A stretch of 58,977 bases of DNA from Planctomycetota bacterium (lineage in GTDB: Bacteria; Planctomycetota; UBA1135; GCA-002748355), in assembly GCA_011321845.1 (NCBI GenBank), contig DROQ01000131.1, positions 1 through 58,977 of the forward strand, written 5' to 3'. The notes beneath the pieces were generated by a model, which was not told the origin of the DNA, ran no database searches, and worked only from the letters and a program-made list of their open reading frames with translations. Positions 1 to 58,977 of the stretch are shown here, in pieces; the stretch's first letter is position 1; each line of letters opens with the position of its first letter. Both the position numbers and the translations under genes were made by a program.

Positions 1-2
1 AT

Positions 3-269
3 CGAATCGCTGACCACGCTCCAAACACCAATTGGGATGGCTTCCGCTACAATTGCGAGGTGCAGTTCCCTCAGACTCTCAATTGGAGCAACCTGCAATC
101 TTTCCTCGTTTCCAATGATGGGGAAGGGCTCAACGCGGCTTCTAGTAAGGCCGAGGCTCGAAGAGCCAAGTACTTTGAAAAGCCAGCTTCGACGATCGTG
201 AGTAAAAAAGCCTTTTTGAAGGCTTTGGAAGGCTCCCGAAGTTGGATGAAGAAGAAGGCTGGAAAGTAA
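3..269 (+). CDS. C-terminal end of an unrecognised protein (5' truncated)
   Basis: The frame is open from base 3 to a TAA at 267-269, giving about 88 residues with no upstream stop, so the start lies outside the window. The visible tail is polar, with Trp/Asn-rich stretches (NTNWDGF, TLNWSNLQ) and a basic end (SWMKKKAGK). I do not recognise a family. It is followed directly by a terminator-like hairpin at 279-300, which fits this being the real end of a transcription unit. An internal GTG at 60 could start a short ORF, but the reading continues unbroken upstream of it. Confidence 0.5.
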   Translation, partial: RIADHAPNTNWDGFRYNCEVQFPQTLNWSNLQSFLVSNDGEGLNAASSKAEARRAKYFEKPASTIVSKKAFLKALEGSRSWMKKKAGK

Positions 270-278
270 TGAAAGATC

Positions 279-308
279 GGGCCTTCCGAGAGGAAGGTCC
301 GAGGTTTT
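279..308 (+). terminator. Hairpin terminator after the first partial gene
   Basis: GGGCCTTCC (279-287), a GAGA loop and GGAAGGTCC (292-300) form a 9-bp stem with one G-T wobble, followed by GAGGTTTTG. It sits 9 bases after the upstream stop codon and ahead of the next gene's ribosome binding site. Confidence 0.6.
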
Positions 309-332
309 GTGGCGGGGGGAGGAGGCTTAATT

Positions 333-1991
333 ATGAAAAAGCGAATGGGGTTTTGGGGCTTTTGCTTGATTCTTGGTACTTCACTGTCCGCCCAATTCCA
401 GGCTTTCCCTGGTACTCCGCTTGACGCGAGAAATGACTTTCACCCCTTCGTAAATGGAGGGGGGGCTTTTTTTGATGTTAATGGCGATGGTATTATTGAT
501 CGTGTTGGGTCAGAATCGATATACTGGGATAAGAATAAATGGGTAACCACTGCCCCAGGAGTTTGGATCGGCCGAAAAAACTTTGGGTTTGAGGAGAGAT
601 CCAAGCCCTATAGCCAACCTAGGATTTTTTCTTGGGTGAATTTTGCGATTGCCCATACCTATCGAAATGTCGGATATAATTTCTCCTTTTGGGATATCAA
701 CGGGGATGGTAAGCGAGATTATTTTGACTTTTCCAGTAGCTCAGCTGCCAACATTTCCTACAACAACTTTGCCTACCTTTACGATCCGAAAAACCCCAAG
801 AAGTTTGTTTTAAAGAAAAACATCTTGAGCTGTGCGAATGCCCTTCGCTTTACGATGCTCCAGGGAGATTTCAATGGGGATGGGCACCAGGATCTTTATG
901 TGCTGAGATACCTGCCTGCAACTTCCACCTACACCCCTTATCTTGGGATTTGGCAAAAGCCTGGGGTCTTTGTGGACCGTTCCTCCACCGCATTTCCTGC
1001 AACCTTGCCCTATACGCAGACGGGTTTTTATCAAGCCGCCATGGATTTAGAGGGGGATGGAGATCTGGATCTCCTCTTTTTTCCCATTGGCCAACCGGAC
1101 AACACCCCAGTGGTGTTGGAAAATGATGGCAAGGCAAGATTCAAAATCGTGAAGAAGAAGTTTCCCCCCTTTACGGCGAAGACCCCGGGCACTTGGGGGG
1201 GGACGGCAGCCGACATCGATGGGGATGGGGACCAGGACCTTGCCATCTGTACCTACTTCCCCACCAACTTCAACTCATCCATCCCTCCTCCCTCCCGGAT
1301 CTGGTGGAACGATGGGAAGGGGAATTTCTTGACCGAGACCTCTTTTCGTGTTCCTCATCAATGGGGCAGAACCCATCCCCCCTTTATCTTCGACTATGAC
1401 CTGGATGGAGACTTGGATCTGGTTTATCCCCAATGGTGGGGTGCCAATCGAAGGATCAACACGGTCCCCATAGAGAACAAGGGGAACCACAAGTTCGTGG
1501 AGCACACAGATGGCTTGCAACCCCTTTCGATGCAAGATCCCTTTAGCTGGGGAATTGTGATCGACTTGGATCACGATGGGGACCTGGACCTTTTTACCCA
1601 TGTTCTTACAACAAGAGGAAGTCGGTACTTCTTCAACACCCACCACCAGCTTTGTGTCCCCAAGGACCCGGTGTTGGGGAAGAGTTTCTTGATGGATTAC
1701 TATGTCCAACCCGGGGTGCGCTTTTTGTTCGCGTATGCCGGGCTCAAGCTGCTGCCCAAGGGGATCTCCTTTCCCAAGCTCGGAAAGTGGTGGCTGGACC
1801 CCTCCTCGATGCTATTGTTGTTCCGCATCTTCTGTCTCGGCTCCAAGGAGGAGCATCGGGTAGAGATCACGATTCCCAACAATCCTCAGCTTGTGGGTTT
1901 AAAGATCTATACGCAGGGCCTGATCCTGGATCTCCCCACCCAGGAGTTTTGGGCCACAACCTTTTTTGAGAACAGGATCAAGGCGAAGTAG
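333..1991 (+). CDS. Secreted VCBS/FG-GAP repeat protein
   Basis: A 552-residue exported protein of unknown target. The start is ATG 333, preceded by a GGAGG-type site in the purine run at 315-325. Translation opens with a signal peptide (MKKRMGFWGFCLILGTSLSA, likely cut before Gln21). At least seven acidic calcium-binding-type motifs of the form DxNGDG/DxDGDxD follow, including DVNGDG, DINGDG, DFNGDG, DLEGDGDLD, DIDGDGDQD, DYDLDGDLD and DLDHDGDLD. They are spaced as in VCBS/FG-GAP beta-propeller blades. The C-terminal ~120 residues lack the motif and contain a hydrophobic stretch. Family members are extracellular or surface proteins; no catalytic domain is visible. The 5' half looks more AT-rich than its neighbours. 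Confidence 0.85.
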   Translation: MKKRMGFWGFCLILGTSLSAQFQAFPGTPLDARNDFHPFVNGGGAFFDVNGDGIIDRVGSESIYWDKNKWVTTAPGVWIGRKNFGFEERSKPYSQPRIFSWVNFAIAHTYRNVGYNFSFWDINGDGKRDYFDFSSSSAANISYNNFAYLYDPKNPKKFVLKKNILSCANALRFTMLQGDFNGDGHQDLYVLRYLPATSTYTPYLGIWQKPGVFVDRSSTAFPATLPYTQTGFYQAAMDLEGDGDLDLLFFPIGQPDNTPVVLENDGKARFKIVKKKFPPFTAKTPGTWGGTAADIDGDGDQDLAICTYFPTNFNSSIPPPSRIWWNDGKGNFLTETSFRVPHQWGRTHPPFIFDYDLDGDLDLVYPQWWGANRRINTVPIENKGNHKFVEHTDGLQPLSMQDPFSWGIVIDLDHDGDLDLFTHVLTTRGSRYFFNTHHQLCVPKDPVLGKSFLMDYYVQPGVRFLFAYAGLKLLPKGISFPKLGKWWLDPSSMLLLFRIFCLGSKEEHRVEITIPNNPQLVGLKIYTQGLILDLPTQEFWATTFFENRIKAK

Positions 1992-2400
1992 TACCCTGAC
2001 TCATACTCTTTCAGAGCCGAGGGGAGTCTTTCCTCCAACGAGACCATGGACCCTTCCCTGATTTTGGACACTGGGGCCAGGGCCGGGGCGGGTGTGGGAA
2101 GTAGTGGAGCCAGCCTGAAGGTAAAAGCCGTTGCGGACAGGGACGGCTTAAGAAAGATCCGGGCTGAACTCGGAATCCTCCAAAGGCTTTGGCCGACTTC
2201 GCCGAAGGCGCCTGAGGCCAAAGCCTTTGGAGGATTCCGAGCCGGGCGGAGAAAGGGAGCGCCCTCCTAGGAGCGAGAAAGACAGCCGGTTGGGTGGGGC
2301 AGCCCGGCAGACTGCTGAGGTCGGGCGGAAAGAACTTTCAGGCTGCTCAGGTCGGACGCTGGATTTCGCCAGACGGTTCGACTCAGGGCTCAGGTCAAGC
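1992..2400. other. Convergent intergenic region without a credible gene
   Basis: This 409-base gap lies between the ends of the VCBS gene and serC. Short ORFs exist on both strands, but none has a ribosome site or recognisable protein, and the minus-strand one overlaps the VCBS gene. The clear content is the long inverted repeat at 2169-2241. A weak direct repeat of about 20 bases also occurs near 2309 and 2339 (CAGACTGCTGAGGTCGG against CAGGCTGCTCAGGTCGG). Confidence 0.7.
2169..2241. repeat. 26-bp perfect inverted repeat (large hairpin)
   Basis: The arm at 2169-2194 is the exact reverse complement of the arm at 2216-2241. The 21-base loop holds a nested mini-hairpin, CGCC-GAA-GGCG (about 2200-2210). 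It lies between converging genes, so it could end transcription from both sides, although no T-run flanks it. Its nested GCCGAAGGC core and its GGCCAAAGCC segments resemble the central hairpin of the array at 7924-7952. Confidence 0.85.
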
Positions 2401-3444
2401 CTATGCCCCCAGGGATTCGAGCAGGGCCTCCAGCTCCTCGGGGCGGTGGGCGGGGAAGTTGGCGATGCGGATGGCCTGGTCGGCGAGGGGGCCGTAGCCC
2501 TTGCCGAGAAGGAAGCCCTGGTCCAGGGCGCTTTGGTGCAGGGTCTTGGGATCGGGGACGAGGAAGTTGTGGACCGTCCGGGAGCGCCAGGCCGGGTCTT
2601 GGACGTAGTAGGGGCCGATCTCGGGCTGGGCCTCCTGGAGGAGGGCGTTCTTGGACGCGCTCTCCCGGTCGATCTCGTCCTGGTCGTAGGCGTCCATGCG
2701 GGCGTCCAGGAGGTAGAGGGCGAGCATGTTGGGAGTCTCGATGGGGCGGCCCTCGGCGAGGCCTTGGGCCTGGGCCCTGAGGTCGGCCCAGGGGGCGATG
2801 TTTCCTTGGGTCCGCGGGATCCGGGCGAGGGCGCGGGGGCCGGCGAGGATGAGGGCGAGGCCGGCGGGGAGGCCGAGGCACTTCTGCACGGAGGCGAACC
2901 AGAGGTCGGCCTGGGCGAGGGGGAGGCGGGGGCCGCCGAGGGAGGAGGTGGCGTCGACGACCAGGAGGGGATCGGGCCAGCGGGCGCGCAGGGACGCGAG
3001 TTCCTGGCTGGGCCAGGCCGAGCCGGTGGCGGTCTCGTTGTGGGTCAGGGCGATGAGGCGGCATGAGGCGGGGGGCTGGGCCTTTTGCCAGGGGAGGGCG
3101 CGGCGCTCCTCGCCTTCGAAGATCTCGGGCCTGAGGCCGAGAGCCCTGGAAGTCTGGGCGAAGCGCCGGGCGAAAGCCCCGTGGACGAGGTGGAGGCTGG
3201 CTTCGGGTCCCAGGTTGCGGAGCAGGATCTCCATGGCCGCGGTGGCGCTCGGGGCGAAGAGGACCTGGAAGTCCGCGGGTGCCCCCAGCCTGGCCAGGAT
3301 CCTGGAGCGCAGGGCGATGAGCATGTCTCGAAACTCGGGGGCGCGGTGGGAACGGCTGAGGAGGTCGCTCCCGGCGAGGGCCAGGAGGGCTCGCTGCACC
3401 GAGGGGTGGAGGGCGGAGGGGCCGGGGTTGAAGGAGATCGGCAT
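2401..3444 (-). CDS. serC: Phosphoserine aminotransferase (class V)
   Basis: A 347-residue PLP-dependent transaminase predicted to convert 3-phosphohydroxypyruvate and glutamate to O-phosphoserine, step two of serine synthesis. Visible signs are the N-terminal NPGPSALH, the class V aspartate context VVDATSSLGG, and the candidate Schiff-base lysine in ASVQKCLG. A C-terminal IRIANFPAHRPEE helix region ends it. The length fits SerC. It is the last gene of a minus-strand operon, 8 bases after serA, with a serB-like gene upstream, which supports SerC over other class V transaminases such as alanine-glyoxylate aminotransferase. Confidence 0.85.
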   Translation of the reverse strand: MPISFNPGPSALHPSVQRALLALAGSDLLSRSHRAPEFRDMLIALRSRILARLGAPADFQVLFAPSATAAMEILLRNLGPEASLHLVHGAFARRFAQTSRALGLRPEIFEGEERRALPWQKAQPPASCRLIALTHNETATGSAWPSQELASLRARWPDPLLVVDATSSLGGPRLPLAQADLWFASVQKCLGLPAGLALILAGPRALARIPRTQGNIAPWADLRAQAQGLAEGRPIETPNMLALYLLDARMDAYDQDEIDRESASKNALLQEAQPEIGPYYVQDPAWRSRTVHNFLVPDPKTLHQSALDQGFLLGKGYGPLADQAIRIANFPAHRPEELEALLESLGA

Positions 3445-3452
3445 GTCGGGAC

Positions 3453-4682
3453 TCAGAAGAGGATGCGGGCGCGTAGGGTGCCGGGGATGGCTCTCAGCTC
3501 CTGGAGGATCTCCTTGCCGTTTTCGGCAGGGGCGATGTCGATGACCACGTAGCCCAGGTCTCTTCTGGTCTCCAGGTTTTGGCCGAGGATGTTGAGGCCA
3601 TGGTTGCCGAGGCAGCGGTTGATTTGGCGGAGAACGCCGGGCTCGTTGCGGTGGATGTGGAGGAGGCGGTGGGCGCCCGGGTGGGGGCCCAGGCCGAGCT
3701 GGGGGAAGTTGACAGCCCCGAGGCTGGTCCCCTGGTCGCTGAAGCTGATGAGGCGATGGGAGACTTCGCGGGCGATGTTCTCCTGGGCTTCCTCGGTGGA
3801 GCCGCCGATGTGGGGGGTCAGGATGACGTTTCTCTTGTGCTGGAGGGGGGAGTGGAAGGGTTCGTCCTTGGCCTTGGGTTCGCTCGGGAAGACGTCGATG
3901 GCGGCGCCTCCGATCCTCCCCTGGTCGAGAGCGGTGGCCAGGGCCTGGTGGTCCACGACCATCCCCCGGCTGGTGTTGATGAGGTAGGAGCCGGGTTTCA
4001 TGAGGGCCAGCTCCTCGGGGCCGATCATGCCGCGGGTTTTGGGGGTGTCGGGGACATGGAGACTCAAAAGGTCAACCTGGGGAAGGAGTTCCTGGAGGGA
4101 GGAGGTGGGGCGGGCGTTGCCCAGGGGGAGCCTGGGCTCGATGTCGTAGAAGAGGACGCGCAGACCGAGGGCCTCGGCGAGGATGGAGACCTGGCTGCCG
4201 ATGTGGCCGTAGCCGACGACGCCGAGGGTCTTGCCGCGCAGCTCGTGGCTGCCCTTTGCGGTCTTTTGCCAACGCCCTTGGTGGGCTTCGCGGGTTTTGT
4301 CGGGGATGCCTCGGATGAGCATGATGGCGAAGCCCAGGACGAGTTCGGCCACCGAACGGGTGTTGGAGTGGGGGGCGTTGAAGACGGGGATCCCCACTTT
4401 CGCTGCGGCGGCGAGGTCGACCTGGTCCGTGCCGATGCAGAAGCAGCCGATGCAGAAGAGACGGTTGCCGAGGTCGAGAAGCTCCTGGGGGATCTGGGTG
4501 CGGGAGCGGATCCCCAGGATGTGGCTGTTCCGGACCAGGTCCTGGAGTTCCTCGGGGCCGGGGGCGTGGGGGAGGCGTTGGACCTGGCTGTAGCCCTGCT
4601 CGCGAAAGATCTCTTCCGCGATGGGGTGGATGGACTCGCAGAGGACGACGCGGATGCGGTCCTTGGGGAGGGAGAGTTTCAT
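3453..4682 (-). CDS. serA: D-3-phosphoglycerate dehydrogenase
   Basis: A 409-residue enzyme for the first committed step of serine synthesis, oxidising 3-phosphoglycerate with NAD. The start is ATG 4682, overlapping the upstream gene's stop as ATGA; a longer reading upstream is only an open frame. The NAD loop is GYGHIG (157-162). The catalytic triad of the D-2-hydroxyacid dehydrogenases is R239 (INTSRG), E268 (PSEP) and H291 (TPHIGGST), each one residue from the E. coli SerA numbering. A C-terminal ACT-like domain (about 335-409, with HRNEPGVL) suggests serine feedback. It is the short, E. coli-type SerA. Confidence 0.95.
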   Translation of the reverse strand: MKLSLPKDRIRVVLCESIHPIAEEIFREQGYSQVQRLPHAPGPEELQDLVRNSHILGIRSRTQIPQELLDLGNRLFCIGCFCIGTDQVDLAAAAKVGIPVFNAPHSNTRSVAELVLGFAIMLIRGIPDKTREAHQGRWQKTAKGSHELRGKTLGVVGYGHIGSQVSILAEALGLRVLFYDIEPRLPLGNARPTSSLQELLPQVDLLSLHVPDTPKTRGMIGPEELALMKPGSYLINTSRGMVVDHQALATALDQGRIGGAAIDVFPSEPKAKDEPFHSPLQHKRNVILTPHIGGSTEEAQENIAREVSHRLISFSDQGTSLGAVNFPQLGLGPHPGAHRLLHIHRNEPGVLRQINRCLGNHGLNILGQNLETRRDLGYVVIDIAPAENGKEILQELRAIPGTLRARILF

Positions 4683-5362
4683 GGACGCGGGTCCTTTTGG
4701 GCCAGGAGATCCTGGACCAGAGCCTGGAGGCTGGGGAGGTCCGGGGCTTCGGGGCAGTCGCCGCGGAGAATCTCGGGGCGGCGGGCGTAAAGAGTGAAGG
4801 CGATGAAGTGATCGACGAGGCCGGCTTCCCAGACGGCGCGGTCGGTGGCCCCGTCCCCGATGAGGAGGGAGGGGGAGGGGAAGCGGAGGCCGCTTTTCCG
4901 CATGCCGGCGACCTTGGAGCTGTGGTAGCCTTCTCCGGGGGGAAAGCCCAGGAACCTGCCCGCCCGGTCGAAGCGCGCCTCGACAGCATGCACCCGGTCC
5001 TCGGGGATCCCCAGGATCCGGGCGCTGGGGAGGATGCTGAGGGCGAAGCCCCCGCTCAGGATGTGCAGCTCCAAGCCCCGGCGGGCGAGTTCCCCCACCC
5101 AGGCCCGCAGGGCGGGGTCCAGCTCGCGGGCGCATTGCTCCCCCAGGGCGGCGAGGTCGGAGCGGCTGGGAGCGGCCAGGCGCAGTTTGGCCTCGAGGGC
5201 CTCCTGGAAGGGAACCTCCCCCGCCATGCCTTTTTGGGTCCAGGCCCGGGCCTGGGCGGCCTTGTCGGGCTGATCCCGGAACCGCTCCTCCACCCAGGAG
5301 GTGAAGCTCTCCCTTGGGACGAGGGTGCTGTCGAAGTCGAACACGACGGTCGCCTGGCGCAT
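4679..5362 (-). CDS. serB: HAD phosphatase, likely phosphoserine phosphatase
   Basis: A 227-residue HAD-superfamily enzyme predicted to hydrolyse phosphoserine to serine. The start ATG 5362 places motif I at the N-terminus: VFDFDSTLV, with D9 as nucleophile and D11 as acid/base. Motif II is ILSGG, the motif III lysine is probably in SSKVAG, and motif IV is IGDGATD. The helical cap lies between motifs I and II. Being first in an operon with serA and serC makes the serine assignment strong, though the HAD family is promiscuous. The stop overlaps the serA start by ATGA. The 66-base gap to the divergent rluA-type gene must hold both promoters. Confidence 0.85.
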   Translation of the reverse strand: MRQATVVFDFDSTLVPRESFTSWVEERFRDQPDKAAQARAWTQKGMAGEVPFQEALEAKLRLAAPSRSDLAALGEQCARELDPALRAWVGELARRGLELHILSGGFALSILPSARILGIPEDRVHAVEARFDRAGRFLGFPPGEGYHSSKVAGMRKSGLRFPSPSLLIGDGATDRAVWEAGLVDHFIAFTLYARRPEILRGDCPEAPDLPSLQALVQDLLAQKDPRP

Positions 5363-5428
5363 CCGCGAAATCTTAACCTTGGATATTCCGGGACTCGAGC
5401 GATCTGCTAAGCTCTTTCGCCCCTTTCT

Positions 5429-6571
5429 ATGGAGGAAGGGGAGAAAGAGGGAAGGAAGAGGAGCGACTTGGCAAGGCGAGAGATCGGTGAGGAGTGTTAC
5501 GAGGTGGGGCCGAGCGAGCACAGGCTCTATGCCCAGGACGCCCTCGAACTGTGGTTGCCGGAGATCCATAGACCGGCGCTCCGGCGTCTTCTCCGGGACG
5601 GCAAGGTCCTGCGCAACGGCATGCCCCTCGAGCCCCGGGAGCGGGTGAGGGAGGGAGATCTGCTCTCCTTCGTGGAGGAGGTGGACCTCGCCGAGCTGCC
5701 CCGGTTCCAGAAGAAGGACAAGAGGACCCCGCTGGACAAGCCGGAGGTCCTCTTCGAGGACGAGTCCTGCCTGGTCCTCCAAAAACCCAGCGGGCTAGGC
5801 TCTGTCCCCGACCGGATCGGCGACACGAGCGTGCACCAAAGGCTGGGCGCATGGTTCGGGGAGGAGGCCGACCTCCGCATCGTGCACCGCCTCGACAAGG
5901 GGACCTCGGGCGCTCTCATCCTCGCCAAGGGGAGGGAGGCGGCCAAGGCCTTCGACCTGGCCTTCCGGGAGAAGAGGATCCACAAGTCCTACCTGGCGCT
6001 TGTTCGTGGGATTCCGCACCTGGACGTTTTTTCCTGCAAGGAAAGGATCGGCCGCACGCTGCGGGGTGGCAAGGTTCGCACGGGACCCGGCAAGGGATCG
6101 CGGGAGGCGCACACCGATTTCCGCGTTCTGGACCGCTTCCGCGGCTTCGCCTTGCTCGAGGCTCGCCCGCGGACCGGGCGCATGCACCAGATCCGGGTCC
6201 ACCTCCTGCGCCTGGGGCTGCCTCTCGCGGTGGAACCGCTCTACACCAAGGCGAAGGGGCTCTACCTGCACGAGTTCAAGAAGGACTACCGCAAGCGGCC
6301 CAGCCACGAGGAGAAGCCCTTGATCGCGAGGCTCAGCCTCCACGCGGTCTACCTCCGCTTCGTTTCACCGGCTTCGGGGGAGGAAGTGCAGGTCATCGCC
6401 GAGCCTCCCAAGGACTTTCGGGTGGTGCTTGCCAAGCTGAACAAGTTCGCCTGCATCCCCGGGGAGAGGGCGGCCAAGCCTTCCTATTGTTTCGAGGACG
6501 AAGACGCGGCTTTTCGTCCGGAGGGCGGGACGGAGAGCGGGATGGAGGGCGGGACGGAGGACGGGGCATGA
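5429..6571 (+). CDS. RluA-family 23S rRNA/tRNA pseudouridine synthase
   Basis: A 380-residue RNA-modifying enzyme that isomerises uridine to pseudouridine. An S4-like RNA-binding region occupies about 35-85 (LPEIHRPALRRLLRDGKV). The catalytic RluA motif HRLDKGTSG places the nucleophilic aspartate at D156. RTGRMHQIRVHL (binding site region) and PLYTK follow. The substrate (RluA, RluC or RluD site) cannot be read from the sequence. The C-terminus ends in a low-complexity GGTESGMEGGTEDGA tail. The stop overlaps the truD start as ATGA, so the two pseudouridine synthases are translationally coupled. Confidence 0.9.
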   Translation: MEEGEKEGRKRSDLARREIGEECYEVGPSEHRLYAQDALELWLPEIHRPALRRLLRDGKVLRNGMPLEPRERVREGDLLSFVEEVDLAELPRFQKKDKRTPLDKPEVLFEDESCLVLQKPSGLGSVPDRIGDTSVHQRLGAWFGEEADLRIVHRLDKGTSGALILAKGREAAKAFDLAFREKRIHKSYLALVRGIPHLDVFSCKERIGRTLRGGKVRTGPGKGSREAHTDFRVLDRFRGFALLEARPRTGRMHQIRVHLLRLGLPLAVEPLYTKAKGLYLHEFKKDYRKRPSHEEKPLIARLSLHAVYLRFVSPASGEEVQVIAEPPKDFRVVLAKLNKFACIPGERAAKPSYCFEDEDAAFRPEGGTESGMEGGTEDGA

Positions 6572-7779
6572 AGGTCAAGCAGAGCGCGGGGGACTTCATC
6601 GTCTCCGAGATTCTCGAATTCCCCAAGGATCCTGGGGGCAGGTTCCACATCCACAAGCTCAAGAAGTCCAAGCTCTCGACCCATGAGGCCATTGACCGGA
6701 TCTGCCGGGTGACGGGTTTGGGTCGGGGAGCCATCGCCTTCGCAGGGCTCAAGGACCGGCAGGGGAGGACGGAGCAGTGGATCTCCATCGAAGGCAAGCG
6801 GGTGACGATCGACGAGGCCGACCTCAAGGTCTTCTGCGTGGGGCGCTCGGCCAGGAAGATCGACTCCACCATGTCCAAAGGCAACCGCTTCAAGGTTGTG
6901 GTCCGGGACCTCAAGGAGCGGGAGCTGGTCTCCTTCGATCGGAACCTCGCGGTCGTGCAGAAGTTCGGCCTGCCAAACTATTTCGACGATCAGCGCTTTC
7001 GCTGTCTGGAGCAGGGGCAGGGGTTCATCCTGTTGGACTTGCTGAGGGGGCGGACGGATGTCGCTCTGAGGCGCCTGCTTGCCAGCAAGACCCCGGCGGG
7101 GAAGCGGGAGACGGGGGACGCTAAGTTGCGCCGGCTGCTGGATCGCTTCTGGGGTCAGTGGGAGGACTGCGGGAGGATCGCGCGGGGGCCGATGTACCAG
7201 AAGGTGTTCCGGCATTTGCAGAAGTTTCCGGAGGATTACGAAGGGGCGCTGGCCGAGGTGCCGGTGCGGACCAAGACGATCCATCTCTTCGCTTTCCAGT
7301 CCTTTCTCTGGAACCGGATGGTGGGGAAGGGCTTGATGGAGATGCTGGGGCGGCGGGGGGTGAGCCTTGCCTCGGTGGCGGGTCCGCTGTTTTGCTGGGG
7401 GGGAATGGAGGCGGAGCGCTTCGAGGAGCTGCGGGGGTTGGAACTGCCGCTGATCGATGGAGGGACGAGGGTGCGGGAGCCGGTGTTCCAGAAGGCGCTG
7501 ACGGAGCTGTTGGCGGAGAAGAAACTGAGCCTTGGGGATCTGGACGCCCTGCGCTTGCCGGGGTTTTGTTTGAAGGAGGAGATGCGCAGGTTGGTGTTGA
7601 AGCCGGAGGATCTGGAGGTGGGGCCGGTGGAGAAGGATGATCGGAACCGGGAGGCGAAGAAGCGGACGATTTCCTTTCGGTTGCCACGGGGGGCGTACGC
7701 GACGCTGGTGGTGAAGAGGTTGTTTGCGAAGGATGCGGGGGGGCGTCCACCTTGGGGAAGGCGAAGGCGGAGGAGGTAG
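6568..7779 (+). CDS. truD: tRNA pseudouridine(13) synthase TruD
   Basis: A 403-residue synthase that modifies U13 of tRNA. The start ATG 6568 overlaps the preceding stop; the same frame is open much further upstream but only antisense-like. The diagnostic TruD motif FAGLKDRQGRTEQW is present, with the catalytic aspartate at D63. PNYFDDQRF (substrate-binding) and FQSFLWNRMV follow, and the insertion domain that distinguishes TruD lies in between. The protein ends in an Arg-rich tail just before the TAG. That stop codon lies inside GTAGAA, which looks like a degraded outer unit of the hairpin array starting at 7787. Confidence 0.93.
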   Translation: MKVKQSAGDFIVSEILEFPKDPGGRFHIHKLKKSKLSTHEAIDRICRVTGLGRGAIAFAGLKDRQGRTEQWISIEGKRVTIDEADLKVFCVGRSARKIDSTMSKGNRFKVVVRDLKERELVSFDRNLAVVQKFGLPNYFDDQRFRCLEQGQGFILLDLLRGRTDVALRRLLASKTPAGKRETGDAKLRRLLDRFWGQWEDCGRIARGPMYQKVFRHLQKFPEDYEGALAEVPVRTKTIHLFAFQSFLWNRMVGKGLMEMLGRRGVSLASVAGPLFCWGGMEAERFEELRGLELPLIDGGTRVREPVFQKALTELLAEKKLSLGDLDALRLPGFCLKEEMRRLVLKPEDLEVGPVEKDDRNREAKKRTISFRLPRGAYATLVVKRLFAKDAGGRPPWGRRRRRR

Positions 7780-7786
7780 AAGGTTC

Positions 7787-7825
7787 GTAGAAAACGTCGG
7801 TAGAAAACGTCGGTAGAAAACGTCG
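7787..7825 (+). repeat. Left half-units: GTAGAAAACGTCG x3
   Basis: Three exact tandem 13-base copies of GTAGAAAACGTCG at 7787, 7800 and 7813. They equal the 5' half of the full hairpin unit that follows, so they lack the complementary arm. A more diverged version (GTAGAAGGTTC, 7776-7786) precedes them and supplies the truD stop codon. Confidence 0.9.
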
Positions 7826-7901
7826 GTAGAAAACGTCTCCAGACGTTTTGCGTAGAAAACGTCTCCAGACGTTTTTTGTAGGAAACGCCTCTGGCGTTTC
7901 T
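7826..7901 (+). repeat. Left full hairpin units
   Basis: Two 26-base units start at 7826 and 7852, each GTAG followed by AAAACGTC, TCCA and GACGTTTT (stems 7830-7837/7842-7849 and 7856-7863/7868-7875). A third, variant unit at 7878-7901 has arms GAAACGCC and GGCGTTTC around a TCT loop. The arms change together, so pairing is preserved. Confidence 0.9.
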
Positions 7902-7952
7902 GGAAAACCCGCAGGGTTTTCCGGGGGCCAAAAGCCGAAGGCTTTTGGCCCC
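7902..7952. repeat. Two central hairpins of the array
   Basis: GGAAAACCC-GCA-GGGTTTTCC (7902-7922) is followed by a 13-bp stem at 7924-7936/7940-7952 with a GAA loop (core AAAAGCC-GAA-GGCTTTT). Neither has GTAG. They form the axis at which the two oppositely oriented arms meet, and they could act as a bidirectional terminator. Confidence 0.85.
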
Positions 7953-8134
7953 AAAAAACACCTGGAGGTGTTTTCTACCCAAAACACCTGGAGGTGTTTT
8001 CTACCCAAAACACCTGGAGGTGTTTTCTACCCAAAACACCTGGAGGTGTTTTCTACCCAAAACACCTGGAGGTGTTTTCTACTCAAAACACCTGGAGGTG
8101 TTTTCTACATGAAACGCCTGGAGGCGTTCCCTAC
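7953..8134 (-). repeat. Right full hairpin units, seven copies
   Basis: Seven contiguous 26-base units at 7953, 7979, 8005, 8031, 8057, 8083 and 8109. Read on the minus strand, the inner six are GTAG, AAAACACC, TCCA, GGTGTTTT plus two variable bases. The outermost has arms of the AACGCC/GGCGTT type. Relative to the left arm, C-G pairs have become A-T pairs on both sides of the stem. Confidence 0.92.
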
Positions 8135-8182
8135 GGCGTTCCCTACGGCGTTCCCTACGGCGTTCCCTGCGGCGTTTTCTAT
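8135..8182 (-). repeat. Right half-units, four 12-base copies
   Basis: Four tandem 12-base half-units at 8135, 8147, 8159 and 8171. On the minus strand they are GTAGGGAACGCC twice, GCAGGGAACGCC and ATAGAAAACGCC. The last one overlaps the 3' end of the lipoprotein gene, and its TAG is that gene's stop codon (8179-8181). Confidence 0.88.
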
Positions 8183-8463
8183 TGGTCGCTGACGTGGTCG
8201 GTTTCGGGGGAGCCGGGGGCCATGGTGGGGCCGAAGGGGTGGACGTCCCAGAGATATTGGAAGGGGAAGGTCAGGAGATCCCACGCGGCCGTGACCGGAA
8301 GCGCGAGGACGGTCCCGGCGGGGATGACATAGGGAGCCGCATCCTCTCCCGGTTGCGGGTAGAGGCTCTGCTCCCCTCGACTCCAACGCAGGAGATGGTT
8401 CGTCGCGCAAGAACTCATGGCGAAACACAAGAGAGCGGGCAGTATGAGGCGACGAATCTTCAT
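8179..8463 (-). CDS. Small lipoprotein of unknown function
   Basis: A 94-residue predicted lipoprotein. A short basic start and hydrophobic core (MKIRRLILPALLCFA) lead to the lipobox-like MSSC, with lipidation expected at that cysteine. The body has a pattern (ALPVTAAWDLLTFPFQ) reminiscent of the YceK/YidQ-type small lipoproteins, but the match is only by eye. A GGAG site lies about 10 bases upstream on the minus strand. The stop codon TAG falls in the outermost repeat unit of the hairpin array, so the C-terminal residues may have been changed by array growth. Confidence 0.75.
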   Translation of the reverse strand: MKIRRLILPALLCFAMSSCATNHLLRWSRGEQSLYPQPGEDAAPYVIPAGTVLALPVTAAWDLLTFPFQYLWDVHPFGPTMAPGSPETDHVSDQ

Positions 8464-8547
8464 TGAGGATCTCCAATTTCCTTTTGGGGGTCAGTTTCAA
8501 CCTTTCTCCTTCCTTCGTCAAACAGGAAGTTTCCGCTAGAGCCGGCT

Positions 8548-10080
8548 ATGGTTGGGGGGATGAAGGAATGGTCCCGCAGCGAACTCCCCCATCCCGCCTC
8601 CAAGGGTCTGGACCGGATGGAGCCGGCCGAGATGGTGGAGCTCTTTCATGCCTGCGATCTGGAGGCATTGGACGCCCTTTTCGCCCCGATCTTCCTGCAA
8701 AAGCTCAGCGCCCTGGGCAAACGGCTCCAGAAGCACCCTCCCTCCCGCCTCGTTCTGGCCGGAGCGGGCACCTCGGGGAGGCTCGCCTACTTGCTTGCGG
8801 ACCGGCACCGGGCGGCTTTGGCCAGGCGGGGAATCCGGTTGCTCCCTTGGATCGCGGGCGGAGCCAAGGCTCTCTGCCTCCCCGTGGAGGGGGCGGAGGA
8901 CGACAGTCTCAGGGCGAAACGGGACTTGGCCGAACGTTTGGGCGAGGAGGGCTTTTTTGTCGGGATCAGTTGCGGACTCTCGGCACCCGCGGTGGCGGGG
9001 GGGATGGCGGCCGCCCTCGAGAGAGGGCTGGGGATTGCCGTGTTCGGAACCAACGAAGAACGGCTGGCTCGCAAGGATTCCTTTCCCGGCCTCCCCCAAG
9101 GGTTTCACGGGGTCCTCGAGGAGGCTAGGGAAAGGGGGGACTTTTTCGCCCTGACTCCCGACACCGGGCCCGAAGTCTTGACGGGCTCCAGCCGGATGAA
9201 GGGGGGGACCGCCACCCTGGTCTGTTTCGACGCCCTGTTCTCCAGCCTGGCGGAGGGGGCGCTGGAGCCGGAGTCCTTGGAGGAGAAGCTCAGGGAGGGG
9301 CGGAGGCTTGTGGTAGAGAGTTTTGGTTCGCTGCGGGGGGAGCTGGTGCGCAGCCTCGACCTGGCGGGCCGGGCTCTCCGGGGGGGCGGCCAGGTTCTTT
9401 ATCTGGGGAGGGGAGAGCCGGGGCTCGCGGGGGTCCTGGACGCCAGCGAGTGTCCACCGACCTTCGGAGCGGAGTTCGACCAGGTCCGAGCCTATCTGAC
9501 GGAAGGCTGGGGGGCTTTTGGAAGCTTGGATGCCTCGGAGCGAATTGCCCTCGAGGCCTCACTCCCCCTCCAGCCCCGGGAGATGGCCCTCCGAGACCCG
9601 TCCAAGCCTCTGCTGGTCCTGGCGCTGGGGGGGGCGGAACTCCCCCCGACCCTGTCGGAGAGGTTGGGGGGAGAGATGCAGGACCTGGTCGAGGTGGACA
9701 CGGGGGGCCTGCTCTGTTCCAAGCTCTTCTTGAATGCCCTCTCCACCGGCGCTTTTGTACAGGCTGGCAAGGTCTATCAGAACCGGATGATCGACCTCCA
9801 ACTCTCCAATTCCAAACTCTTCCTTCGGGCCCAGAGGATTGTGGTGGACCTTCTCGGAGTCCCCGATTCCGAGGCTCTCCGCGCCATCGTGGGAGCGATC
9901 CATGGGATCTATCCTCCCCCCGTGAACCTCCTGCGCTTGCCCGTGGAGGCCCACCTCAAAGTCCCTGCTCGGCGGGTCGTTCCCACCGCCGTTCTGCTTG
10001 CCAAGGGCTATTCCCTCCCGGAGGCCAGGCGGCGCCTGGAGCAGGAGCCTCGCATTCGAGATCTCGTGGACGCTCCTTGA
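8548..10080 (+). CDS. Double-SIS MurQ/GckR-like protein
   Basis: A 510-residue protein whose first half matches N-acetylmuramic acid 6-phosphate etherase: AGAGTSGRLA (71-80), the EGAEDD motif near 114-119, TGPEVLTGSSRMKGGTATL (206-224) and, far downstream, KVYQNRMIDLQLSNSKL. A second SIS-like domain (GRGEPGLAGVLDASE) is inserted before the C-terminal segment. That layout is the one known from the glucokinase regulatory protein GckR and its bacterial homologues, not the ~300-residue MurQ. It may be an etherase or a sugar-phosphate sensor. ATG 8560 is an alternative start. The 3' end has a direct repeat GACGCTCCTTGA. Confidence 0.8.
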   Translation: MVGGMKEWSRSELPHPASKGLDRMEPAEMVELFHACDLEALDALFAPIFLQKLSALGKRLQKHPPSRLVLAGAGTSGRLAYLLADRHRAALARRGIRLLPWIAGGAKALCLPVEGAEDDSLRAKRDLAERLGEEGFFVGISCGLSAPAVAGGMAAALERGLGIAVFGTNEERLARKDSFPGLPQGFHGVLEEARERGDFFALTPDTGPEVLTGSSRMKGGTATLVCFDALFSSLAEGALEPESLEEKLREGRRLVVESFGSLRGELVRSLDLAGRALRGGGQVLYLGRGEPGLAGVLDASECPPTFGAEFDQVRAYLTEGWGAFGSLDASERIALEASLPLQPREMALRDPSKPLLVLALGGAELPPTLSERLGGEMQDLVEVDTGGLLCSKLFLNALSTGAFVQAGKVYQNRMIDLQLSNSKLFLRAQRIVVDLLGVPDSEALRAIVGAIHGIYPPPVNLLRLPVEAHLKVPARRVVPTAVLLAKGYSLPEARRRLEQEPRIRDLVDAP

Positions 10081-10213
10081 CGCTCCTTGATTCGGCCCTG
10101 GGAAATCGCCGGAGGCTTGTTATTGTTTGAACCCGTTTTTTCGAGATGGGCCCTTCCCGGCCTGTTTCTCCTGTTTTTTGGGGCTCCTTTGGGGTTTGGG
10201 AGAAACCACCTGG

Positions 10214-12016
10214 ATGAACTATCGATACGAGATCCTGCACCCACTCTCCGGGCGTTATGCGCGGTTTTTCAAGGGCGTAGTTCTCCCGACGATCATCGGT
10301 GTGATCGCGGGCCTGGGGGCGATTTCCTTCTTCTGGATGCTGGACGCTTCCCGGTTCTTCTTCCTCGAGTACTTGGGCGGCTACACTCCGATCCCCCCGG
10401 GAGGAGAGAGTTCTCTGTTTCCCGAGCCGGAGACTCCCTTGAACCGTTGGATGCTGCTGATCCTCCCGGTGATCGGGGGCCTGATCAGCGGGATCATCGT
10501 CTTCTCCATCGCGCCCGAGGCCGAAGGCCACGGGACGGACGCGGGCATCGACGCCTACCACAACAAGGGAGGCAATGTCCGAAGCCGCGTCCCTCTGATC
10601 AAGGCCATCAGCTCGGCCCTGACCATCGGTTCCGGGGGCTCGGGGGGACGCGAAGGACCCATTGCCCAGATTGGCGCGGGTTTTGGTTCGATGCTGGGGC
10701 GCTGGTTGGGGCTCACCTCCAAGGAGCGGCGCATCCTCCTCGTCGCCGGGATGGGGGCCGGTATCGGGAGCATCTTCCACGCTCCCATGGCCGGCGCCCT
10801 CTTCGCCGCCGAGGTCCTCTACAAGGACATGGAGCTGGAGGGGGAGATCCTGGTCCCAACGACCATCGCTTCCATCATCGCCTATGCCGTGTTCGCCATC
10901 CGCTTTGGCTGGGATCCCCTCTTCGTCACCCCCGACCTGCACTTCTCCAATGTGCTGGAGCTGCTGCCTTACACCTTCCTCGTCCTGGTCCTGGCGGGAG
11001 GGGCCTGGCTCTACGCCAACAGCTTCTTCACGATTCGCAAACTCTTCCAACGGATCCCGGGTCCCCCGCACTTCAAACCCGCCCTTGGGGGTCTTTTCGT
11101 CGGCCTGGTCGCCTTCTTCGGAGTTCCCGAGGCGATGGCGAGCGGCTACGGCCTCGTCCAAGAAGCGCTGAACGGCAAGGTCGCCGTTGGCTTCTTGCTC
11201 CTGGTCGCCTTCCTCAAGATTCTGACCACCGGCTTCACCATTGGTTCGGGGGGATCGGGGGGGATGTTCGGGCCGGCCATCGTGATCGGCGGGGCCTTGG
11301 GTGGGGCGGTCGGTTTTGGGATCCAGCAGGTGGCTCCATCCTTGGTGGACCATCCGGAGAGCTTCGTCATCGTTGGAATGGCCGGCTTCTTCGCGGCGGC
11401 GGCCAACACTCCGATCTCGACCGTCATCATGGTCTCGGAGATGACGGGGAGCTACCACCTGCTCGTGCCCACTCTCTGGGTCTGTATCCTGGCCTACCTC
11501 CTGCTGCGCAAGACCACGATTTACGACACCCAGCCGGAAAGCCGTTTGGATTCGCCCGCTCACCTCCAGGAGATGGTCGCAGGCACCCTGCAGCGCTTCC
11601 ACGTCTGGGAGGCCCTGCCCAAACGGGAGCGGGAACTGGTGCGGATCGACCCCAACGCCAACCTGGACAAGATCCACCATTTCTTCGCAGAAGTGCCCCA
11701 GGAAGCCTTCCCCGTCTTCAACGATGATGGAGAGTTGCTCGGGATCATCAACAACGAGGCGCTCCGCGTGACCTTGGGGCATCCCGAGTTGCGCCCCCTG
11801 ATTCTGGCCCGGGATCTCGCCATTTCGGTTCCCTTGGTCACGCCCAAGGACAACCTCCTGACCGCCACCCAGAAAATGGGGGACGCGGGGGTGGACGAAA
11901 TCCTGGTCGTGGACCCCAAGGATCCCCACAAGGTCCTGGGCATCCTCCAGCGCCGTCAAATCCTCGCCACCTACGCGAAGAGGGTGAAGGAAGAAGCCCT
12001 TCGGGTCGTCCACTGA
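10214..12016 (+). CDS. ClC-type chloride channel/antiporter with CBS domains
   Basis: A 600-residue membrane protein that moves chloride or similar anions, probably in exchange for protons. The gating motif GREGP contains E147, matching the external glutamate of ClC-ec1. GGMFGP is the third ClC filter motif. EGHGTD stands at the first filter position. About ten hydrophobic segments precede a cytosolic C-terminal pair of CBS-like modules (about 470-590, with GELLGIINNEALRV and HKVLGILQRRQIL) that may bind adenine nucleotides. I chose ATG 10214 with GGGAG upstream. A TTG at 10127, with GGAGG upstream, would add 29 residues. Confidence 0.9.
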   Translation: MNYRYEILHPLSGRYARFFKGVVLPTIIGVIAGLGAISFFWMLDASRFFFLEYLGGYTPIPPGGESSLFPEPETPLNRWMLLILPVIGGLISGIIVFSIAPEAEGHGTDAGIDAYHNKGGNVRSRVPLIKAISSALTIGSGGSGGREGPIAQIGAGFGSMLGRWLGLTSKERRILLVAGMGAGIGSIFHAPMAGALFAAEVLYKDMELEGEILVPTTIASIIAYAVFAIRFGWDPLFVTPDLHFSNVLELLPYTFLVLVLAGGAWLYANSFFTIRKLFQRIPGPPHFKPALGGLFVGLVAFFGVPEAMASGYGLVQEALNGKVAVGFLLLVAFLKILTTGFTIGSGGSGGMFGPAIVIGGALGGAVGFGIQQVAPSLVDHPESFVIVGMAGFFAAAANTPISTVIMVSEMTGSYHLLVPTLWVCILAYLLLRKTTIYDTQPESRLDSPAHLQEMVAGTLQRFHVWEALPKRERELVRIDPNANLDKIHHFFAEVPQEAFPVFNDDGELLGIINNEALRVTLGHPELRPLILARDLAISVPLVTPKDNLLTATQKMGDAGVDEILVVDPKDPHKVLGILQRRQILATYAKRVKEEALRVVH

Positions 12017-12038
12017 GAGGCCCCTGGAGCCTCCCTCC

Positions 12039-12077
12039 AAGGTCCTTGGCCGGGCCGGTGGCCTTTTCTTCCTTTTA
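12039..12077 (+). terminator. Terminator between the ClC gene and phoU
   Basis: AAGGTCC (12039-12045) pairs with GGCCTT (12060-12065) with one bulged T. An inner GGCC/GGCC stem and a T-rich tail (TTTTCTTCCTTTT) follow. It sits between two converging genes and would mainly serve the plus strand. Confidence 0.5.
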
Positions 12078-12725
12078 TTGATGCCGGACGATGCGCCCCT
12101 CGGTCATGAAGAGGACATCCTCGGCGATGTTGGTGGCGAGATCCGCGATCCTCTCCAAGGCCCGCGAGGCAGAGAGGTGGTTGATCGCACGGGAGATGGC
12201 TTTGGGGTTTTCCTGCATGAACTTCTGCAGGATCTCGAACATCTGCTTGTGGATCTGGTCGACCCTGTCGTCGCGTTCCCGGACCTTGGTGGCCAGGCCA
12301 GGGTCCAGGGAGACCAGGCTCAAGAGGCTGTCCCGGACCATGGTTTTGACATTGGAGATGAGGTCGGGGAAGGGGAGGTCGATCCCGATCTGGGGTTCCT
12401 TCGCAAGGAAGGCGCCCCGGTTGGCGATGTTGACCGCCAGGTCTCCCATGCGCTCGAGGTCGTTGTTCACCTTGAGGATGGCGACCACAAAGCGGAGATC
12501 GGTGGCTACGGGTTGGTGGAGGGCGAGGATCTTGAGGCATTCCTCTTCGATCGCGACCTCTTCCATGTCGATCTGGCGATCTCCATAGACGACCTCTTCC
12601 ACCAGCTCGCCTTTCCGGGAGACCAGGACGGTGCAAGCCTTGTCGATGGCCTTCTCTACTTCCCTTCCCAGGCGAAGGAGGTTCTCCTTGAGGGAGGTTA
12701 AATCCCGCTGTAGATGGATGGTCAT
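12075..12725 (-). CDS. phoU: Phosphate transport regulator PhoU
   Basis: A 216-residue all-helical protein that links the Pst transporter to PhoR and damps the phosphate starvation response. It shows two PhoU repeats, each with the conserved metal-binding pattern: NNDLERMGDLAVNIAN in the first and SRALERIADLATNIAEDV in the second. ATG 12725 is preferred; a TTG two codons upstream is also open. Unusually for many bacteria it is not last in the pst operon but transcribed divergently from pstS across a 203-base region. That region should carry the control sites for both. Confidence 0.95.
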   Translation of the reverse strand: MTIHLQRDLTSLKENLLRLGREVEKAIDKACTVLVSRKGELVEEVVYGDRQIDMEEVAIEEECLKILALHQPVATDLRFVVAILKVNNDLERMGDLAVNIANRGAFLAKEPQIGIDLPFPDLISNVKTMVRDSLLSLVSLDPGLATKVRERDDRVDQIHKQMFEILQKFMQENPKAISRAINHLSASRALERIADLATNIAEDVLFMTEGRIVRHQ

Positions 12726-12739
12726 AGGCAAGAGAATAA

Positions 12740-12765
12740 CGCCGTTTTTTCGGGGAAAAATGGCG
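12740..12765. promoter_or_regulatory. Hairpin/operator candidate upstream of phoU
   Basis: CGCCGTTTTT (12740-12749) and AAAAATGGCG (12756-12765) form a 10-bp stem with one G-T pair. It starts 15 bases before the phoU start, so it would lie in the phoU leader or in the shared phoU-pstS control region. It could be an operator or an mRNA structure. Confidence 0.35.
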
Positions 12766-12772
12766 GGAATGG

Positions 12773-12791
12773 ATCTTTATGGAATCTTTAT
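12773..12791 (+). promoter_or_regulatory. Possible PhoB-type direct repeat (PHO-box-like)
   Basis: ATCTTTAT occurs at 12773-12780 and again at 12784-12791, exactly 11 bases apart. It lies in the phoU-pstS intergenic region, about 140 bases before pstS. Eleven-base spacing of direct repeats is the arrangement bound by PhoB-type OmpR-family regulators. The letters do not match the enterobacterial TGTCAT consensus, so this is a spacing-based suggestion only. Confidence 0.35.
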
Positions 12792-12928
12792 TTTACCCGG
12801 GCGGCCTCTTCATCTTTTCTCTCTAACATTCTCAGCGAACGATCCGGGTACCACTGCCTACTTCGGGCATCCTTGGGGCCGGCCCCAGGGGAAACCCAGA
12901 AACCCGCCTCTCGCATAGGAGAAAAGGA

Positions 12929-13960
12929 ATGAGCATGAACCTTGCAGCCTACATCGGCCTCATTTCCCTGGGGGGGGCTTCCCTCCTCACCGCCCAGGCA
13001 GGAACGGTCCCTGCCCAGGGGACTCGGACCAAGGTGAACCCTCCCAGGAAGGGGCCCATCCAGGTGGATCCCAAGCTCCCGAACTACAAGAAGACTTCCG
13101 GGATCCATGGCGAGCTGAGTTCCATCGGTTCCGACACCTTGAACAATCTGATGACGCTCTGGGCCGAGGGCTTCAGCAAGCTCTACCCGGGGGTCAAGAT
13201 CCAGATCGAAGGAAAGGGCTCCTCCACTGCCCCGCCCGCCTTGATCGCCGGGGCCGCTCAGCTGGGTCCGATGAGCCGCATGATGAAGTCCAAGGAACTG
13301 GATCGCTTCGAGAAGAAGTTCGGCTACAAACCGACTCGGATCCCCGTCGCGATCGACGCTCTCTCGGTTTACATCAACAAGGACAACCCCCTGGAGAAAC
13401 TGACCCTCCAGCAGGTGGACGCGATCTTTTCGAAAACCCGTCGGGGAGGATACCCCAAGGACATCACAAGATGGGGGCAGCTCGGGCTTGGCGGCCCCTG
13501 GGCCAACCGGATGATCCGGGTCTATGGTCGGAACTCCATCTCGGGGACCTACGGGTATTTCAAGAAAAGGGCTCTCTTCAAGGGGGATTTCAAGGACAGT
13601 GTCAAGGAACAGCCCGGCTCCGCCTCCGTGGTCCGCTCGGTGGGGGAGGATCTCTATGGAATCGGTTACAGCGGAATCGGCTACCGCACCTCGGATGTCA
13701 AGCTCCTGGCTCTGGCCAAGAAAAAGGGCAAACCTTTCTACGCGCCCACCCCGAAAAACATCTACGCCGGGAAATATCCTCTCGCCCGTTTCCTCTTCAT
13801 CTATTTGAACAAGGCTCCCAACAAACCCCTGCAACCATTGGTCGCTGAATTCTTGAAATTCGTTCTTTCCAAGGAAGGGCAGAAAGTGGTACTGAAAGAC
13901 GGCTATCTTCCTCTGCCCGCGCCCATTGCGGCCAAGGCATTGAAACCGGCGAATCTTTGA
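12929..13960 (+). CDS. pstS: Periplasmic phosphate-binding protein PstS
   Basis: A 343-residue secreted solute-binding protein that delivers phosphate to PstCA. ATG 12929 has an AGGAGAAAAGGA ribosome site. The signal peptide runs [24 protein letters not shown]. The mature protein starts the binding fold with IGSDTLNNL, continues with IEGKGSST (phosphate loop) and has [11 protein letters not shown], the PstS S-G-T-Y loop. It heads the pst-pho operon. The gap to pstC contains a strong hairpin (13962-13996), which would favour higher PstS than PstCAB yield. Confidence 0.95.
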
Positions 13961-13961
13961 T

Positions 13962-13996
13962 CCCGAAGGGGGAGAGAGACTCGTCTCCCCCTTGGG
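13962..13996 (+). terminator. Intercistronic hairpin between pstS and pstC
   Basis: AAGGGGGAGA (13966-13975) pairs with TCTCCCCCTT (13984-13993) around an 8-base loop. With G13965 bulged, CCC (13962-13964) extends the stem with GGG (13994-13996). It starts two bases after the pstS stop and lacks a T-run. A partial terminator or an mRNA 3' stabiliser is more likely than a full stop. Confidence 0.65.
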
Positions 13997-14021
13997 AAAG
14001 GGAACCTCTAGGCAGGCATTC

Positions 14022-16259
14022 ATGGTGAAATCCGGAGAGAACGGGTCCTCCAAGGCCAGGCGGCCCATCCGTGAGACTTCCCCCCGACGGCTGGCCCAGG
14101 ACAAGTTCGCGGCCCTCCTTGTCCGCCTGGGGGGAATGGTCGTGATCGCGGGCATCCTCGGAATCCTCCTTTTTCTGATCGTCGAGAGCGCCCCCCTCTT
14201 TTTTCCGGGCAAGGTCAAGCCTCTTCTCTCCTTTCCTTTCCAGGGAGCCAGGGCTTTGTCCTTCGATCCCTATGGAGAGTCGGGCCTGATCCTCACCCAG
14301 GATGGTGTTCTTCATCTTTTCACCTGGAAGGATGGAAGGGAGCTTCGGAAGATCCCCCTCTTTCCAGGGATGGGAAATGGGAGGCAAGCGATCCGCCAGA
14401 GCACTTCGGCTCTCTCCTTCACCCTGGACCTGGGGGGCGGAAAGATCGCGGAGAGAAGTTTCGAATGGAAGGTCAGCTTCGACAAGCAGGGGAAGCGCCG
14501 AATTGAACCGGTATTCCAAGAGGCGGTGGTCCTCACCTTGGACCCCAGCGGTGGATCTCTGGGTCCCTACAGCTTCTCCCGCGACGAGGAGGGGGGGCTC
14601 TGTGTGGCTGCTCTGACGGAGACCGGCAAGATCCGCATCTTCCACCGGAGCTACGAGGAAAACCTCTTCGGCGAGAAGGAGGTCTCGGACGAACATTCGG
14701 ATTTCGACCCGGGCGAAGGGGGGGAGATCCAGAGGCTCCTCATCGATTCGTCGCGCCAGAACCTTTACGCCCTTCGGAAGGGAGGCATCCTCCAGTGGTG
14801 GAGGCTTCAGGAAAACGGGACCGCGACCCAGAAACTCAAGCTCGCATTGGGAGAGGTGCGGACCATGGGGCTGCTGTTCGGGGAGCGGACGCTTGTGCTG
14901 GGGGACGCAGAGGGGCGGCTCCAAGCCTTCTTCCCCTACCAGGATCAGGAAACATCCAAGTGGCATTTTTCAAAGGTCCACGACTTTCCCAAGATGCCGG
15001 GGAGCGTGAGCGCCTTCACGATCTCCAAGCGGAACAAGGGTTTCGCCGTGGGTGATGAGTTGGGGAACGTGGGGCTCTATTACCTCACCACCGAAAAAAG
15101 GGATTGGTTGGGTTCGATGGGGGATGGTCCCATTCAATGCCTCGCCTTGGGGAAGAAGTGGGATCTCCTGGCAGCGGCAACGAAGGGAGAGGCGCGCATC
15201 GCCAGAGTGGAGGACCCCCATCCGGAAGCCTCCTTGGGCATCTACTTTGGAAAGGTTTGGTACGAGGACTCCCAAGGGCCCAGCTATGTCTGGCAGTCGA
15301 CGGGGGGGACGGATGAGTTTGAGCCCAAACTCTCGTTGATCCCCCTGATCTTTGGGACTCTCAAGGGGACCTTTTTCGCGCTCTTGTTCGCCGTTCCCTT
15401 TGGGGTGCTGGGAGCCATGTTCGTCTCCCAATTCCTCCACGCGAGCTATCAGACCTGGATCAAGCCGATCATCGAGATCATGGCCTCCCTTCCAAGCGTG
15501 ATCCTTGGGTTCCTGGGAGCGATCTGGCTCGCCCCCATTCTGGAGAACCATCTGATCGCCTTCCTGATCATGCCCTTCTTTTTGCCGGTTTTTTTGATTG
15601 CTTCGGGATTCCTTGGGATGCGGCTCCCCAAGCGGCTCCTCCGGCGATTCAAGGCAGGCTCGGAGCTATTTGCCTTTGCCCTGGTCCTCCTGCTGGGGAT
15701 CTGGATCTGCTTCCTCCTGGATCCATGGATCGGGTCTCTTTTCTTCGGAGGCGACCCCATTCGCTGGATCGGCGAGCATTGGGAGACGACCTATGAGCAG
15801 AGAAACGCCATCGTAATCGGGATCGTCATGGGCTTCGCCGTCATCCCCATCATTTTTTCGATCGCGGAGGACGCCTTCTCCAACGTCCCGAAAAACCTCG
15901 TCTCGGGCGCCCGGGCCCTCGGTGCCAATCTCTGGCAGACCGTCTCGAGGGTGGTTTTTCCCACGGCCGCTCCGGGGGTTTTCTCGGCGGTCATGATCGG
16001 CTTCGGGAGGGCCATCGGGGAGACCATGATCGTTCTCATGGCCACGGGCAATACACCCATCATGGATCCGAGTCCCTTCAACGGGTTCAGGACCCTCTCG
16101 GCCAACATCGCCACCGAAATTTCCGAAGCGCCGGTGGGAGGGACCTTGTACCGCACGCTGTTCTTCGCCGGTTTTTTGCTTTTCTTCATTACCTTTGTTT
16201 TGAACGCTTCCGCCGACGCTGTGCGGCACCGGCTCCAGAAAAAGGTCAAGAACTTGTAA
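14022..16259 (+). CDS. pstC: Phosphate ABC transporter permease PstC, long form
   Basis: A 745-residue inner-membrane permease. ATG 14022 is preferred over TTG 13992. One N-terminal membrane segment (about 38-62, MVVIAGILGILLFLIVESAPLFF) is followed by roughly 380 residues of likely periplasmic sequence. That stretch has short, repeated beta-strand-like blocks with Asp/Gly turns (ARALSFDPYGESGLILTQDG, GNVGLYYLTTEKRDW), consistent with a propeller. The classical PstC core follows, with five or so membrane segments and the EAA-type loop (VSGARALGANLWQTVSRVVFPTAAPGV). Long PstC forms with such an insert are known in gammaproteobacteria. Typical PstC is about 300-320 residues. Confidence 0.93.
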   Translation: MVKSGENGSSKARRPIRETSPRRLAQDKFAALLVRLGGMVVIAGILGILLFLIVESAPLFFPGKVKPLLSFPFQGARALSFDPYGESGLILTQDGVLHLFTWKDGRELRKIPLFPGMGNGRQAIRQSTSALSFTLDLGGGKIAERSFEWKVSFDKQGKRRIEPVFQEAVVLTLDPSGGSLGPYSFSRDEEGGLCVAALTETGKIRIFHRSYEENLFGEKEVSDEHSDFDPGEGGEIQRLLIDSSRQNLYALRKGGILQWWRLQENGTATQKLKLALGEVRTMGLLFGERTLVLGDAEGRLQAFFPYQDQETSKWHFSKVHDFPKMPGSVSAFTISKRNKGFAVGDELGNVGLYYLTTEKRDWLGSMGDGPIQCLALGKKWDLLAAATKGEARIARVEDPHPEASLGIYFGKVWYEDSQGPSYVWQSTGGTDEFEPKLSLIPLIFGTLKGTFFALLFAVPFGVLGAMFVSQFLHASYQTWIKPIIEIMASLPSVILGFLGAIWLAPILENHLIAFLIMPFFLPVFLIASGFLGMRLPKRLLRRFKAGSELFAFALVLLLGIWICFLLDPWIGSLFFGGDPIRWIGEHWETTYEQRNAIVIGIVMGFAVIPIIFSIAEDAFSNVPKNLVSGARALGANLWQTVSRVVFPTAAPGVFSAVMIGFGRAIGETMIVLMATGNTPIMDPSPFNGFRTLSANIATEISEAPVGGTLYRTLFFAGFLLFFITFVLNASADAVRHRLQKKVKNL

Positions 16260-16287
16260 AGGCCTTCTCCGGCCTTCCAGGAACGCC

Positions 16288-17664
16288 ATGGCGAAAAAAC
16301 AAGACAGAATCGGCTTGTCCCTGACCTGGCTCTGCGCGGGATCGCTGGGACTCTGCCTGGTGGGAGTGATTGGCCTCCTTCTTCTTTTGGGATACCAGGG
16401 ACTGAGCGGGTTTTGGCCGAGCAGGGTGATGGAAGTGCATCTCAAGGGTGGGGGAAAGGCCCTTGGGGAGTTGGTCCGGGTGGAGCCCGAAAAAAAACGC
16501 TTCCAATTGAAGATCGGGAACCGGGACTTGTATGGCTTGGACTTCAAATGGTTCAAGGACGAAGACGTTCTTCGGCGGGAATGGCCCGAGGACGTGGTTC
16601 GGGTCGAAAGGCTTGAGCACGGGATCTTCCTCGGCCGCCTTCAGGCGATCCAAACCGGCGAAAACAAGCTGATGGGAGAAGAAGCCTGGAAGTTCCTCCA
16701 AGACCCGGAGCGACAAAAGAAGGAAAAGGCCGTATTGGAGCTGGTGGACGTCGAAGGGACCCCCAAGAAGATCCCCCTCGAGGTCGTTCTCCGAACCATT
16801 CGTCCCAACGCCATGGGATTCTGGTCCAGGTTGGGCCTGTTCTTCGCCCGGAATCTGGAGTTCCTGACAGAGAACCCCAGGGAGTCGAACACCGAGGGCG
16901 GGGTCTTCCCGGCCATCTTTGGAACTGTCCTGATGGTTTTTTTGATGACCCTTTTCGTCACTCCTTTTGGGGTGCTCGCGGCCCTCTACCTCAGGGAGTA
17001 CTCCAAGGGGGGATGGTTCGTGCGCGGGGTTCGGGTCGCCGTCAACAACCTCGCGGGGGTCCCCTCTATTGTCTTCGGGATTTTCGGACTCGGCTTCTTT
17101 GTCTATCTGGTGGGGGGGAGCCTCGATTCCCTCTTCTTCAGCGACCGCTTGCCCTCTCCGACCTTCGGGACGGGTGGGATCCTCTGGGCCTCCCTCACAC
17201 TTGCTTTGCTGACGATCCCTGTGGTGATCGTGGCGACCGAAGAGGGGCTCGCTGCTGTTCCCGGTCTTGCCCGCCAGGGATCCTACGCTTTGGGGGCCAC
17301 CAAGTTCGAAACGATGTGGAAGGTGGTCCTCCCCGGGGCCGCCCCCGGCATTCTTACCGGGGTCATTCTCGCAATCGCGCGGGCCGCTGGCGAGGTGGCC
17401 CCCCTCATGATCGTGGGGATGGTCAAGCTCGCCCCCGACCTCCCTTTGGATGGGGAGTTCCCCTTTATCCACCTGGAGAGGAAGTTTATGCATCTAGGCT
17501 TTTATATCTACGACCTGGGCTTCCAGAGCCCCAACGTGGAGGCTTCTCTCCCCATGGTCTATGCAACCGCTTTCCTGCTCGTTGTTTTGGTGACGGTCCT
17601 CAACCTTTTTGCCATCATTGTTCGGAATCGGCTTCGGAGGAAATATGCTACGAGCGCCGTCTGA
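16288..17664 (+). CDS. pstA: Phosphate ABC transporter permease PstA, long form
   Basis: A 458-residue permease partner of PstC. It starts at ATG 16288. After a first membrane segment (about 12-38) there is a ~150-residue polar, Lys/Glu-rich region ([33 protein letters not shown]) absent from the ~290-residue classical PstA. The core then shows [21 protein letters not shown] and the EAA loop ([27 protein letters not shown]). The extra region probably faces the same side as the PstC insert. Its last 20 bases overlap pstB, whose GGAGG site (17636-17640) lies inside pstA. Confidence 0.93.
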
Positions 17665-18529
17665 AACTGGAACGTTGGTCTCCCCTACCGAATCATCGGA
17701 GAGAAACTTGGAATCTTCTTTGACGACGAACCCCGAAACCCCTCCATCCGACCCCTCGGGGCAGTTTCAGCCGGAAAACCCCATTTTCCGGTTGAAAGGG
17801 CTCAATCTCTGGTACGGAGAAAAGCAGGCGCTCCACGACATCAATCTGGACCTTCCCGAGGGCAAGATCACGGCTCTGATCGGCCCTTCGGGTTGCGGCA
17901 AATCCACCCTCCTGCGTTGTTTGAATCGGATGAACGACCTTGTGGATTCGGTGAGGATCGAGGGCAGCATCCAATTCGAAGGGATGGATATCTTCGACCA
18001 TGAGGTGGATGTCAACGCTCTTCGTGCCCGCGTGGGGATGGTCTTCCAAAAATCCAACCCCTTTCCCAAGTCCATCTTCGAGAACATCGCCTTCGGCCCC
18101 CGGATCCATGGGACGACCAGCAAGAGCGAGTTGGAGGAGATCGTCGAGAGTTCTCTGAAAAAAGCGGCGCTCTGGGACGAGGTCAAGGACCGTCTCAAGG
18201 ACAGCGCCCTCGGCCTCTCGGGCGGGCAGCAGCAGCGCCTCTGTATCGCGAGGGCCATCGCAGTGGACCCCGACGTCATCCTCTTCGATGAACCGTGTTC
18301 CGCCCTGGATCCTGTGGCGACCTCCAAGATCGAGGATCTCATGCAGGAACTGAAGGGGACCTATTCTCAGATCATTGTGACCCACAGCATGCAACAGGCA
18401 TCCAGGGTCTCGGACCTTACGGCCTTCCTCTATCTGGGGAGGTTGGAGGAATACGCGCCGACGGAAGAACTCTTCACCCGCCCCAAGGCCAAGCGGACGG
18501 AGGATTACATCACGGGACGTTTTGGCTGA
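17645..18529 (+). CDS. pstB: Phosphate ABC transporter ATPase PstB
   Basis: A 294-residue cytoplasmic ATPase that powers phosphate import. ATG 17645 has a GGAGG site four bases upstream, within pstA. The Walker A motif is GPSGCGKS (80-87), the signature is LSGGQQQR (191-198), and Walker B is VILFDEP (211-217). An H-loop THSM follows. PstB-specific features include the LNRMNDLV and [10 protein letters not shown] stretches. The first ~45 residues are a Ser/Thr/Pro-rich extension not present in typical ~250-residue PstB. Confidence 0.96.
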
Positions 18530-18549
18530 AAACCGAGCCTTCTCATACG

Positions 18550-19245
18550 ATGCAAAACGAACGCATTCTGGTGGTCGAGGACGAGGAGGACATCCGAGAA
18601 CTCATTGCCTATCACCTGCGGCGGGAAGGATACGAAGTTTTGCAAGCCCACAACGGGCTCGACGCTCTCTCCCTCATCAAGGAGAAGAATCCGGACCTCG
18701 TACTCCTGGATCTCATGCTTCCAGGGATGGATGGCATCGAGATCTGTCGGAGAATGAAGCAGGATCCCCTTACACGGGATGTCTGCATCATCATGGTGAC
18801 GGCCAAGGAGGAGGAGAGCGACCAGGTCCTGGGGCTGGGTCTCGGGGCCGATGATTATGTGACCAAGCCTTTTCGGCCCAGGGCCCTCATGGCCCGGGTC
18901 GAAGCGGTCCTTCGGAGGGGAAAGCTGAACAAGGACCATGCGGCTTCCGAAGATGTGCTGGAGCATGGTCCTCTGGAGATCAACCGGGAGGGACATGAGG
19001 TCTATGCCGAAGGCCGCCTAGTCCCCCTCACCGCGACCGAGTTCAAGCTCCTTCATTTCCTTGCCTCCCATCCGGGGCGGGTCTTCTCCCGAGGACAGCT
19101 CCTGAGCCGAGTCATCAAGGACGCTCTGGTGACCGAGCGAAACATCGATGTCCACATCCGTTCCATCCGCAAGAAGCTGGGGAAGCATCGAGAGTTGATC
19201 CAAACGGTGCGGGGAGTGGGGTACAAGATGGTCGCTTCCCCATGA
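18550..19245 (+). CDS. phoB: Phosphate regulon response regulator PhoB
   Basis: A 231-residue OmpR/PhoB-family transcription factor. The receiver domain has the acidic pair E10/D11, phosphoacceptor D54 (LLDLMLPGMDG) and K106 (DDYVTKPF). The C-terminal winged helix spans about 135-228 (ATEFKLLHFLASHPGRVFSR, and the recognition region RNIDVHIRSIRKKLG). It follows pstB by 20 bases and overlaps phoR by ATGA. The location within the pst operon makes PhoB the natural name and suggests autoregulation. Confidence 0.93.
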   Translation: MQNERILVVEDEEDIRELIAYHLRREGYEVLQAHNGLDALSLIKEKNPDLVLLDLMLPGMDGIEICRRMKQDPLTRDVCIIMVTAKEEESDQVLGLGLGADDYVTKPFRPRALMARVEAVLRRGKLNKDHAASEDVLEHGPLEINREGHEVYAEGRLVPLTATEFKLLHFLASHPGRVFSRGQLLSRVIKDALVTERNIDVHIRSIRKKLGKHRELIQTVRGVGYKMVASP

Positions 19246-20528
19246 GCTTCCTCTTGGGCCTGGGGATCGGGATCTTCTTGGGGGCATTCTTCTTCTACCG
19301 CCGGCACCGATGGGCGCGCAAGGAGACCAAGGAGGCCTTCGAGGAGATCGAGGAGGCATTGCAGCGATTGGTGGGAGGAAAGGAATTGAATCCCGGGTTA
19401 GGACTCGGCCTTCCCTTTCGGGGGCGCAAGGTCGCCAACCTGATCCGGACGACCCATCAATCCCTGAGAAGCCTCCAGGAAGAGAGCAGGGAGGAGAACG
19501 CCCGGGTGCGGGCCGTCCTGGAGGGGATGGTGGACGGGCTCGTCTACCTGGACCAGGAAGGACGCCTCCTCCTTGCGAACCGCGAGGCCATTCGTCTCCT
19601 GGAACTCCCCGCCAAGCGTTGGATGCGTGGGCATTTCGAGGAACTCTTACGCAATGAAGAGTCCAAGTCCCTGCTGCGCCGCTGCCTCAAGGACCGTCGG
19701 CGGCAGGATCTGGAGATGGAGCACCACAATGCGGTTCTGGAGATGAGCGCAGTCCCCCTGGAGGAGAAGGGGGTGAACCGGGGCGCCATCCTTGTGCTGA
19801 GAGATGTGACCTCACTCCGCGAGCTTCAGACGGGGCGGAGGGCCTTTGTGGCCAATGTCTCCCACGAATTCCGGACCCCCTTGACGGCAATCCTTGGGTA
19901 CCTGGAGACCGTCCTCCATGACCCCGACATGCCCCGGGAGGAGCGTGTTCGCATCCTCGAGCGGGTTTTCGCCCAGGCCCAGCGACTGGAAGCCCTGGTC
20001 CTGGATCTTTTGCAACTGGCAAGAATCGAGTCGAGCCCCGAATCGGGATCCCAACGTAAGATCTTCTCACCCAGGGTCCTGATGGGCTTCGTGGTCGAGG
20101 CCTTTCGTCCCCAAGCTTTGGAGAAAAGCATCGAACTGAGCCTGGAGGATGCCGAGGCCCCTGCCCGGATCTTGAGCGACGAGGACGCTGTCCGGCAGAT
20201 TCTGGAGAATCTGGTTTCCAACGCCATCCGCTACACCCCCGAGGGAGGGCGTGTTCGCCTCCGCTGCAAGGCCCTGGGCGAGGATCTCTGCTTCGAAGTG
20301 GAGGACACGGGGATCGGCATCGCTCCCCAGCATCTCAGTCGGATTTTTGAGCGTTTCTACCGGACCGACCCCGCCAGGACGCGCTTCCAGGGGGGAACCG
20401 GGTTGGGGCTTGCCATCGTCAAGCACCTGAGCCAGCGTCTTGGGGGGCGGGTCCAGGTAAGGAGCGAGGTGGGCGAGGGGAGCACCTTCAGCCTTCACCT
20501 CCCAGGGACGGTTCTGAAAGACGAATAG
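19242..20528 (+). CDS. phoR: Phosphate regulon sensor kinase PhoR
   Basis: A 428-residue membrane-anchored histidine kinase. A single N-terminal membrane helix (about 2-19) is followed by a basic linker and a PAS domain (about 88-195). Next is the HisKA dimerisation motif VSHEFRTPL with H208. The catalytic domain has an N box (ENLVSNAIRYTP), G1 (DTGIGI), an F box and G2 (GGTGLGLAI), so it is complete. It has little or no periplasmic domain, as in E. coli PhoR, where phosphate is sensed through PstSCAB and PhoU. The start overlaps the phoB stop as ATGA. Confidence 0.93.
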   Translation: MSFLLGLGIGIFLGAFFFYRRHRWARKETKEAFEEIEEALQRLVGGKELNPGLGLGLPFRGRKVANLIRTTHQSLRSLQEESREENARVRAVLEGMVDGLVYLDQEGRLLLANREAIRLLELPAKRWMRGHFEELLRNEESKSLLRRCLKDRRRQDLEMEHHNAVLEMSAVPLEEKGVNRGAILVLRDVTSLRELQTGRRAFVANVSHEFRTPLTAILGYLETVLHDPDMPREERVRILERVFAQAQRLEALVLDLLQLARIESSPESGSQRKIFSPRVLMGFVVEAFRPQALEKSIELSLEDAEAPARILSDEDAVRQILENLVSNAIRYTPEGGRVRLRCKALGEDLCFEVEDTGIGIAPQHLSRIFERFYRTDPARTRFQGGTGLGLAIVKHLSQRLGGRVQVRSEVGEGSTFSLHLPGTVLKDE

Positions 20529-20542
20529 GGGAAACCCTTTGG

Positions 20543-21004
20543 TCAGCCCTCGATCCTTGCAAGGAAGCGGGAAAAGCGGTAAGCCCGGGGAAAGCGGTCC
20601 TGGGGAGGGCTGAGCGTTCGGATCGGAGAGGGGAAGCCCTCCTTTCGCCAGCAGGACTCGAGGTAAAGAAGGGAAAAAAGGATTCCCTCGCCCTTTTCCC
20701 TGCCCGGTTTGAGGCTCAACTTCCAAAGTCTTTGGAAGGTGGCGAGGGTCTCCTGGGTGGGGACCTTGTGCAGGGCCGCGTTGACAAATGCGAGCCTCTT
20801 GTTCCACAACTCCTGATCCGTCAAGTTCCCCCCAAGGGAGGGGGCCGTTTTGTGCTGGGAACCGCCCAGGACGGGGAGCAGGAGGGCGAGAAGGAAGGGA
20901 AGGAACCAGCTTCGATACCAGGGTCGGGGAGCTTTCCTCAAGACCTCGTCCCATGAAAAATCCCGGTGATCCCGGCCAGGGTCTCCCAAAATCCGGATCT
21001 GCAT
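20543..21004 (-). CDS. Hypothetical single-pass membrane protein
   Basis: A 153-residue protein of unknown family. A polar ~30-residue start is followed by one membrane segment (about 33-47, FLPFLLALLLPVLGG), then a basic, aromatic-rich domain. The orientation is probably N-in. It converges on phoR with only 14 bases between stops. The frame has no strong ribosome site, so the start at 21004 is tentative. Reality is supported by the hydrophobic segment and absence of a competing gene. Confidence 0.55.
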   Translation of the reverse strand: MQIRILGDPGRDHRDFSWDEVLRKAPRPWYRSWFLPFLLALLLPVLGGSQHKTAPSLGGNLTDQELWNKRLAFVNAALHKVPTQETLATFQRLWKLSLKPGREKGEGILFSLLYLESCWRKEGFPSPIRTLSPPQDRFPRAYRFSRFLARIEG

Positions 21005-21056
21005 GCCCGGATTCCATCCGATGCTTTCGGATGAAACAAGCTAAAATCATCTAAAG

Positions 21057-21305
21057 TTATTCTTCGCCCTCCTGGCTGCCTCCTCCACCCAGCAATTCAT
21101 CCAGGGATCCGGGACCCTTTTTTTCTTCTTCCAAGGCTTGGAGGAAGCGTTCCTGTCTCTTCTTTTCCTCTTCCCGTAGGCCCGCTTCCGGGAAGTCCAG
21201 AGCGGAGGATCCCGTGTCTCCCAGGGCGACTGCCTTTTTCTTCCAGGGAAAGACCTTGAGTTTTTCCCCACAGCATGGGCAAGTGGTTATGAAAGGATGC
21301 TCCAT
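21057..21305 (-). CDS. Small CPxCG-like cysteine motif protein
   Basis: An 82-residue protein starting at ATG 21305 with a GGAGGAGG site just upstream on the minus strand. The N-terminus has ITTCPCCGEKLKVFPW, a CxCC knuckle similar to the CPxCG family of zinc-ribbon-like small proteins, but no second cysteine pair is seen. The rest is a charged helix (REEEKKRQERFLQALEEEKK) and a Gly-rich end (ELLGGGGSQEGEE). It is divergent from the ECF sigma gene, 109 bases away. A longer minus-strand frame (to 21548) would run into the sigma gene and is not favoured. Confidence 0.65.
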   Translation of the reverse strand: MEHPFITTCPCCGEKLKVFPWKKKAVALGDTGSSALDFPEAGLREEEKKRQERFLQALEEEKKGPGSLDELLGGGGSQEGEE

Positions 21306-21414
21306 TATCTTCTTCCTCCTCCACAAGTTTTGGACACAATACGAAAAAACTGCAGGCAGGATTGTACTGGGGAACCGGGCGAGCCGGCAGAGAGATCCAG
21401 CCCTTTGTTTCGAG

Positions 21415-22101
21415 ATGAGAGGAGACGCTCTGGAAACCGAAAAAAGATCGGGAACCGATTCCGAAGCTCCCCGTCCGAGGCCACCTGTGGTCGAGGAGAT
21501 CTGTTCGACGGAAAAGGATGAAGACCAGGAATTGGTCAGGAGGTTCAAAGAGGGGGATCGCGAAGCCTTTCCTCTTCTTTTGGACCGTTACCAGCGATCG
21601 GTTTTCGGGATGCTCAGAAACATGGCCCCATGGGGAAAAGAGACAGCGGAGGACCTTTGCCAGGAGACCTTTATGAGGGTCTTCCGAGGTCTCCCCGCCT
21701 TTCAAGGGGGAAGCAAGTTCAAGACCTGGCTGTTCCGCATCGCAACCCACGTGGGGATCACCGAGATCCGAAAGCGGAGTGCGTTGAAACGAAGCGGGCG
21801 AACCTGGTCGATCCACGGGGATGAGGAACGGGGGATCCCCTCCCGGGACCCGATTGCTCCTACTGGAGACCCATCCGAAGAACTCTCCCATGCCGAAGAG
21901 CTGGAGCGGCTTCGCCTCGCCATCGACTCGATTCCCGCCCTCTGGCGTACGGTCCTGGTCCTGAGAGACCAGGAGGGAAGATCCTATGAGGAGATCTCGG
22001 AGATTCTGGGAGTGCCCGTGGGGACGGTGCGCTCACGGCTGCATCGCGCGCGTTCCCGGGTACGGGAGGCCTTGGAGCAGTGGAAAGGGGGGAAGGCATG
22101 A
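21415..22101 (+). CDS. ECF-family RNA polymerase sigma factor
   Basis: A 228-residue sigma-70 family factor of the extracytoplasmic function type. Region 2 spans about 45-110 (DREAFPLLLDRYQRSVFGMLRNM, AEDLCQETFMRVFRGLPAF, FKTWLFRIATHVGITEIRK). Region 4 is at about 165-220 (IDSIPALWRTVLVLRDQEGRSYEEISEILGVPVGTVRSRLHRARSRVREAL). A charged 40-residue N-terminal extension precedes region 2. ATG 21415 is chosen because upstream readings lose ribosome sites. The stop overlaps the next gene (ATGA), which encodes a membrane protein placed where an anti-sigma factor is expected. Confidence 0.93.
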   Translation: MRGDALETEKRSGTDSEAPRPRPPVVEEICSTEKDEDQELVRRFKEGDREAFPLLLDRYQRSVFGMLRNMAPWGKETAEDLCQETFMRVFRGLPAFQGGSKFKTWLFRIATHVGITEIRKRSALKRSGRTWSIHGDEERGIPSRDPIAPTGDPSEELSHAEELERLRLAIDSIPALWRTVLVLRDQEGRSYEEISEILGVPVGTVRSRLHRARSRVREALEQWKGGKA

Positions 22102-23558
22102 CCGATTTTCCGAACTTTGATTCCAAACCCTTCCGTCCCCCCCAGGAATGGTGGGAAGGGGACACGGAGGCCTGCCCCGATCCCGCATGGTTCCTGGACT
22201 ATTCCGAGGGCACTCTGTCCCCCGCTCAAGCCGAAGATTGTCGGAGGAGGTTGGCGGAGGATGCCGAACTCTACCGTCGTTACCAGGGCTACCTCCAGGT
22301 GAAGGAGAGAATGAAGGAGCTTGGAGCGAAAGAGGGGATGGGAGACTTGAGGGCGCGGATTCTCGCGGGATTGGAGGGGGTTCCCCATGCGGAGGGGGTT
22401 CCCAGATCCGGCGGCTCTTCGGCCCGGGTCCTCGCCTTTGTGGCTTCGATCAGTATCGCTGCGGCGGCTCTTCTATTCTTCTTTGTTCTGATGAGGAGTG
22501 AACATCGCGATCTTCCCCTGGAGATCGGGAAGGCTCCCAGTCTGGATACCGTCGGGGACAACAAGGACCGGATCCCCGTCCTGAACGAGGTGGAAGAAGA
22601 GAGCGAGGACTCCGGCCCGGCCTCGGGGAATCCCTCGAACAAGGTTCCATCGAAGATCCAAAACGCCCATGAGGGAAGGGACGCAGGGAGAGGCCGTGAG
22701 AAAAGGATGGCTCGTCTGGCGAAAAGCCCCAAGAAGGGGGAACCTAGGGACGAGGAGCTCAAGAGAGGGAAGAAGAGGGGGGCAACGGCTCAAGGCCTGA
22801 GAGGAGGAAACCCTCGAGGATCGGAGGTTGGGGCTTCCCGGGCTTCCAAGGGGAATGCCCTCAAAGCCGTGGTCGCTGAGGAGGGGCGGTTGGAGACTGC
22901 CAAGCGGAGCCAGAGTCGAAAGCGGGGCCTGGCCCGGAGGGAGTCCAATCCATTGCCTCCCTCCAACAAGACTCTCCCCAAGGTCACCCTACTCGAGTTC
23001 GTTTTTTCCGGTAGGGGGAGCGAGAACAAGGTTCGAGGGGAGCTTTCCAAGCTGGTTCCATCCCTTTTTATGGGAGGGAGAGCCTTCGACCGGTTGGACA
23101 AGAAGTCCGACCAGAAGAAGGGGGAGGGTCTTTATCGGATCGCCCTGACCGGAGAGGAATTGCTCGTCTTTGTAGAAAAGATGAAAGCTCTCGGCGGGGT
23201 TCTGCAAGAAAAGCAGATCGCGCCTCCCTTGGTTGTGACGAAATGGGCAAGGGGAAGAGAAAACACCGGCACCGACGACTTTGCGCTGGGCCGCCGACCG
23301 GTTCCGGAAAAGAAGGGGGGAAGGAAGAGGAACTCTTCTCCCCCCAAGGCCATGGAGCTGGGATCTTCGAAGAGGGGAGTTGCCAAAACCCCCTCGGAGC
23401 CCAAGGGCCAGGCCCGGGCTAACCAGAAGAAAAGGAAAACCAGGAAGGATCAGGAGGGCTTGGGTTTCCCTTCCTCTCCCAGCCCCCGTACTTCTTCCAG
23501 GAAAAAGGCGAAGGCGAAAAAACAGGTTTTTTATATCCGCCTCCGCTTTTCCAAGTAG
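22098..23558 (+). CDS. Putative membrane anti-sigma factor with long Lys-rich domain
   Basis: A 486-residue protein. The N-terminal ~100 residues are cytosolic with a helical segment typical of anti-sigma domains (PDPAWFLDYSEGTLSPAQAEDCRRRLAEDAELYRRY), though the HxxxCxxC zinc motif is absent. One membrane helix (about 115-137, VLAFVASISIAAAALLFFFVLM) is followed by about 345 residues rich in Lys, Arg, Gly and Ser, probably periplasmic. Within it a structured block (TLPKVTLLEFVFSGRGSE through LLVFVEKMKALGG) stands out. The gene is translationally coupled to the sigma gene, which supports a partner role. The signal sensed is unknown. Confidence 0.75.
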   Translation: MTDFPNFDSKPFRPPQEWWEGDTEACPDPAWFLDYSEGTLSPAQAEDCRRRLAEDAELYRRYQGYLQVKERMKELGAKEGMGDLRARILAGLEGVPHAEGVPRSGGSSARVLAFVASISIAAAALLFFFVLMRSEHRDLPLEIGKAPSLDTVGDNKDRIPVLNEVEEESEDSGPASGNPSNKVPSKIQNAHEGRDAGRGREKRMARLAKSPKKGEPRDEELKRGKKRGATAQGLRGGNPRGSEVGASRASKGNALKAVVAEEGRLETAKRSQSRKRGLARRESNPLPPSNKTLPKVTLLEFVFSGRGSENKVRGELSKLVPSLFMGGRAFDRLDKKSDQKKGEGLYRIALTGEELLVFVEKMKALGGVLQEKQIAPPLVVTKWARGRENTGTDDFALGRRPVPEKKGGRKRNSSPPKAMELGSSKRGVAKTPSEPKGQARANQKKRKTRKDQEGLGFPSSPSPRTSSRKKAKAKKQVFYIRLRFSK

Positions 23559-23560
23559 GG

Positions 23561-23587
23561 CCCAGGCCCTTGGAAGGGCCTGGGGGG
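23561..23587. terminator. Bidirectional hairpin between converging genes
   Basis: CCCAGGCCCTT (23561-23571) and AAGGGCCTGGG (23574-23584) form an 11-bp stem with a very tight apex. It occupies nearly all of the 30-base gap between the anti-sigma-like gene and the convergent 23589-26843 gene. No clear T-run is present on the plus strand. Confidence 0.6.
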
Positions 23588-23588
23588 T

Positions 23589-26500
23589 TTACTGGTTTCC
23601 CAGGGGCATCCCCTTCATATCGGTGAAGCGGAGACTCAGCTTTGCCTCTGGACCCGGTTGGAAGACGAGGACCCGGAGCTGGTTCTGTCCCTGCCTCAGG
23701 GGAACGAGGATGGCGTCCTGGTCGGGAACCATCTCCCGGATGACCTTGCGGGTGACGATCGGTTGACCGTTGAGAAACACCTTGGCCCCACCGGTGGAAC
23801 CCAGGCGAAGGATGCCCTGGCCTGCGATCGGTGAAAAGAAGGGTAGTTCGATCCCCATGACCCAGGGACCCCTTGGGAGGGCCTTGCCCTTGGCTTTGAG
23901 GATTGCACGGAGGTCCAGGATGGGGGAGGAGGACTGGAAATGCACTTTTCCGCCTGCCTTGGCGACCGCGCCGAAATCGAGGCGATCCAAATCGTCCAGA
24001 TGCTTCGCGAAGAGGGGCCCCACGAAGCTTCCTGTCTTCAAGAAGCCAGGGTGGATGATCCTTCCACCGAGGCGAGTGAAGGCATTGGCGGCTGCGACGA
24101 GCATGCGGTGGTTCCAAAAGGCCTTTGTCTTGAAGGTGGCGCGGTTGGGTTCCATGGCTCCTACTCCAAGCAGCAGGGTGTCGAAGTTCCGCTTGTTCTT
24201 GCGAAGATCCACGAGGAGGTTCGCGAGCTGTTGGGGCAGGAGGGGAAGCCCGATATCGAGGATCATGGCTCCCTGGGGAGGCATGGCCAGGGGATTGGTC
24301 GCCAGGTAGAGGATCCTGGGATTCCCCTTGGGAGTGGGAGGGGGAGGAACAAAGGGCCCCGGGCCGTTTCGCTTGGGGAGGAAGCTGTCGTCATCGACCG
24401 GCCAGGATCCTGTTTCGTTGATGGGCACCTGAAGGGTGGGATAGCGGACGTAGACCTCCTGGCCCACATTGATGGCCGCGTCAATGGCATCCACTCCAGC
24501 AGTGTCCTTGTTGATGCGATCGTAGGAAATCCTGAACCGCAGTTTCCTCTTTTTCTTGGTCCTGTCTTGCTTATCCCCTTCGTTCCTTTTCCAAACCCGG
24601 TCCAGGAAGATATCGAAGAGGTGTCCCTCGTGCTCGATGTGCTTGATCGAAAGCCAACGGGAGCGGTTGGGGAGGCGGAGTTTGAAGCGCTGGTCCTTTT
24701 TGGACCATCCGGGCGAGCAGACGTAGCGGATCCCGTTCAGGGCAAAGTAGATGGCGTCGATGTTGATTCCGCTCTCCATGGGGCTGAGTCGATTCGGCCA
24801 TTCCTTGTTGTAGGAAGAGACGGGGTGTCCCTCGGGATCATAGAGTTCGCCCCATTCTCCTCCTGGGCCCGCCATGTCTACCAGGGCGTCCAGCACGTCG
24901 TTGCGGCGGCCATCCTCGAGGTCGCAGAGGGAGTAGAGGAGGAGGCCCTGGAGATGTCCAGGTGCGTACCCCACGGTCGGGGTCATGCCGACCCGATTGT
25001 CCTTGAGGTAGAGAGCAGAAAGGCTGCTGCGCAGGTTCTCCCGGTTCTTCTCCCCGATGGCGTAGGTGTAGCCGATCCACTGGGGGAACAGGTTGGGGAT
25101 GCCGTAGGGAGCGGTGTGGGGCGCAAAAGTGATGGGAGAACGGAAGGGAGCGAAGCGCTTCTGTTTGGGGAGCCAGAAGACGGCCTCCATTTTCTGGAGA
25201 TAGTCGATGTGAAAGCTCTCGTAAAAATCCTTCTTCTTGCTTTGGAACTTCTCGTCTTTTCGCGAGGCACCCGCCATTTTGCGGTCGTAGTCTTCGCCGA
25301 GTTCGGAAAGGGCGTTGATCGACATCATGTAGAGGACGCTGTTGACGAAGGAACGGGAGCGGCGGTTGGGAGTGTCGGCCGGGAAGAAGCAGTTGGGTCC
25401 CACACGTCCTGGGAAGAGGCTGAAGAAGGCTCCACCCAAGGACGGCTCGTCCCCGCTCGTCGGAAAGCTTCCGAACTTGTCCCCCCGCATGGCTTTGAGG
25501 CAGGCCTCCAAGAAGGGCCAGCGTTCGACCAGCATGTCCTGGTCCCAGGTGGTCCGGTAATACCATTCATGCATGAGGAGGACCCAGGCGGGGATCTCGG
25601 TCTGGGGGAAGCGGATCGAATCCCAGGAGAACCCTTTGCTCCTGAGCTTGGCTTCGGCCTGGCTCAGATCCAGGTCCAGGGGGAAGGAGCTGCGCAATTC
25701 CCCGGTGACCACGGTGGCCTTGTAGAGATAGTCGAGGATGCGCCTGGCGTCCCGGGTCATGCCATAGCGGAGGAAGGCCAGGACGGGGCCGATGGACCCT
25801 CGGACGCCGACTTCCCGGTTGTGGATCATGGAACACACAGCCCCCGAGGGTTCACTGACCTGGACGGTCATGAGTACCTTCCAGTCCTCGAGAAGGTCCT
25901 GGATATCCTGCCGATCCGTGTGGATCCGGGTCGTTCCCGCGAGCTTGTTGGACCACCAGGCCAGGCTGTCGCCCAACTCCTTGGTAAAGGATGCCTGATC
26001 CACCTTGGCGCTCGGGAAGTTCCCGTCGGCCTTCTTGGTTTGGAAGCTGAGGACCAGGCTCTTGCTCGCACCGGGAGCGATCTCCCCCAGGTCGATCCTG
26101 AACTGGTTCCCTTGGGCCCTTCCTCCTCTGCTGGAGACGAGGCGGGCTTCGAAGCCCATCCCGGCATCGCGCGCCGTGAGGAGACCTGCTTGGACGCTTC
26201 CCTGGTCCCAGGTAAGAAGCAGCTGGGCAGATCGGGGGCTCTTGCCCCGGTTTCGAATTTCCACCCAGCGCTGCAAGCTCGTTTTCCAGGCGAAGTTGAT
26301 GGTGGAAAGGGCGAGGGCGCCGGGACTCCCGAAATCCCCTTCCGCGTCCTCCGAGATGACGATGTTGGCCCCCCGAACCTTCCAAAGGCTCTGGGCGGGA
26401 AGCGGCAGGACCTGCCCCCTTTCTATGAGATCCAGGCGCATCTCTCCGAAATGGCCCTTGGGGGACCTGGGATCCAATGTCCGATAGCGCGGACCGGTGA

Positions 26501-26843
26501 GGGCCTGGAGAGTATTGGCCCTGCTTGCCAGGCCCAAGTAGGCAAAGACCCTTCCGTTCCCCACAGGGAAAACCCCTCGCATCCGCTTCTCGACCCTTCC
26601 GCCTTCGGGTTGAACCAGGTGCTGCTGCCAGAAGGAGAGATCCTCCAGGGCCGGGATCTGTTCCGCGAGGCTGAGCTCGGGGCTATGTTCGATGCGCTCC
26701 CCCTTGGGGGGGGTGCTCTGGGGAGAGTGGCTCTGTCGGGAGCTGTGTTGCGCCCGGATCCCGCCGCAGAGAAACGGTACAGCCAGGAGGAAGGGGAGCC
26801 CAAGGAGGGTGGTTCTTGTCGAGAGGGAGGATCGTCCAAACAT
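23589..26843 (-). CDS. Large secreted glycosidase-like protein
   Basis: A 1084-residue exported protein. It begins with a signal peptide (LLGLPFLLAVPFLCGGIRAQ, cut near residue 31). The first ~300 residues look like a beta-sandwich (VFPVGNGRVFAYLGL, WVEIRNRGKSPRSAQLLLTWDQG). Residues ~310-760 have helical, Trp/Tyr-rich motifs typical of (alpha/alpha)6 six-hairpin glycosidases (DWKVLMTVQVSEPSGAVCSMIHNREVG, WYYRTTWDQDMLVERWPFLEACLKAM, SGDEPSLGG). The C-terminal region resembles a carbohydrate-binding jelly roll (GQGILRLGSTGGAKVFLNGQPI). Substrate and catalytic residues cannot be fixed. A long open frame on the opposite strand is a composition artefact. Confidence 0.75.
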   Translation of the reverse strand: MFGRSSLSTRTTLLGLPFLLAVPFLCGGIRAQHSSRQSHSPQSTPPKGERIEHSPELSLAEQIPALEDLSFWQQHLVQPEGGRVEKRMRGVFPVGNGRVFAYLGLASRANTLQALTGPRYRTLDPRSPKGHFGEMRLDLIERGQVLPLPAQSLWKVRGANIVISEDAEGDFGSPGALALSTINFAWKTSLQRWVEIRNRGKSPRSAQLLLTWDQGSVQAGLLTARDAGMGFEARLVSSRGGRAQGNQFRIDLGEIAPGASKSLVLSFQTKKADGNFPSAKVDQASFTKELGDSLAWWSNKLAGTTRIHTDRQDIQDLLEDWKVLMTVQVSEPSGAVCSMIHNREVGVRGSIGPVLAFLRYGMTRDARRILDYLYKATVVTGELRSSFPLDLDLSQAEAKLRSKGFSWDSIRFPQTEIPAWVLLMHEWYYRTTWDQDMLVERWPFLEACLKAMRGDKFGSFPTSGDEPSLGGAFFSLFPGRVGPNCFFPADTPNRRSRSFVNSVLYMMSINALSELGEDYDRKMAGASRKDEKFQSKKKDFYESFHIDYLQKMEAVFWLPKQKRFAPFRSPITFAPHTAPYGIPNLFPQWIGYTYAIGEKNRENLRSSLSALYLKDNRVGMTPTVGYAPGHLQGLLLYSLCDLEDGRRNDVLDALVDMAGPGGEWGELYDPEGHPVSSYNKEWPNRLSPMESGINIDAIYFALNGIRYVCSPGWSKKDQRFKLRLPNRSRWLSIKHIEHEGHLFDIFLDRVWKRNEGDKQDRTKKKRKLRFRISYDRINKDTAGVDAIDAAINVGQEVYVRYPTLQVPINETGSWPVDDDSFLPKRNGPGPFVPPPPTPKGNPRILYLATNPLAMPPQGAMILDIGLPLLPQQLANLLVDLRKNKRNFDTLLLGVGAMEPNRATFKTKAFWNHRMLVAAANAFTRLGGRIIHPGFLKTGSFVGPLFAKHLDDLDRLDFGAVAKAGGKVHFQSSSPILDLRAILKAKGKALPRGPWVMGIELPFFSPIAGQGILRLGSTGGAKVFLNGQPIVTRKVIREMVPDQDAILVPLRQGQNQLRVLVFQPGPEAKLSLRFTDMKGMPLGNQ

Positions 26844-27061
26844 TGCGGTACCAGTGGGGAATCAAATACGATGGAATCTTTCGGCGAGATTGCTAAGAAA
26901 CGGAAGTCGAATTTCAGCCTTCCTTTGTACCCTATGTTGCGGGCCAAAGAAATGGAAACCGGGTCCCGTTGGAGACCAGTGCGGCGAGAGTGGGACGCCC
27001 AGGGTGGCTTGGGACTCCCCAAAACCGGGTTCGGAGGGCGAAGGGCGGTGGGAACTCCTGA

Positions 27062-27817
27062 ATGTGTGCACTTCTGCTACTGAAACGACCCCTTCCCGGG
27101 TTTCGGTGGGTGGTCGCAGCGAACCGGGACGAAGACCCGCAACGTGCCGCCACTCCCCCGGGGCTCCATCTGAGGCGGGGAAGGAAGATTCTTGCCCCCC
27201 GGGATAAAAAAGCGGGTGGGACTTGGATCGGTGTGAACGAGAAGGGGCTGGGAGCCGCGCTCACCAATCTAGGTTCCTCTTCGGGCGAGAGCCCCTTTTC
27301 CCGGGGCCTTCTGGTATTCGACGCCCTTGGATGTTCCAGTCTGGCGGAGGCGGCTTCGCAGGCCCGGGCCAGGTTCGCCCAGTTCTCTTTCCAACCCTTT
27401 CGGCTGCTCCTCTTCCAAGGGGAGGACTGCCTGCTCCTGGAGTCCCACAAGAAAGAACTCCTGGAGACGCGATGCCAAGGGGATCTTCTTTTTTTCACCC
27501 ACCAGTATGCTCCGGGAGAGGCCGAGATCCCTGGGTTGGAGGACTGGAGATCCAGTCTCGGGGGTCAGGAGGTGGAAGACCTGATCTACCACCTCCAGGT
27601 GGTGCTGGCGACGGGGATGGGCCACGAGACCCAGGGGCATGGGAGTTTTCCCCTCTGCCATCTGGAGGGCAAGCATCGAACGGTGAGCTGTTCGATGATC
27701 GCCGTCCCGGATGAGATGCCGCATGGGCTGCGTTTTTTCCATTCCAACGGAGATCCTCTCAACAACGAACTTCTGGATTACTCGGTTCTTCGGAAACGGC
27801 TTGCCGGAGTTCGATAG
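27062..27817 (+). CDS. NRDE (TANGO2-like) family protein
   Basis: A 251-residue protein of the NRDE family. The start ATG 27062 gives Met-Cys, and Cys2 would be the N-terminal nucleophile if Met is removed, as in Ntn hydrolases. The name-giving motif is present as AANRDED (19-25). GGTWIGVNEKGLGAALTN follows, the conserved strand after it. The eukaryotic relative TANGO2 affects haem and lipid handling; the bacterial role is not established. It sits 41 bases before the 1203-residue repeat protein and diverges from the glycosidase-like gene across 218 bases. Confidence 0.9.
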   Translation: MCALLLLKRPLPGFRWVVAANRDEDPQRAATPPGLHLRRGRKILAPRDKKAGGTWIGVNEKGLGAALTNLGSSSGESPFSRGLLVFDALGCSSLAEAASQARARFAQFSFQPFRLLLFQGEDCLLLESHKKELLETRCQGDLLFFTHQYAPGEAEIPGLEDWRSSLGGQEVEDLIYHLQVVLATGMGHETQGHGSFPLCHLEGKHRTVSCSMIAVPDEMPHGLRFFHSNGDPLNNELLDYSVLRKRLAGVR

Positions 27818-27858
27818 AATACCCGTCCCCGCCCTTTTCCTTCGGTCAAGAGTTCTCC

Positions 27859-30800
27859 ATGGATACAAAGTCCCGCAAGATCCTCGCCCTCCTGCTCCCT
27901 CTCGTTCTCGGGAGTCTGCTCGTTTTTTCCTGGACGGGTGGGCTGTTGGGGGGGGGAGAGGAGGAACTCCTGGAACCAGTGCCGGAACCTTTGGGTTCCC
28001 TCAAGGCGAACTCTCCGGAAGAGGCACAGTTGGAAGCCAAACCGAAATCCGAGGGTCCTTCCCGAAGGGAGACGAACCAGGACCCCACCGCCTGCGTGGT
28101 GAAGGGCCAGGTCTTTCAGGCCGGGAGCAGGAGACCCGCCCCCTTCGTGGAGGTCGTGGCTCTGGATCGCCCCTCCGCCTTCCAGCAGATCGAGTTGCGC
28201 ATCCGGGACCTGCTGACCCGGGGATTCTTCGAGTCCAGGGACGTCCCCATTCCCATGGTCCTTGCCAGAACACGGGCGGACGCACAGGGACGGTTCGAGC
28301 TGAGGGGACTCCCCGCCGGCCGCGTCTATCTCGACGCGCGCTCCGATCGCTGGTACTCGCGAAGCCAGAGGGCGGCCCGGGTGGCCCGCGGGGAGCAGAA
28401 GAATGGGGTCCAGCTCTTCGTCTCCCCAGGGGCCCGCGTTTTCGGCACCGTCCGGGACCCTCGAGGGGATCCCCTCCCAGGGGCCCGCGTGGTGCTGCGG
28501 CCCGACGCCAACGCATTCCTCGCCCGTCTTTCGGAGCGGAGCTACCGTTGGGTCGAGACCCTGAGCGACAGCGAGGGGCATTACTCCCTCCCGGGGATCC
28601 CTCCAGGAAGGGGCTACGCCCTGACCGCCCTGCACCCCGAGATGGCTCCCGCCCAAAGGAGGGATCTGGAGATCCTTCCCGGGCACGCGCTCCAGGTGGA
28701 CCTGCGCGGCACAAGGGGAGGCGTCATCCGTGGACGTGTTCTGCGGGAGGGAGGTGAACCCGCCCCCTTTGTCCGGGTAGGCTTTGCCTACCTGGACTTG
28801 GCGAGGATCCTGTTCTCGGTCCATGGAGGCAACCCTGTCCGGAGTGACGCCGAAGGACGCTTCGAACTCCATGGAGTGGGAGCGGGGCTCGTGGCGGTGA
28901 CCGCGCTCCAGGAGGGCTATGCTCCTCCCGACCCCAAAACTCTCCTAATCGTGGAGGGGGGGAGCCAGACTCTGGACCTGGTGCTGGGGAAGGGCTGGTC
29001 TCTGAAGGGCAGGGTTGTCGACGAGAACGGCAAGGCCATGGCAGGGGTATCGGTGGTTGCTCGCAATTTCGAACAACCCAGGGGCCTGGACCTCGGGATG
29101 CTGGCCCGCCTGTATCCTGTTCGGACCACGACAGGCAGGGACGGCAGTTTCGTGATCCGCGGCCTCTCCTCCACCCGGGTCTTTGTCGAAGCCCGCAAGC
29201 GGGGCTATTTCCCGGGAAGGGCCTCGCGCCGGAAGGAACAGGGGGGTCAGCTCCTCCAACTGATCCTTGGCCGGGGGGGATTCATCCAGGGCAAGGTCAC
29301 CGGCAAGGACGGCATCCCCCTGGAGCGCTTTTCGGTGCTGGCCCTCCCCAAAAAAGGGCGAAGGCTGAGGATCGGCCCCGAGTGGGGGAGGCCTCCCCGC
29401 AAGGGAAACCCCTATGTGGACCGCAGCCCCTGGCTCGGAAGGCAGGTCAAGGAACTCAAGGATCCCCAAGGACGATTTGTCCTGGGCCCCTTCCCCTACG
29501 GCAACATCCAGATCACGGTCTACGCGCCGGGCTATCTGCGCATGAGCCGCGAGGTGGAACTGGGCAAGGGGAAGAAGCTCCCCGAACTCGCTTTCCCTCT
29601 TCAACCCGGTGCCCGTCTGAGGGGAAAGGTCTTGGCGGGAGGGAAGCCCCTCTCCGAAGCTCAGGTGACCTGGAGGAGGTTCCATGCGCCGCGGGGGCCG
29701 TCCTTTCTCCCCTTCCGCTTCGAGGGCGAGCCCGAGGACCTGGACCTCATGGGACTCTCGTCCTCCCTTTCCCATCGCTCCGTCCTTACCGACGAAGAGG
29801 GGCGCTTTTTTCTGGACGGGGTGGAGCCCGGGGAAATCCGGGTGACAGCCCGCCACCCCGACTGGGCCAAGCGCTCCCTGGGTCCCATTTCCGTCCAGGC
29901 TGGAAAGGAGAGGGGGGACCTCGTTCTCGAGATGATGCAGGGAGGCGGCATCGAGGGCAGGGTCCTGGGGCTCTCGGGACAAGGTCAAAGTGGGGCCATG
30001 GTGGTGGCCGCCTCCATTGCCCGGGGGGCTCTCAAGGCGACAACCACGAAGAAAGATGGGAGCTTCCAGATCCACGCCCTTCCCCCCGGTCCCTACCTGG
30101 TGTTCAAGACCCGCATCGACGCGACCCGAACGGATCTCTGGGCCCAGGTGGTCGGCAATGTTCGGCTTCGGGCCGCGACGGTCCGCGAAGGCAAGATCAC
30201 CCGCGTTCTCATCGAAGATCGAAGCGAAGGCGGAGTGGATCTCTATGGAAAGATCACGGCCTCGGGAAAGCCCGCCCCCGGCGCCGTCCTCACCCTTCTG
30301 GGGCAGGACAAGAAGGGGCCCCTCGGGATCGGAGTGCGTTCCGCCACGGCGGACGCTCAGGGAAACTACCGACTGCCCTCGGTGGTTCCCGGCCAGTACC
30401 TTGCGAGGATCACCAACTACACCCGCTCGCGACCCGTGGGCGCCCAGGTGGCTGTCGAGGTCCGAAAAGGTTTGCGCCGCCAGCGGCTGGACCTTCGCTT
30501 TCCCGACGCGGAGATCTTTGGAAGGATCGTGGACCCGGAAGGGAAGGGGGTCCCTGGCGTTCGGATCCGAGCCATCTCCGAGGATCGCCGCCTCCGGGGC
30601 ATCGGCCTTGTGGGGATGATCGCTGGGAACGCGGGGGCGGATCGGGACCGGAGCGCCGGGGACGGGAGCTTCCATCTCAACCGTTTGGCGCCGGGGAGCT
30701 GGACGGTTTCGGCCGAGCCGCGCGGGAATCTTGCGAACCGCTTCTCCAGTGCCGAACGCACCGGCCTTGTCCTCCGAGAGGGACAAAAGCTCGAGGGGAT

Positions 30801-31470
30801 CCGCATTGTCCTCCCGAGGGCGACCGTATTGGAGGGGGAGGTCGTCGATGGTTTCGGTCGGCCTGTCGCTGGCGCGCGTGTTTCCTTGCATCCTCAGGAT
30901 CCTGAAAAGGATCCCACGGCTCTTGCCGAAGCCGCTTTGAGGGGCAAGGCCCCGGCTCGAGCCCTCGCGGCTTCCTTCCGCAAACAGGGTCGAAGCGACG
31001 GTAAAGGCTTTTTCCGGATCCGGGGACTCCCTCCGGGGGCCTATCAGATCTCGGTGGAGCACCCCAAGTTGGTCAACCCCAAACCCGTCCCTGTACTGCT
31101 CCGGCTGGGCAGTCCGACCAAGGTTCGGATTCCCGTCGTCCGCGGAGGTCATGTCCGGGTGCGGGTCCTCGGCTGGGACGGCAGGACCCTCCCCCGAGGC
31201 AAGGTTCAGGTCCTGAACAGCGAGGGCAAGGAGGTCGGTCGGCGCAACCTCTTCAGCCTGCTACGGGGCCTCTTCGGCGGCGACAAGAAAAGCAGGGAGG
31301 AGTCCCGGTGGATCGACTGCGGCATCCTTCCTCCTGATCGCTACACCCTGGTGGTCCACCAGAAAAGCAAGGACGGTAAGACCCAGATTCGCAAACTGAG
31401 TCGGGTCCTGCACGAGGGAGAGGATGCCCGATGGGAGATCCAAGCCGAGGATCTCCAGGGGAAGAAATAA
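27859..31470 (+). CDS. Giant carboxypeptidase-regulatory-repeat protein
   Basis: A 1203-residue protein that is anchored or exported through one N-terminal hydrophobic segment (about 9-32). The rest is roughly ten prealbumin-like beta-sandwich domains of the CarboxypepD_reg type. Each has the pattern GxV.D..G.P..GA.V (for example ARVFGTVRDPRGDPLPGARV, LKGRVVDENGKAMAGVSV, IFGRIVDPEGKGVPGVRI) followed by T..DG.F.L.GL.PG (SDSEGHYSLPGIPPG, RSDGKGFFRIRGLPPG). Such tandem repeats act as extracellular binding or spacing modules. No enzyme domain is seen. It ends at a strong hairpin (31471-31492). Confidence 0.85.
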   Translation: MDTKSRKILALLLPLVLGSLLVFSWTGGLLGGGEEELLEPVPEPLGSLKANSPEEAQLEAKPKSEGPSRRETNQDPTACVVKGQVFQAGSRRPAPFVEVVALDRPSAFQQIELRIRDLLTRGFFESRDVPIPMVLARTRADAQGRFELRGLPAGRVYLDARSDRWYSRSQRAARVARGEQKNGVQLFVSPGARVFGTVRDPRGDPLPGARVVLRPDANAFLARLSERSYRWVETLSDSEGHYSLPGIPPGRGYALTALHPEMAPAQRRDLEILPGHALQVDLRGTRGGVIRGRVLREGGEPAPFVRVGFAYLDLARILFSVHGGNPVRSDAEGRFELHGVGAGLVAVTALQEGYAPPDPKTLLIVEGGSQTLDLVLGKGWSLKGRVVDENGKAMAGVSVVARNFEQPRGLDLGMLARLYPVRTTTGRDGSFVIRGLSSTRVFVEARKRGYFPGRASRRKEQGGQLLQLILGRGGFIQGKVTGKDGIPLERFSVLALPKKGRRLRIGPEWGRPPRKGNPYVDRSPWLGRQVKELKDPQGRFVLGPFPYGNIQITVYAPGYLRMSREVELGKGKKLPELAFPLQPGARLRGKVLAGGKPLSEAQVTWRRFHAPRGPSFLPFRFEGEPEDLDLMGLSSSLSHRSVLTDEEGRFFLDGVEPGEIRVTARHPDWAKRSLGPISVQAGKERGDLVLEMMQGGGIEGRVLGLSGQGQSGAMVVAASIARGALKATTTKKDGSFQIHALPPGPYLVFKTRIDATRTDLWAQVVGNVRLRAATVREGKITRVLIEDRSEGGVDLYGKITASGKPAPGAVLTLLGQDKKGPLGIGVRSATADAQGNYRLPSVVPGQYLARITNYTRSRPVGAQVAVEVRKGLRRQRLDLRFPDAEIFGRIVDPEGKGVPGVRIRAISEDRRLRGIGLVGMIAGNAGADRDRSAGDGSFHLNRLAPGSWTVSAEPRGNLANRFSSAERTGLVLREGQKLEGIRIVLPRATVLEGEVVDGFGRPVAGARVSLHPQDPEKDPTALAEAALRGKAPARALAASFRKQGRSDGKGFFRIRGLPPGAYQISVEHPKLVNPKPVPVLLRLGSPTKVRIPVVRGGHVRVRVLGWDGRTLPRGKVQVLNSEGKEVGRRNLFSLLRGLFGGDKKSREESRWIDCGILPPDRYTLVVHQKSKDGKTQIRKLSRVLHEGEDARWEIQAEDLQGKK

Positions 31471-31492
31471 GCTCCCCCGTTCCCGGGGGAGC
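31471..31492. terminator. Hairpin terminator after the repeat protein
   Basis: GCTCCCCC (31471-31478), loop GTTCCC, GGGGGAGC (31485-31492). It directly follows the TAA of the repeat protein and precedes the convergent end of the metalloprotease gene (31529). No T-run is visible. Confidence 0.65.
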
Positions 31493-31528
31493 CGGTGAAT
31501 GGATCTCAGAGGCCCGGAGAGTCCGGGT

Positions 31529-33283
31529 CTAGAAAAAGGTCGTCTTCCCGATGTTGGAGGCCGAGGAGAAGGATCCTCCTTTGAGCACGAGGATCTGGCT
31601 GAAGATGCTCTTGCCCTTGAGAGAGAGAGGCACTGGGGCTGAGAAGGTGCCGAGGCCTACCGCGTCGAGGGTCCCCGCCGTGATGGGGAGGAAGTTGAGG
31701 AGGACGGGGAGACCCTGGAAGCTGACCGTCTTGTTGTCCGGGGACACGATCAGGATCCAGAGCCCGCTGGGCTCGGAACCGAAGGTGTAGCTGATGGGGA
31801 TCACCCCGGGGAAGCCCAGGGCGGAGACCGTCATCCCGGCGGGCCGTGTCACCACGTAGTTCAGGTTGAGGGCGTTGCTGGGCCCGTTGCTGTTACTGAC
31901 GCGGACACTTACCGGACCGAGCTGGGTAGGGGCGGGCGCCTGGAAAGTCAGCTTGGTGTCACTGAAGGCGAAAAAGGTGGTGAGAGTCTTGGTTCCCACC
32001 TGGATCGATTGGACGCTGGAGAGGCCCGTTCCTGTGAGCGTCACGGTTCCACCGTTGTAGGCCTTGACCTGGCCAGGGCTGATGGTGCTGAGTTTGGGAG
32101 CGCTGGGATTGCTCAGACAACTGCGGGTGTTCTTGTAGGAAATGATCTGGTTTTTGCTGGTGTTCCCGAAGCGGGTGATGTCCCGCCCACAACCGCCGAG
32201 CCCGGAACACATGATCTTGCAGTCGTTCCCCGCGCTGTTGCAATGGCGGGCGCTCCAGTTGTGTCCCAACTCGTGGGCGACCAGGCCCGCGTTGGTCGTG
32301 ACCCGGGAGCTGAAGGCCTTGGAGGTTCCGTATCCCACCGTCTGGCTGCAGATGACGCTCAAATAGGCGACGCCGATCACCCCCGAGAAGGAACCGAGGC
32401 CGGTGAAGAGGTGCGCCACGTCCCGCTTGACTCCGCGGTGGTTGGCGTTCCAGTAGGAGCGGAATTGCGAGAGCCGGGTCCCGAGGTTCGAGGTGCTTCC
32501 ATAGACCCTGGAGGTCCGGACTATGATGGTGGTGATCTTGTAGGTGATGCCTACGTCCCGCTTGTAGATCGTGTCGACGGCGTTCATCACGGCCTGGACC
32601 TGAGCCTGGACCCTGGAGACGCTGGAGCCGAACCTTCGATAGAAATCGTTGTCGGCGTCGATGGCGATCTCGGCGACCTTGGTTGCGAGGATGGAGGGGC
32701 CGCCGGGCTGGATCTTGCCGGCGAGGAGGACCTCGGTGTTTCCACAGCGGACGTTCTGCTGGATGCTGTCCTTGCGGTCATAGACGATGTGCCGGTTTTT
32801 GGGGGCCTTGGGGTCCACTTCGGTCAGAGGCTGGATCCCGAGGAGCCGACCTCCGGGCATCAGGAGAGTGGCCGTCAATTGGCCACCGAAAAGGGAGGCA
32901 GCCACACGGCTCTCGGGGAGGCCCGAAACAAAACCCCGGTAGGTGATGGAGGGAGGGGTCTGGACCTGGTGGGTCCCCTGAGCGTCGGTGACGAGCAAGC
33001 GGAAGCCCTTGGTCCGCATGTCATGGGCGTAGAGGGAGAGAGTCCTGAGCTTTCCGTCCAGAACGACCTGGATCTTCATGGTCTTGGGCAGCGCTTGGGG
33101 AACCCGAAGGTCCTCGAGGATGGCCTTGGTGAGTCCCATGGCCTTCAGCTGGGCCGAGTTGGCCTGGTAGAGCCTGGGGCTCGGAATGGGGGAAGTTTGG
33201 ACCCTTTGGGCCATGAGCTGGGGGGAGACCAGGCCGAGGGTGAGGGCAAGCACACTAAGGCTGTGTTGCGGAAATGGTTTCAT
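31529..33283 (-). CDS. Secreted reprolysin-type metalloprotease with IPT domain
   Basis: A 584-residue exported zinc peptidase. The signal peptide ends near MAQ (25). A propeptide-like region covers about 30-195 and the catalytic domain about 200-395. The zinc motif is HELGHNWSARH, with H337, H341 and H347 as ligands and E338 as base, which is the HExxHxxxxxH metzincin signature. A Met-turn follows (KIMCSG, M358), and paired cysteines suggest disulfides. Residues ~400-480 form an IPT/TIG immunoglobulin-like domain (LSTISPGQVKAYNGGTVTLTG), then an unassigned beta-rich tail. M12B (ADAM-like) peptidases are best known from eukaryotes. Confidence 0.88.
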   Translation of the reverse strand: MKPFPQHSLSVLALTLGLVSPQLMAQRVQTSPIPSPRLYQANSAQLKAMGLTKAILEDLRVPQALPKTMKIQVVLDGKLRTLSLYAHDMRTKGFRLLVTDAQGTHQVQTPPSITYRGFVSGLPESRVAASLFGGQLTATLLMPGGRLLGIQPLTEVDPKAPKNRHIVYDRKDSIQQNVRCGNTEVLLAGKIQPGGPSILATKVAEIAIDADNDFYRRFGSSVSRVQAQVQAVMNAVDTIYKRDVGITYKITTIIVRTSRVYGSTSNLGTRLSQFRSYWNANHRGVKRDVAHLFTGLGSFSGVIGVAYLSVICSQTVGYGTSKAFSSRVTTNAGLVAHELGHNWSARHCNSAGNDCKIMCSGLGGCGRDITRFGNTSKNQIISYKNTRSCLSNPSAPKLSTISPGQVKAYNGGTVTLTGTGLSSVQSIQVGTKTLTTFFAFSDTKLTFQAPAPTQLGPVSVRVSNSNGPSNALNLNYVVTRPAGMTVSALGFPGVIPISYTFGSEPSGLWILIVSPDNKTVSFQGLPVLLNFLPITAGTLDAVGLGTFSAPVPLSLKGKSIFSQILVLKGGSFSSASNIGKTTFF

Positions 33284-33505
33284 CGAAGACTCCGTTTGGA
33301 AACGTTGGAGGAAAAGAAAATGGGGACAAGAAGGCTATACGAGAAAGGGGAGGATCCTGAGAGGTTCTGGAATCTCTTTGCCGGCCCCGTCGATGGATCC
33401 GACGAAAAGAGATTCTTTACTGTAAATGAGCTTGAGGGACCTCGCAAATGGCTAGAGCTGGGGATTTCCCATTTTTCCCCCTGGGGATTGGAGTAATATG
33501 GGTCC

Positions 33506-34498
33506 ATGGATGGATCTTCCGGTACCAAGGCGACGCGAAGGAAGAGGGCGATGAAGGCGCTCTCCAACGTCCCCTTCTTTCCCAGCTTGATCACGCTTGG
33601 GAACGCCTTTTGTGGTTTTCTGGCCATCATCAAGATCACCGACGCGGCCTTCCTTGTCGGTTCCCGACCCCTTACGGCGGCCTTGCAACCCGAAGTCTTC
33701 GCTCGGATCGAGACTGCCGGCCTCCTGATTTTCCTGGCGATGATCTTTGATGCCCTGGACGGGAAGGTCGCCCGGCTCACGGATCAAACCACCGACTTCG
33801 GGGCGCAGCTCGACAGCCTCGCCGATGTGATCACCTTCGGGGTCGCGCCGGCGGTGCTCGCCAAGTTCATGGTGGACCTCCACCAACCTCCTCATGGCGA
33901 TCTTCTCCCCAGCCACCCCAAGTTCTACTACCTCTGCGCGGCCCTCTTCGCCCTCTTCGCCGTGATGCGCCTTGCCAGGTTCAACGTGGAGACTCCCAGC
34001 CATTCTGAAGAAGCCCACCGGGAATTCTCCGGACTCCCCACTCCGGCCGCGGCCGCCGCCATCGTCTCCCTCCTCCTCTTCATCTGCGCCCAGACCGACA
34101 ACAGGGAGATCACGAACCTTCTCTTTTCCCCGACGATCTACAACAGCCTCATCCGTTTTCTCCCCCTCGTCCTCTTTTTGACCGGCCTGCTGATGATCAG
34201 CACCCTCCCCTATCCCCATTTCATGAACACCGTCTTCAGAGGAAGAAAATCCTTTCCCTTCCTCGCCCTGGCCGTGTTCGTGTTGATCCTGGGGGCCTTG
34301 GAATGGCGCATCGTTCTGCTTTCGCTCTGTGCCCTCTATCTCCTGACCGGTCCCGTCATCGGCATCTTCCGCCTCTTCTTTGGCGGGAAGGACTCCGGAG
34401 GGGATGGGGAACTCGATGAGGAGGTCGAGGAAGAAGATCCAGGTGGGCAGGGTACCTCCCAGGTCTTGCGGAGGATCGAGCCTGGGCCGAGGGCGTAA
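33506..34498 (+). CDS. pssA: CDP-diacylglycerol-serine O-phosphatidyltransferase
   Basis: A 330-residue membrane enzyme that makes phosphatidylserine from CDP-diacylglycerol and serine. The CDP-alcohol phosphatidyltransferase motif is complete, DGKVARLTDQTTDFGAQLDSLAD, that is DG-x2-AR-x8-G-x3-D-x3-D. About seven hydrophobic segments surround it. N-terminal PFFPSLITLGNAFCGF is typical of the PssA subgroup. A charged C-terminal tail (GGDGELDEEVEEEDPGG) is extra. It heads a plus-strand cluster; the stop at 34496-34498 is one base before the folK start. Confidence 0.93.
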   Translation: MDGSSGTKATRRKRAMKALSNVPFFPSLITLGNAFCGFLAIIKITDAAFLVGSRPLTAALQPEVFARIETAGLLIFLAMIFDALDGKVARLTDQTTDFGAQLDSLADVITFGVAPAVLAKFMVDLHQPPHGDLLPSHPKFYYLCAALFALFAVMRLARFNVETPSHSEEAHREFSGLPTPAAAAAIVSLLLFICAQTDNREITNLLFSPTIYNSLIRFLPLVLFLTGLLMISTLPYPHFMNTVFRGRKSFPFLALAVFVLILGALEWRIVLLSLCALYLLTGPVIGIFRLFFGGKDSGGDGELDEEVEEEDPGGQGTSQVLRRIEPGPRA

Positions 34499-34499
34499 G

Positions 34500-34961
34500 A
34501 TGGCTCGGAGGGTTCTCGTGGCGCTCGGATCCAACCTGGGGGATCGGGAGGCCGAGCTGGACCAGGCGAGGGGACATCTCCAGGATCAGGGTCTGCAATG
34601 TCTGGAACGAAGCCAGGTGCACGAGCTTCCTCCCTATGGGGATCCCTTTGGGCCGAGCTACCTGAATCAGGTCCTTCTCTATTCCAGCCCACACGACCCC
34701 TGGAGGCTCCTGGAGTTGGCCAAGGATTGGGAGCGGAGCCGGGGTCGGGTCCCGACACCCCGGAACGGACCCCGACCCATCGACGTGGATCTCCTGGCTT
34801 TCGAGGGGGTTCGGGTGACCAGCCCCAGGCTCACTCTTCCGCATCCGCGGCTCGGGGGGCGAACTTTTTTGTTGCCTCTGCTCAGCGAGATCCCTTCCGG
34901 GGCCGGGACTCTGGAGCGGATCCTCAGGCCTCATGAGGCTGGGAGGTGTCTCGCGCCATGA
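34500..34961 (+). CDS. folK: 2-amino-4-hydroxy-6-hydroxymethyldihydropteridine pyrophosphokinase
   Basis: A 153-residue folate-pathway kinase (HPPK) that transfers pyrophosphate from ATP to the pterin. ALGSNLGDREAEL lies at the N-terminus. The signature NGPRPIDVDLL, the magnesium-binding DxD motif of HPPK, is followed by LPHPRLGGRTFLLPLL. Length fits the family. The ATG at 34500 comes directly after pssA, and the stop overlaps the panC start as ATGA. Other folate genes are not in the window. Confidence 0.93.
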   Translation: MARRVLVALGSNLGDREAELDQARGHLQDQGLQCLERSQVHELPPYGDPFGPSYLNQVLLYSSPHDPWRLLELAKDWERSRGRVPTPRNGPRPIDVDLLAFEGVRVTSPRLTLPHPRLGGRTFLLPLLSEIPSGAGTLERILRPHEAGRCLAP

Positions 34962-35818
34962 TCCTCTGCCGGACGGTCTCCGAGCTTCGGGAAGCCTTGG
35001 GGGGGATTCCCCGGGAGGAGCGGGGATTCGTCCCCACGATGGGGGCTCTCCACCGGGGGCACCTGAGCCTGGTCGAGGCCGCCCTCGCAAGGGGGGACCA
35101 GGCTGTGGTAAGCATCTTTGTGAACCCCCTGCAGTTCGGACCGAACGAGGACCTGGACCGCTATCCCCGGACCGAGAAGGAGGATCTTGCGCTCCTTCGG
35201 GAGGCTGGGGTCGCGCTTGTTTTTCTTCCGAGTGTGGAGGAGATGTTCCCCCAGGGTGCCCGCAGTTTTGTGGAGGTGGAAGGTCTCTCCGAAGAACTCG
35301 AGGGAGCCCTCCGGCCCGGGCACTTCCGGGGAGTGGCCACGGTCTGCGCCCGCTTGTTCCATCTCTTCGAGCCCGCGCGAGGCTATTTCGGGTGGAAAGA
35401 CATGCAGCAGGTATGCCTGCTGAAAAAGATGGTGTCCGACCTCGCCTTCCCCCTGGAGATCGTCCCCTGCCCGGTGGTTCGGGAAGAGGATGGGTTGGCG
35501 CTCTCCTCCAGGAACCGTTTCCTGGACGCCGAGCAGCGGGTTGCGGCCGTTTCTCTTTCTCAGGGCCTTCGGCGGGCCTGTTTCGCTTTTGCCCAAGGCG
35601 AGCGCAGAAGGGCCGTCTTGGAGACCTTGGTCCGGGATGCCCTCTCTCCTTCTCTTCGATGTCAGTATGTCGCCGTCCGAAGAAGCGAAGATTTCTCCGA
35701 TCCCGGGGAGCGGGTGGATGGGGGACGGATCCTCGCCGCCGCCCTCCTGGGTGGAGTGCATCTGATTGACAACATGCCCTTGGAGGAGGCTCCCGGGGCG
35801 GGGATCGATGCATCCTAG
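34958..35818 (+). CDS. panC: Pantothenate synthetase
   Basis: A 286-residue enzyme joining pantoate and beta-alanine with ATP. The nucleotidyl-transferase HIGH-type motif is TMGALHRGHLSL, then FVNPLQFGPNEDLDRYPRT, the pantoate and ATP site GWKDMQQV, and the KMSKS-equivalent ALSSRNR. I chose ATG 34958, overlapping the folK stop, over GTG 34946. A GGAGG at 34942-34946 serves it. The 3' end overlaps the start of ispE. Confidence 0.95.
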   Translation: MILCRTVSELREALGGIPREERGFVPTMGALHRGHLSLVEAALARGDQAVVSIFVNPLQFGPNEDLDRYPRTEKEDLALLREAGVALVFLPSVEEMFPQGARSFVEVEGLSEELEGALRPGHFRGVATVCARLFHLFEPARGYFGWKDMQQVCLLKKMVSDLAFPLEIVPCPVVREEDGLALSSRNRFLDAEQRVAAVSLSQGLRRACFAFAQGERRRAVLETLVRDALSPSLRCQYVAVRRSEDFSDPGERVDGGRILAAALLGGVHLIDNMPLEEAPGAGIDAS

Positions 35819-36962
35819 GGTCTACAGGCGCCACGCGCCCGCCAAGGTGAACCTTGCCCTGGAGGTTCTTGGGATCCGGGAGGATGGATTCCATGAGCTT
35901 CGGACGATCTTCGATGCCTTGGAATTTGGGGATGAACTCCAATTCTTCCCGCAGGAGGGAGGGGAGTTCTCTCTTTCCGTCGAGGGGAGCGAGGTCGAGG
36001 GGATTCCCCTGGATGAGAGCAACCTGATCCTTCGGGCGGCAAGGGCCTATCGGGAAGCCTTTCCCGGAACCTTGGGTGGGAGGTTTCTCCTGAAAAAACG
36101 AATTCCCATGGGGGCTGGCTTGGGGGGAGGCTCCAGCGATGGGGCCCAGGCTCTTAGGCTTCTGGAGGAGGCCGAGCTTGGAGAAGAGCGATTGAGGGAG
36201 AGGAGGGCCCCCCAGGTTCTGGAGGAGATCGCTCGCGGCCTCGGGGCGGATCTCCCCTTTTTTTTGAGAGGGGGGAGGGCCTTCGCCGATGGGCGAGGCG
36301 ACCGGATCCATTCCCTCGAGCGGCAGGTTCCTCTTTTTTACATTCTCCTCCTCAACCGGGTGCATTGTGACACGGGAGCGGTGTTTCGGCGGTACCAAGG
36401 GGACTTGACAATTCCTGGGCCTTTCCTAGGCTCCATCCCCGGTAGGCAGGAGCGCCAGAAGGCATCCAAGGCAAACCACCTCAGTCACCAAAGTTCCTCT
36501 CGGCTTACCGCCGAGGCCTTCTCACGGAGTTTCGGACAGGGTTCCAGCGGATTCTTCTCCGGGTTCTTCTCCGAAGAGAATGCAGAAAATGTTCCAACCA
36601 ATCCTTCGTTCGCTTTAGATCCATCCCGCCCCTCCCCCTTTCTCTGTTCTGTGGAGAAGGCGGAGGCGTATCTCGACTGGGTTTTGCATGTGGATGCCCC
36701 GGCGGAGCCGCTTGCCTGGCTCTTTAACGACTTGAGAAATCCCGCGATTCAGGAATACCCTCTCTTAGAGGAGATTCCACGGTTGTTGGAGGTTCTCGAC
36801 CTTCCCTCTCCCCATCTCTCGGGAAGTGGATCCACCTTTTTCCTCGTGTTTCAGGAGAAAGAGGCTCGCGATTCCATGGCGGAGGGTCTGCGAGGCGAGC
36901 TCGAAAAAGGATCTCCGGCGAAAAAAAAATTCATTTCCATCGTTACGACTCGCTCCCTCTAA
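35808..36962 (+). CDS. ispE: 4-diphosphocytidyl-2-C-methyl-D-erythritol kinase with insertion
   Basis: A 384-residue GHMP kinase of the MEP isoprenoid pathway. The ATP loop PMGAGLGGGSSDGAQ is intact, as are the N-terminal APAKVNLALEVLGIREDGFHEL and the C-terminal LSGSGSTFFLVF. IspE is normally about 280-310 residues. The excess is a Ser/Phe-rich low-complexity insertion at about 205-260 (ASKANHLSHQSSSRLTAEAF, GSSGFFSGFFSEENAEN). It sits between two secondary elements, where a surface loop is expected. ATG 35808 overlaps the panC 3' end. Confidence 0.9.
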   Translation: MHPRVYRRHAPAKVNLALEVLGIREDGFHELRTIFDALEFGDELQFFPQEGGEFSLSVEGSEVEGIPLDESNLILRAARAYREAFPGTLGGRFLLKKRIPMGAGLGGGSSDGAQALRLLEEAELGEERLRERRAPQVLEEIARGLGADLPFFLRGGRAFADGRGDRIHSLERQVPLFYILLLNRVHCDTGAVFRRYQGDLTIPGPFLGSIPGRQERQKASKANHLSHQSSSRLTAEAFSRSFGQGSSGFFSGFFSEENAENVPTNPSFALDPSRPSPFLCSVEKAEAYLDWVLHVDAPAEPLAWLFNDLRNPAIQEYPLLEEIPRLLEVLDLPSPHLSGSGSTFFLVFQEKEARDSMAEGLRGELEKGSPAKKKFISIVTTRSL

Positions 36963-37105
36963 CGATTTCCAGGGGGAGGCCGAAGCAGTTCCGGGTTCGG
37001 ACTCATTCGATGATCGGAATGATCCTCCCCGATGTAGTTCAAGAGGATATCTCCCCTACCCCAAGACCCTCTCCAGGCAGTTTTCCCCTGGAAGGAGGAG
37101 AGCAA

Positions 37106-37597
37106 GTGAAAGTAACCGAGGTTCGCATCAAGCTCATGGAAGGCTCCAGGAAGAACGGGGACGAAAAGCTCAAGGCTTTCTGTTCTGTGACTCTGGACGG
37201 AGCCTTTGTCATTCGAGATCTCAAGGTCATTCAAGGAGCGAAGGGGCTTTTTGTGGCGATGCCAAGCCGAAAGGTGATGCATCATTGCCCGAACTGCCAG
37301 ACCAAAAACTGCCTCCTGGCCCGATTCTGCAACGATTGTGGGAAAAAGCTCCCACGGGTCTCGGAAGAGGACGCGGAGGGTGCCCGCAAGAGGTACGCGG
37401 ACATCGTTCATCCGGTGCACGCGGGGGCTCGCAAGCTTCTTCACGAGGCTGTGATCCAGGCCTATCGGAGGGAGAGGGGAAGAAAGACCCGGAGAGGGGA
37501 GGGAGGCCCCCCCCCACCCCCTCCTCACCTGCGCCTCAGCCTGGATCCGCCCCCGGACCTGAGCCAGGGGAAGGGAGAATTCCTTGAAGAAGCCTGA
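37106..37597 (+). CDS. spoVG: SpoVG-family protein with internal zinc ribbon
   Basis: A 163-residue RNA/DNA-binding regulator relative. GTG 37106 has a GGAGGAG site; an ATG at 37010 is open but lacks the family start. Residues 1-55 match SpoVG (VKVTEVRIKLMEG, SVTLDGAFVIRDLKVIQG, GLFVAMPSRK). Instead of continuing, a zinc-ribbon-like CPNC ... CNDC block (C61, C64, C75, C78) follows. The SpoVG C-terminus then resumes (YADIVHPVHAGARKLLHEAVIQAY). A Pro/Arg-rich tail closes it. SpoVG is about 95 residues in Bacillus, where it also follows ispE closely in the chromosome. Confidence 0.88.
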   Translation: MKVTEVRIKLMEGSRKNGDEKLKAFCSVTLDGAFVIRDLKVIQGAKGLFVAMPSRKVMHHCPNCQTKNCLLARFCNDCGKKLPRVSEEDAEGARKRYADIVHPVHAGARKLLHEAVIQAYRRERGRKTRRGEGGPPPPPPHLRLSLDPPPDLSQGKGEFLEEA

Positions 37598-37683
37598 GGC
37601 TTCTCGATGAATCTTTGATCTCCGGCGTTTTGTCGGGGATTTTTGAACCCCTTTTCCTCGATCTTCGGAATAATCCTCTTCCA

Positions 37684-38556
37684 ATGAGGTGGACGGCGGG
37701 AATCGTTGGGACGGGACGGATGGCGGAGGTGCTGGGGAAGGCCCTGGTTCTGGCTCCGGACCCAATGCTCCGTATCCGCTTTCTCATGGGACGGGATCCT
37801 GGGAGGACGGCGGAGCTGGGAGAAGCCCTGGGGGCTGAGGCGCTCGCCCTGGGGGAGGATCCCCCAGGAGTGGACCTACTCCTGATCGCTGTGCGGGATG
37901 ACGCTCTCGAAGAGGTCTGCGGTGGCCTGGCCCGAGCCCCCTGGACGAGGGGAGTCCCCAAGCTTGTTTTCCATGGCTCAGGGTCCCGGGGTTTGGAGGT
38001 CCTGGAGGACTTCAGGGCGAGAGGGAGCGTCCTTGGGGTCCTCCATCCGCTCTTCAGTCTCCAACCCGGAATGGAGATGAAGGATCGGATCTTCGTCCTT
38101 TCGGGGGATCGGGAGGCGCGGGCATTGCTGGAGTCTTTGGTTCGATCCCTTGGAGGGCTTCCCCGCTATGTTCCTGACTTGGACCCGGCCCTCTACCACT
38201 GCGCGGCGTCGATGCTGGCCAATGGGGCCACCGCCCTCTACGCGGCAGGCCTGGAACTTTTACAGGAGGCGAGCGGGGGGGCGCTCGGGAAGGAGGAGGC
38301 CAAGCGCTTGATGCGGGCATCCTTGGAGGCCCTCGACCAGGGCGAAGCGGCGCGGGTCCTCACGGGGCCTGTCCAGCGAGGGGACCTGGAGACAGTGGCC
38401 CGGCACTTGGAGAGCTTGGAAAAACATTCCCCCCAACAGCAGCGGCTCTACAGGGCGCTCATGGGCTTCGCCCTCTCTCTGGCTGCCCGCGGAGGTTTGG
38501 CGGAGGGCCTCTGCAGGGACCTCGCTCTTCTCCTCGAGGAGGAAGGAGATTCATGA
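37684..38556 (+). CDS. Rossmann-fold/DUF2520 oxidoreductase-like protein
   Basis: A 290-residue protein with an N-terminal NAD(P)-binding fold (AGIVGTGRMAEVLGKAL) and an FHGSGSRGLEVLEDFRARG ... LGVLHPLFSL stretch as in the DUF2520 family. A helical C-terminal half (CAASMLANGATALYAAGLELL) resembles the dimerisation domain of ketopantoate/pyrroline reductases. The family often lies next to panB or panC, and panC is three genes upstream here. The substrate is unknown. ATG 37684 is the preferred start; its stop overlaps aroDE as ATGA. Confidence 0.85.
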   Translation: MRWTAGIVGTGRMAEVLGKALVLAPDPMLRIRFLMGRDPGRTAELGEALGAEALALGEDPPGVDLLLIAVRDDALEEVCGGLARAPWTRGVPKLVFHGSGSRGLEVLEDFRARGSVLGVLHPLFSLQPGMEMKDRIFVLSGDREARALLESLVRSLGGLPRYVPDLDPALYHCAASMLANGATALYAAGLELLQEASGGALGKEEAKRLMRASLEALDQGEAARVLTGPVQRGDLETVARHLESLEKHSPQQQRLYRALMGFALSLAARGGLAEGLCRDLALLLEEEGDS

Positions 38557-40070
38557 CCCTCTTTGTCGCCAGCCTGATGCCCAAGGGGGTGGAAGAAGGG
38601 CGTGAGCAGGGGAAGGCTGCGCTGCGCTCCGGAGCGGATCTGATCGAGTTCCGCGTGGATCGCCTCCGGCATCCTTCCGAGGTGGCGACCCTCGTGTCCT
38701 TGTTCCCCGAACACAGCCTGGTGGCCTGCAGGGTGCCCGAGGATGGAGGGGAGTGGACCGGTTCGGTGGAGGATCGGAGGAGGATGTTGATGGCGGGTGC
38801 CCAGGCGGGTGCGGCCTGGGTCGATTTGGAGCTCTGGGAGTCCTTGGTGTTCCCACCCGGGACCAAGGCCAAGATTCTCCGCTCCTACCACCGGCTTCAC
38901 GGCGCTCCCTCTCAGCCGGCCGAACTGCTCGGGAGGATGCGACGCTCGGGAGCCGACGCCCTCAAGGTGGTTTGGATGGGCTATGACGCCGCCGACTACG
39001 AAAAGATCCACGAACTCTATTCCCTGGTCCCCGATCTCCCCCTGACGGCGTTTTTGGTAGGGAAGGCGGGGCGTTCCTCCCGGTTCCTGTCGGTGTTGGA
39101 GGGGGCGCCTTTCCTCTATTGCGCTCCCGGTCCCGGCCAGGCGGTTGCAGAGGGCCAGCCCGACCTCTTCGAGGCCGCCCAGATCTATCGACTCGCGGAG
39201 GCGCGGCCGGGGGATCGTTTTTGGGGGTTATGCGGATCGCCGGTGGAGCACTCTTTGGGATATCGCCTCCACAACGGACTTGGGCGATGGATCCCCGATG
39301 CCCCCCGTTACTTCCCCTTCGAGACGCAAGAACCCGAGGCGCTGGCAAGGCTCCTCTGGGGGATTCACGGGGAGAGTTTTTTAGGGCTCTCGGTCACCGC
39401 GCCGCACAAGAGGCGTGCCTTTCGCATGGCCGTGGTCCGCGACGAATGGGCTCTGGCCTGTGGATCGGTGAACACGCTGAAGCCCAGCGAGGAGGGGTTT
39501 CTGGGGTTCAACACGGACGCTCCGGCGATTGCCAGGTCCCTTGCGGCCGCCTCCCCCCATGATTTGAGTGGAGTGACAGCCCTGGTCGTCGGGGGAGGGG
39601 GTGTGGCCCGTTCCGCCTGCGTTGCCCTCCAGTCCCTGGGTTGCCGGGTGGCGATCGCCGCCCGCTCCCGCAAAAAGATTCTGGATTTCGCCAAGGAGAG
39701 AGGGGTGACGGTTCTTCCCTTCGAGGCGAGCCTTGTCAAGGACCTCTCCGCGAGGGTCCTGGTCCACGCCACCCCGGTGGGGCAGGAGGGGGGGGCGGCA
39801 GAAGGGGAGTCTCTTTTCTCGGAAGCGGATCTGCCCCATGGGTTGTTGGCCTTGGACCTGGTTTACCGGCCTGCGCGGACTCCCCTCCTTGACCGTGTCG
39901 TTCGGGCGGGTGGCAAGGCGGTGTCCGGACTGCGTGTTTTTCTCCACCAGGCGGCTCTTCAGGCGGAGATCCTCCTGGGGGTCCGGGTTCCCCCCCTGGG
40001 AGGGACCGATGCCCTTGCGGTCCTGTTGGGTCCCGAGGGCCGGGAGTTGGAGAGGGAGGAGGACAGGTGA
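38553..40070 (+). CDS. aroDE: Bifunctional 3-dehydroquinate dehydratase/shikimate dehydrogenase
   Basis: A 505-residue fusion for two consecutive shikimate steps. Residues 1-~215 are a type I dehydroquinase with H113 (SYHRLHG) and the Schiff-base lysine K138 (ALKVVWMG). Residues ~222-490 are shikimate dehydrogenase. SPVEHSLGYRLHN (229-241) binds substrate, K286 (VTAPHK) and D322 (GFNTD) are the catalytic pair, and GGGGVARSA is the NADP loop. AroD-AroE fusions are known from plants and Chlamydiae. The end overlaps aroK as GTGA, so channelled flow to shikimate kinase is plausible. Confidence 0.95.
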   Translation: MTLFVASLMPKGVEEGREQGKAALRSGADLIEFRVDRLRHPSEVATLVSLFPEHSLVACRVPEDGGEWTGSVEDRRRMLMAGAQAGAAWVDLELWESLVFPPGTKAKILRSYHRLHGAPSQPAELLGRMRRSGADALKVVWMGYDAADYEKIHELYSLVPDLPLTAFLVGKAGRSSRFLSVLEGAPFLYCAPGPGQAVAEGQPDLFEAAQIYRLAEARPGDRFWGLCGSPVEHSLGYRLHNGLGRWIPDAPRYFPFETQEPEALARLLWGIHGESFLGLSVTAPHKRRAFRMAVVRDEWALACGSVNTLKPSEEGFLGFNTDAPAIARSLAAASPHDLSGVTALVVGGGGVARSACVALQSLGCRVAIAARSRKKILDFAKERGVTVLPFEASLVKDLSARVLVHATPVGQEGGAAEGESLFSEADLPHGLLALDLVYRPARTPLLDRVVRAGGKAVSGLRVFLHQAALQAEILLGVRVPPLGGTDALAVLLGPEGRELEREEDR

Positions 40071-40603
40071 GGGCCATCGTCCTGATCGGTCAGCGGGGAA
40101 CAGGCAAGACCACCTTGGGGGCGCTTCTGGCTGACCGCTTGGGGCTTCCCTTTTGGGACAGTGATCAGGTGTTCCACCGGGAGTTGGGGTGCTCCCCCGG
40201 GGATTGGATCCGGAACCTTGGGGAGGCCTCTTTTCGGCAGCAGGAGGAGCGAGTGGTCTGCCGCCTTCTTCGGAGGATCCTTCTGGTCCCGGGGGTCCTG
40301 GCCCTCGGTGGAGGGGCCCCCTGCAGTTCCTTGACCCGGGGGTGGATGGGGAGACTCCGTCAGGGGACTGGGTGGGTGGTCTATCTGACCTGCTCCCTCG
40401 AGCGTGCCTTGGAACGTCAGAGGGGACGTGCGGAGCAGGAACCGCTCCTGAGGGCCGCTTCCCCGCGAGAAGATGGCGCGCGGCTCTTCGCCCAGCGGCA
40501 TTCCATTTACCTCCAAGCCTCCGACCTTCTCTTCGAGAATGATTTCGCTTCCCCGGGCACGGCCCTGGAGGCTCTGGTCTCTCTCTTGGGTTTGGAGGTT
40601 TGA
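40067..40603 (+). CDS. aroK: Shikimate kinase
   Basis: A 178-residue P-loop kinase making shikimate 3-phosphate. GTG 40067 overlaps the upstream stop. Walker A is GQRGTGKTT (8-16). The shikimate site motif DSD is at FWDSDQVF, the following Arg is in IRNLGEASFRQQE, and the Walker B-like GGGAPCSS is LALGGGAPC. The LID arginine is likely in RGRAEQEPLL. It ends the anabolic cluster; a small hairpin at 40628-40642 follows. Confidence 0.93.
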   Translation: MRAIVLIGQRGTGKTTLGALLADRLGLPFWDSDQVFHRELGCSPGDWIRNLGEASFRQQEERVVCRLLRRILLVPGVLALGGGAPCSSLTRGWMGRLRQGTGWVVYLTCSLERALERQRGRAEQEPLLRAASPREDGARLFAQRHSIYLQASDLLFENDFASPGTALEALVSLLGLEV

Positions 40604-40627
40604 AGGGGGAACTTCGTTGCTCCTATC

Positions 40628-40648
40628 GAGCCCTTTTGGCTCTTTGTC
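40628..40648 (+). terminator. Weak hairpin after aroK
   Basis: GAGCC (40628-40632) and GGCTC (40638-40642) with a CTTTT loop, followed by TTTGT. The stem is short, so read-through into the next gene is possible. Confidence 0.4.
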
Positions 40649-40687
40649 CTCCCTTGTCTCGAATTCACGCAGGTTCCGGGCTAATGT

Positions 40688-43600
40688 ATGAGCACCCGGA
40701 GGTCGAGAAAAGAAGAGGCGGGATCAGAATCCAGGAGCGCGCGTGTGAGACCAGAGCTTAGGCCCAATGATGAGGGGATCCTTATCCTAAGCTGCCTTCT
40801 TGGGCTCGCTCTGATGGTGCTCCCGGCAAAGGGAGCTTCTCCTTATGGCTCAGGTTTTTCCTCGCCTGGTCTCAATGCGGACAAAGGGGAGAGTGTCCTC
40901 CAAATCCATCCTTCCCAGGATCGCATCGCCCTCTACAAAAAATTCCTTCTGGGTCCGGATCCAAAACCCGAAAAGAGCGAGGAGCGCAGGATCGCCATTC
41001 TGAGCCTGGTTCGGAATCCGGACCCCAGGGCACACGCGGTTCTGCAAGAAGTCTTGGCGCTGGCGGGAAACCCTGTGCGGGTTCCTCTCTCCACTCTCGA
41101 AAAAATTTGCGAAGCCCTGACGGAACAGGAGATCCTGGATCTGGGGGGACAGCCCTTTGCCAAGACCGATCCGGCTTCTTCGAAGAAACTCGAGATCTAC
41201 CGGAGTTACGTTCCGGTCATGATCGCCCTACGAGCGAAGAAGGTGGGAGCAAAGCCTTCCGTCCTTTCCTCCATTCGGCGGTTCTTTCTACTCCTTCCGG
41301 CCAAGGTCCGTCGGGAGGTGTTGGCCAGGGAACTCACCAACAAGGACCACAAGCTTGTGGCCGCGGCCGTTCGCATCAGTGGGATCACCAGGGATCCGGA
41401 ACTCGCCCCCTTTCTCGCTCCCTTGTTGGGACAAAAGGACCTCAAGCCGATCGTCCAGGACGCCCTGGCTCGTTTGACGCTGAGGGTGGCTCTCTTCCAT
41501 ACCGACAAGGAGTTTTTTTCCTGGTGGAAAAGCCACAAGGGAAAGAGCTATGAGGACCTTGCGGAGGAGGCCCTCCTTGCGAACCTGCATCGGAGCCGCA
41601 AGGTGGAAGAAACCTTCCATCAGCGCTCCCTCGCCTTTGCGACCCAGGCCTTGGAGATGGGCTTGCGGGTTCGGCCTCTTCCCTGGGGCTCTTTTCACAG
41701 CCTGCTGGGTCAGGTCGAGGACCCAAGGGACCGTGCTTTTCTTGGTTCGAAGCTCTTCGCGGGGCTTCGGAAGCTCTCCCAGAGCAAGGGGAAGGAACCC
41801 CCTTGGCAGCCCACCGACCCAGGGCTCATGGAGTTCTTCGAGTTTGTCCGGGGGGAATACGGAAACGGCTCGGACCCCGAGCGAAAAGGGGTCTGGCTCT
41901 CCCTCGTCACCATTCTGGGCAAGGCCCTCGGGGGGAAACCGGAGGATTGGGCTCGCTCCACCTTAGAGAACCTCCTCAAAGGAAAGGAATCTGTTGATCT
42001 CAAAACCGCCTTGGACCTGTTGACCTTCTTTCCTGTGGATGATGCCAGGGAGGCGGTTCTCAAGTGGATCGAAGGGGAGATGGGAAAGGATCTCCCCCAG
42101 GCAAGTCGCTGGGATCTTCTTGGTTTCGCCCTCGAAGTCCTGGGAAGGATGGGAGCGCCGGAGGATCGCGTCCTCCTCAAGGGGATCCGCGAACTCTCGC
42201 TAGGTCTCGTCCGAAAGAAGGGCTTTCCCATGAAACTTCGCGAGGCGGCCTTGGATCTGGGAGGCAAGCTGGATGGACCCGGGGTCCTGGAGGGCTTTCA
42301 GCCCATCGTCCTCTCCAGCTCGGACCAGATCCCTTCTTCTCTCCGAATGCGGGCCTTCGGTTGGGTCGAGACGCTTGGAACGAGTTTGTTGCAGGCGGAA
42401 AAAGGTCCGGGCGCGATCACCGAGGCCGAGAGGATCCTTGCCTTTTTCTTTCAATGCCTCAGCGATCCGGAACCCAGGCTTCGGGAACAGGTCTGCAAGT
42501 CCCTGGAGGCCTTCCCGCCCTCCCCAAAGAACTTTCCGGAAGCCAAGCGAAGAGAGTGGGGGGGAAGAATCCTCGGTCGGGTAGGAAAGAGGCTTCGTGA
42601 GGAGACCGATGCCCATGTGATCGAAGCGCTCCGACAGGTTTTCCTGGGCTCGGGCAAGGGAAGTTTGCTGGGGGCCACAGTCCTCGAGCATTACGTCGGT
42701 GTTTTGCTGCATTGGGGGGAAAAGAGGCGGGCGGAATATGTCAAGCTGTTGCCCGCTTTTCTCCAGGATCTTCGCGAGCTTCTCAAGCAGAAAGGGATGC
42801 CTCCCAAAATCCTAGTTGCCTATGCACGCTCCCTGAACCGTGCCGGGTTGAAGCGTCCGGCTGCGGAGATTCTGGATGCGCCCGCCTTGGTGGCCCTGGA
42901 CCAGGGAGCGGACGCCCTGCCCGAAAACCAGCGAGTCGAAGCCAGGCGGATCCGTAAAGAACGGGCAGCCCTCCTTCTCGCCCTTCTCGGGGAGGAGGGA
43001 CTCCCCGGGACCTGGACTCCCGCCAAGCAAAAGACTCTGGCCCAGAGGATCCTCGGGGCTCGCAGGGGACTTCTCACCCTTGGAGGCGAGAATCCGATGG
43101 CCTTATTCTACCTGGGCTGGGCGGAGCTTTTCGAAGGCAACACCCAGGAGGCCGAAAAGGTCCTGGCGCGGTTCCGGGCGGCCCATCCCGCCGCGGGACC
43201 AGGGGTCCTTTCGCAGGCGGGTCTGCTTGAGGCCAAGGCTCTGCTCAAGATGGGCAAGGCGAAGGCCGCAGCGGAGCTCCTTGCCAAGCGCAAGGACCTG
43301 GATGCTTTGCTCCTTCTCCTCGAAGCACGAAAGGCGATCGGGGACCACCAAGGAGTGGTCGCCTCGGTGCAGGAGCTTCTTCAAACTCCGGGCTTTCCCT
43401 CCACCGGACCCAAGAATGTGGATGTCCTGATGGATCAGGCTCAGGCTCAAATCGCGATGAAGGACTTGAAAGGGGCTGAGGAGACCCTGAAAAGCCTTCC
43501 TCTGTTGAGCCGGGCTGCCGCCAGGACCAGGCTCAAGCTCCTCCGGACCGAGTTGGAGGAACTTCGCAAAAAACTGCAACCCAAGGAAGGGAATCCTTCG

Positions 43601-43786
43601 GAGAAGAACGCTGCAAAGAAGGGGAAAACGGGGACTCCAGTTTCCTCGAAGAAAGCGGAAAAACCGAGCAAGATTCCAAGCTCCCGGAATGCCCCCAAGA
43701 GCCCCAAAGAGGCCAAGCAGGGTAAGGGGGAGGAGAAGGGGAAGAGCCGGAAGGGGGGAGGAGTGGAAAAAAAAGACTCCAAGTGA
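40688..43786 (+). CDS. Exported HEAT/TPR-repeat protein with Lys-rich tail
   Basis: A 1032-residue protein. A charged N-terminus leads to one hydrophobic segment (about 30-48, ILILSCLLGLALMVLP) ending near AKGA, either a late signal peptide or an anchor. Residues ~85-700 are alpha-helical, HEAT-like pairs (RRIAILSLVRNPDPRAHAVLQEVL, LVAAAVRISGITRDPELAPFLAPLL). Residues ~800-940 are TPR-like (PMALFYLGWAELFEGNTQEAEKVLARF, LLEAKALLKMGKAKAAAELLAK). The last ~75 residues are a Lys/Ser/Gly tail (KKGKTGTPVSSKKAEKPSK). No catalytic motif is seen; a scaffold role is inferred. Confidence 0.8.
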   Translation: MSTRRSRKEEAGSESRSARVRPELRPNDEGILILSCLLGLALMVLPAKGASPYGSGFSSPGLNADKGESVLQIHPSQDRIALYKKFLLGPDPKPEKSEERRIAILSLVRNPDPRAHAVLQEVLALAGNPVRVPLSTLEKICEALTEQEILDLGGQPFAKTDPASSKKLEIYRSYVPVMIALRAKKVGAKPSVLSSIRRFFLLLPAKVRREVLARELTNKDHKLVAAAVRISGITRDPELAPFLAPLLGQKDLKPIVQDALARLTLRVALFHTDKEFFSWWKSHKGKSYEDLAEEALLANLHRSRKVEETFHQRSLAFATQALEMGLRVRPLPWGSFHSLLGQVEDPRDRAFLGSKLFAGLRKLSQSKGKEPPWQPTDPGLMEFFEFVRGEYGNGSDPERKGVWLSLVTILGKALGGKPEDWARSTLENLLKGKESVDLKTALDLLTFFPVDDAREAVLKWIEGEMGKDLPQASRWDLLGFALEVLGRMGAPEDRVLLKGIRELSLGLVRKKGFPMKLREAALDLGGKLDGPGVLEGFQPIVLSSSDQIPSSLRMRAFGWVETLGTSLLQAEKGPGAITEAERILAFFFQCLSDPEPRLREQVCKSLEAFPPSPKNFPEAKRREWGGRILGRVGKRLREETDAHVIEALRQVFLGSGKGSLLGATVLEHYVGVLLHWGEKRRAEYVKLLPAFLQDLRELLKQKGMPPKILVAYARSLNRAGLKRPAAEILDAPALVALDQGADALPENQRVEARRIRKERAALLLALLGEEGLPGTWTPAKQKTLAQRILGARRGLLTLGGENPMALFYLGWAELFEGNTQEAEKVLARFRAAHPAAGPGVLSQAGLLEAKALLKMGKAKAAAELLAKRKDLDALLLLLEARKAIGDHQGVVASVQELLQTPGFPSTGPKNVDVLMDQAQAQIAMKDLKGAEETLKSLPLLSRAAARTRLKLLRTELEELRKKLQPKEGNPSEKNAAKKGKTGTPVSSKKAEKPSKIPSSRNAPKSPKEAKQGKGEEKGKSRKGGGVEKKDSK

Positions 43787-43846
43787 GTCTTGCTTTCCGG
43801 GGACTCCTTCTTAGACTTCTCTACCCGCATTTGGCGGATCAAGTTG

Positions 43847-43923
<77 letters not shown>

Positions 43924-43925
43924 AG

Positions 43926-43967
43926 GAAGGGAAGTTCCTCATGGGAGCTTCCCTTCTTTCTTTTTTT
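43926..43967 (+). terminator. Rho-independent terminator after the tRNA
   Basis: GAAGGGAAG (43926-43934) and CTTCCCTTC (43948-43956) form a 9-bp stem with further pairing in the loop. TTTCTTTTTTT follows. It starts three bases after the tRNA CCA end. Confidence 0.85.
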
Positions 43968-44280
43968 CCCTCGGGATCCTCCTGGTTCCATGCCTTTTCC
44001 TTCGAGAATCGTTGCAAGCAGGATGGAAATGATCTAACCTTTGGTCTTTGAGTGCTTGGAATGGTTTGGGTCGTTTGGGTTTCCCCTTGTCCTTTTCGGT
44101 TTCGGTACTTGCAATACTAGTACTTGTAGTACTCGTTGTTTATTTTTTGTAGGCTTTGCCGGTGGACTCCGGGTTCCAAGGTTTCATCCCAAAGGAACGT
44201 GGTCGCGACTACGTCGAACTCTGAGGTGGCTCTGTGCTGGGGGCTGGTGTAGATCGGTTGAAAAGGAAAAAGAGGTAACC
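43968..44280 (+). promoter_or_regulatory. Long leader/promoter region of the cold-shock gene
   Basis: These ~310 bases hold no credible gene; one open frame crosses into the csp gene but has no start signals. The middle is unusually AT-rich for this genome (about 44095-44155). It contains a tandem 15-base direct repeat at 44105-44119 and 44120-44134 (GTACTTG[C/T]A[A/G]TACT). An imperfect palindrome is centred on GTCGCGAC at 44197-44214. Long structured leaders are typical of cold-shock genes. The ribosome site GAGG precedes the ATG at 44281. Confidence 0.55.
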
Positions 44281-44496
44281 ATGTCTGAGCAATCAGCTAC
44301 GGGCGTCGTCAAGTGGTTTAACGAAGAGAAAGGATACGGATTCATCCAGCAGGAGAGCGGTCCCGACGTTTTTGTTCACTTTCGCCAAATCAATGGGACG
44401 GGCCACCGTACGCTCAACGAAGGTCAAAAAGTGACCTTCGACATCGTTCAAACCGACAAGGGGCTTCAGGCCGAGAACGTTTCCATCCTTGACTGA
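44281..44496 (+). CDS. Cold-shock protein (CspA family)
   Basis: A 71-residue nucleic-acid-binding OB-fold protein that acts as an RNA chaperone. The RNP1-type motif is KGYGFIQ and RNP2 is [18 protein letters not shown] opens the fold and [20 protein letters not shown] closes it. The length matches the family. It is monocistronic: a leader of about 300 bases lies upstream and a strong hairpin at 44606 downstream. Confidence 0.96.
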
Positions 44497-44605
44497 CCCG
44501 TTTCTCTTTGCCCCGAGTCGCCCTCGCGCCGTCGGGATCCGTGTTGTCGGAGTTCTTCTCGGCGGGGATCTTTCAGGGCTGGCTTGAACACACTTGGAGC
44601 GAAGC

Positions 44606-44646
44606 AGAGCCTCCCGGTCCTCTGGGGCCGGGAGGCTCTTTCCTTG
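44606..44646 (+). terminator. Terminator after the cold-shock gene
   Basis: AGAGCCTCCCGG (44606-44617) and CCGGGAGGCTCT (44628-44639) form a perfect 12-bp stem with a 10-base loop, followed by TTCCTT. It lies 110 bases after the csp stop. Confidence 0.75.
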
Positions 44647-44728
44647 GTTCTCTCCGAATGGATCGAAAACAGGAAACCGACGGATTCAAGCTCTTCCGTT
44701 TGCACAAGATCTTGTAGGCTTTCCGGGC

Positions 44729-45517
44729 ATGCAAGAACCGGATGGGATGGTCGAGGGTGGTCGGCCTTCGGGATGGCGGATCCAAAAATGGGATCTTCAT
44801 ATGTGGGGATGGGCCATCGCCCTCCTGCTTCTTTCCTGGGCCACCTACACTCTCTGGGAGAAAGGGCATCGCTGGGAGTCTGCCGAGCATTGGATTTTGA
44901 CGTGGACAGGAGGGAATGGGGCGCGTGGGCCTCTCTGGTACATCGGGACCATCCTTAGCGATCTTGGGCACGGCTTCTTTCTCGCTTCTCTTCTTTGGGT
45001 GCTTTGGATCCATGGACTCAAGGTTTCCCGGGTTCAAGAGGGGGTCCTCTGGTTGCTGATCGCGGGGTTGGTATGCGCTCTCATCAAGCAGGTGGTGGAT
45101 CGGGACCGCCCCTTTGGTGCCGGTCCCTACTCCTGGCCCTCGGGGCATTCGGCGGCTGTCCTCTCCCTTGCTCTTTTCATGGGAACCTGGGTTCGAAAAC
45201 CATGGGCTATCGCCTTTCTCTCCCTTGGCTTTTTGGTCGGAATCTCTCGGATCGTACATCTCCGGCATTTTCCTAGTGATGTCCTTGGGGGGTTCAGCCT
45301 CGCTTTCTTTGTGGGGCCGCTTGTCCGGAGAGTCCCCCTCCTGCTCCCTTCCTCCCTGGAAGGGCAGAAACCCAGGGTGGTGGGGCTGGGGATCGGCCTC
45401 ATGGTTTTCCTGCTTGGGGTCCAGAGACTTCCATCCCGTCCCGATCTTTCGGTGGGATTCCTTGGGATTCTTCTGTTCCTTGGACTCGTTGGACTTCTCA
45501 AGGAGAGGGAGGCATGA
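44729..45517 (+). CDS. PAP2-family membrane phosphatase
   Basis: A 262-residue membrane enzyme of the PAP2 (phosphatidic acid phosphatase/undecaprenyl pyrophosphatase) superfamily. The three signature motifs are in order: KQVVDRDRP, PSGHSA and SRIVHLRHFPSDVLGG, whose histidines include the nucleophile and the general acid. About six hydrophobic segments surround them. ATG 44729 is used; 44747 is possible. It overlaps the ArnT-like gene by ATGA, which suggests that it handles the polyprenyl carrier used by that transferase. That link is inference. Confidence 0.88.
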   Translation: MQEPDGMVEGGRPSGWRIQKWDLHMWGWAIALLLLSWATYTLWEKGHRWESAEHWILTWTGGNGARGPLWYIGTILSDLGHGFFLASLLWVLWIHGLKVSRVQEGVLWLLIAGLVCALIKQVVDRDRPFGAGPYSWPSGHSAAVLSLALFMGTWVRKPWAIAFLSLGFLVGISRIVHLRHFPSDVLGGFSLAFFVGPLVRRVPLLLPSSLEGQKPRVVGLGIGLMVFLLGVQRLPSRPDLSVGFLGILLFLGLVGLLKEREA

Positions 45518-47202
45518 GGCGTTCCCTCAAGCGGGCGATTCTTCGAAGACCGGGCCTGAGTCTGCTGCTTCTCTTTCTTCTCGCCTTCCTGGTTTCGGCC
45601 TCGGGAATCGGGCACTTTCCCTTGCTGGATGTGGACGAACCCCGCTTCGCCGCAGCCTCCCGTGAGATGCTGAAGCCAGGGGGAGATTGGATCATTCCCC
45701 ACTTCAATGGGCACGAGCGCTTCGATAAACCGATTTTGATCTATTGGCTCCAGGCGGGTGCGATGAGCATCTTTGGTCCCGGCGCCTTGGGTGCCCGGCT
45801 TCCATCGGCCCTCGCCCTTGGGATCGCCGCCCCCCTCACGGCCTTGATCGGATTCGAATTGGGGCTCTCCTTTTTGCTCGCACTCCTTTCCGGCCTGATC
45901 CTAGTCACCACTGCCCAGGCCCAGATCATGGGCCACGCGGCCACCGCCGACGGGGTCATGCTCGCCTTTGTGCTTGCCGCGATCTGGATGCAGGTTCAAA
46001 GGTTTCGGCGAGGACCCGGTGCCTGGAATTTCCTCGGGCTCTGGGGTTTTCTTGGGCTGGCCTTTTTGACCAAGGGACCTCCGGCTCTTGTCGCACCCTT
46101 GGCTCTGGGAGTGGGCATCCTATGGGCGGGGGGCAGGCCGAGATTTAGGTCTGTTTTCCTGGGGCTGTGCCTCCTTGTCGCAATGGTCCTGGCCTGGGGC
46201 CTCCCGGCGCTGGAGCGAAGCGAAGGACGCCTCTGGACCATGGGGCTGATGAAACATGTCGTGGAGAGAAGCCTGCGTCCTTTCGAGGGGCATGGAGGCT
46301 TCGCTCCCTGGTGGTATCTCTTTTACCTCGTGAGCGTTCCCTTGACCTTCTTGCCATGGTCGCCTTTTCTCGTGCATGGGATCGCCTGGTGGAGGCGGGC
46401 CGTCGGCGGAATCGAGGCCGAGGCAGCCAAGGTCCTCGGAGGCTGGATCCTTGGGACTCTGCTCGTTTTCACTCTCGTCACGAGCAAGATGCCTCACTAC
46501 CCACTCCCCTGTTTTCCCGCTCTGGCCATCCTCCTCGGCTTTGGTCTGGAGCGGAAGGTCTACCAGGGGCACCGTCCGGCCTATCTGTTCTTTGGCTTGG
46601 GAGTACTCCTTCTTCTCCTCTTCCCCATCCTTCCCCTTGCCGAGGGTCTGGATCGGGGTTTTCCCCACGCCCTCCAAATCGGCGCAGCCCTTTTCCTGGG
46701 CTGTTTTCTGGCTGGGAGGATGATAAGGAGGAGGTTTCCCCTCAAGGCTTCCTTGTTCCTGGCTCTGGGAGCGGTCGTGGGGTTTTCCTTGTTGGGTGGG
46801 CGACTCCTGCCTTCGGTCGGCCCCTATTTCTTGACGCCCAGGGCAGCTCCTCTTCTGCGCCCTTATCTTTCGGACGGGCTTCCCATGTACCGGTTTCGGG
46901 TGGTGGCTCCCTCCCTGGTTTTTCTTTTGGACCATCCTCTCCCCCTGCTCGATGCTCGGGGAAAGAAAACGCCCTACAAGTGGGGACTGGAGGCCATGGG
47001 GAGGGGGCAATTGCGAATCCTGACCAGGAAAGGGAAGATCCCTTTTCTGAGGGATGGCCTGCCAGGCATTGCCGATCCCAAGTTGAGAGCCCGGGTTCAG
47101 CGGTACCTCGAGGAACCTCTCGTCCAGCAAAAGGGCTGGTATCCGGGGAGAGGGCGTTGGTGGACCCTCGTCCTGCTGGGAAAGGCGCTCCCCTCACGGT
47201 AG
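45514..47202 (+). CDS. ArnT/PMT-family glycosyltransferase
   Basis: A 562-residue integral membrane enzyme of the dolichyl-phosphate-mannose/ArnT type (GT-C fold). The first periplasmic loop carries LLDVDEPRFAAASREML, with the acidic DE pair typical of the catalytic loop, then HFNGHERFDKPILIYWL. Eleven or so hydrophobic segments follow and a ~120-residue C-terminal soluble domain. It would transfer a sugar from a lipid carrier to a lipid or protein acceptor outside the membrane. Acceptor and sugar are unknown. Coupled to the PAP2 gene by ATGA. Confidence 0.9.
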   Translation: MRRSLKRAILRRPGLSLLLLFLLAFLVSASGIGHFPLLDVDEPRFAAASREMLKPGGDWIIPHFNGHERFDKPILIYWLQAGAMSIFGPGALGARLPSALALGIAAPLTALIGFELGLSFLLALLSGLILVTTAQAQIMGHAATADGVMLAFVLAAIWMQVQRFRRGPGAWNFLGLWGFLGLAFLTKGPPALVAPLALGVGILWAGGRPRFRSVFLGLCLLVAMVLAWGLPALERSEGRLWTMGLMKHVVERSLRPFEGHGGFAPWWYLFYLVSVPLTFLPWSPFLVHGIAWWRRAVGGIEAEAAKVLGGWILGTLLVFTLVTSKMPHYPLPCFPALAILLGFGLERKVYQGHRPAYLFFGLGVLLLLLFPILPLAEGLDRGFPHALQIGAALFLGCFLAGRMIRRRFPLKASLFLALGAVVGFSLLGGRLLPSVGPYFLTPRAAPLLRPYLSDGLPMYRFRVVAPSLVFLLDHPLPLLDARGKKTPYKWGLEAMGRGQLRILTRKGKIPFLRDGLPGIADPKLRARVQRYLEEPLVQQKGWYPGRGRWWTLVLLGKALPSR

Positions 47203-47257
47203 AGGCCCTCCCCCTTCCAAGCGCTGAAGCCTGAAATGGAGAGATCCCTTAGCAGCC

Positions 47258-48604
47258 TCAGCGCCACTTGAGAACCAGGAGGGGGGCGGTCTCCAGGTCG
47301 AGTCGTTCCAGCCAGTCCAGGAGGAAACGCCTGGCGCTGAGCACCCCCTGGAGGCGTTTTTTCGAGGAATTCCAGTGGACGAGGAGCTTGTGTTTGGGGT
47401 CGGAGGGGAGGAGTTTTTTGGGGAGGAGGAGTTCGAAATGGGTCACCCCCCTGGTTCGAATGCGAAATTGGGGATTGTTGTGGACCCTTTTCCAACTCGC
47501 CTCGATTTTTGCGGTCCGCTCCAGGGCTTTTTTCGCGAACAAGACCCGTTTGGCTTCCAGATTCATCCGTTTCCATTTTCGAGGGGAGATGGCAATCCCA
47601 ACGGAATCCTGGACCTTTCGGGGATCCAGTCGTGTCGCCCGAAACCAGAAGGAGCGGGCCTGGTCCCGGCGGGAACAGCGAAAGAGGATCCGCTGGGGTA
47701 GCGGGTTTCTCAGACCGGAGGAGAAGAAGGCCTTCCAAGGGGCCTTGCTCATGTCATAGCGATGGCCCAGCTGGGGAAAGGTGAAGAAGATCTTGTTGGG
47801 GGCTTGGTTCCGGCGAAAGGTCTCGAAGGCGTAGCGAAGGTTCCAGAGCAAACCGGGGTCGTCCTTGAGTCCTTGGAGATCCAGGATGGGAACTCCCCAG
47901 AGATTGTCCAGGAGCCGAAGGTTGTTCTGGCCGAAGCGCGTGGTGAGCCTCGGGCCACCGATCATGGGGGCGATCCCCGCCCATCGGTCGGGAAAGCGAA
48001 GGCCGAGATCCCAGCTCAGGTGTCCCCCTCTGCTGGTCCCTCCCAAGAAGATCCGGTTGGAGTCGATGGGAAGGTGGATCAAGGCATAACGGAGGGTGGA
48101 GAGTTCGGCCTGCCTTTCAGCGTCCGAAAACCCATACCCTCTCTCGGTTCCCTTTCCCGTGCCTGCGACAACGATGAATTGAAAACGATCCGCGAGTCCT
48201 CGCCATTGGAGCACCTGGTTTTGGGCATTACCTCCAGAGCCGTGCATCGCCAGGAGGAGGGGATACTTGTTCTTGGAATCGTAGTTCCTAGGTGGATAGA
48301 CCAGGACCTCTCTCTCTGTCATTCCCTCCTTTTTACCGAGGAAGACCTCTACTTTGCGGCGATGGATCTTTCCTCCCTGGAGATCCGGCAGGGGGAGGAG
48401 GGGGCGGGGAAGCCGGCGGACCCTCGCTTCCCAAACCAGGGAATCTCCAGGAAAGGCTTTTAGGAGGATCGCCAGTTGCTTTTCCCGTCTTTCGGGATGA
48501 GAGATGGAGACAAGATGCAGAAGGCGCTTGCGCTCCTCCTGCCGAGGCTGTTCTTGGAGGTGGGTGGAGAGGCCCAGAAGGAGTGCGAAGGAGGCCAGGA
48601 GCAT
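47258..48604 (-). CDS. Secreted alpha/beta-hydrolase (esterase/feruloyl-type)
   Basis: A 448-residue exported hydrolase. An N-terminal hydrophobic segment (LLASFALLLGLS) serves as signal. A ~75-residue spacer precedes the hydrolase fold: REVLVYPPRNYDSKNKYPLLLAMHGSGGN (oxyanion region), then the nucleophile elbow GGTSRGG with Ser in GTSRGG, then DLQGLKDDPGLLW (possible acid) and LGHRYDM (likely catalytic His). This matches PHB-depolymerase or feruloyl-esterase-like families. The C-terminal ~170 residues are unassigned. Near the 3' end (47324-47362) the coding DNA includes a segment resembling the hairpin array at 7.9 kb. Confidence 0.8.
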   Translation of the reverse strand: MLLASFALLLGLSTHLQEQPRQEERKRLLHLVSISHPERREKQLAILLKAFPGDSLVWEARVRRLPRPLLPLPDLQGGKIHRRKVEVFLGKKEGMTEREVLVYPPRNYDSKNKYPLLLAMHGSGGNAQNQVLQWRGLADRFQFIVVAGTGKGTERGYGFSDAERQAELSTLRYALIHLPIDSNRIFLGGTSRGGHLSWDLGLRFPDRWAGIAPMIGGPRLTTRFGQNNLRLLDNLWGVPILDLQGLKDDPGLLWNLRYAFETFRRNQAPNKIFFTFPQLGHRYDMSKAPWKAFFSSGLRNPLPQRILFRCSRRDQARSFWFRATRLDPRKVQDSVGIAISPRKWKRMNLEAKRVLFAKKALERTAKIEASWKRVHNNPQFRIRTRGVTHFELLLPKKLLPSDPKHKLLVHWNSSKKRLQGVLSARRFLLDWLERLDLETAPLLVLKWR

Positions 48605-48770
48605 CTACGCCATCATACGGGCCCTGTGGGACACCCAATGGGGGGCAAAAGAGGAAATCTTTCTTATAAAGATCTGATTTTTTTCCCAGCAATGAAACGC
48701 ATCCTTACTTATGATCTCTCCCGACTTGCGTGGGGATTGCCTCCTCCCAAACTTTTTTTGGTTGCTACGC

Positions 48771-50627
48771 ATGGATGAAAAACCGCATTGGACGCCTCTA
48801 AAGTCTAGGTCCGCCCCTGCTTATGGAAAACCCTCCAAGAGGGCGGGGAAGGATGGGTCATCACTGAAAACCCGTTCCTGTGGCGAAAGCCCTTGGCTTC
48901 CACCCCTTTCCCCTGTTTCCCCCGTGTCTACCCAGGAAATCAGTGCCGACCAATGGGACTCTCTCTCCATCCTCCAACACAAAGTTCTCGAGACCTGTGC
49001 GCTGGGGGAGGGCACCCAGAAGATTCTGGATCTCCTCTGTGGGCTGGTCGAGGAGATGGTTCCGGGTTCGGTGACCTCTATCCTTCTGTATGACCCCAAG
49101 GAGGGGATCCTCCGATGGGGGGCCGGCCCGAATGTTCCACCTCCCCTCCAGGAGCACTTGCTCTTCCTGCCCTTGGAAATCGGGATGGGCTCTTGTCCCT
49201 CCTCTGTGCTCTCCCGTTGTGAGAACTATGTGGAAGATACCTTGACCGACGAACGATGGGCCAAGGTGCGGGACATCGCCGAGAAATTTGGAATCCTTGC
49301 TTGCTGGTCCCTCCCCATTATGGACGGGGAGGGGGAGATCCTGGGAACCTTCGCGATCTCCATGGATCGCAGGGGAGGGCCCAACCCCTTCCAGGAGCAG
49401 CTCCTTCGGACCGCTCGCTATCTCGCAGGGGTTACCCTCCTCAAAGACCGCTTGACCCAACGGAAGGTGGAGTTGGACCGGGCTCTTCAACATGGAAAGC
49501 GGCTCGAATCCCTTTGGCGATTGACGGGAGGGATCGCCCATGATTTCAACAACACTCTCACCGCGCTGCTTGCCTACTGTGACCTCCTCAGGGAGAGGGT
49601 GAGGCCCGATGGCTCCCTCGAGCCTGGGAGTTTGAAGGATTTGGAAGAGCTCGAAAAAGCCGCTATGCGCGGTGTGGAGATTGCCCGAAAACTGCTCCTA
49701 TTCCGCCAGGACGAACCACTCCATCCCGTCATGCTGGAACCCAACGGCATTGTGGAAGAGATCTGTCTGCTCTTTCGCAAGGTGTTTGGAGAAGACATGG
49801 AGTTCCAACTTTCGCTCTCCCAAAAGGGGTTGCGGATTCGGGTGGATGAGGCGGTTTTCGGCCAATCGATCCTCTATCTCCTGGTGAATGTCAGAGATCA
49901 GCTCGGAGGAGGGGGAACCCTTCTGGTGGAAACCAGGATGGAACCCCTGTTCGAGGGAGAGGATGGGCGAATGGGGGCGGGAGCCTCCTTCCATCTGTTG
50001 GTCTGTGGGAGGCACGAAAAGGGCTTTGCGGTCCCTCTGGAAAAGGGATTGGATGGAGTCCTCGCCAGAGTGGAGGGCTTCGCCAAGAACGCGGGGGGGA
50101 GCTTGAAGCCTGGGCGAAACCTCGATGGGGCTTCTTGTTGGGAAATGGTTCTCCCGGCTTTTACCTCGGAACCCCAGGACCCTTCCTCGGAATCTCCGCC
50201 CCTTCCTTCGAGTGAGCCGTCAGGGCCCTCATCCGGGGAGTTGAGGGGACGTGGGGAAACGATTCTTGTTTGCGAGGATGAGCCTTCGATTCGGACGCTG
50301 CTTGAGCGGCTTCTCGGAGAACGGGGCTTCAAGGTCTTGTTGGCACCCAACGCGGAAGAGGCCGAAGCCCTCTACCAAACCCACCCCGCCAGGATCGACC
50401 TCCTCCTGACGGACCTTGTACTTCCCCGAAGGAATGGGTTCGAACTCGCCTCTCGCCTCCGAGAAACCCGGAAAGATTTGCCGGTTATTGTCATTACTGG
50501 ATACTCCCAGGAGATGGTTCCCCCCAAACCGGAGGGGCTCAGGATCCCCATCCTGAAGAAACCGTTCCGCTCCGAGGCCCTCCTGGATTTGATTGGCGAG
50601 TTCCTGGGATCCACCAGGGATCGCTGA
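48771..50627 (+). CDS. GAF-histidine kinase-receiver protein with degenerate ATPase domain
   Basis: A 618-residue cytosolic signalling protein; no membrane segment. ATG 48771 is chosen. A GAF-like sensor is at about 60-225. The dimerisation helix has the phosphoacceptor in GGIAHDFNN (H257). In the catalytic domain the N-box asparagine remains (YLLVNVRDQL, N373). The region where G1 (DxGxG) and G2 (GxGLGL) should be instead reads LLVCGRHEKGFAVPLEKGLDG and lacks both. After a Pro/Ser linker (465-492) a complete receiver follows with D548 (LLLTDLVLP) and a switch Lys in ILKKPF. It may be a phosphorelay scaffold or pseudokinase. Confidence 0.85.
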   Translation: MDEKPHWTPLKSRSAPAYGKPSKRAGKDGSSLKTRSCGESPWLPPLSPVSPVSTQEISADQWDSLSILQHKVLETCALGEGTQKILDLLCGLVEEMVPGSVTSILLYDPKEGILRWGAGPNVPPPLQEHLLFLPLEIGMGSCPSSVLSRCENYVEDTLTDERWAKVRDIAEKFGILACWSLPIMDGEGEILGTFAISMDRRGGPNPFQEQLLRTARYLAGVTLLKDRLTQRKVELDRALQHGKRLESLWRLTGGIAHDFNNTLTALLAYCDLLRERVRPDGSLEPGSLKDLEELEKAAMRGVEIARKLLLFRQDEPLHPVMLEPNGIVEEICLLFRKVFGEDMEFQLSLSQKGLRIRVDEAVFGQSILYLLVNVRDQLGGGGTLLVETRMEPLFEGEDGRMGAGASFHLLVCGRHEKGFAVPLEKGLDGVLARVEGFAKNAGGSLKPGRNLDGASCWEMVLPAFTSEPQDPSSESPPLPSSEPSGPSSGELRGRGETILVCEDEPSIRTLLERLLGERGFKVLLAPNAEEAEALYQTHPARIDLLLTDLVLPRRNGFELASRLRETRKDLPVIVITGYSQEMVPPKPEGLRIPILKKPFRSEALLDLIGEFLGSTRDR

Positions 50628-50644
50628 GGGGAAGCCCATCCCCT

Positions 50645-50672
50645 GGAGGGGGCCGACCCTCCGGTTTGTTGT
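50645..50672 (+). terminator. Hairpin after the hybrid sensor gene
   Basis: GGAGGG (50645-50650) and CCCTCC (50657-50662) with a 6-base loop, followed by GGTTTGTTG. It separates the sensor gene from the chemoreceptor. Confidence 0.5.
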
Positions 50673-50748
50673 AGATTGGTTTAAAGATCCGCGCCTGCAA
50701 GCTCCGAAAGCCAGAAGGATTCCACCCCATTGATTTCCAGGAGATTGT

Positions 50749-52335
50749 ATGCGCATTAATGAGCCAAATACGGGTAGAGAAGTTCCTTTTGGCAAAAAGG
50801 AAATCCTCCTTTCGACCACCGATCCGGGTGGAGTCATTACTTACGCCAATCAAGATTTCGCCAGAGTGGCGGGCTATTCCCTCGAGGAGCTGGTGGGCCA
50901 ACCCCACAACCTCGTTCGTCACAAGGACATGCCTCCCCTGGCCTTCAAGGATCTCTGGGGGACGATCCAGGGCGGGCGCTCCTGGCTCGGGGTGGTGAAG
51001 AACCATTGTAAGAACGGAGACCACTACTGGGTGGATGCCTATGTCACTCCCATCCAGAAGAATGGGAAGATCATCGAGTACCAATCGGTCCGCGTTCTCC
51101 CCTCGCGGGACCGGGTCGAGCGGGCGGATGCGCTCTACAAGAAACTCCGGGAGGCCCCCAAGGGGAAGCTGCCCAAGGAGATCCTTCCACCCAAACTGAA
51201 TCTCCTACAAAAATCCCTGCTTGTTGCCGTGTTCTCACTGCTGGTCGCCGTCCTACCAGCCTTCGTGCTGGGGGCAGGAGCCGCCTGGTATTGGTTCGCG
51301 GCGAGTTTCGTCGCGGGAGGCCTTGTCGGAATGGTGGGATTGCGCACGGTTTTGCATCCTGTCATGGAGGTGGCTCGGCGGGCCAAGGAGACCTACGACA
51401 ACCCTCTTGCCCATTACATCTATGCCGGAAGGACGGATGAGGCGGGGGCCCTACGTTTCCTCCTGCATTACCGCAAGATGGAGGCCGTTGGAATCCTGGG
51501 GCGTCTCCGGGAATCGGCTGAAGGGCTCGTGGAGAGCGCGACCGGCCTCAAGGAAAGCGCCCAAGCGACCAGTGAGAAGCTCCATGAGCAGCGGAACCAA
51601 ACCGAGCTGGTTGCCGCCGCAATGGAGGAGATGAGCGCTTCGGCGACCGAAGTGGCCAATCACACTGAGAACGCGACCGAGCATGCCAAGGACTCGGCCC
51701 TACAGGTGAGCGAGGCCCTCCCGGTGGTCGAGGGGGCGGAGTCCTCCATGACCTCCCTCTCCTCTTCGGTCCAGAACGCCGCCGAGGAGATCGAGACCCT
51801 GGTAAAGGAGAACGACCGGATCCGGAAGGTTCTGGGGATCATTACCGATATTGCGGAGCAGACCAACCTGCTCGCCCTCAACGCCACGATCGAAGCGGCG
51901 AGGGCTGGAGAACAGGGGCGCGGGTTCGCGGTGGTCGCTGATGAAGTGCGAGCTCTGGCACAGCGGACGGAGAAAGCGACCGGTGAGATCGAAGAGGTCA
52001 TCCAGAAGCTGCGGGCCCGGGCGGACGAGGCTCGGGAGATCATGGTCCGGGGGCGTTCCCTGAGCGAGAAGACGGCCCAGGATGTCCAAATGGGTGCGGA
52101 AGCCCTGAGGCAAATCGGGTCGGGGATCCAATCCATCCAACAGATGAGCGAAGGGATCTATCTGGGCGCCAACGAACAGAAGAAGGTCTCCATGGAAATG
52201 GTCGAAAAGGTTGTCAACATCAGCCGCTCGGGGGCCGATATCAACGAATTGGCCGAAAAGAACGCCGAAGAGGGGGACCGCCTCCTCCAGATCTCCAAGG
52301 GGTTGAAGGACCTGGTGATCCAGTTCCGCGGCTAG
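50749..52335 (+). CDS. Aer-like methyl-accepting chemotaxis/energy taxis receptor
   Basis: A 528-residue receptor. The N-terminal PAS domain (about 15-120) has the Aer-type sequence [21 protein letters not shown] ... RHKDMPP, so FAD may be bound and redox sensed. Two hydrophobic segments (about 150-195) form a membrane hairpin with no periplasmic domain. The signalling hairpin tip is perfect, [40 protein letters not shown], flanked by long coiled coils. Start ATG 50749 has CAGGAGA upstream. No cheA, cheW or cheY is next to it; the degenerate kinase gene precedes it. Confidence 0.92.
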
Positions 52336-52372
52336 CTGCCTGTCGGACCTAGCCCTAGGACCCCAGCCCTAA

Positions 52373-52402
52373 GGCCGCCGGTAGCGAAAAAGAACCGGGG
52401 CC
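52373..52402 (+). terminator. Hairpin after the chemoreceptor gene
   Basis: GGCC (52373-52376) and CCGGT (52378-52382) pair with ACCGG (52394-52398) and GGCC (52399-52402), with one bulge and an A-rich loop. No T-run follows. Confidence 0.4.
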
Positions 52403-52480
52403 TCCTCCTTGGGAGGGGGATCTGCGACATTCGGACCTCAGAAATTCTTGGGCAATACCTTTGCCTGGGAGGGACCTCCT

Positions 52481-52503
52481 CGCAACACTGTTGCGCCGGA
52501 GGA
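52481..52503 (+). promoter_or_regulatory. Hairpin abutting the pntAa ribosome binding site
   Basis: CGCAAC-ACT-GTTGCG (52481-52495) forms a 6-bp stem that ends two bases before GGAGGA (52498-52503), the ribosome site for ATG 52507. The placement could affect ribosome access, or the sequence could be an operator. Confidence 0.35.
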
Positions 52504-52506
52504 TAG

Positions 52507-53661
52507 ATGATGAAGGTCGGAGTTCCCCGCGAGTTGAGTCCTGGTGAAACCAGGGTCGCCCTGAGTCCTGAGTCGGCGGCGCGCTTTGCGCGTCTTGGGG
52601 TCGAGGTCCTCTTCGAGAAGGGCCTGGGCTCGAACTGCAACTGGGAGGATGCCCTCTATGAAAAGGCAGGGGCCAAGGCCGCCAAGGACCGGGATCAGAT
52701 CCTGGCCGAATGCGACATCTTGCTGAGGGTGCAAAACGCGCCCCCGGACGAGATCCCCAAGCTAAGAGAGGGGGTGTTTCAGGTCTGTTTCCTGGATCCG
52801 TTCCGGAACAAGGAAGGCGTGGAGGCCTTGAGGAAGGCCGGGGTCTCGGCCTTCAGCATGGAGATGGTGCCTCGCAGCACTTACGCCCAAAAGATGGACG
52901 CTCTGAGTTCACAGCACTCCATCGCGGGCTATGCCATGGTCCTCCTGGCCGCGGATCGTTTGGATCGGGTCTTTCCCATGATGATGACTCCGGCGGGAAA
53001 CATTGGCCCCGCCCGTGTTTTCATCATCGGGGCGGGGGTCGCCGGTCTCCAAGCCATTGCGACCGCCAAACGGATGGGAGCCAGGGTGGAGGCCTTCGAT
53101 ACTCGGCCTGTCGTCGAGGAACAAGTCCGTTCCCTGGGCGCCAAGTTCGTCAAGATCGATCTCGGCGAAACGGGACAGACCGAGCAAGGCTACGCCAAGG
53201 AACTGACCGAGGAACAAAAAGCTCTTCAGCTCGCGGGCATGAAGAAGGTTTGCTCCCAGAGCGATGTGGTCATCACCACCGCACAGCTCTTTGGGCGTCC
53301 TGCTCCTGTTGTCGTCACCAAGGACATGCTCTCCTCGATGCGCCCTGGGGCCATCGTGGTGGATTACGCGGTGGAGAGCGGCGGCAATGTCGAGGGGAGC
53401 AAGCCGGGAGAGGAAGTCGAGGTCGAGGGAGTCCGTGTCCTCGGATTCAAGAATATCCCCGGCCGGATCGCGGCAGACGCAAGCCGCATGTATGCGAACA
53501 ACCTCTATTACTTCCTTGAGGAGTTCTTCGACAAGGAAGAGAAGCGATTCCGGTTCGATCCGGAAAATGAGATTTACAAAGCCTGCCTCATCACCGAGGG
53601 GGGCAAGGTGGTCAACCCCATGGTCCTCGAGATCTACGGTAAGGAGGAGGGAGGGGCATGA
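52507..53661 (+). CDS. pntAa: NAD(P) transhydrogenase subunit alpha, NAD-binding part
   Basis: A 384-residue soluble domain I of proton-translocating transhydrogenase, which binds NAD(H). MMKVGVPRELSPGETRVALSPESAARFARLG is the alanine-dehydrogenase-like start. The Rossmann loop GAGVAGLQAIATAKRMGARVEAFDTR and the closing GGNVEGSKPG segment match. It has a GGAGGAT site upstream. The gene ends by overlapping pntAb as ATGA. The split of alpha into two genes is common outside enterobacteria. Confidence 0.96.
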   Translation: MMKVGVPRELSPGETRVALSPESAARFARLGVEVLFEKGLGSNCNWEDALYEKAGAKAAKDRDQILAECDILLRVQNAPPDEIPKLREGVFQVCFLDPFRNKEGVEALRKAGVSAFSMEMVPRSTYAQKMDALSSQHSIAGYAMVLLAADRLDRVFPMMMTPAGNIGPARVFIIGAGVAGLQAIATAKRMGARVEAFDTRPVVEEQVRSLGAKFVKIDLGETGQTEQGYAKELTEEQKALQLAGMKKVCSQSDVVITTAQLFGRPAPVVVTKDMLSSMRPGAIVVDYAVESGGNVEGSKPGEEVEVEGVRVLGFKNIPGRIAADASRMYANNLYYFLEEFFDKEEKRFRFDPENEIYKACLITEGGKVVNPMVLEIYGKEEGGA

Positions 53662-53960
53662 GTTTCGAAGTCCTAGCGTTCCTGTTCATGCTTTCGATGT
53701 TTTTGGGCTTGGAGTTGATCGCCAAAGTCCCCTCCCAGCTGCACACTCCTCTGATGTCGGGGTCCAACGCGATCTCGGGGATCACGCTGATCGGGGCAAT
53801 GGTCCTGGCAGGACATAGCGGTGGGAGCACCTTCGCTTTGATCCTGGCGGCGGTTGCTGTGTTTTTCGCGTCCATCAACGTGGTGGGTGGCTACCTTGTC
53901 ACGGACCGCATGCTCGAGATGTTCAAGAAGAAGGATGACAAGAAGGGGGGAGAGCGATAA
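53658..53960 (+). CDS. pntAb: NAD(P) transhydrogenase subunit alpha, membrane part
   Basis: A 100-residue subunit with three hydrophobic helices (FEVLAFLFMLSMFLGLELI, SNAISGITLIGAMVLAG, FALILAAVAVFFASINVVGGYLVTDRML). It forms part of the proton channel together with PntB. VPSQLHTPLMSGSNAISG and the VVGGYLVTDRML end are diagnostic. It overlaps pntAa and touches pntB by one base. Confidence 0.95.
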   Translation: MSFEVLAFLFMLSMFLGLELIAKVPSQLHTPLMSGSNAISGITLIGAMVLAGHSGGSTFALILAAVAVFFASINVVGGYLVTDRMLEMFKKKDDKKGGER

Positions 53961-55360
53961 TGGATTCCATCCGCATTCTTCTGCTCCTGGTTGCTGCCGC
54001 CTGCTTCATCATGGGGCTCAAGCTCCTTGGAAGACCCGAGACAGCCCGCAGGGGCAACCTGGTCTCCTCCCTGGGGATGCTCTGCGCGGTCCTGGGAACA
54101 GCCCTGGTCGTTTGGGAGGGACATGGCAGCTTCACCCCGATTCTCATCGGAATCCTTGCTGGAGCCGTGGTGGGGATCCCCACCGCCAAAAAAGTCAAGA
54201 TGACGGCTATGCCCGAGATGGTGGCCCTCTTCAATGGATTTGGAGGAATCGCGAGTCTCCTGGTTGGCTGGTCTCAGCTCCATTCGATGAATGTGTCGGG
54301 AGGAGTTCAGTTCCTGTCCTTCTTCGGGGGGATCTCGATCTTTTTGGCCATGCTGATCGGAGGAATCACCTTTACGGGGAGCCTTGTCGCTTTCGGCAAG
54401 CTGGCCGGACACATCCCGACCAGGCCCATCCTTCTTCCCAACCAGAACCTGATCAACGGGGCCGTCCTCTTATTGGTCCTGGTGGGAGCGGTTTTCTTCG
54501 GGCTCCACCCGGACCAGTACTGGATTTTCCTGATCGCCGCGGTCATCAGCCTCGGGATGGGAATCACGGCGGTGATCCCCATCGGAGGGGCGGACATGCC
54601 CGTTGTGATTTCCCTCTTGAACAGTTACTCCGGACTGGCCGCCTGTGCCGCCGGGCTGGCTGTCCAGAACAATCTCTTGATCATCACCGGTGCCCTGGTG
54701 GGAGCTTCGGGGATCATCCTGACCAACATCATGTGCAAGGCGATGAACCGCAGCCTCGCCAACGTCCTGTTCTCCGGATTCGGGGCAGTCACCTCTGGCG
54801 GGGCCGGGGGAGGCGGCCAGGAAAAGAAAGAGGCCAAGTCCAAAACGCCGGAGGATGTCTATTACCTCCTGGAGGCCGCCAATTCCGTGGTCTTCATTCC
54901 CGGCTATGGGATGGCGGTGGCCCAGGCCCAGCATGCGGTCCGGGAGCTGGCCGACATCCTGATGGAAAACGGAACGGATGTGAAATTCGCCATCCACCCT
55001 GTCGCCGGCCGCATGCCGGGCCATATGAATGTCCTCCTGGCCGAGGCGAACGTAGACTACGATCAACTCGTCACCATGGACGACATCAATCCCATCATCG
55101 ATACCATTGATGTGGCTGTCGTGATTGGGGCCAACGACGTCGTCAATCCGGCCGCAAGGGACGACCCCGACTCACCGATCTACGGCATGCCGATTATCGA
55201 GGCCGACCGGGCCAAGACCGTCCTGATCCTGAAACGCTCCCTCGGGTCGGGTTTCGCTGGGATCGACAACCCCCTCTTCTACCTGGACAATGGATACATG
55301 GTCTTCGGGGATGCAAAGAAGACCTTGGAAGCCATCGTCGCTGAGTTCAAAGAAGACTGA
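53960..55360 (+). CDS. pntB: NAD(P) transhydrogenase subunit beta
   Basis: A 466-residue subunit with about eight to nine membrane helices (domain II) and a C-terminal NADP-binding domain III (about 290-466). GYGMAVAQAQHAVRELADILMENGTDVKFAIHPVAGRMPGHMNVLLAEANVDYD is the NADP domain signature, followed by ANDVVNPAA and the YLDNGYMVFGDAKKTLEAI end. Together with PntAa/Ab it couples hydride transfer between NADH and NADP to proton flow, supplying NADPH. The start shares its A with the pntAb stop. Confidence 0.96.
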   Translation: MDSIRILLLLVAAACFIMGLKLLGRPETARRGNLVSSLGMLCAVLGTALVVWEGHGSFTPILIGILAGAVVGIPTAKKVKMTAMPEMVALFNGFGGIASLLVGWSQLHSMNVSGGVQFLSFFGGISIFLAMLIGGITFTGSLVAFGKLAGHIPTRPILLPNQNLINGAVLLLVLVGAVFFGLHPDQYWIFLIAAVISLGMGITAVIPIGGADMPVVISLLNSYSGLAACAAGLAVQNNLLIITGALVGASGIILTNIMCKAMNRSLANVLFSGFGAVTSGGAGGGGQEKKEAKSKTPEDVYYLLEAANSVVFIPGYGMAVAQAQHAVRELADILMENGTDVKFAIHPVAGRMPGHMNVLLAEANVDYDQLVTMDDINPIIDTIDVAVVIGANDVVNPAARDDPDSPIYGMPIIEADRAKTVLILKRSLGSGFAGIDNPLFYLDNGYMVFGDAKKTLEAIVAEFKED

Positions 55361-55591
55361 TCCGGGTTTCCGGGTGATCCGGGCGCCGGAATCTTCCGGG
55401 TTCCAGAATCCTTTCCCTTCTCCCATTGTGGGGCGGGGATGAGTCCCTATTATGGGGCCGTCACGCGGATGGGGAGTTCGATCCCAGGTCCGCGTGGTAC
55501 CAACAATGTGGGGGAGAATGTGCTTCCCCCGTTCCCAGACAACCGACTGTGGTGGACCCACAGAGAAGAAAATGAAATAGGAGGAGACCTC

Positions 55592-56167
55592 ATGGGTTTC
55601 GAACTTCCAGAATTACCTTTTGCCATGGACGCTCTCGCCCCGGCGATCTCCAAGGAGACGCTCGAATACCACTACGGCAAGCACCACCAGGCTTATGTGA
55701 ACAACATCAACAAACTCGTTCCGGGCACCGAATGGGAGGGGAAGTCGCTCGAGGAGATCATCAAAGGAGCCGAGGGGGGGATCTTCAACAACGCAGCGCA
55801 GGTCTGGAATCACAGCTTTTATTGGAATGGCCTGAGCCCCAATGGTGGAGGAGAGCCCGGTGGGGCCATCGGAGATGCCATTGCCTCCTCCTTCGGCGAT
55901 TTCAATGAGTTCAAATCCAAGTTCAGCGCGGCCGCGGCCACTCTCTTTGGATCGGGATGGGCCTGGTTGGTCAAGAAGGCTGATGGCTCCCTTGACATCG
56001 TCCAAACGAGCAATGCGGGGAACCCCCTGAGGGACGGGATGACTCCCATCCTCACCTGCGATGTCTGGGAGCATGCGTACTACATTGACTACCGAAACGC
56101 CCGTCCCAAGTACATCGAGTCCTTCTGGGATCTTGTGAACTGGGATTTCGCCTCAAGCAACTTGTAA
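55592..56167 (+). CDS. sodB: Iron superoxide dismutase
   Basis: A 191-residue cytosolic enzyme that dismutates superoxide. ATG 55592 has AGGAGGAGA upstream. Metal ligands H27 (EYHYGKHH), H74 (WNHSFYW), D157 and H161 (CDVWEHAYYIDY) are in the usual positions. Gln70 in NNAAQVWNH and the overall length are the pattern of Fe-type enzymes, so iron is more likely than manganese. It follows the transhydrogenase operon by 231 bases and has its own terminator, suggesting separate regulation. Confidence 0.95.
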   Translation: MGFELPELPFAMDALAPAISKETLEYHYGKHHQAYVNNINKLVPGTEWEGKSLEEIIKGAEGGIFNNAAQVWNHSFYWNGLSPNGGGEPGGAIGDAIASSFGDFNEFKSKFSAAAATLFGSGWAWLVKKADGSLDIVQTSNAGNPLRDGMTPILTCDVWEHAYYIDYRNARPKYIESFWDLVNWDFASSNL

Positions 56168-56181
56168 ACCTGTCGAGCCAG

Positions 56182-56210
56182 GCCGATCCCCACGGTCGGA
56201 TCGGCGTTTT
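56182..56210 (+). terminator. Terminator after sodB
   Basis: GCCGATC (56182-56188) and GATCGGC (56199-56205) form a 7-bp stem with a 10-base loop, followed by GTTTT. It begins 15 bases after the sodB stop. Confidence 0.75.
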
Positions 56211-56321
56211 GTCCTCTTTCCTCCTTTTTCCCGGTTTTATTTTAGACAGGCTTGTTACGGCTTTGGTCCGCCTGGTCTCCACGTCTCCTTTAGGATTGGA
56301 TACCAATTGGAGGTGTGACCG

Positions 56322-57383
56322 ATGGAGCTTGCGAACGATCCGGGAAGGAGGAGAAAAAGAAAGAGCCCAACCCCGTCCGGTGGAATCTGGAGAGCCTTCC
56401 AGGTTCTTTTCTTCGGACTCGGCCTTGGGCTCCTCGTGGTATTGGCGGTTCATGAGAGCCTTGGGCTCAAGCTCTTCTGGAACCTTTGGATTCCTCTCGC
56501 CCCGGCTCTCCTCTTGCTGGTTCCGGGGTTCTGGCGGAATGTCTGCCCTCTAGCGAGCGCCTCCCTCTTGCTGCGGCGTCTTCACCTCTCCCTCGGCATC
56601 AAGATGGGGAGGAGGGGCATGGTTCTCCTGAGAACCATGGGAATCCTTGCTTTGGTCGTCATTGTTCCCCTACGCCACCCCCTTTTCGACCAGGATGCTT
56701 CCCTCACCCTTCTTCTCTTCGCCTTCCTGATTTTCGCCGCTTTGAGCCTGGGCATGGTTTTCGAATGGAAAGCGGGATGGTGTGCGGGAGCCTGCCCGGT
56801 TCATCCCGTGGAGCGACTCTATGGGCGACGGAGTCTCTTCCGCTTCGAAAACATGCAGTGTGACCGTTGCGAAGGTTGTGTTCCACGCTGTCCCGATTCC
56901 ATCCCGGGGGATCGCCCCTTCCGCGGGAAGGACAGCGGGTTTTTCCGAGTCCTGGACGGAGTATTTTTCCCGGGTTTTTTCCCAGGCTTCGTCTGGGGAT
57001 GGTTCCATGTCCCCAACCTTCATGGCCAGGTGGAATGGGGCGACCTTGTCGACGCCTATGCCTTCCCCCTTTCCGCGGGGGGGCTGAGTTTGCTCCTCTT
57101 TGTCGTCCTTGCCTCTCTTCTTGAAAGGAGGAAGGTGGGAGGACTTCGACTTTTCTTCGCCGGGCTGGCCATCGCCTGTTATTACTGGTACCGGCTCCCC
57201 GCCCTCTTCGGTTTCGGCCCCTTTCCCGGGGATGGGATGCTCCTGGATCTCAGGGGGAGCCTTCCCGAATGGTTTGAGCCCCTGAGTCACGGGTTTGTGG
57301 CCCTGCTGGTCATGGGCTGGTTTCTCCGAGGGTTGGGGGCAAAACCCACCAGCTGGCTCCAGAGGCCCGAGATCAGTCGATAA
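56322..57383 (+). CDS. NapH/NosR-like membrane iron-sulfur protein
   Basis: A 353-residue polytopic membrane protein, about seven segments. Two membrane-associated cysteine sites appear: FWRNVCPLASAS and WCAGACPVHPVERLYG, the latter being the CxxxCP motif of NapH/NosR-type proteins. A single ferredoxin-like cluster site follows, CDRCEGCVPRCPDSIPG (C-x2-C-x2-C-x3-CP), enough for one [4Fe-4S] cluster where NapH-type proteins often have two. It is probably an electron carrier between the quinone pool and an unknown partner. No nitrate, nitrous oxide or cytochrome gene is next to it. Confidence 0.75.
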   Translation: MELANDPGRRRKRKSPTPSGGIWRAFQVLFFGLGLGLLVVLAVHESLGLKLFWNLWIPLAPALLLLVPGFWRNVCPLASASLLLRRLHLSLGIKMGRRGMVLLRTMGILALVVIVPLRHPLFDQDASLTLLLFAFLIFAALSLGMVFEWKAGWCAGACPVHPVERLYGRRSLFRFENMQCDRCEGCVPRCPDSIPGDRPFRGKDSGFFRVLDGVFFPGFFPGFVWGWFHVPNLHGQVEWGDLVDAYAFPLSAGGLSLLLFVVLASLLERRKVGGLRLFFAGLAIACYYWYRLPALFGFGPFPGDGMLLDLRGSLPEWFEPLSHGFVALLVMGWFLRGLGAKPTSWLQRPEISR

Positions 57384-57464
57384 GAGTTGCAAGCGCCATC
57401 CTTCCATTCTCCCCGATCCTCCAGAAGGTTCGAGTTCATCCATCAGGGGGGCTAAGATGAGGGC

Positions 57465-58977
57465 ATGCGATTACTCCTGGCTTCCCTCCTTTTTTTCACC
57501 CTTTTCCCCCACATCGCCTCCTCCCAGGAAGGCTATTCCCTCGAGCTGAAACAGGCCGAGGACTTGCTCGCTCGGGGAAAGAGGGCGCGGGCGCGGGGAG
57601 CCTTCGAAGACATCCTGGACGCTTTCGAAGAAGAAGCCCCCGAGGACCGTCCCGTCCCCAAGGAGCGGGTTCGGGCCCTCCGGGGTCTCGCCCGAATCCA
57701 ATTGGAGACGGGGCATTTTGAAGAGGCCTTGGTGCTCCTCGAGCGGGCAAACAAGATCGCGAAAGACGAATGGACCCAGCTCCTCGAAGCCCAGGTACGT
57801 TCCCGCCTGGGGCAATACGAAAAGTCTCTTTCCCTCCTCCAACCTCTTCTGAAGAAAAAGGGGCTCGAACCGGGCTTTGAACTGGAAGGACTCTTCCATC
57901 GATACCTCTGGGAAGAGGCAATCGGTCATAAGAAACAAGCAGCCGCCACTCTGGAGAAAGTCTTGGAGATTGGGGAGACCAGAAGCCTCGAGAATCCTCG
58001 GGAGCTTCTCTGGTTCGCCAAGGCTCTGATCGCCAAGGGAGGGGGAGAGAATCTCCAGCAGGCTTCGGCCCTCCTGATCGAAGCGACCAAAAAGGACCCG
58101 CGGCTTGCCGAGGCCTACGTGTCCCGGGGAGACCTCCTCTATCTGGTCTATCGGGAGGCACGAGGTTATCCCAGCGGAGAGAGTGAATACAAGCGGGCTC
58201 TCCGGTTCTGCGGAGAAGTCGAAGGGGCCTTGGTGGGGCTCTTCCGGACCAGGAAGGGCAACTTCTTATTGGATTATGGCAAGACCCTCAAATTCCTGGA
58301 ACGGGCCTTGGCTTTGAACCCACGTTCGGTTCCGGCTTTGGTCGCCAGGGGAAGTCAGCGGATCAATGACCGTGCCTTCGAATCGGCCCGAAGACTCCTC
58401 CAGAAAGCCTTGAGTGTTAACCCAAGACACAAGCGTGCCCTGGCGGAGATGGCCGCCGTTTCCTACCTGACCTACCGGAACAAGGACTACGCTCGGTTCC
58501 GGAAAAAGGTCGAAGTCCTGGACGGAAACGCGTTTCTGGTGGATTCCATCCTCGGAACCCACCTCGTCGCCCTCTACCGGTTTCCCGAGAGCCTTCCTTT
58601 CTTTGCGATGGCACGCCGGGAACATCCCGGGGATTACGACACCCTGATCGCCTCGGGGAAAGGATTGATCTATTCCGGAAAACCCGACGAAGGCGCAAGA
58701 TTTCTGCAAGAGTCCAAAAAGGTTCATCCTGGTTTCGTCCACCCATGGCGGGACAACCAGCTTCTCCTGCAGAAGAGGATCAACGAAGAGTACCAACTCT
58801 ATCCCCAGGGACATTTCCTCCTGGTTCTAAGACCCGAAGAGAAGGGTGTCCTGTTCCCCTACTTGACCATGACCTATGAAAAGGCCTGGCGGGAGCTGGG
58901 TTTGAAATACGGGGTCTATCCCGACTGCAAGGTCCGGGTCGAGGACTTTGAGCGGTTCGGGGATTTTTCGGTGCGCA
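57465..58977 (+). CDS. TPR protein with start of a peptidase-MA-like domain (3' truncated)
   Basis: The frame is open from ATG 57465 to the window end, about 504 residues. A signal peptide (RLLLASLLFFTLFPHIASSQ) is followed by TPR-like helical pairs (for example ARGAFEDILDAFEEE, ALRGLARIQLETGHFEEALVLLERA, ALVARGSQRINDRAFESARRLLQKALSVNP). The last ~55 residues (FLLVLRPEEKGVLFPYLTMTYEKAWRELGLKYGVY ... VRVEDFERFGDFSVR) look like the opening of a gluzincin peptidase-MA domain. The HExxH site would lie beyond the window, so peptidase activity is a prediction. Confidence 0.8.
   Translation, partial: MRLLLASLLFFTLFPHIASSQEGYSLELKQAEDLLARGKRARARGAFEDILDAFEEEAPEDRPVPKERVRALRGLARIQLETGHFEEALVLLERANKIAKDEWTQLLEAQVRSRLGQYEKSLSLLQPLLKKKGLEPGFELEGLFHRYLWEEAIGHKKQAAATLEKVLEIGETRSLENPRELLWFAKALIAKGGGENLQQASALLIEATKKDPRLAEAYVSRGDLLYLVYREARGYPSGESEYKRALRFCGEVEGALVGLFRTRKGNFLLDYGKTLKFLERALALNPRSVPALVARGSQRINDRAFESARRLLQKALSVNPRHKRALAEMAAVSYLTYRNKDYARFRKKVEVLDGNAFLVDSILGTHLVALYRFPESLPFFAMARREHPGDYDTLIASGKGLIYSGKPDEGARFLQESKKVHPGFVHPWRDNQLLLQKRINEEYQLYPQGHFLLVLRPEEKGVLFPYLTMTYEKAWRELGLKYGVYPDCKVRVEDFERFGDFSVR

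What the first reader, a model, noticed from the sequence alone, without database searches (positions are those of the whole stretch)
7776..8182. Mirrored array of GTAG-led hairpins filling a convergent intergenic region (REP/BIME-like)
Nine regular 26-base hairpin units plus a variant, oriented head-to-head about a central GTAG-less hairpin pair, occupy the whole gap between truD and a lipoprotein gene. The left arm reads GTAG-AAAACGTC-TCCA-GACGTTTT on the plus strand. The right arm reads GTAG-AAAACACC-TCCA-GGTGTTTT on the minus strand. A 5' GTAG before a short stem-loop, and inverse pairing, are the recognised hallmarks of REPs moved by REP-associated tyrosine transposases (RAYTs). Dense arrays with several stem families in one locus, in a likely planctomycete, look new to me.
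Basis: partly seen in the sequence, partly recalled or inferred. Interest (0 to 1): 0.85.

Follow-up and report, generated by a model that had tools for sequence, protein, structure and literature searches.

The report
Planctomycete hairpin-repeat arrays with matching transposase
The array is one of at least 75 copies of a mobile hairpin-repeat (REP) family that has spread to the ends of genes in one planctomycete genome, next to the transposase gene that probably spreads it: a known kind of element, in an unusually long, ordered, mirrored form.

Summary
The array (7787-8181) is one of at least 75 arrays holding 337 GTAG-N8-TCCA-N8' hairpin units in the host genome. The family was absent from 153 other genomes of its class. 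Stems vary but stay paired by two-sided changes. Every array with units of both orientations is mirrored with GTAG outward. Arms start at stop codons, often supplying the TAG themselves.

A Pfam scan missed the transposase. A sister species (JALSSW01, Planctomycetota) has a REP-associated tyrosine transposase (RAYT) flanked by its own GTGG/GTAG hairpin array. Its protein finds a 50%-identical RAYT with an HVH motif, cut by a contig end, 52 nt from an array in the window's own genome. At the window's site the sister has truD and the lipoprotein gene 1 nt apart, against 399 nt here: an empty site.

This is a RAYT/REP (REPtron/BIME) system. GTAG REPs in planctomycetes, complementary stem variants and REP-supplied TAG stops were published in 2013, so the kind is known. 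New are the family, its extended tandem arms with ordered unit types and 13-nt half-unit ladders, and matched empty sites between two sister species with different REP families. Movement itself is inferred.

The parts
6568..7779 (+). truD (tRNA pseudouridine synthase D); its 3' end (TAG 7777-7779) faces the array
   Evidence: Pfam TruD 1.1e-51; stop codon read
7787..7825 (+). left ladder: three 13-nt half-units GTAGAAAACGTCG
   Evidence: family D2, spacing 13
7826..7877 (+). left arm: two full 26-nt REP units GTAG-AAAACGTC-TCCA-GACGTTTT
7878..7900 (+). variant inner unit GTAG-GAAACGCC-TCT-GGCGTTTC
7902..7922 (.). central hairpin 1 (GGAAAACCC-GCA-GGGTTTTCC), no GTAG
   Evidence: the same centre, in either orientation, lies in other mirrored arrays
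7924..7952 (.). central hairpin 2 (GGGGCCAAAAGCC-GAA-GGCTTTTGGCCCC), no GTAG
   Evidence: centre comparison
7955..8110 (-). right arm: six REP units GTAG-AAAACACC-TCCA-GGTGTTTT at 26-nt spacing
8111..8134 (-). outer 'cap' unit GTAG-GGAACGCC-TCCA-GGCGTTTC, the commonest first unit of arms genome-wide
8135..8181 (-). right ladder: four 12-nt half-units; the last one contains the TAG stop of the lipoprotein gene
   Evidence: family D3
8179..8463 (-). small lipoprotein-like gene (94 aa), convergent with truD; its stop (8179-8181) lies in the ladder
   Evidence: no Pfam match; ortholog in G001 1 nt from truD

Best explanation
The array is a cluster of GTAG-tagged REP elements, built as an expanded head-to-head REP dimer (REPIN/BIME-like). 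It belongs to a species-specific family that a REP-associated tyrosine (HUH/Y1) transposase most likely mobilises. Shown: dispersed copies, two-sided stem changes, fixed polarity, a RAYT next to an array, an empty orthologous site, and local tandem duplication. Inferred: the RAYT binds the hairpins in single-stranded DNA, uses GTAG as the guide for cleavage, and seeds new copies. Single units and 13-nt half-units then multiply in place by slippage or unequal recombination. Copies survive mainly just after stop codons, above all between convergent genes, because they do least harm there. Their GTAG, repeated with a 13- or 26-nt period that is not a multiple of three, supplies a TAG in every frame, so a gene whose own stop is overwritten still ends at once. 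The hairpins may also act on RNA (3' end protection, transcription termination), which was not tested.
For: Copies: 333 exact-pattern units, 167 forward and 166 reverse, control 0; 337 units in 75 arrays. Structure: 97% of cells paired, 6 of 8 pairs with changes on both sides, no shuffle as high. Polarity: every array reads +...+-...-, never the reverse. Position: 76 of 92 arms have their GTAG end facing a gene's 3' end (p 1.6e-10); arrays in convergent gaps 20 of 39, other gaps 7 of 65 (p 1.4e-5). Transposase: G001 RAYT (NF047646 1.7e-20; PDB 4er8 TnpA-REP 6.9e-5) flanked by its own hairpin array; host RAYT 50% identical, HVH motif, NF047646 2.4e-10, 52 nt from an array. Empty sites: truD site gap 1 nt in G001 against 399 nt here; of 12 sites with both flanks matched, 10 are shorter in G001 by 78-394 nt.
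Against: The host RAYT is cut by a contig end, so its catalytic tyrosine and its 3' flank are not seen. No movement, cleavage or excision was observed. Some growth is plainly local duplication. Absence from G001 does not by itself show insertion by a transposase, although the family is absent from all other genomes of the class that were searched.
Confidence: 0.92

Rival explanations
1. Purely local tandem expansion of a short palindrome, with no transposition.
For: Adjacent units are identical more often than expected (52 against 27.7); regular 26- and 13-nt spacing.
Against: At least 75 dispersed arrays share GTAG and the TCCA loop, and several share the same 53-nt centre in either orientation; a RAYT lies beside one of them; an empty orthologous site exists.
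Confidence: 0.04
2. Arrays kept mainly as bidirectional transcription terminators or mRNA 3'-end protectors between convergent genes, mobile only in the past.
For: Strong bias to convergent gaps and gene 3' ends; stable hairpins with A- and T-rich edges; such roles are hypothesised for REPs (PMC3733652).
Against: Sister-species orthologs lack arrays at most of the same sites, so the arrays are not needed there. The bias also follows from purifying selection against insertions elsewhere.
Confidence: 0.25
3. Spread by another enzyme (for example an IS110 element or general recombination), the RAYT being incidental.
For: An IS110-family element sits inside one array.
Against: That IS110 is single-copy and reads as an insertion into a pre-existing array. 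In both sister species the RAYT sits beside that species' own REP type.
Confidence: 0.05

Closest known systems
GTAG-tagged REP families 1-24 (Di Nocera et al. 2013, PMC3733652)
   Same: 5' GTAG, 8-9 bp stem with complementary variants, short loop, head-to-head arrangement, intergenic, convergent bias, TAG stop supplied to genes; GTAG REPs already reported in Planctomycetes (R. baltica)
   Different: [quoted passage not shown] Here 26-nt tandem arms of up to eight units dominate, with ordered unit types and 13-nt half-unit ladders.
REPtrons: RAYT (TnpA-REP) genes flanked by REPs (PMC2817692, PMC8266576)
   Same: RAYT with HVH and YxxxNP motifs next to the species' own REPs; different REP families in two sister species with RAYTs 50% identical
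   Different: Host RAYT incomplete in the assembly, and only its upstream array is seen
REPINs and BIMEs (PMC3116915)
   Same: Inverted pair of REPs with GTAG outward, dispersed through the genome
   Different: Each arm is a multi-unit array rather than one REP, around a 53-nt double-hairpin centre in several arrays

Membership tests
GTAG REP family | 20-40 nt palindrome with an unpaired GTAG-type tetranucleotide at one end | tested here: met
   328 of 337 units GTAG; 8-bp stems 97% paired
GTAG REP family | high copy number, dispersed, mostly extragenic | tested here: met
   333 exact units; 75 arrays on 62 contigs, between called genes
GTAG REP family | head-to-head dimers or clusters | tested here: met
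   all two-armed arrays are +n-m with GTAG outward
REPtron (RAYT flanked by REPs) | RAYT gene in the genome | tested here: met
   C150:10501-10983, NF047646 2.4e-10 (below the curated cut-off; the gene is truncated), 50% identical to G001 RAYT
REPtron (RAYT flanked by REPs) | own REPs on both sides of the RAYT | tested here: inconclusive
   upstream array present; downstream side lies beyond the contig end. In G001 an array follows the RAYT and half-unit-like repeats lie at the upstream contig end
REPtron (RAYT flanked by REPs) | catalytic HUH motif and tyrosine | tested here: inconclusive
   HVH present in both; tyrosine (YILSNP) present in G001, beyond the contig end in the host
REPtron (RAYT flanked by REPs) | RAYT binds and cleaves its REPs as single-stranded DNA | not testable with these tools
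   needs biochemistry
REPIN | mobile as an inverted REP pair; presence/absence polymorphism at orthologous sites | tested here: inconclusive
   presence/absence met: empty truD site and 10 of 12 two-flank sites shorter in the sister species. Movement itself was not seen

The most novel reading that the evidence does not exclude
The ladders and ordered arms record a stepwise growth mechanism: RAYT cleavage at each GTAG adds half-units at the outer (stop-codon) end, hairpin-templated copying turns half-units into full palindromes and keeps stems paired while they diversify, and arrays thereby rewrite gene ends to TAG.
Probability: 0.2. Interest if true: 0.65.

Novelty: new member of a known kind. 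Interest (0 to 1): 0.42.

Why it matters
Two sister planctomycete species with different REP families (GTAG with a TCCA loop, and GTGG/GTAG with a TCCG loop), RAYTs 50% identical, and matched occupied and empty sites form a natural test of how a RAYT and its repeats co-evolve and how arrays settle at gene ends. GTAG against GTGG is the change reported to move cleavage from CT to CC in one RAYT (PMC8266576), so the pair gives a direct biochemical prediction.

Tried and rejected
Pfam PF01797 in the host genome gave no match. This was a false negative: the gene is cut at the contig end before most of the Y1 domain, and the sister protein found it. A two-unit DNA pattern in GTDB r220 found nothing, but records of the host or near it may be left out there. 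RAYTs of G003, G005 and G007 (same family) were read and showed no comparable hairpin array nearby. CRISPR was rejected because there are no unique spacers and units sit 1-2 nt apart. The idea that insertion targets pre-existing GTAG stop codons was tested and not favoured: at 18 array-less G001 orthologs the stop is TAG in only 3, against 14 in the host (paired changes 12 against 1, p 0.003), so the array more often brings the TAG than finds it.

Full report
Observation. The region 7787-8181 reads exactly as described: two plus-strand units and a variant, two central hairpins without GTAG, and seven minus-strand units. The array fills the gap between convergent truD and a small lipoprotein-like gene. 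The right ladder contains the lipoprotein stop codon. Single-stranded folding is far beyond shuffles (z -15.4).

Genome-wide family. The unit pattern occurs 333 times in the 4.16-Mb, 268-contig assembly, evenly on both strands, with no match to the reversed control. From the loci taken, 337 units in 75 arrays on 62 contigs were parsed, allowing one stem mismatch and a few loop variants. GTAG is present in 328, the TCCA loop in 316. All arrays read plus units then minus units, or one arm only; none is tail-to-tail. Spacing is 26 nt in 193 of 239 neighbouring pairs. Of 75 arrays, 34 lie within 350 nt of a contig end, so arrays probably break the assembly and the count is a minimum.

Stems. Among 25 distinct units, 97% of base-pair cells are standard, six of eight pairs show two-sided changes, and no shuffle or slid register comes near. 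Those 25 came from a set filtered for pairing; taken without any pairing filter, 308 of 326 GTAG-N8-TCCA-N8 matches have at most one mismatch. Unit types are ordered. In arms of at least three units the outermost is usually GGAACGCC/GGCGTTTC (40 arms; the next commonest type has 8), internal units are mostly AAAACCCC, AAAACACC or AAAACGTC, and the innermost unit is GAAACGCC in most single arms and often GAAAAGCC in mirrored ones. Several mirrored arrays share a 53-nt double-hairpin centre that occurs in both orientations. Neighbours are identical in 52 of 239 pairs against 27.7 expected, so units also duplicate locally.

Gene context. Genes were called with a simple codon model written for this task, which is imperfect. 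76 of 92 arms have the GTAG end facing a gene's 3' end. Convergent gaps hold 20 of 39 arrays against 7 of 65 gaps without an array (p 1.4e-5). TAG stops make up 39 of 74 genes ending at an arm and 22 of 80 others (p 0.0017). In 27 of 75 arms a TAG stop is followed at once by the stem, and in 25 the GTAG is complete. That GTAG REPs often give the TAG stop is already published (PMC3733652). The half-unit and unit periods (13, 26) are not multiples of three, so successive TAGs fall in different frames. That this makes arrays tolerable at gene ends is my inference.

Transposase. Pfam Y1_Tnp found nothing in the host but found a match in the one same-genus genome, G001. That gene (L081:95-772, 226 aa) matches the REP-associated tyrosine transposase model (1.7e-20, slightly under the curated cut-off) and E. 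coli TnpA-REP 4er8. A mirrored array of GTGG/GTAG-led hairpins follows it. Searching the host with this protein gave one match, C150:10501-10983, 50% identical over 161 aa with the HVH motif, cut by the contig end; NF047646 matches at 2.4e-10. An array of the host family ends 52 nt upstream of it.

Sister species and empty sites. G001 is JALSSW01, Planctomycetota bacterium isolate 356-308_metabat2_scaf2bin.073. It carries its own dispersed family (106 BLAST matches) and none of the host's units. The host family was found in no other of the 154 class genomes searched, nor the G001 family in the six other family genomes searched. At the truD site, G001 (82% identical TruD) has the two stop codons 1 nt apart. 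Of 20 further sites matched through one flanking gene, 18 lack an array after the gene in G001 and two carry a G001-type array. Counting the truD site, 12 sites match on both flanks: ten are 78-394 nt shorter in G001, one carries the G001-type array, one is longer for a reason not examined. The G001 RAYT lies beside the ortholog of the gene on one side of the host array C114:22986, and another G001 contig ends in an array beside the ortholog of the gene on the other side. The REPtron site of one species therefore appears to be an array without RAYT in the other.

What is known and what is new. GTAG REPs in Planctomycetes, complementary stem subfamilies, clusters, gene-end location and RAYT association are published. 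I therefore file this as a new member of a known kind. The extended tandem arms, ordered unit types and half-unit ladders are not described in the papers I read, and that reading was limited.

Limits. This is a fragmented metagenome assembly, the RAYT is incomplete, the gene caller is simple, and there is one close relative. Mobility, cleavage and any RNA role are inferred, not shown.

Noticed in passing
L102:164-1860 (G000:C46): An IS110-family element (Pfam Transposase_20 3.4e-17) is inserted inside a REP array, splitting TTTTCT|AC so that CT stands at both junctions. This matches the CT core and the ATCAGGCCTAC REP target of E. coli IS621 (PMC11208160). It is single-copy in this genome. A bridge RNA for it was not sought.
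   Followed up: partly
G001: L121, L126, L113: The sister species' REPs are spaced BIME-like modules (GTGG/GTAG hairpin, second hairpin AAACGCT-TCT-AGCGTTT or GAAAGCCC-TCT-GGGCTTT, spacer), tandemly reiterated in L121. This architecture is quite different from the host's close-packed arms.
   Followed up: partly
L012 (G000:C21) centre, 107 nt: The centre of this array holds tandem GAAATGCCTTCTGGCGTTTT-type units that have lost GTAG; its orthologous site in G001 carries a G001-type array.
   Followed up: no
G008, G056, G083, G107, G119 (same order): Many Y1/RAYT-like genes per genome (11 to 33 matches), far more than the single copy expected of a domesticated RAYT.
   Followed up: no
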